Shown here one piece after another: positions 1 to 22,354 of a stretch of DNA of 22,354 bases (its first letter is position 1; every line of letters begins with the position of its first letter). Position numbers and translations under genes: made by a program. The notes below the pieces were generated by a model, which saw only the letters and a list, made by a program, of their open reading frames with translations, did no database searches and was not told the origin of the DNA. This DNA is from a virus, in IMG/VR virus record IMGVR_UViG_3300042868_011744, positions 1-22,354 of that record; one strand, 5' to 3'.

Positions 1-3000
1 GTGCTGCTACTGGAGTAGATACATATGTAACAGGATTCACTTATAACAATTCAAACGCATTAACTATAAAACAAAACCAAGGTCAACCTGATTTAAGTGT
101 GTCAATTAACACAATGACAGGGCTGACTATTAATGGCTCTCTTTCAGCAACAACATTATATGGTAATGGCTCAAATTTAACAGGCATACCAGATTATTAT
201 GTAACAGGATTTACTTATAATAATGCAAATATATTAACTATAAAGCAAAACCAAGCTCAACCTGATTTAAACGTGTTAATTAACACAATGACAGGATTGA
301 CTATTAATGGAAGTTTGAGTGCGAATAGTTTGACAGTAAATGGAAGTTTGAGCGCAAGTAGTTTATCCGCAACTACAATAACAGGAAACTCTTTTACTAT
401 AAAAACACAAACAGCAGATAATTCATTAAATAATTTTGTTGTTGTTAATGGTAATGGCGATTTTTATACTAGGTCTTACTCAAGTGTTAATTATATTCCA
501 AATTTAGTAACTGTAGGATTAAGTGGAGGTAGTGCAGATTTCACCTCGATTAAATCAGCAGTAGATAGTATTACTGGTGCCACATCTGCAAATACTTATG
601 TTGTTATGGTTGGTCCTGGTGTTTTCTATGAAGATACTATAACGATGAAGTCTTACGTGGATGTTATTGGTGAAAGTTCTACAAATACTATAATACAAGC
701 CAACAATCCAAATGCATCTTTGATTATTGGAGCGGATCAATCTATGGTTAATAATGTACAAATTCAAGGTTGTACAGGAACAAATGTTGCCGCTGTATAT
801 TACTCTTCTCCAACCACTCCGCAATTAAATGCTATTTTCTATGTAGAAAATGTTAGATTTGGAGCAAATTATACTCATGCTAAAGTTGTAGGTACCGCTG
901 ATGGAAATTGTATTATGCAATGTTCTAACGTTAAGTATGGTGGATATCCATTTACACTAGGTTTTTATTGTACAAATGATGGCTCTGGTATCGGTAGAAT
1001 GCAATTGCGTAACGTAACTTCAACAAATGGTGGAGTTACAACAACTTCTGGGTTGGTGTTTGCTAAAGCTGATCAACCTAGTTGTGTGTTTATTGTAAAT
1101 GGATGTTTATTAACAAAAGCCACTGGTGCAGCTGAAGGAGTTGGGTTTTGGGTTGAAAACGGAGCATCATTAAGATTAACAGGTGTTAATTTTCAAAGAT
1201 GGCAAACGGGTATTTATGCGCCTCAAACTGGATCTGCTCCAAGTATTGATGCAATTGCTCTTAATTTTGAAAATTGCACGAGAGATATAGATATAATTCA
1301 CTCAGGTGCTACAGGTAAGATTCAAGGGGCGGATAGTTTCTTAAAGACAAACATTAATATTAATGCTCCTTTATATGAAGTGGGTACAGACCCAAGAGAA
1401 ATAGTTGTAGCTAAAAAGGGTGGTGACTTCACGTCAATTAAAGATGCTGTTGACTATTTAGCGGCTAGTGCCACAACGTCAGTAAATAGTAGATATGTAA
1501 TTCAGGTTGGTCCTGGACAATTTGCTGAAGATGAAATTGATTTGACCTCAACTCCTTATGTGAGTATTATTGGTAGTAATATTCAAACCACTCAAATATT
1601 ACCAAACAGTTCATCTCAACATATAATTAAATTAGGTATAAATAATGAGATTTCATTTTTATCATTATCTGGTGCTGGTTTAGGATATGCTGGAATATAT
1701 TGTTATGATATCGGAGACTTTGGTCAAGCACATAAATTATCTTTTTATGATTGTGACACAAATATTTGGATTGAGTCAGATACACAAGATACGAAGTTTT
1801 ATGGTGAATATTTAGATTTTAATGGTGAATATACATATGGTACAAAGGTTATAGGTAATAATGGTTATTTAGCACTTGCCAATATGGAAAACTACTATAA
1901 CTTCCCATTGGGTACTGGTATCACATATTGTAATTATGCAACTGGTAGTGGTGCCACTTTAAGTATATTTGTTGGTGATAATGCAAGTAATGGTGTATCT
2001 GGTAGTACAGCATTCTATATACAAGATGCTGCGGAGTTAAATGCATCAACAATAACAGTTGATGGATTCACTTATGGTATTAGAAACCCTAATATTGGTG
2101 ACCCTGTTAGATTTGATGTTGATAATGCTAGTATTGTAAATGGTGAGTGGGATTTATATGTTGAAAGAGTTGGAACTTTTGGTACTTTTGCTGGTAGCTC
2201 TAGTCACGAAAAAATTTTTACAAATAGTACAGATATATATTGGTCATTCCTAGATATAGATGATGGTGAATTAGATATTACACGAAAAGCATCAGTTACA
2301 TTTGAGGATGGAACACACACTGATTTTACAACCCTACTTTTTGAGGGATCAACAATGGGTGTTATGGAAGGTGGAGAAATTACAACTATAAGTGGTTTTA
2401 CGGTGAGTACAGCTGCTGGTTTCGGTTATTTAGCGAAAACTTTAACACCTAACGTTATTTCTAGAATTGATTGGGTTGATTCTCAAATTACTCTAGGTGC
2501 AAACGAGAATAAATACATTTATATAAATGAAAATACTATTTTATCTAGCTCAGGAACAAGACCAAATTCTGTATTCAACATTGTATTAGGTAGAGTTGTT
2601 ACGGATTCTGTAGGAGTTTCATTTATAGATTTAAGCCCTTTCTATTCGGACCACACTTCAAATAGGTTTGGTAATTTATTTAGAGCAGCTTTGGGGCCTA
2701 TATATTCAACAGGTTCAGTTGTTACTGAAAATACAGCACCATTTAAAATAGATGTAACTTCTGGAGAATATTATTATTCAACTAGTGAATATATGCCAAC
2801 AGGTGGAACACAAGTATCTTTCATAGAATATTATAGAGATGGTCTTGGTGGTTGGAATACTTCTGCGACAACAATAGTTAATAGTACGTCTTATGATGGC
2901 AATGGTTCTTTGTCTGCTTTAACTTCTGGATACTACACAAAACATACTTTATATGTTGTTGGCGATAGTATTTATGAAAAATATTTATTAGTTTTAGGTC

Positions 3001-3866
3001 AAAATGAATATTCTACACTAGTTCAAGCTGAAGATGCTTTATTACCTACACCACCATCATTTTTTTCAGATTCCGTTTCTCAGCTTGCAAATATTTATAT
3101 TAAACAAGGAACAACAGGTATTACAGAAGTAGAAGATATTAGACCTGTTATTGGTTTTAAAGCTGGAGGAATAAACGCTTCTTCTGTGCACGGAAACCTA
3201 CTAGGATTGGGAGCTGATGACCACACTCAATACCTTCTTGTGTCTGGAGGAAGAGCGATGTCTGGAGACTTGGACATGGGTGGTAATAACATAACAAATG
3301 TTAGCACTGTTGACGGAGTGGACGTTTCAGCTCACGCAACTAGACATCAGTTTGGTGGTGCCGATCCAGTTGGAACAGTAACTCCTTCTGCCAATGCAAT
3401 ACCATATGCTGATGTTAGTGGAAGGTTAGATGATTGGATTAGTAGTGCGACCACATCAACAAGAGGTCTTGTTAAAGTGAGTGTTGCTCCTGCGGTAGTA
3501 GGAAACCCAATTGCGGTAGGGACAAATGACCCAAGTTATACAAGTGCATTCACTGCAACAACATATTCTGCGAACACACTAACAAGTACTAGAGTAGATG
3601 GAACAACATCTGTTGCAACAATAGGTCTTACTACAAAAGCAGGTGTGGTACTAGGTAGTTCTTTTGCGGGAAATCCTAAAAAATACACAGTAACATTTAC
3701 AGATGCTTATCCAAACACAAACTATGCAATAAATATTACTGGTGCTGTAAATAGAACATTTACATATGAATCAAAATCTACAACAGGTTTTGTTATAAAT
3801 ACAAACGCCAATACAACTTTTACAGAAAGTGTTGACTGGATGACAATAGGAATAGGACAATCTTAA
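1..3866 (+). CDS. Large tail fibre / receptor-binding structural protein (5' partial)
   Basis: This is a long fibre-like virion protein. The reading frame is open to the left edge (first whole codon at base 3), so the gene starts upstream; the GTG at 99 lies inside a repeat unit and is not a credible start. The N-terminal part has a 58-residue repeat (YVTGFTYNN ... INTMTGLTINGSLSA) and short NGSLSA repeats typical of fibre shafts. Two segments, from about base 507 and base 1400, share the pattern V-x(n)-GGxxDFTSIKxAVD followed by VGPGxFxED, resembling pectin-lyase-like parallel beta-helix domains. Near 3211-3375 is DHTQYLLVSGGRAMSGDLDMGG with a later AHATRHQFGGADP, a pattern seen in many phage fibres. 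The end (about 3660-3866) looks like a compact beta-rich tip ending in a DWMTIGIG sequence. It heads the fibre module. Polysaccharide binding or cleavage is possible from the fold but no catalytic residues were identified. Confidence 0.82.
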   Translation, partial: AATGVDTYVTGFTYNNSNALTIKQNQGQPDLSVSINTMTGLTINGSLSATTLYGNGSNLTGIPDYYVTGFTYNNANILTIKQNQAQPDLNVLINTMTGLTINGSLSANSLTVNGSLSASSLSATTITGNSFTIKTQTADNSLNNFVVVNGNGDFYTRSYSSVNYIPNLVTVGLSGGSADFTSIKSAVDSITGATSANTYVVMVGPGVFYEDTITMKSYVDVIGESSTNTIIQANNPNASLIIGADQSMVNNVQIQGCTGTNVAAVYYSSPTTPQLNAIFYVENVRFGANYTHAKVVGTADGNCIMQCSNVKYGGYPFTLGFYCTNDGSGIGRMQLRNVTSTNGGVTTTSGLVFAKADQPSCVFIVNGCLLTKATGAAEGVGFWVENGASLRLTGVNFQRWQTGIYAPQTGSAPSIDAIALNFENCTRDIDIIHSGATGKIQGADSFLKTNININAPLYEVGTDPREIVVAKKGGDFTSIKDAVDYLAASATTSVNSRYVIQVGPGQFAEDEIDLTSTPYVSIIGSNIQTTQILPNSSSQHIIKLGINNEISFLSLSGAGLGYAGIYCYDIGDFGQAHKLSFYDCDTNIWIESDTQDTKFYGEYLDFNGEYTYGTKVIGNNGYLALANMENYYNFPLGTGITYCNYATGSGATLSIFVGDNASNGVSGSTAFYIQDAAELNASTITVDGFTYGIRNPNIGDPVRFDVDNASIVNGEWDLYVERVGTFGTFAGSSSHEKIFTNSTDIYWSFLDIDDGELDITRKASVTFEDGTHTDFTTLLFEGSTMGVMEGGEITTISGFTVSTAAGFGYLAKTLTPNVISRIDWVDSQITLGANENKYIYINENTILSSSGTRPNSVFNIVLGRVVTDSVGVSFIDLSPFYSDHTSNRFGNLFRAALGPIYSTGSVVTENTAPFKIDVTSGEYYYSTSEYMPTGGTQVSFIEYYRDGLGGWNTSATTIVNSTSYDGNGSLSALTSGYYTKHTLYVVGDSIYEKYLLVLGQNEYSTLVQAEDALLPTPPSFFSDSVSQLANIYIKQGTTGITEVEDIRPVIGFKAGGINASSVHGNLLGLGADDHTQYLLVSGGRAMSGDLDMGGNNITNVSTVDGVDVSAHATRHQFGGADPVGTVTPSANAIPYADVSGRLDDWISSATTSTRGLVKVSVAPAVVGNPIAVGTNDPSYTSAFTATTYSANTLTSTRVDGTTSVATIGLTTKAGVVLGSSFAGNPKKYTVTFTDAYPNTNYAINITGAVNRTFTYESKSTTGFVINTNANTTFTESVDWMTIGIGQS
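27..310 (+). repeat. 174-base in-frame tandem repeat in the fibre gene
   Basis: The stretch beginning GTAACAGGATT at 27 recurs at 201, a period of 174 bases or 58 codons. The match continues through TTAACTATAAA, CAACCTGATTTAA and AACACAATGACAGG to about 310. The second copy is partial because the sequence then changes to short NGSLSA repeats. The window starts just before the first copy, and the residues there resemble those preceding the second copy, so more units may lie upstream. Confidence 0.85.
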
Positions 3867-3878
3867 AATTTATAAGAT

Positions 3879-4802
3879 ATGAGTTTAATAATAGATAATA
3901 TAACAACTGAGGGTAATTTAAGCGGTAATACGCTGTATGCTACAACTGCTAATATAAATAGGTTGGTTGTTACTGGCGGAACAGGTGTTAATTGGATTAG
4001 CGGAAACACTTCTACTGATATGCTAAGAGTTACTCAAGGCGGTAGCGGAAATTCGTTTGTTGTTGAAGATTCATCAAACCCTGACACAACTCAGTTTATT
4101 ATTGACAGCATTGGTAGGGTTGGGATTGGCACAACATCTGTTGCGACATTTGAGTATGATAAATTAGTATCAATAGGAACATCAACAGGGTCAACAAGTC
4201 CTCAACCATATGAAGTAGCTTCAGCAATAAAAGGGTTTCAGTCGGCTGCACAATATGGGGTTGGAGTTTATGGTTATGGTCAATATGTCGGTGTTCAAGG
4301 AGGGCTGTTTATTGCGCCAATTTATGGCGGTGGATTGCCTAGTTATGGCGTTAGAGGTGAGGGTTCTGTCGCTGGCGGAGAATTTATCAGCTTATCAATC
4401 GGTGTGATAGGCTCTGCGGGTATGGTCGATGAATTTGGCACTGTAGTCGAGGGTATAGGCGGTAAGTTTGCAGCGAATGTAGGATACGGATCATCACCAT
4501 CATATTCAGTACAATTATTGGATGGTACAGAAGGTGTCGACAAAGTTTTAGTTTCACAAACATTAGATGGAAAGTCAAATTGGAGTTCAAATTTGACAGG
4601 ATTAACAAGTGTTAAAGCATCAGGTACAGTAAGCGCAGCAACTCTCGCTATAACATCAACACCAACAAATAACAATAATAACACTGAAATATTAACTAGA
4701 AATTCAACAACTGGGAACATAGAATATTCTACTGCTCCTTCTCAGACTTTTTATCCATACGGGATAGGTTTCGCCCAATCAATAGGAAACTATTTAACTT
4801 AA
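3879..4802 (+). CDS. Putative tail fibre or fibre-associated protein
   Basis: A 307-residue protein starting 12 bases after the previous gene. The N-terminus (LIIDNITTEGNLSGNTLYATTAN) resembles the NGSLSATTLYGNG shaft repeats of the gene before it. Residues about 55-90 have the pattern GNSFVVED ... TQFIIDSIGRVGIGTT, which recurs in phage fibre and appendage proteins. The middle is rich in short G-V-x-G-Y-G and GG repeats suggesting a repetitive beta structure. The C-terminus has EILTRNSTTGNIEYS, another fibre-type sequence. There are no membrane segments or enzyme motifs. A role as a second fibre or side appendage in host recognition is inferred from composition and position between two other virion genes. 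The exact fibre segment cannot be assigned. Confidence 0.7.
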   Translation: MSLIIDNITTEGNLSGNTLYATTANINRLVVTGGTGVNWISGNTSTDMLRVTQGGSGNSFVVEDSSNPDTTQFIIDSIGRVGIGTTSVATFEYDKLVSIGTSTGSTSPQPYEVASAIKGFQSAAQYGVGVYGYGQYVGVQGGLFIAPIYGGGLPSYGVRGEGSVAGGEFISLSIGVIGSAGMVDEFGTVVEGIGGKFAANVGYGSSPSYSVQLLDGTEGVDKVLVSQTLDGKSNWSSNLTGLTSVKASGTVSAATLAITSTPTNNNNNTEILTRNSTTGNIEYSTAPSQTFYPYGIGFAQSIGNYLT

Positions 4803-4837
4803 ATAAATAATAAAATAACAAATAAAAATTTAAAATT

Positions 4838-5266
4838 ATGCCAGCAAATAACTTTCCAATTTACACAAGGCTAGGAGACATTCAATGGACAAACATTATG
4901 TCAGGAGCTAGCGCTTCAACTGATTTAACATCAGGTACATCTTATTTAGCGTATAGCGCCGATTCAACAAATGGTGGGTACGTGCAAAGAATAAGGTTTA
5001 AACCAATGAATAACAGTGGTGTTACAAACGTTGCAACTGTAGCAAGAGTTTGGATTAATAATGGATCTACAACATCAGTTGCTACAAATAATGTATTTTT
5101 TGATGAGCTTTCTTTACCTGCAACAACAGGTGTTGTTTCATCGGCATTACCAGTTTATGAATTGCCTCTAAACTTTGCATTACCTCCAGGTTATGCAATA
5201 TATGTAACATTAGGAACTCCTGTTGTAGGAGGTTATCGTGCAACAGTAATTGGCGGTAAATATTAA
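4838..5266 (+). CDS. Small beta-rich virion protein, function unknown
   Basis: A 142-residue protein rich in Thr, Ser, Ala, Val and Gly with no charged clusters, no signal peptide and no membrane helix. It reads as alternating short strands, for example YVQRIRFKP, VARVWINNG, YAIYVTLGTP and YRATVIGG, which fits a small jelly-roll or Ig-like fold. The start ATG follows an A/T-rich leader with no Shine-Dalgarno sequence. It sits between the fibre genes and the glycine-rich adhesins, so a fibre, connector or decoration role is plausible. I do not recognise a named family. Confidence 0.6.
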   Translation: MPANNFPIYTRLGDIQWTNIMSGASASTDLTSGTSYLAYSADSTNGGYVQRIRFKPMNNSGVTNVATVARVWINNGSTTSVATNNVFFDELSLPATTGVVSSALPVYELPLNFALPPGYAIYVTLGTPVVGGYRATVIGGKY

Positions 5267-5272
5267 GCATAT

Positions 5273-6205
5273 ATGTTAGATGTTTTACATATACCGAGGC
5301 CTGAATTAAACAATTGGGTTTTTTATTCCACATCATCTGGAGCAACATCTACAAATGATTGGCAGATTTGGCAAAAACCTAAATATGCCAAATTTGTTGC
5401 GTTTTATGTTGTAGGCGGTGGCGCAGGTGGCGGTGGTGGCCAAAGTGGAGCTGGTTTAGCTAGAACAGGAGGCGGTGGCGGTGGATCATCCGCCATCACA
5501 AAAGGTATATTCCCATCAAATATGTTACCTGATATTTTATATATCCGTGTTGGTAAAGGTGGTCTTGGAGGAACATCTGGATCAAATGGTTCTTCAGGCG
5601 CATTATCTTATGTATCTACAAGGCCAGACATTCAAACCCCAAACGTGGTTTTGGCTAGTGGTGCTATTGCGGCGTCACCTGGTACTGCTGCTGGAGCAGG
5701 GGGTAGCGCTGGTACTGTCTTTGCTCAATCTGCAGGATTCCAAAGTTATTTGGGTATTATAAACACAACAGCTGGTCAAGCTGGTGCTGCTGGTGGCGCC
5801 AACACTGGTGGGGGTGGAACCTCAATTACTATAGCATCTATTAATAATAGTGGTGGTCCTGGGGGCGGAGGATCCTCGACTGCAAATGCTAATGGCGCAG
5901 GAGGTCAAGTTGCTGCAACAACAGTGACACCGATAATTACTGGAGGAACTGCAGGCGCTGTAAATAATGCAGCCCAAAACGGAGTCGCCTCATTTATACC
6001 ATCTTTGAATTCATCTAATTTAACATTTCCTTTTTTAACAACCGCTGGTGGTGGCGGTGGAGCAAATGGCGCCGCTGGACAAACAGGTGGAGCTGGAGGT
6101 AATGGTTCTTTTGGTTCTGGTGGTGGTGGCGGTGGCGCTGGAGGAACTGCTGGTGGAGCTGGTGGTAACGGCGGTGATGGAATAATAATTATAACTGTTT
6201 GGTAA
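5273..6205 (+). CDS. Glycine-rich adhesin-like protein, copy 1 of 3
   Basis: A 310-residue protein starting 6 bases after the previous stop. It begins with a conserved head, LDVLHIPRPELNNWVFYSTSSG, then NDWQIWQKP and KFVAFYVVGGGAGGGGG. The middle alternates glycine runs with variable spacers, and it ends in AGGNGGDGIIIITVW. The same plan recurs in the next two genes. Glycine-rich motifs separated by hypervariable loops are the layout of the gp38 receptor-recognising adhesins of T2/T6-like phages, where polyglycine II helices pack at the fibre tip. A role at the tip of the tail fibre is inferred from this likeness and from the adjacent fibre genes. A very acidic or Pro-rich reading in other frames here is a shadow of the Gly codons. 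Confidence 0.68.
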   Translation: MLDVLHIPRPELNNWVFYSTSSGATSTNDWQIWQKPKYAKFVAFYVVGGGAGGGGGQSGAGLARTGGGGGGSSAITKGIFPSNMLPDILYIRVGKGGLGGTSGSNGSSGALSYVSTRPDIQTPNVVLASGAIAASPGTAAGAGGSAGTVFAQSAGFQSYLGIINTTAGQAGAAGGANTGGGGTSITIASINNSGGPGGGGSSTANANGAGGQVAATTVTPIITGGTAGAVNNAAQNGVASFIPSLNSSNLTFPFLTTAGGGGGANGAAGQTGGAGGNGSFGSGGGGGGAGGTAGGAGGNGGDGIIIITVW

Positions 6206-6213
6206 AAAATAAT

Positions 6214-7113
6214 ATGGACGTATTTCACTTTCCTGATTCAAATAAAATACAATGGGTTTTTACTCCCAATGGTTCTACCAATTGGCAAATTTGGCAAAAA
6301 CCTGCCAATTGTAAATTTGTAAACATTCTTGTCATTGGCGGAGGCGGTGGTGGCGGCGGAGGCTCTGTGGGTGCCACTGCAACAAACCGAGCAGGTGGCG
6401 GAGGCGGAGGTGCTTCGGGAGTTGTAAGAGGGTTTTATAATGCCAACCTTTTACCGTCAATGCTTTGTATACAAGTTGGAAATGGCGGTTTAGGGGGCGC
6501 TTCTGCCGCAAATGGAACTGCTGGCGGTTTATCTTATGTTACCTTTGAGCCAACCACAACGATAGTTGCTTGTACATTTCTTAGAAGCGGAAATGCCGCA
6601 GCGGGTTTCGGAGCTACAATTGGGACAGGTGGATCTGCGGGCACTGCTTTTACTCAAGCGAATGGTGTATTAAATTATTTAGGTTTATTCCAAGCTACAA
6701 TAGGTACAGCTGGTACGGCTGGTTCTGCAGGGGGCGCAGGTGTACCAGTTGTAGTCAGTTTAATTGTAACAGGCGGCGCCTCTGGTGGTGGGGCAACTGG
6801 TGCCGCTGGACTAGCAGGTGGTAATATTACTGGACTTGGAGCTATACCTACAATTTCGGGTGGTACAACAATAACTGAGTCTCAAGGAAGTAATGGGTTT
6901 CAAACGATATATCCTTCTTTTAATAATGTTGTATCATCGCCTATTTTATTGACAGGTGGAGCAGGTGGATTGGGTTCATCTGCTGGACAAGGTGGAAATG
7001 GCGGAAAAGGAGCTTATGGTTGTGGCGGCGGAGGCGGAGGCGCTGGATTTACAGGGCTTGGTGGTCGTGGTGGTGACGGCGGTGATGGAATTGTAATAAT
7101 AACAGCTTGGTAA
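6214..7113 (+). CDS. Glycine-rich adhesin-like protein, copy 2 of 3
   Basis: A 299-residue paralog of the preceding gene. An upstream TTG at 6199 would overlap the previous gene, but the ATG at 6214 gives MDVFHFPDS, which matches the starts of the two paralogs (MLDVLHIPRP and MDIFNISDN), so it is chosen. The conserved head contains NWQIWQKP, then CKFVNILVIGG followed by a run of glycines. The protein has alternating Gly-rich and variable segments and ends GGDGGDGIVIITAW. The likely place is the distal fibre tip, binding a cell-surface receptor. Head and tail ends are conserved among the three copies while the central spacers differ, as expected if the spacers carry specificity. Confidence 0.68.
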   Translation: MDVFHFPDSNKIQWVFTPNGSTNWQIWQKPANCKFVNILVIGGGGGGGGGSVGATATNRAGGGGGGASGVVRGFYNANLLPSMLCIQVGNGGLGGASAANGTAGGLSYVTFEPTTTIVACTFLRSGNAAAGFGATIGTGGSAGTAFTQANGVLNYLGLFQATIGTAGTAGSAGGAGVPVVVSLIVTGGASGGGATGAAGLAGGNITGLGAIPTISGGTTITESQGSNGFQTIYPSFNNVVSSPILLTGGAGGLGSSAGQGGNGGKGAYGCGGGGGGAGFTGLGGRGGDGGDGIVIITAW

Positions 7114-7125
7114 TAATTAGACAAT

Positions 7126-8076
7126 ATGGACATTTTTAACATATCAGATAATAGTATACTTAATCAGGTTTTTTTCTGCACATCTTCAGGTTCAACTTCT
7201 ACCAATGATTGGCAGATTTGGGAAAAACCAAAAAATTGTAAATTCGTTAACATCTTAGCTATTGGCGGAGGTGGTGGTGGAGGTGCTGGATTCGGCGTCT
7301 TATCAAATGGAGCTCGTGGTGGCGGAGGTGGCGGATCAGCCGCAAACACAAGAGGTAGTTTTTTAGCATGTCTTCTTCCTGATAGATTATACATAAAGGT
7401 TGCTAATGGCGGAGCGGGTGGAACAAATTCGGTTGTTGTTGCTGCTGGAGCAGGAGGTATATCTTATGTATCAATACAGCCTAATACGACTTCGGGTAAT
7501 ATTTTATTAGCTAGTGGATCTGGAACTGCAGGGGCAGGAGCTGCGGGCGCTGCAGGTGGAGGTGGTACGGCAGGGACTGCAGGTGCTGTTTTTTCTCAAA
7601 CAAACTTTTATTTAAGCACTTTAGGTATTATTCAGACTATCGTTGGTGTTGCGGGTACAGCAGCTGGTGTAGGGGGTACAACTATGGCGTCTTATACAAT
7701 AGACAGGCTTTGTACACCTGGTTTAGGAGGGGCTGGTTTTACACTAGGTGGTTCTAGTGATATAACGGGAAATATTACAGGGGCTGGTTTCATCCCAACA
7801 ATTTCTGGAGGAACAAATAGTACTGCAGCTGTAGGCGGAGAAGGCGGTAGTGGTTTTCAGCCAATGAGACCAAGCGGTTCTGTGAACAATAGATATCCAT
7901 TCTTTTCTACGGGTGGAGCTGGAGGGGGTTCGAGTCAGTCAGCTAGAGGAGGTCGTGGTGGAGATGGGTCATTTGGTTCAGGCGGTGGCGGAGGTGGTGC
8001 AAATAACTCTGGGACAAACCTAGGTGGCGATGGGGGCGATGGAGGTGATGGAATAGTAATAATAACTGCATGGTAA
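7126..8076 (+). CDS. Glycine-rich adhesin-like protein, copy 3 of 3
   Basis: A 316-residue paralog of the two genes before it, starting 12 bases after the previous stop. The head is MDIFNISDN, then STNDWQIWEKP and CKFVNILAIGG with a glycine run. The central portion has long Ala/Gly stretches (for example GTAGAGAAGAAGGGG) and unique loops, and the end is GGDGGDGIVIITAW, almost identical to copy 2. The STSSG/SSGSTSTNDWQIW segment is closer to copy 1, while the CKFVNIL segment and the tail are closer to copy 2. This mosaic pattern fits exchange between copies. The role is inferred as for the other copies. Confidence 0.68.
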   Translation: MDIFNISDNSILNQVFFCTSSGSTSTNDWQIWEKPKNCKFVNILAIGGGGGGGAGFGVLSNGARGGGGGGSAANTRGSFLACLLPDRLYIKVANGGAGGTNSVVVAAGAGGISYVSIQPNTTSGNILLASGSGTAGAGAAGAAGGGGTAGTAGAVFSQTNFYLSTLGIIQTIVGVAGTAAGVGGTTMASYTIDRLCTPGLGGAGFTLGGSSDITGNITGAGFIPTISGGTNSTAAVGGEGGSGFQPMRPSGSVNNRYPFFSTGGAGGGSSQSARGGRGGDGSFGSGGGGGGANNSGTNLGGDGGDGGDGIVIITAW

Positions 8077-8093
8077 TTTAATTTTTAAATACA

Positions 8094-8100
8094 TATTTAT
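8094..8100 (+). promoter_or_regulatory. TATTTAT motif before the 36-residue frame
   Basis: ACATATTTATTATATA lies 6 bases before the ATG at 8107 and 119 bases before the membrane-protein gene. If it is a promoter it more likely serves the latter. Confidence 0.3.
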
Positions 8101-8106
8101 TATATA

Positions 8107-8217
8107 ATGCTTCCAAGCCCAAAGCCGTTTATGTATTGTTTAATTGATAATTGGGTAAATAATGAATGTTGTTATAATGGCAATTTTGTTTTTGTAACAA
8201 AAAATAAAAATCAATAA
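8107..8217 (+). CDS. Possible 36-residue small protein
   Basis: An ATG at 8107 opens a 36-codon frame ending TAA at 8215-8217, two bases before the next start. The peptide has three cysteines (C11, C21, C22), two tryptophan/tyrosine-rich turns and a basic tail. It sits in a 143-base gap that would otherwise be empty, and TATTTAT lies 6 bases before the ATG. No known family is recognised. It may be real or a chance frame in AT-rich DNA. Confidence 0.35.
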   Translation: MLPSPKPFMYCLIDNWVNNECCYNGNFVFVTKNKNQ

Positions 8218-8219
8218 TT

Positions 8220-8549
8220 ATGAATATAGAAAAATTAAAAAAATCTTATAGTCCAAAAGTGAAAAAATTTAGAAGAAGTTGGGTTAATTTATTTAGAAGT
8301 TATAGTAAAAAAAATAAATTACAACCATCAGCTGTAATTGTTTTTATTTCTTTTGCTATTACAGTCGCTTTAACATTATTAGGTTTTAATAAATATGCGT
8401 TTTTGCCGTTTCTTTCAGGGTGGTTATTTATATTAGTATCAGTTGTCTACTTTCGTTTTTATCCATTGTCTTGGGAAGAAATGAATGATGAAGAAAAAGA
8501 AGTATACAGAATCATTAATCAACTGCCTAGTGATTGGGAATTGAAATAG
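8220..8549 (+). CDS. Small two-helix membrane protein, function unknown
   Basis: A 109-residue protein with a strongly basic N-terminus (Lys/Arg-rich, residues 1-34), two predicted membrane helices at about 37-56 and 60-80 joined by a short turn, and an acidic C-terminal tail with SWEEMNDEEKEVYRIIN and LPSDWE. The positive-inside pattern suggests the N-terminus is cytoplasmic, and the tight hairpin would place the C-terminus on the same side. A small phage protein with two helices could be a holin, but there is no endolysin next to it in this window, so that stays a weak suggestion. The start codon is preceded by an A-rich leader rather than a Shine-Dalgarno sequence. Confidence 0.6.
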   Translation: MNIEKLKKSYSPKVKKFRRSWVNLFRSYSKKNKLQPSAVIVFISFAITVALTLLGFNKYAFLPFLSGWLFILVSVVYFRFYPLSWEEMNDEEKEVYRIINQLPSDWELK

Positions 8550-8554
8550 GATTT

Positions 8555-8562
8555 TATAAATA
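8555..8562 (+). promoter_or_regulatory. TATAAATA, an exact match to the T4 late promoter
   Basis: TATAAATA is the T4 late -10 sequence and is found 47 bases before the ATG of the 100-residue gene. A reverse-complement copy (TATTTATA) lies at 8599-8606. Both occur in very AT-rich spacer DNA, so chance is possible. Confidence 0.3.
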
Positions 8563-8598
8563 TTTTAATAAAAACAATATTAATAAATAATTAGAAAA

Positions 8599-8605
8599 TA
8601 TTTAT
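8599..8605 (+). promoter_or_regulatory. TATTTAT motif before the 100-residue gene
   Basis: AAATATTTATATAT lies only 4 bases before the ATG at 8610. That is too close for a leadered start, but it would suit the alternative ATG at 8631. Confidence 0.3.
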
Positions 8606-8609
8606 ATAT

Positions 8610-8912
8610 ATGAATGCAGATATTGGAGAAATGGTTTATGAACAGGTTTTGTCTTTAGATGTAGACAATCATCCTGTCACTGGAGCAACGTTTGACTATG
8701 CTCTTTATGCTGATAGTGCAATTTATTCGGGCGGAAGCATTTCTTACTCACTAACAGATAGCAACAGGGGTATATTTACATTTTCTTGGTCTGCAGATAC
8801 TTATGGAAAGTACCAATTATATACTAGGAATAATGCAACAAATGTAATATTTATTTCTGAAACTATTGACGTTAAGCCTGGTGCAGACACTACCATATAC
8901 ATAGGTCTTTAA
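8610..8912 (+). CDS. Small beta-sandwich virion protein candidate
   Basis: A 100-residue protein with alternating hydrophobic and polar residues throughout: VYEQVLSLDV, DYALYADSAIYSGG, GIFTFSWSADTYGKYQLYTR, IFISETIDVKPG, TTIYIGL. This reads as a single Ig-like or fibronectin-like beta sandwich, a common module on phage capsids, tails and fibres. There is no signal peptide or membrane helix. The ATG at 8610 is only 4 bases from a TATTTAT element; an in-frame ATG at 8631 is an alternative start. It lies just upstream of the terminase gene. The function is not known and a structural role is inferred. Confidence 0.6.
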   Translation: MNADIGEMVYEQVLSLDVDNHPVTGATFDYALYADSAIYSGGSISYSLTDSNRGIFTFSWSADTYGKYQLYTRNNATNVIFISETIDVKPGADTTIYIGL

Positions 8913-8926
8913 TAGAAAATAAATAA

Positions 8927-8957
8927 TTGTAAGCTATTTATCAAAGAAAGCTTATAA
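8927..8957 (+). promoter_or_regulatory. Hairpin and TATTTAT motif just before the terminase start
   Basis: TTGTAAGCT (8927-8935) pairs with AGCTTATAA (8949-8957) in a 9-base stem with one G-U pair and a 13-base loop, ending 3 bases before the terminase ATG. TATTTAT (8935-8941) overlaps the upstream arm and loop. In RNA the hairpin could hide the start region; in DNA the motif may be a promoter. Confidence 0.35.
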
Positions 8958-8960
8958 TTA

Positions 8961-11726
8961 ATGACAGCACAACAAATATTGCAAGAGCGTATAAAATGCG
9001 CCAAAAGCCCTGTATATTTCCTTAATAATTATGGTTATGTTTTTGATGCAGTGGCAAAAAGCATCAGAAAAATGAAGTGCTTTGAATACCAAGAAAGGTG
9101 TGTAGATGTATTTCATAAAAACCAAAATTCAATAATACTTAAATCTAGACAATGCCTGCCTGGGGATACTTATGTAGATACACCAGATGGGCCAAAGGCA
9201 ATTAAGGATTTTAAATTTGGAGATGAAGTGTACTCTTATAATTTAATTTCTAATGAAGTTGAGGTTGATACAGTTTATGACGCTTGGTGTAGTGGTGATA
9301 GACAGTGTGTAAAATTTAAACTCCAGGATACAAGAAATTTTGAGACTGGAGAGAATCACCCATTTTATGTAAAAAACAAAGGTTGGGTTAAAGCTAAAGA
9401 TCTTCAAAGAGGTGATGAAATTATTGATGCTAATTTTGGATTTGGTGATGTGATTGCCAATGAAGATGAAATAAAGATACTTGCATACTTAATTACAGAT
9501 GGAAGCACAGGTAAGCAAGTTAAGTTTACAAATAATAATATTAATTATTTAGGCGAATTTGAAGAATCAATAAATAATGTATTTCCAGAATTATCGGTAA
9601 GAAAGTCTATAAAATTTAACGGATATGATTATTTTCCGCATCAAAAGCATGGGACAAGTTTAAAGAATCCGATAATGGAGTGGTGTGAAACGAAAGAAAT
9701 AGCAAATAAAAAAACTGAATTTAAACTTTTACCTAAAGAAGTTTTTAGTTGGAATAAAAAATCTGTTTCAATTTTAATAAATAGACTTTTTGCTGGAGAT
9801 GGATGGGTTAGTATTTGTAAAAAAGGCGAAAACAGTAAAAGACTAGAATTAGGAATAGCATCTCCAAGTGAAGAGTTCCTACATCAAGTTAAGTCTCTAC
9901 TTAAAAAGTTTGATATTAAATGCAATATTTATGAAGTAAAAAATATGAAATTGCAAAAAAACAAATTTTTTAAACTTAGAGTTACTCATTCGAAGAGCGC
10001 TACAAGATTTGTTAAAAACATAGGAATATTTGATAAGATAACACAAGAACACCACGATATTTGTGATAGTTATAAGCATAATGTAAAAGACAATCCAATT
10101 ATTAAAAAGATTGAAAAAACTGTAGTTAAAAAGTGTTACGACATTTCTGTAAGTAAAAATGAAAATTTCTTTATAGACGGATTACTTACTCACAATACTG
10201 GTTTATCTGTAATTACCGCAGGGTATGTAGCTTGGAGATTGATGTTTAGATACGATGAAAGAATTCTTATTGTTGCCAATGATGGAAACGGTGCTGAAAG
10301 ATTCTTAGAGACTGTTAAGCAATTCATAACAAATACACCTCAGTGGCTTCAGCCAGAATCAATACTTCTAAATAATAAAAGAAAATTAGTTTTTTCTAAT
10401 GGATCATGGGTTCAAGCAAAAGCTTCATCTCCAGATGCAGGTCGTGGTGATTCATTAACAATGCTTGTCTTGGATGAGACAGCCTTCATTAAAGATGCTG
10501 AAGCAATTTGGATGGCGGCAGGTATGGCGCTTTCAGCTACAAAAGGTAAGTGTATTATGATTTCCACGCCAAATGGTACAGGTAATTTATATCACAAGAC
10601 TTGGGTTGGTGGAACGAAAAAAGAAAATGACTTCGTACCACTTACAGTTCACTGGACTGAAAATCCTCAATCATCTGTCGGATTGCAAATAAACAAAAAT
10701 GTAAACGGAGAAGAATTCCCTTGGAGTCCTTGGTATGAAGAACAATGTAGAAGGATGAATTATGATAGTGTTAAGATTGCACAAGAGCTTGACTTATCAT
10801 TTGAGGGATCTAAATATCTTGTTATTGAACAACAATTAATCGATAAATACGAAAAAAGAGTAAGAGGTCAAAAGCCAAACTTCTACATTAAATATGACTT
10901 CAATCTTAAAGGAACACCTGAGTCAGGAAGTTTTATTATAGATGAAACCGCTTTCCATGTATGGAAAAGACCTGAAGAGGGGAGAAACTATATTATAGGG
11001 GCTGACGTCGCTCGTGGTGACGGGAAAGATTATTCCACAATTCAAGTATTGGATGCGGACACATTAGAACAGGTTGCGGAATATAGAGATAAGATTGGAG
11101 TGGATTTATTTCCGTATTTAATAGATTGGGTTGGAAGAATATATAATAATGCATATCTAGTTGTGGAGTGTAACTCTTTTGGTTTACACGTAGCTCTTAC
11201 CTTAAGAGATCATTTACAATATAAGAGAATGTTCTTCTCTAAAAATGTTCAAGACATTCACGTTAGACCTTACGATTACAAAGTAAATGAGGGAACTGAA
11301 ATACCTGGATTCCAAACTACAATGAAAACAAGACCGCTTGTTGTTGCTTCTATTATACAGCATATGAGAGAGAATTCTTTAATTCTTCATTCTCCAAGGC
11401 TTACTTCTGAGTTTTCAACATTTGTTATGGTTAACAACAAGCCTCAGCATGAGCCAGGGTTTAATGATGACTTGATATTTGGATTAGGATTGGCATTATA
11501 TGTTAGAGATAATGAGTACAATAATATTATCGCAACAGATGGTCTGTATAAATCAATGCTTAGTGCTATATCTTTCAATTCAAACAATATGATGGGTAAA
11601 ATAGAACACAATGGAAATGGTGGTAGAAAAGATATTGATGTTCCTGATGGTGGTAGTGGTTTATTTTTGGGCTCATCCTTTACGCAATCGGATGACGATG
11701 ATTTAGATTGGCTTCTAAAACCGTAA
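8961..11726 (+). CDS. terL: Terminase large subunit (T4 gp17-like) containing an intein
   Basis: ATP-driven DNA packaging motor and nuclease. The precursor is 921 residues; removing the intein (residues 65-412) leaves 573, close to T4 gp17 (610). After splicing the Walker A region reads KSRQ/TGLS at the junction, a deviant P-loop with Lys at its start (K61) and no Lys after the glycine. Walker B is LVLDE at 502-506, followed by a coupling motif IMISTPNG. The C-terminal RNase H-fold nuclease has GADVARG (D682), LVVECNSFG (E736) and FNDDLIFG (D836/D837) as the expected acidic triad. The ATG is preceded by a hairpin and a TATTTAT element. The portal gene follows 49 bases later. Function needs protein splicing, since the intein splits the ATP-binding loop. 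Confidence 0.95.
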   Translation: MTAQQILQERIKCAKSPVYFLNNYGYVFDAVAKSIRKMKCFEYQERCVDVFHKNQNSIILKSRQCLPGDTYVDTPDGPKAIKDFKFGDEVYSYNLISNEVEVDTVYDAWCSGDRQCVKFKLQDTRNFETGENHPFYVKNKGWVKAKDLQRGDEIIDANFGFGDVIANEDEIKILAYLITDGSTGKQVKFTNNNINYLGEFEESINNVFPELSVRKSIKFNGYDYFPHQKHGTSLKNPIMEWCETKEIANKKTEFKLLPKEVFSWNKKSVSILINRLFAGDGWVSICKKGENSKRLELGIASPSEEFLHQVKSLLKKFDIKCNIYEVKNMKLQKNKFFKLRVTHSKSATRFVKNIGIFDKITQEHHDICDSYKHNVKDNPIIKKIEKTVVKKCYDISVSKNENFFIDGLLTHNTGLSVITAGYVAWRLMFRYDERILIVANDGNGAERFLETVKQFITNTPQWLQPESILLNNKRKLVFSNGSWVQAKASSPDAGRGDSLTMLVLDETAFIKDAEAIWMAAGMALSATKGKCIMISTPNGTGNLYHKTWVGGTKKENDFVPLTVHWTENPQSSVGLQINKNVNGEEFPWSPWYEEQCRRMNYDSVKIAQELDLSFEGSKYLVIEQQLIDKYEKRVRGQKPNFYIKYDFNLKGTPESGSFIIDETAFHVWKRPEEGRNYIIGADVARGDGKDYSTIQVLDADTLEQVAEYRDKIGVDLFPYLIDWVGRIYNNAYLVVECNSFGLHVALTLRDHLQYKRMFFSKNVQDIHVRPYDYKVNEGTEIPGFQTTMKTRPLVVASIIQHMRENSLILHSPRLTSEFSTFVMVNNKPQHEPGFNDDLIFGLGLALYVRDNEYNNIIATDGLYKSMLSAISFNSNNMMGKIEHNGNGGRKDIDVPDGGSGLFLGSSFTQSDDDDLDWLLKP
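9153..10196 (+). other. Full-length intein with LAGLIDADG homing endonuclease inside the terminase
   Basis: Residues 65-412 of the precursor (348 residues). The N-terminal splice block begins with nucleophile Cys65 (CLPGDTYVDTPDG). The second splicing block has TGENHPFYV with the conserved His. Two LAGLIDADG-type dodecapeptides are visible, ILAYLITDGS (173-182, D180) and LINRLFAGDGW (272-282, D280), with both acidic residues kept. The C-terminal blocks are CYDISVSKNENFFIDG and LLTHN, ending His411-Asn412 before Thr413 as the +1 extein nucleophile. All blocks needed for splicing and homing look present. The boundaries were set by these blocks and by restoring the terminase motif SRQTGLS. Confidence 0.93.
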
Positions 11727-11775
11727 AAAATTGATTTTTATAACATAATAACTTATATTTAAAAAAATACAAAAA

Positions 11776-13971
11776 ATGGCTGAAGATAAAAAACCGCAAA
11801 GTATATTCCAAGGAGTTGTAGATGCAATAAATGGAGGTAAAAAGAAAACTCCTACCATGTCTGCTTCTGCTCAGTTTACTCCAAATAAATCAGATGGTTT
11901 AATCAGTGGCAGTGCTAATCCAGTTGAAGAAATGCAACAACAATTCTTGGATTGGCAGGTTAATAAAATAGCACACAACCTTTACACGAGATCGATATAT
12001 TTTGACACAGATAGAATTAGTGCATACCAAGATTTTAGAGCGATGGATATGTCGCCTGAAATTGCAGCAGCACTTAATATCATTAGAGATGAATGCTTAA
12101 CTAGAAGTGAGAAAGGTAATATTCTTGATATTTATTCGGAAAATTCTAGAGTAAAAGAAATATTAAAAGATTTATTTGGAAATAGAATTAACGTAGACTA
12201 CAACCTTAAACTTTGGATTCGTGATTTAATTAAATATGGTGATTATTTTGTATTCTTAGAAATTGATAAATCAGAAGGTATTTATAACTTTCTTTCTTTA
12301 CCAGTAGAGGAAATCCACAGAGAAGAGGCATATGATGGTAATCCTGAAAGTGTAAGATTCCGTTGGGAGACAATGGGTATGTATTTTGAGGATTGGCAAG
12401 TTGCACACTTTAGAATGTTGGAGGATACAAAAAAACTACCTTATGGTCGTTCGATATTAGATCCTGCTAGAAAACTTTGGAAGCAATTACAATTAGCAGA
12501 GGATTCGATGCTTGTTTATCGTATTACTAGAGCACCAGAAAGAAGAGTGTTTTATATTGAAGTTGGTAACTTGGGTGACCAAGATGTACAGGGTTATATT
12601 ATGAAAATCCAAAACCAAATCAAGAAACAACCTGTAGTTGATTCAAGAAATGGTCAATATAATTTGAAGTATGACCCAATGAACATCACCGAGGATTACT
12701 TCATTCCTATTAGGGGTGATAAATCTTCTAAGATTGATACATTGCCAGGGGCTTCAAATATGGGAGACATCCAAGATATTGAATATCTTCAAAATAAATT
12801 ATTTGCTTCATTGCAAGTTCCTAAGGCATATTTAAATTATGCTGAAAACTTACCAGGAGGATCAACGCTTTCGCAGGCAGATTTGAGATTTGCTAGAACA
12901 ATCAATTCAATCCAAGAAGTTGTATTGTTGGAACTTAGAAGAATAGCTAATATTCATCTTTTCTTCTCAGGTCTTAAAGATGAAATTGATAACTTTACAT
13001 TAACGCTTACAAATCCATCTACTCAACAAGAATTGTTGAAATTGGAAACAATGAAAGCGAGAATGGAAGTGTTTAAGGAGATGTATTCATCTGAATCTAA
13101 TTCTGCGGTTTCTTATACATGGGCTATGGAAAATATTCTTGGTTTCTCTAAAGCAGAGATTAAGCTTATATTGAAACAGAAAAAGGTTGAGAAGAAAATA
13201 TTTGCTGAAATTGACGCTTCGGTTGAAACTTACAAGAAAATTGGATTATTTAAAGAGCTTGATGATAGATACGAACTTCCAGGTGCAGCACCTGCAGGTG
13301 CAGCTTCTACAGGTGAAGAGTCTGCGGCAGGAGGCGGTGGCGGTGGAGCCGCAGGAGGAATGGGTAATCTTGAGCTTGGTAGCCAATTAGGCGGAATGGA
13401 AGCTGGTGGTGGCGGTGGCGCTGAAGCTGGTGGAGCTCCTGAGCCTGAGGCTGGTGGAGCACCTGAAGCTCCTTTGGCTGAGAATAGAGTGAGAGCTATT
13501 AAAAGAGTATTGGCTGAATCTGACAGAGATACTGATGATTTATTGTCAGATTTATTAGGTGACACATCAGATGCACCAACATTGTCAGAAAGAGAAGAAA
13601 AAGAAAATAAGTTATTACATAAGAATAAAAAGCTGAATTACAAAATCGAAAAAATGATTGAGAATATTCAGGCTAGTTTGGACGATACAAAAAAAGAAGA
13701 AAGAGAAGAGAGTGAGAAAAAGTTCCAAGAAAGTAAAGCTAAGAATAATTTATTCGAAAGAAGCGGAATGGTAATAGACAGAACTAATAGTATGTTTAAG
13801 CACTTAGAAGAAATGATGAATGGAAATAAAGTTTCTGGTTTTGATGTTGATAAGGCTGACATAATTAGCGAAGAATTTGTAGAGGAAGTTGAATTAAATG
13901 AAGAAAATATAATAGAGGAAGATTCTATTGAAACTTCTGAAGATATTTCTGAAGATAAAATAGATGAGTAA
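11776..13971 (+). CDS. gp20: Portal protein (T4 gp20-like) with long C-terminal extension
   Basis: Forms the dodecameric ring at the capsid vertex through which DNA enters. It follows the terminase directly, and residues about 60-500 look like the gp20 portal core: DFRAMDMSPEIAAALNIIRDE, WIRDLIKYGDYFVFLEID, VAHFRM, PYGRSILDPARKLWKQLQLAEDSMLVYRITRAPERRVFYIEVGNL, and DIEYLQNKLFASLQVPKAYL. T4 gp20 has 524 residues and this protein has 731. The extra part is a Gly/Ala/Glu/Pro low-complexity linker (about 502-570) and then a charged, probably coiled-coil tail ending in an acidic stretch. The ATG follows an A-rich leader. The stop overlaps the next start by one base (TAATG), which suggests translational coupling. 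Confidence 0.9.
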   Translation: MAEDKKPQSIFQGVVDAINGGKKKTPTMSASAQFTPNKSDGLISGSANPVEEMQQQFLDWQVNKIAHNLYTRSIYFDTDRISAYQDFRAMDMSPEIAAALNIIRDECLTRSEKGNILDIYSENSRVKEILKDLFGNRINVDYNLKLWIRDLIKYGDYFVFLEIDKSEGIYNFLSLPVEEIHREEAYDGNPESVRFRWETMGMYFEDWQVAHFRMLEDTKKLPYGRSILDPARKLWKQLQLAEDSMLVYRITRAPERRVFYIEVGNLGDQDVQGYIMKIQNQIKKQPVVDSRNGQYNLKYDPMNITEDYFIPIRGDKSSKIDTLPGASNMGDIQDIEYLQNKLFASLQVPKAYLNYAENLPGGSTLSQADLRFARTINSIQEVVLLELRRIANIHLFFSGLKDEIDNFTLTLTNPSTQQELLKLETMKARMEVFKEMYSSESNSAVSYTWAMENILGFSKAEIKLILKQKKVEKKIFAEIDASVETYKKIGLFKELDDRYELPGAAPAGAASTGEESAAGGGGGGAAGGMGNLELGSQLGGMEAGGGGGAEAGGAPEPEAGGAPEAPLAENRVRAIKRVLAESDRDTDDLLSDLLGDTSDAPTLSEREEKENKLLHKNKKLNYKIEKMIENIQASLDDTKKEEREESEKKFQESKAKNNLFERSGMVIDRTNSMFKHLEEMMNGNKVSGFDVDKADIISEEFVEEVELNEENIIEEDSIETSEDISEDKIDE
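13426..13473 (+). repeat. 24-base tandem duplication in the portal linker
   Basis: GCTGGTGGAGCTCCTGAG at 13426 recurs as GCTGGTGGAGCACCTGAA at 13450, encoding AGGAPEPE and AGGAPEAP. It lies in the Gly/Ala/Pro-rich linker between the portal core and the charged tail. Such low-complexity repeats can change length by slippage. Confidence 0.8.
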
Positions 13972-14216
13972 TGGAAAAATATCCAGGTTGGTTAAATATA
14001 AACGACACCTACAAGATAAAGAAAGATTTAGCTGAGCTAAAGGCTGTTATTGAGGAAATAGAAAAAGACATAAATGTTTTGCTAGGGCCTAAAAAAGTAG
14101 AGACTAGGAGTACTTCAGCTAGAAGAAAATTAAGGTATCTACGAAAGGAGTTGATACCGACAATGGCAAAAAAAATATTAAAAACAAAACAAGATTACAA
14201 AGGTGACTATTCTTAG
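13971..14216 (+). CDS. Small helical protein after the portal, function unknown
   Basis: An 81-residue protein whose ATG overlaps the portal stop by one base. Residues about 15-40 form a probable amphipathic or coiled-coil helix (KKDLAELKAVIEEIEKDINVLL), and the rest is basic (RSTSARRKLRYLRKEL, then Lys-rich). There is no membrane segment. In T4 the gene right after portal gene 20 is gene 67, an 80-residue prohead core protein. Size and position match but the sequence is basic at its C-terminus rather than acidic, so a prohead core role is only a guess. Its stop codon lies inside the loop and stem of the terminator that ends this transcription block. Confidence 0.6.
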   Translation: MEKYPGWLNINDTYKIKKDLAELKAVIEEIEKDINVLLGPKKVETRSTSARRKLRYLRKELIPTMAKKILKTKQDYKGDYS

Positions 14217-14229
14217 TCACTTTTTTTTT
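14203..14229 (+). terminator. Intrinsic terminator after the head-gene block
   Basis: A perfect 7-base stem GTGACTA (14203-14209) and TAGTCAC (14214-14220) with loop TTCT, followed by nine T residues (14221-14229). Extra G-T and A-T pairs lengthen the stem outward. It overlaps the stop codon of the 81-residue gene and separates the packaging genes from the polymerase gene. Confidence 0.85.
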
Positions 14230-14230
14230 G

Positions 14231-14238
14231 TATATTTG
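14231..14238 (+). promoter_or_regulatory. Bacteroidota-type -7 promoter element before the polymerase gene
   Basis: TATATTTG matches TAnnTTTG exactly and lies immediately after the terminator and 5 bases before the polymerase ATG at 14244. No clear TTG -33 element is seen at the expected distance, and the leader would be very short or absent, so its use is uncertain. Confidence 0.4.
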
Positions 14239-14243
14239 TACGT

Positions 14244-17200
14244 ATGAATGAAATTTGTAATAATAAAAATTGCAATTGCGGTAAACAACATACATATCAT
14301 GATGATTTAACGGGGGTAGCAAAAGAGAATTTACATAAGGCAATGGATACTTTCGAAGAACGAAAGTATGAATTAAAAAACATTATAACAGAAGAAGATA
14401 GAAGAAAAAGACCAATGGTTCATCTTCATCTTCACACTTTCCATTCTATATTGGATGGTTGTGGAAGTATTGATAATTATGTAAAACTAGCTAAGGAGTA
14501 TAATCATCCCGCAATTGCTGTTACCGATCACGGTACGCTTTCGGGTACTTATGAGCTTTTCAAAAAATGTAAAGCTGGAGGTATAAAATCCATTATGGGT
14601 ATGGAAGCCTACGTGAACGATAGGCAGGGTGAATTTGAGGAGAAAAAATATGAGGGTGGAAAGTCTCATCAATCCATATTTGTAATGAATCAAGAAGGTT
14701 TTGTCAACATTAATAAATTGGCATATCGTTCTTATGATGAAGGTTTTTATAAGAGAGGTAGGATTAAGACAGATTGGTTATTTGAACATAAACAAGGTTT
14801 GTTTTTGACAACATCTTGTGCTGTTAGCTATATGTCTAAAATGGTTCAAGAAGGCAAAGAGACTGAAGCTGAAGAATATCTAAAAGGTCTTATGAGGGAG
14901 TTTGGAGATAATTTGGTTGCCGAATTGCAATTTAATGAATATGAAGGTCAAAAAATTTACAATAGTTGGCTTTTGAAGATGATAAAAAAGTATAGTTTAA
15001 TGCCTATACTTACAAATGATGTTCATTATGCATTTAAAGAAGATGCTGAATTGCAAGACACTCTTATTGCAATAAATCAAAAGTCCAAGCTAGGAAATTC
15101 TTTTAAGCTTAGTACGAGAAATCTTTACTATGCTAATGTTGATGATTTTCATATTTTCAACAAACAATTTGGTTTTAATTATCCAGAGTCTTTTGTGGAT
15201 ATGTGTTTGGATAACACGTTAAAAGTTGCAGAGAAGTTAAATTATGAATTTGACACGAAGACTGAAAAATATCCTAGATATGAAGTGACTACTGATGTAT
15301 TAGATTATTTCAAAACAGATAACAACGAAGAGATAATCACAAGGCTTGCATTTGGCAAGTTAAAGCAAAAGTTAAATAAGTATCGAGAAAATAATCTTGT
15401 TGAAATCACTCCAGAAAAAGAACAAGAATATCATGATAGATTGGTCTACGAATTAGAAGTAATTAAGGAAAAAAATACACTTGATTACTTTTTGGTTTAT
15501 TGGGAGTTGATTAGAGACTATAGAAAGAAGGGTTATAATATCGGTCCTTCTAGAGGTTCTGCAGGTGGGTGTTTACTTTCTTGGTGTCTAGAAATTACAG
15601 ATATTGATCCTATACGATTTGATTTATATTTTGAAAGATTCTTGAATCCAACTCGTAAGGGCTTGCCAGATATCGACGTGGATTTTATGACAGGAACTGA
15701 TGATGTTACAAATAACTTCCTGCGTGAGAAATATGGAAAGAATCGTGTTTTAAGTGTTTCCACTTTCTCAACCTTTAACGAAAAAGGTTGTTTGAAAGAT
15801 GTTGTTAGGGCTCATTTCGGTGATGAGGAAACAGGTTTCGAATCTGATGTTCATGCTGTAACCAAAGAAATGCCAAATTTTGACAAGGTTGAATATTCAT
15901 TGGGTGATTGGTTTGAGAGATGGCCAAATGATCCTGCGTGTTCAGATAGAGTGAGAAGATGGCTTACTGATAAAAACAATAGAAAAATATTAGACCAAAC
16001 ACTTAAGTTGCAGGGTCAGATTAGAGGTATTGGTCAGCACGCAGCAGGTATCGTTATTACGCCAGGTCCTTGTTGGGAATATTTGCCGACAAATATCATC
16101 GCATCAAACAAAAGTATTGTAACAGCATTCCAAGAAGCAGATAAGAGTGGTAAGGATTTGTCTGAATTAAACATATTAAAGTTAGATAGGTTAAAACTTG
16201 AAACGCTTAACGTAATAGAAGATACGATAAAGATTGTAAAAGAAAAGCATGGCTACGATATAACTGATAAAGTTAGAAACGTAAAGCTGAATGATGAAAA
16301 TCTATTTATTGAGCTAAGACTAGGAATGAATCATGGTATATTTCAGTTTGAAAGCCCTGGGATGAATGCTTTGATTAGAGGTATGGCAACAGAAAGTTTT
16401 TCTGAGCTTACAGCGGCCAATGCATTATATAGACCTGGGCCTATGGGTATTGGTGCTCATGAAGAGTTTATTAAGAACAAGTTTAATTCTGAGAACATTA
16501 AATATGTTCACCCAGCTCTTGAAACAATATTGAGCGAAACAAACGGCGTATTGATTTATCAGGAGCAGTTAATGTTCTTAGCTAATAAGATTGGCGGAAT
16601 GAGCTTAGGGGAAGGAGATATGCTTCGTAGGTATATGGATAAGGCAAGTTCTGCAATTATGAAAAAATCTGCAGGTGAAACTCTTAATAAAAAAGAGAGC
16701 GATAATTATGTGGAGTTTGAAAAATATTGGAACAAATTTATTGAGGGTGCCGTAAAAAATGGATATAAAGCTGATGAGGTTGATATTATTAAAGATTGGG
16801 TAATTAAATACTTAGGTTATTCATTCAACAAGTCTCACTCAACGGCATATGCATATCTTGCTATGCAAACTCTTTATCTAAAACATTATTACCCAACGGA
16901 GTTTTATACTGCTTTGTTAAATCACCCCAAAACTAGTGGTGGTAAAGAAAAGGAGCAGGCTTGGTTGGCAGCGGCAATTGCTTCAGCAATGTCTAAAGGT
17001 ATTGTAATTTCTCCTCCGTCTAGAAAATCTGGTTGGACTTGGACTATGACAGGAGATAAAGAGATATCTATGGGGTTTTCAGGGATAAATGGTCTTGGGG
17101 ATATAGCTTATCAGGAATTGAACGCTTTAATGGGTCAAAAAAATAAAAACCTACAAAATATAAGCGTATCTGAGTTTTATGATTTGCCTTTCTCAAAATT

Positions 17201-17777
17201 TAATAAAAAAGCATTTGAATCTTGTATTAAGGCAGGCGTTTTTGATGATTGGTCTGAATCTAGAGAATATCTTATAGCTTTAAGAGAGAAGAAAAAGAAA
17301 AAAGTTGTAGTGGCGAATCAGATGTCTCTTTTTGATATGAGTTCCAAGGAATTTGATATCAAAACAGATGATATAGGTCACCATCTAAAGACAACAGATG
17401 CTCAAAAAAGAGAAGAGTTTATAGAGGTTTGTAATTTCGATTTGGAAAAAATTAGCTTTATGATGAAGATTAAGACAGTCATAAACGGAAAAGCCAAGAA
17501 GCCTATTGATAATGTAATAAACTTCGAAGATGAAGGTTGGTATTTCTTTGTGTTGGAAGAGTTTAAGACGATGCTTTCAAAAGCGGGAAAAGAATATTTA
17601 ACACTTCGTGTTGGAGATGGTATTAATAGTACGACATTGAGGGTATTTGATCCACTAGCTAAAAAAATTAAGCCAGAATTAATGGATAATGGAGTTTATG
17701 TTGCAAAGTTCGAAAAGAATGATGGTGGGTTTATTAATTTTGCAAGAAATACACAATTTAAGAGAGTTGAAATATGA
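14244..17777 (+). CDS. dnaE: DNA polymerase III alpha subunit (family C, DnaE-like)
   Basis: A replicative DNA polymerase of 1177 residues, near the length of E. coli DnaE (1160). After a short Cys/His-rich start (C5, C10, C12, H16) comes a PHP domain with HLHLH (60-64), D71, H96, E121, H142, D259 and H261, so its metal-binding set looks largely intact. The palm has GPSRGSAGG, then PDIDVDF with D476 and D478, and LKLDRLKLE with D648 as the third acidic residue. FQFESPGM, ALYRPGPMG, VLIYQEQLM and FNKSHSTAYAYLA are further family motifs. A helix-hairpin-helix (INGLGDIAYQEL) follows, then QMSLF at 1026-1030, a canonical sliding-clamp motif, and a C-terminal OB fold. The gene overlaps the RNase H gene by four bases (ATGA). 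T4 itself uses a family B polymerase. Confidence 0.95.
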   Translation: MNEICNNKNCNCGKQHTYHDDLTGVAKENLHKAMDTFEERKYELKNIITEEDRRKRPMVHLHLHTFHSILDGCGSIDNYVKLAKEYNHPAIAVTDHGTLSGTYELFKKCKAGGIKSIMGMEAYVNDRQGEFEEKKYEGGKSHQSIFVMNQEGFVNINKLAYRSYDEGFYKRGRIKTDWLFEHKQGLFLTTSCAVSYMSKMVQEGKETEAEEYLKGLMREFGDNLVAELQFNEYEGQKIYNSWLLKMIKKYSLMPILTNDVHYAFKEDAELQDTLIAINQKSKLGNSFKLSTRNLYYANVDDFHIFNKQFGFNYPESFVDMCLDNTLKVAEKLNYEFDTKTEKYPRYEVTTDVLDYFKTDNNEEIITRLAFGKLKQKLNKYRENNLVEITPEKEQEYHDRLVYELEVIKEKNTLDYFLVYWELIRDYRKKGYNIGPSRGSAGGCLLSWCLEITDIDPIRFDLYFERFLNPTRKGLPDIDVDFMTGTDDVTNNFLREKYGKNRVLSVSTFSTFNEKGCLKDVVRAHFGDEETGFESDVHAVTKEMPNFDKVEYSLGDWFERWPNDPACSDRVRRWLTDKNNRKILDQTLKLQGQIRGIGQHAAGIVITPGPCWEYLPTNIIASNKSIVTAFQEADKSGKDLSELNILKLDRLKLETLNVIEDTIKIVKEKHGYDITDKVRNVKLNDENLFIELRLGMNHGIFQFESPGMNALIRGMATESFSELTAANALYRPGPMGIGAHEEFIKNKFNSENIKYVHPALETILSETNGVLIYQEQLMFLANKIGGMSLGEGDMLRRYMDKASSAIMKKSAGETLNKKESDNYVEFEKYWNKFIEGAVKNGYKADEVDIIKDWVIKYLGYSFNKSHSTAYAYLAMQTLYLKHYYPTEFYTALLNHPKTSGGKEKEQAWLAAAIASAMSKGIVISPPSRKSGWTWTMTGDKEISMGFSGINGLGDIAYQELNALMGQKNKNLQNISVSEFYDLPFSKFNKKAFESCIKAGVFDDWSESREYLIALREKKKKKVVVANQMSLFDMSSKEFDIKTDDIGHHLKTTDAQKREEFIEVCNFDLEKISFMMKIKTVINGKAKKPIDNVINFEDEGWYFFVLEEFKTMLSKAGKEYLTLRVGDGINSTTLRVFDPLAKKIKPELMDNGVYVAKFEKNDGGFINFARNTQFKRVEI

Positions 17778-18241
17778 TTTATAATGTATACACAGATGGG
17801 TCTTGTAATCAAGGCACTGCTTCATCTGCCAACACGAATGGCGGATGGGCTTTTATGGTGACAGATATTGATGGAGTGATTGTTTTTTCAGAGTCTGATT
17901 CCGAATTGAACACAACAAATAATAGAGCAGAGATGTTGGCTATTATAAAATCAGTCCAAGCGTTATCAAATAGAGGTTTTTTTAATGCCGCTGATAACTC
18001 ATTAGTTATACATTGTGATAGTGCATATATCGTAAATGCATTTGAGGATGGGTGGATCGATAAGTGGAAAAAGAATGGTTGGAAAAACTCTAAAGGAGAA
18101 GATGTGGTAAATCAGGATTATTGGAATATATTAATTGAGCAGAAAACTCAATATAATATCAACCTTAAAAAGGTTAAACGTAGGTCAAATCCTTTTGCTA
18201 AGAAAGTAGATGCTTTGGCGAGGGAAAAGATGAGAGGTTAA
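17774..18241 (+). CDS. rnhA: Ribonuclease HI
   Basis: Cleaves the RNA strand of RNA-DNA hybrids, for example to remove primers. At 155 residues it matches the size of E. coli RNase HI. The acidic active site is complete: D8 in YTDGSC, E53 in NRAEML, D82 in HCDSAYIVN and D146 in VDALAR. The handle-like region GWIDKWKKNGWKNSKG is also typical. The flexible-loop histidine (H124 in E. coli) is missing; the aligned stretch reads VKRRSNPFAKKVD. The start overlaps the polymerase stop by four bases, which points to co-expression with the polymerase and a job in primer removal. Its stop overlaps the stop of the convergent minus-strand gene. Confidence 0.92.
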   Translation: MIYNVYTDGSCNQGTASSANTNGGWAFMVTDIDGVIVFSESDSELNTTNNRAEMLAIIKSVQALSNRGFFNAADNSLVIHCDSAYIVNAFEDGWIDKWKKNGWKNSKGEDVVNQDYWNILIEQKTQYNINLKKVKRRSNPFAKKVDALAREKMRG

Positions 18242-18255
18242 TAAAATATTCTCAT
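18230..18255. terminator. Weak inverted repeat at the convergent gene ends
   Basis: ATGAGA (18230-18235) and TCTCAT (18250-18255) form a 6-base stem with a 14-base loop covering both stop codons. There is no long T run on either side, so a role as a two-way terminator is uncertain. Confidence 0.25.
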
Positions 18256-18642
18256 AATAGTCAAGCCAGTTGCTAATAAAAAAGATAAAACACCAGCAAT
18301 AGCATATACTTTTGTTTTAAATTTCTTATAGTCTTCTATTTGCTCTTCGTATTTTTTAAGTGTTTCTTTTATAGAGTCTATAGAATCCTTAATGTCTTTG
18401 TTGTTTATGTAAAATGATTTTAGACTTTGTAAGTCATTAAGGTTTGTAGCTTCTTCTACGCTTGTTTTCCACTCTTTAAGGTCGTTAATAGCGTGCTTGA
18501 TCCCAGAGATTTTAGTTAGCTCAACATTTAGCCCGTTAATTTCGTCAGCTAAAGAATCGCATATTTCCCCAAGTTTTTCTAATTCTTTTAGAACATATTT
18601 GGACCATTCGTTCCAACCGTTATTACTTTCTAATCCTGGCAT
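18238..18642 (-). CDS. Coiled-coil protein with C-terminal membrane anchor
   Basis: A 134-residue minus-strand protein. Residues 11-110 are highly helical and charged with heptad-like hydrophobic spacing (YVLKELEKLGEI, SIDSIKETLKKYEEQIEDYKKF). A single membrane helix follows at about 111-131 (YAIAGVLSFLLATGLTIM), ending in a short polar tail. This layout, a cytoplasmic coiled coil tail-anchored in the inner membrane, resembles XhlA-type phage lysis proteins and also other tail-anchored phage proteins. A lysis-related or membrane-associated role is possible but not shown. Its start lies within the end of the upstream 62-residue gene, and its stop overlaps the RNase H stop in the opposite direction. 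Confidence 0.65.
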   Translation of the reverse strand: MPGLESNNGWNEWSKYVLKELEKLGEICDSLADEINGLNVELTKISGIKHAINDLKEWKTSVEEATNLNDLQSLKSFYINNKDIKDSIDSIKETLKKYEEQIEDYKKFKTKVYAIAGVLSFLLATGLTIMRIFY

Positions 18643-18811
18643 CTATTTTTATTTTTTGAAACATTTCTGCTTTTCTGTCTTCCTCTAGAATAATTTCCGC
18701 TTTTTTAAACTCACTTGCAATCTTATGCAGTTTGTGACTAATATTCTCTAGCTTATCAACAATTTCAATGCAATGTTGATTTAGATAGAAATCTATAGGT
18801 TGCTCGCTCAT
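18623..18811 (-). CDS. Small helical protein, first gene of the minus-strand pair
   Basis: A 62-residue protein, almost entirely helical with charged heptads (EIVDKLENISHKLHKIASEFKKAEIILEEDRKAEMF). The ATG at 18811 is about 46 bases after a Bacteroidota-type promoter. Its end overlaps the next gene's start by 20 bases, so the two are likely co-transcribed and perhaps translated together. Both are rich in coiled coil and might pair with each other. No family is recognised. Confidence 0.55.
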   Translation of the reverse strand: MSEQPIDFYLNQHCIEIVDKLENISHKLHKIASEFKKAEIILEEDRKAEMFQKIKIDARIRK

Positions 18812-18856
18812 AAAAAAAATTTTTAAAAGTTTTTCATTTTATTGGGTTTTAAAAGA

Positions 18857-18887
18857 CAAACGTAATCCAGTTGTTTCAAAAATTCAA
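18857..18887 (-). promoter_or_regulatory. Bacteroidota-type promoter for the minus-strand pair
   Basis: Read on the minus strand, TTG (18887-18885), a 20-base spacer and TACGTTTG (18864-18857) fit the TTG/TAnnTTTG pattern used by the main sigma factor of Bacteroidota. It faces the 62-residue gene and would give a leader of about 35-40 bases. Confidence 0.55.
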
Positions 18888-18959
18888 TTCTGTTCTTATA
18901 CATATTCATAAAACTTTTTTATTCCCCATATTTTATGAGAATTTTAGTAAAAAAATGAA

Positions 18960-18966
18960 TATTTAT
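18960..18966 (+). promoter_or_regulatory. TATTTAT motif before the nuclease gene
   Basis: GAATATTTATTAATAG lies 17 bases before the ATG at 18984. It belongs to the group of recurring TATTTAT elements described in the findings, possible phage late promoters. The spacer 18812-18983 holds nothing else recognisable apart from the minus-strand promoter. Confidence 0.35.
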
Positions 18967-18983
18967 TAATAGAAGAATTTTTG

Positions 18984-19439
18984 ATGAAAAAGATAAATTT
19001 TAAGAAGGCGGCAAATAAGGAGTTAAATAAAGCAAAGAAACAAGCTAGAAATCCTTTAGGGTCAGGTCAAAATTTGAAAAAGAAAGCCTCTAAGATGTCA
19101 AAAACAATGACAAAACCAGAGAGGGAAATGAATCAAATTTTGGAAGAGTTAAAAGTTGAGTTTGAGCCACAAAAAGTTGTTGGATTTAAGATTTATGACT
19201 TTTATGTTCCTCAAGCGAATTTATTGATTGAAGTTGATGGAGATTATTTTCACGCAAATCCTGAAGTGTATACAGAAGGAAATTTGAACTCGATGCAAAA
19301 GAGAAATGTGAAAAATGATGAGTTTAAAGATACTCTTGCCAATGGAAGAGGTTATAAGTTAACTAGAGTTTGGGAAAGTGATTTGGCAAACAAATACGAA
19401 GAAGTAAAAAATAGCATAAAAAAACAAATAGGTTTATGA
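18984..19439 (+). CDS. Vsr/DUF559-type PD-(D/E)xK nuclease
   Basis: A 151-residue putative DNA endonuclease. After a very basic N-terminus (residues 1-44) comes TKPEREMNQILEEL (E46/E48), then VVGFKIYDFYVP with D72, LLIEVDGDYFH with E83, D85 and H90, and a C-terminal RGYKLTRVWESDL. This order matches the very-short-patch-repair-like fold of the restriction-endonuclease superfamily, common as free-standing nucleases in phages. The ATG at 18984 is preferred over the adjoining TTG at 18981. The stop overlaps the next start by four bases (ATGA). Its target is not visible: a homing nuclease, a recombination or repair nuclease, or host DNA degradation are all possible. No Zn or GIY-YIG motif is present. 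Confidence 0.75.
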   Translation: MKKINFKKAANKELNKAKKQARNPLGSGQNLKKKASKMSKTMTKPEREMNQILEELKVEFEPQKVVGFKIYDFYVPQANLLIEVDGDYFHANPEVYTEGNLNSMQKRNVKNDEFKDTLANGRGYKLTRVWESDLANKYEEVKNSIKKQIGL

Positions 19440-19897
19440 AAAGAAGTTTAAGACATATTATAAGAGAACAGGTGGAAAAATTATTTGAAGCTGATATGGC
19501 TAATCCTGCGGGAGACGCTATAAAGGATATGCAAAAACAAGTTGCTGATACAGTGGAATACCTAACAAATCTAGAGGATGAAGCGGAGTCTGATGTAAAA
19601 ACTGGAAACAAACTTTTAAATGTAAAAAAACAAGCCAGAAGTAGTTCACCAACATCAATAAAGGTAGACGGTAAAGCATATATAAATCCAGAAAGAGCGG
19701 CTAAAAACGCTGAAGTTCCTGCGGAAGATAAGATTTTAGACGCCAAAGAAAAAAGCTTAGATAAGATAAAAAAGACTAGGAAAGATTACGAAGAAATGGC
19801 AAAGGAGCTTGAGAAAAAAGAATTGGAAATGATGAAGTCACAAAAAGGCGGAGAATCAAAATCATCAGTACTTCCATCTTTAGGTTCTGCAATCTAA
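19436..19897 (+). CDS. Helical protein with possible head-targeting N-terminus
   Basis: A 153-residue, mostly helical, Lys/Glu-rich protein with no membrane helix. The N-terminus MKRSLRHIIREQVEKLFEAD is an amphipathic helix ending in LFE-A, which fits the T4 gp21 prohead protease site pattern (L/I)-x-E before A, G or S. In T4, internal head proteins carry such removable N-terminal leaders. The C-terminal half (about 95-140) is a charged coiled coil and the last residues are Ser/Gly-rich. It overlaps the nuclease gene by four bases and precedes the baseplate genes. An internal virion or scaffold role is speculative, because the cleavage pattern is short and no protease gene is in the window. 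Confidence 0.55.
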   Translation: MKRSLRHIIREQVEKLFEADMANPAGDAIKDMQKQVADTVEYLTNLEDEAESDVKTGNKLLNVKKQARSSSPTSIKVDGKAYINPERAAKNAEVPAEDKILDAKEKSLDKIKKTRKDYEEMAKELEKKELEMMKSQKGGESKSSVLPSLGSAI

Positions 19898-19930
19898 ATT
19901 TTCTATTTACTTTATTTTTTTTTCGTTCTA

Positions 19931-19937
19931 TATTTAT
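19931..19937 (+). promoter_or_regulatory. TATTTAT motif before the first baseplate gene
   Basis: CTATATTTATCTAAAA lies 22 bases before the ATG at 19960 in a 62-base spacer that also has a T-rich stretch. A short palindrome, TAGATATCTA, abuts the start codon. Confidence 0.35.
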
Positions 19938-19959
19938 CTAAAAATTAAAATAGATATCT

Positions 19960-20820
19960 ATGGAAGAAAATGAAAAAATCACCGTTGGCAATAATTTGAA
20001 TAGAAATACGCCAACATCAGATGAGAAAAAGGTGATTGCACAGGAGTATAATATTCCTGAAGAATTTGTAAACAATGACGACTTTGTTATTCCAACAGAA
20101 ACAATTGACCTTCCTTCTAAAGGATTGTTTTATCCAAATAGAAAGTCTACAGTTGAAATTAAGTACATGACTGCTGAGGAAGATAACATTCTTTTCTCTT
20201 CAGATTTGATTAAGAGCGGAAAAGTTCTTGACGTGCTATTGGAAGCTGTAATTAAAGATAAAGATTTGAGGCCTGATGATATGTTATCAGGGGATAGAAA
20301 TTATGTTCTTATTGAAGCCAGAAGAACAGGTTTGGGCGATGATTATAAGCCAGGTAAAATTACATGTGAATCTTGTTCAAATGAATTTGAGCCAACTGTG
20401 GATTTGAGTTTATTGAAATCTAGAGATATTACTGAAATTCCAGATTCAGAAGGATTTTATTCAGTAACCCTTCCTGTAACAAAAATAAACATCAAATTCA
20501 GGCTTTTGAGAGGATCTGATGAAAAGAGACTTAGTAAGGCAATGGAAAAGAAAGCTGGAAACTCTAGGGTAAGCAGATTGATTACAGAAAGATACCTTCT
20601 TCAGATTATGGAAGTAAATGGCAATAGAGATAAAACATATATCAATAAGTTTATTTCTGCAATGCCAACAAAAGATTCTTTGTTCTTTAGAGAATACAAT
20701 AGACAGCTTGAGCCAGGTATTGACTTGAATTATGAGTTTGAATGTTCACATTGCGGACACTTGCAAGAGCGTGATGTTCCAATTACGAGCAAATTGTTTT
20801 ACCCTGATGCAGATGTTTAA
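19960..20820 (+). CDS. T4 gp26-like baseplate hub protein with zinc-binding cysteines, copy 1
   Basis: A 286-residue protein of the T4 base plate family (gp26, about 208 residues in T4), involved in building the baseplate hub. Family-type sequence is IDLPSKGLFYPN, VEIKYMTAEEDNIL, LLEAVIKDKDLRPDDMLSGDRNYVLIEARRTGLG. Two CxxC pairs, C136/C139 (CESC) and C262/C265 (CSHC), are about 125 residues apart and could together hold one zinc ion. Helical segments follow (LRGSDEKRLSKAMEKK). The ATG follows an AT-rich leader with TATTTAT 22 bases upstream. The stop overlaps the next start by one base (TAATG). The next gene is a paralog, so the two may act as a pair. Confidence 0.75.
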   Translation: MEENEKITVGNNLNRNTPTSDEKKVIAQEYNIPEEFVNNDDFVIPTETIDLPSKGLFYPNRKSTVEIKYMTAEEDNILFSSDLIKSGKVLDVLLEAVIKDKDLRPDDMLSGDRNYVLIEARRTGLGDDYKPGKITCESCSNEFEPTVDLSLLKSRDITEIPDSEGFYSVTLPVTKINIKFRLLRGSDEKRLSKAMEKKAGNSRVSRLITERYLLQIMEVNGNRDKTYINKFISAMPTKDSLFFREYNRQLEPGIDLNYEFECSHCGHLQERDVPITSKLFYPDADV

Positions 20821-21863
20821 TGTCTGAGGAAAATAAAGATACAGATTTAATAAAAAATATAAGTAAGTTAAAAGAAGAATTTGAGGTTTTTAAAGGTGAG
20901 CATAGACATCTCTTAGAAAATATAGAACAATTTACTGAGAAGCTTAAAAAAGATAATAAAAAATTAGAAAAGCCTTTTGAGATGTTAAACCTTCCTTCAA
21001 AAGGCTTTTTTTATGAAAATAAGAATAGCTATATTCTCATCGGATACTTAACTTATATTGAGGAAAACCTATTGACAAGTGAAATGCTTGTTGAAAATGG
21101 TATTGCATATGAGGTTGCTTTTGAAAACTTGATATGCAATACTGATATTACCATTGATGAACTTTTGACAGGCGATGTTCAAGCAATGGCTTTGGCACTT
21201 AGATCATTCTCATACGGAAACAATATAGAGCTTGATTTAAAGTGTGAGCATTGTCAAAAAGTAGAAAAAGCCACCATACCGCTAACAACCTTTAAGATGA
21301 AATCAGTGAAAGATGGTGTGGATGTAAATGGTGAAATTCCTGTTGATATTGCAAATGGTAAGATAAGTTTAAAGATAAAGCCTATAACTTTTAAGGATGA
21401 AATTGCCTTATTGAATAAAAAGGATAAGAAGCCACTAGAAGAGCTTGCTATTTACATTAAAGAGTTTAATGGCGAAAGAAATCCGAATAGAATATTAAAC
21501 GCTGTAAGGATGCTGAGGCTTTTGGAGTCTAGAGAGCTTAGAAATGCAGTAAAAGAAAATACTCCTGGTGTTGATACAAAATATTATTACGAGTGTGAAT
21601 ATTGTGATAAAACAACATTATATGATTTTGGGGGAAACACTTTTGATTTATTAAAATTACCAGCTAGCTATAGAAACAATGTATTGGAAGAAATATTCCT
21701 ATTAACATACTATGGAAAGTCTATTACAATTGAAGATGCTAAGCGAATGCCAGTTACTGAGAGAAGATGGTTTATAAACAGAATAAGTGAAGAACTTGAA
21801 AAGCAGAGAGAATATGAAAGAAAAGAAATGGCAAAAGCTAAGAGTTCGTCTAAGAAAAGGTAA
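20820..21863 (+). CDS. T4 gp26-like baseplate hub protein with zinc-binding cysteines, copy 2
   Basis: A 347-residue paralog of the gene before it. It has an added N-terminal charged coiled coil (residues 1-50), then NLPSKGFFYENK, ILIGYLTYIEENLLTSEML, FENLICNTDITIDELLTGDVQAMALALRSFSYG, matching the pattern of copy 1. Two CxxC pairs are C142/C145 (CEHC) and C259/C262 (CEYC), again suggesting a split zinc site. The C-terminus adds about 80 residues with a charged helix and a Lys/Ser-rich end. It is translationally coupled to copy 1 by a TAATG overlap. An inverted repeat that looks like a terminator lies inside codons 50-64. A baseplate hub role is inferred from the family. Confidence 0.75.
   Translation: MSEENKDTDLIKNISKLKEEFEVFKGEHRHLLENIEQFTEKLKKDNKKLEKPFEMLNLPSKGFFYENKNSYILIGYLTYIEENLLTSEMLVENGIAYEVAFENLICNTDITIDELLTGDVQAMALALRSFSYGNNIELDLKCEHCQKVEKATIPLTTFKMKSVKDGVDVNGEIPVDIANGKISLKIKPITFKDEIALLNKKDKKPLEELAIYIKEFNGERNPNRILNAVRMLRLLESRELRNAVKENTPGVDTKYYYECEYCDKTTLYDFGGNTFDLLKLPASYRNNVLEEIFLLTYYGKSITIEDAKRMPVTERRWFINRISEELEKQREYERKEMAKAKSSSKKR
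20968..21012 (+). terminator. Terminator-like hairpin inside the second baseplate gene
   Basis: A perfect 13-base inverted repeat, AAAAGCCTTTTGA (20968-20980) and TCAAAAGGCTTTT (20997-21009), with a 16-base loop and a run of seven T (21006-21012). The form is that of an intrinsic terminator but it lies about 150 bases into an open reading frame. The second arm encodes the conserved SKGFF sequence. Confidence 0.5.
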
Positions 21864-21881
21864 TTTTTATAAAAATCAGTC

Positions 21882-21888
21882 TATTTAT
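21882..21888 (+). promoter_or_regulatory. TATTTAT motif before the last gene
   Basis: GTCTATTTATTG lies 18 bases before the ATG at 21907, in a 43-base spacer. Its distance from the start is close to those at 8935 and 18960. Confidence 0.35.
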
Positions 21889-21906
21889 TGAAAAACACTT
21901 TCTCTA

Positions 21907-22354
21907 ATGAATAACTTAGATTTTTTTACAGAATACGAAGGTCAAAAAAGAAGAGCTCAAAACATCTTTGAGTCTTTAGATAAAAAAATAAATTCAAATA
22001 ATGATGAATTGAATGAGGCTTTATTTGGACTTATTAAGGGCGCAAAAGAAAAAGCCGCAGAAAGAGAAAATACTTTAAAGGATTATTTTTATAAGTTATT
22101 AAAAGCTCCTAATTGGCAGAAATATAAGATTGATACAGGTAATGGTGAAGTTGAAATAGGGAGTGCAACACAAGATGAATTGGAACAGGCTTGGGAATTT
22201 ATTAAATCACAAGGCTTAGAGGATAGTTTTACTGGTGCAATAAAACAAGATGGTGATTCTATAATATATCAAAAAGGAAAAGGTAAGTCTATGGCGGGTA
22301 ATCAGCAAGTTGGTAACTCAAATGCAGATCCTAATACAGACCCTAATGCAGACC
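21907..22354 (+). CDS. Unknown protein, 3' partial
   Basis: An ATG at 21907 opens a frame of 149 codons that runs off the window end without a stop. The N-terminal 65 residues are helical and charged (DFFTEYEGQKRRAQNIFESLDKK, then LIKGAKEKAAERENTLKDYFYKLL). A mixed region follows (NWQKYKIDTGNGEVEIG, then ELEQAWEFIKSQGLEDSF), and the visible end becomes low-complexity with Asn-Ala-Asp-Pro repeats. No family is recognised. It lies 43 bases after the second baseplate paralog on the same strand, so a virion or assembly protein is plausible. Confidence 0.7.
   Translation, partial: MNNLDFFTEYEGQKRRAQNIFESLDKKINSNNDELNEALFGLIKGAKEKAAERENTLKDYFYKLLKAPNWQKYKIDTGNGEVEIGSATQDELEQAWEFIKSQGLEDSFTGAIKQDGDSIIYQKGKGKSMAGNQQVGNSNADPNTDPNAD
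22321..22354 (+). repeat. 12-base tandem repeat at the window end
   Basis: AATGCAGATCCT, AATACAGACCCT and AATGCAGACC follow each other, encoding NADP-NTDP-NAD. The array may continue past the edge. Confidence 0.75.

Follow-up and report, generated by a model that had tools for sequence, protein, structure and literature searches.

The terL locus and its insert

All positions below follow the numbering of the window, which spans positions 1-22,354 of record IMGVR_UViG_3300042868_011744. The window carries a T4 gp17-like large terminase gene (terL) at 8961-11726, and a portal gene of the T4 gp20 type comes after it. These T4-like packaging genes are adjoined by a gene at 14244-17777 for a phage-encoded bacterial-type DNA polymerase III alpha with a PHP domain. 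Three consecutive, similar glycine-rich ORFs (5273-8076; 310, 304 and 316 aa) possibly encode tail-tip or adhesin proteins, and a small ORF at 18981-19439 with DUF559/homing-endonuclease-like matches (PHROGs 559 and 3339) is a possible free-standing homing endonuclease. The terL reading frame has the following parts.

8961-11726, plus strand: terL ORF, T4 gp17-like large terminase precursor of 921 aa (phrog_2, E=9e-38; T4 gp17 3ezk, E=4e-32)
8961-9152, plus strand: N-extein, residues 1-64, ending in ILKSRQ (joined directly to the C-extein in L002, a contig of another record, and in other empty alleles)
9153-10196, plus strand: intein of 348 aa, Cys65-Asn412 (domain matches, alignment, model)
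9153-9437 (approximate boundary), plus strand: N-terminal splicing half with block A CLPGDTYVDTPDG and block B GENHPF (TIGR01445, alignments)
9450-10082 (approximate boundaries), plus strand: LAGLIDADG homing endonuclease domain (PF14528; model; PI-PfuI, PI-SceI and I-DmoI matches)
9480-9503, plus strand: first LAGLIDADG motif, LAYLITDG, with intein Asp116 (Y112 and D116 invariant in 22 sequences)
9774-9803, plus strand: second LAGLIDADG motif, LINRLFAGDG, with intein Asp216 (D216 and G217 invariant in 22 sequences)
10131-10196, plus strand: C-terminal splicing blocks F and G, YDISVSKNENFFIDGLLTHN, with the penultimate His and Asn348 (TIGR01443; D330, H347 and N348 invariant)
10197-11726, plus strand: C-extein, residues 413-921, starting with the +1 Thr413 (TGLSVITAGY; alignment to T4 gp17, empty alleles)

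An earlier note on this DNA had placed a 348-aa intein at 9153-10196, with splicing blocks at both ends and two LAGLIDADG motifs with their Asp residues; its coordinates proved exact, and both sets of motifs were recovered. The insert starts with CLPGDTYVDTPDG and ends with GLLTHN, followed by Thr, and it is in frame with no stop codon within it. It matches Intein_splicing (PF14890, E=4e-14) and LAGLIDADG_3 (PF14528, E=6e-12) in Pfam, as well as intein_Nterm (TIGR01445, E=1e-6) and intein_Cterm (E=3.5e-4) in NCBIfam. In an alignment of 22 related inteins, the H347-N348 end, D116 and D216 (the latter within LFAGDG) are invariant, and Cys1 is almost fully conserved. The AlphaFold2 model of the intein has a mean pLDDT of 94, and its best solved-structure matches in Foldseek are whole homing-endonuclease inteins (TliVMA, PI-PfuI and PI-SceI) over the full-length fold. 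An RNA intron was ruled out by the in-frame insert, the absence of a stop codon and the matches to protein-splicing families. The features of a class 1 intein (Cys1, block A and a HINT fold; H347-N348 and Thr413; intein-free homologues with contiguous exteins) are found together with those of a LAGLIDADG homing endonuclease (the fold itself and a catalytic Asp in each of the two motifs). On this sequence evidence, we put the probability that the terL insert is a class 1 homing intein at roughly 95%. The predicted spliced junction peptide is QTGLSVITAGYVAWR. Block B is the only clearly irregular splicing block, as its TxxH reads GENH, with His69 present and Gly at the Thr position. This Gly is common to the whole close intein group, and distant members at the same site have Thr; relative to canonical inteins, the Gly could slow splicing down.

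The insertion point and the deviant Walker A motif

The claim that the intein interrupts the Walker A loop holds for the position of the insertion but not for the classical sequence of the motif, the two halves of which are as follows (a slash marks the insertion point in the motifs below).

9141-9152, plus strand: N-terminal half of a deviant Walker A, K61-S-R-Q64 (K61, R63 and Q64 invariant in 12 homologues)
10197-10208, plus strand: C-terminal half of the Walker A, TGLS, with no GK lysine (aligned to T4 gp17 L164-T167, LGKT)

In the sequence alignment to T4 gp17, on which the placement rests, the junction falls between Q163 and L164 (SRQLGKT); the model of the intein-free L002 TerL (mean pLDDT 44.9) was left unused. 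The spliced loop KSRQTGLS has no GK[ST] lysine and carries Leu at the position of T4 K166, and it thus departs from the canonical Walker A GxxxxGK[ST]. Some terminases are known to carry deviant Walker A motifs (Mitchell and Rao 2004, cited in PMC5727402). Just before S-R-Q, K61 is invariant in the terminase family, and this holds for Flavobacterium and Microcystis phages without an intein too. The Q/T position is a recurrent P-loop intein site, distinct from the Lys/Thr site of TerL1-a, Stickynote and KLEB27-3, because distant inteins sit at the equivalent position both in canonical-GK terminases (WHRR/SGKE and WCRR/SGKD; L072-L074) and in other deviant terminases (KCRQ/SGIS, KCRQ/CGIS and KARQ/TGFS; L067-L069). 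Splicing chemistry requires a nucleophile at +1; in line with this need, Thr stands there at every scored occupied site, whereas empty relatives also show Met or Gln.

Intein-free alleles and recent homing

Eighty terminase loci were gathered with the C-extein alone as query, and thus with no selection for the intein; two were unscorable, and near-duplicate contigs were counted separately. The P-loop site carries a full intein in 17 of the 78 scorable relatives and an endonuclease-less mini-intein in 3, and it is empty in 58. L022 and L113 have a short N-extein, and their site state was taken from the reading of the junction and is not empty. The alignment of intein-free terminases across the site, which the earlier note had proposed as a check, revealed that the 58 simply do not have the segment, contrary to the gap-free alignment of homologues that would have told against an intein. 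The mini-inteins that are readable whole (about 141 aa in L025/L140 and about 132-135 aa in L117) keep both splicing ends, and the endonuclease is absent. In a tree built on the first 122 C-extein residues only, which is short and has many weak forks, the window clusters with empty alleles and the intein carriers are scattered.

The empty allele of L002 comes from a phage with 96.6-97.5% DNA identity to the window over 5.6 kb. Its terminase is 99.8-100% identical to the window exteins, with SRQ joined straight to TGLS and the gap falling exactly at the predicted intein junction; the C-extein dS between the two is 0.06. The intein itself, by contrast, has 98.1% DNA identity to that of L007/L038 (one contig), with which the exteins share only 80-84%. 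The synonymous divergence between the window and L038 is correspondingly uneven, with a dS of 0.09 for the intein and about 1.0 for the C-extein. The intein of the window is flanked on both sides by donor-like DNA.

9129-9152, unstranded: upstream co-conversion tract of donor-like DNA (96% identical to L007/L038 versus 75-78% outside)
10197-10216, unstranded: downstream co-conversion tract (100% identical to L007/L038; 25% different from L002)

This donor-type patch at the junction totals 44 bases. Between 25 bases upstream and 15 bases downstream of the junction lie 9 of the 25 terL SNPs that separate the window from L002, a cluster matched in density by none of 5000 simulated scans. Co-conversion of flanks on double-strand-break repair from a donor has been described for T4 introns (PMC2988022). 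Because the dS of the intein is so far below that of the terminase and the junction carries the donor-type patch, the window intein appears to be a recent homing event from an L007-type phage. The dN/dS of the endonuclease is 0.05-0.2 in nearly all pairs, and its sequence is therefore being maintained. Intein anatomy, the empty site, horizontal transfer, the co-converted flank and selection on the endonuclease can be regarded as established at the level of sequence.

A conversion tract between the window and L002 would likewise be left if the window allele were ancestral and L002 had lost its intein precisely, via recombination or conversion with an empty allele. We consider such a loss unlikely, as L002-L038 identity in the tract is near its outside level (75-83% versus about 72-79%), so that L002 is unremarkable there, whereas window-L038 identity climbs to 96-100% from 71-79% farther out; moreover, the distance between the window and L007 is 10-fold smaller for the intein than for the exteins.

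Proposed mechanism and the question of packaging timing

For the gain of the intein by the window phage, we propose a multistep mechanism in which (i) the terminase would be translated as a 921-aa precursor; (ii) the intein would excise itself by means of Cys1, Asn348 and the +1 Thr, joining residue 64 to residue 413; (iii) ligation would restore the ATP-binding loop KSRQTGLS; (iv) the LAGLIDADG endonuclease would cleave the terL gene of a co-infecting phage at its uninterrupted site; and (v) repair templated by the occupied copy would add the intein along with a few tens of flanking bases. The window copy would have come by such homing, recently, from an L007-type phage. We infer that both splicing and cutting take place and that packaging ATPase activity is lost before splicing. 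Because the insertion point splits the P-loop, the unspliced precursor is very probably inactive, with splicing needed to rebuild the loop. Judging from its persistence, the L002-type allele would be functional without an intein.

A selfish homing element accounts for everything seen, and we favour this reading because a near-identical sibling lacks the intein, its carriers are patchily distributed and the window copy arrived recently. The earlier note had suggested that splicing sets the timing of packaging, that is, that the intein is retained as a switch through conditional splicing. Insertion in the P-loop would indeed make terminase activity depend on splicing, some inteins are reported to splice conditionally (PMC7360933 and PMC5790916), and Kelley et al. 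suggest such roles for terminase inteins (PMC5050341). However, nothing in the present analysis supports a timing role: the near-identical phage L002 and 58 of the 78 scorable relatives do without the intein, the element arrived recently by horizontal transfer, its endonuclease is under purifying selection, as homing predicts, and mini-inteins persist too. It is thus very improbable that the intein is retained for this purpose, and equally so that conditional splicing gates assembly of the packaging ATPase post-translationally, with timing differing between the window phage and the intein-free L002. Less probable still is a non-splicing or decayed insertion, with the segment translated through or the gene inactive, for which the Gly at the block B Thr position would speak, given that the terminal catalytic residues are intact and conserved in 22 relatives, the splicing-domain dN/dS is about 0.05 or below against the three closest intein relatives, and there are no stops between exteins that are themselves undamaged and match the empty allele at 99.8-100% identity.

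Further inteins in terminase and portal genes of relatives

In L058 (contig IMGVR_UViG_3300017917_005124, 4001-5044 and downstream) and L037, the terminase ORF is 1744 aa long and contains three inteins, located at the P-loop (KSRQ/TGLS), the coupling motif (MIS/TPNG) and the nuclease active site (IIG/CDVARGDG). Every catalytic centre of this terminase is interrupted by an intein, and the one at the coupling motif ends in Gly-His-Gln, not His-Asn. The terminases of L014/L047/L088 and of L066 hold two inteins each, at the P-loop and the coupling motif, and L014/L088 carry a portal insert besides. In-frame intein-type inserts are found at several sites in the portal genes of L007, L041, L022, L021, L014 and L118 (RDE/CLTR, VYRY/TRAPERR, DTLPGA/SNMGD and one more in L118), matching window portal positions near 12097, 12450, 12550 and 12752; those at DTLPGA/SNMGD and RDE/CLTR hold HNH-like stretches. 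The portal insert of L059/L147 is probably a mini-intein, with 453 bases versus about 1410 bases in relatives. A single contig, L144, encodes two distinct terminase P-loop segments, KSRQVGLS in one frame and KSRQLGLS in another, and neither has a +1 nucleophile. The terL-portal pair is a hot spot for inteins in these phages; the window has only the terL intein.

Comparison with known terminase inteins

Terminase P-loop inteins are established in mycobacteriophages, splicing and empty-allele cutting included (PMC5050341). Like the window intein, TerL1-a and TerL1-b are homing inteins that interrupt the large terminase at its Walker A loop (Kelley et al. 2016, PMC5050341), and TerL1-b was spliced in a reporter, while its endonuclease cut the empty allele (PMC5050341). 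TerL1-a separates the invariant Lys from the Thr and TerL1-b sits one residue away, whereas the window site is three residues upstream (Q64/T), and the window terminase, unlike the hosts of TerL1, is of the T4 gp17 type with a deviant Walker A. P-loop terminase inteins are also present in the annotated phages Stickynote (Corynebacterium) and KLEB27-3 (Bacillus), but these occupy the classic K/T position (GSAK/T and RIGK/T) and have 23-32% identity to the window intein. In crAss-like phages, terL inteins occur as well, two per gene in some (PMC7886860). A close intein at the same site was not found in annotated phages; the best, with 24.7% identity, is that of the crAss-like phage cr53_1, the only annotated phage whose intein spans the full query, and it is inserted elsewhere, after the Walker B region. 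MT835482 was rejected as a same-site relative, since its intein sits at another site, and a genome scan for bacterial and archaeal relatives of the intein gave 114 pattern hits, none of which was confirmed. Inteins of the TliVMA/PI-SceI type share the whole-length fold, a splicing domain with an inserted LAGLIDADG endonuclease, but differ in host gene and DNA target, with 10-16% sequence identity.

In summary, the window intein is a further case of the established terminase P-loop inteins, at a less usual position and in an uncultured phage group for which no close annotated relative was found, and by itself it leaves the general knowledge of inteins unchanged. Its insertion position, upstream of Lys/Thr and used across several terminase lineages of metagenomic phages, is added to the known terminase P-loop sites. 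The window and L002 form a clean natural pair, almost identical but for the intein and with the co-conversion tract still readable, which makes them well suited to quantifying homing and the cost in fitness of carrying an intein in a packaging motor.
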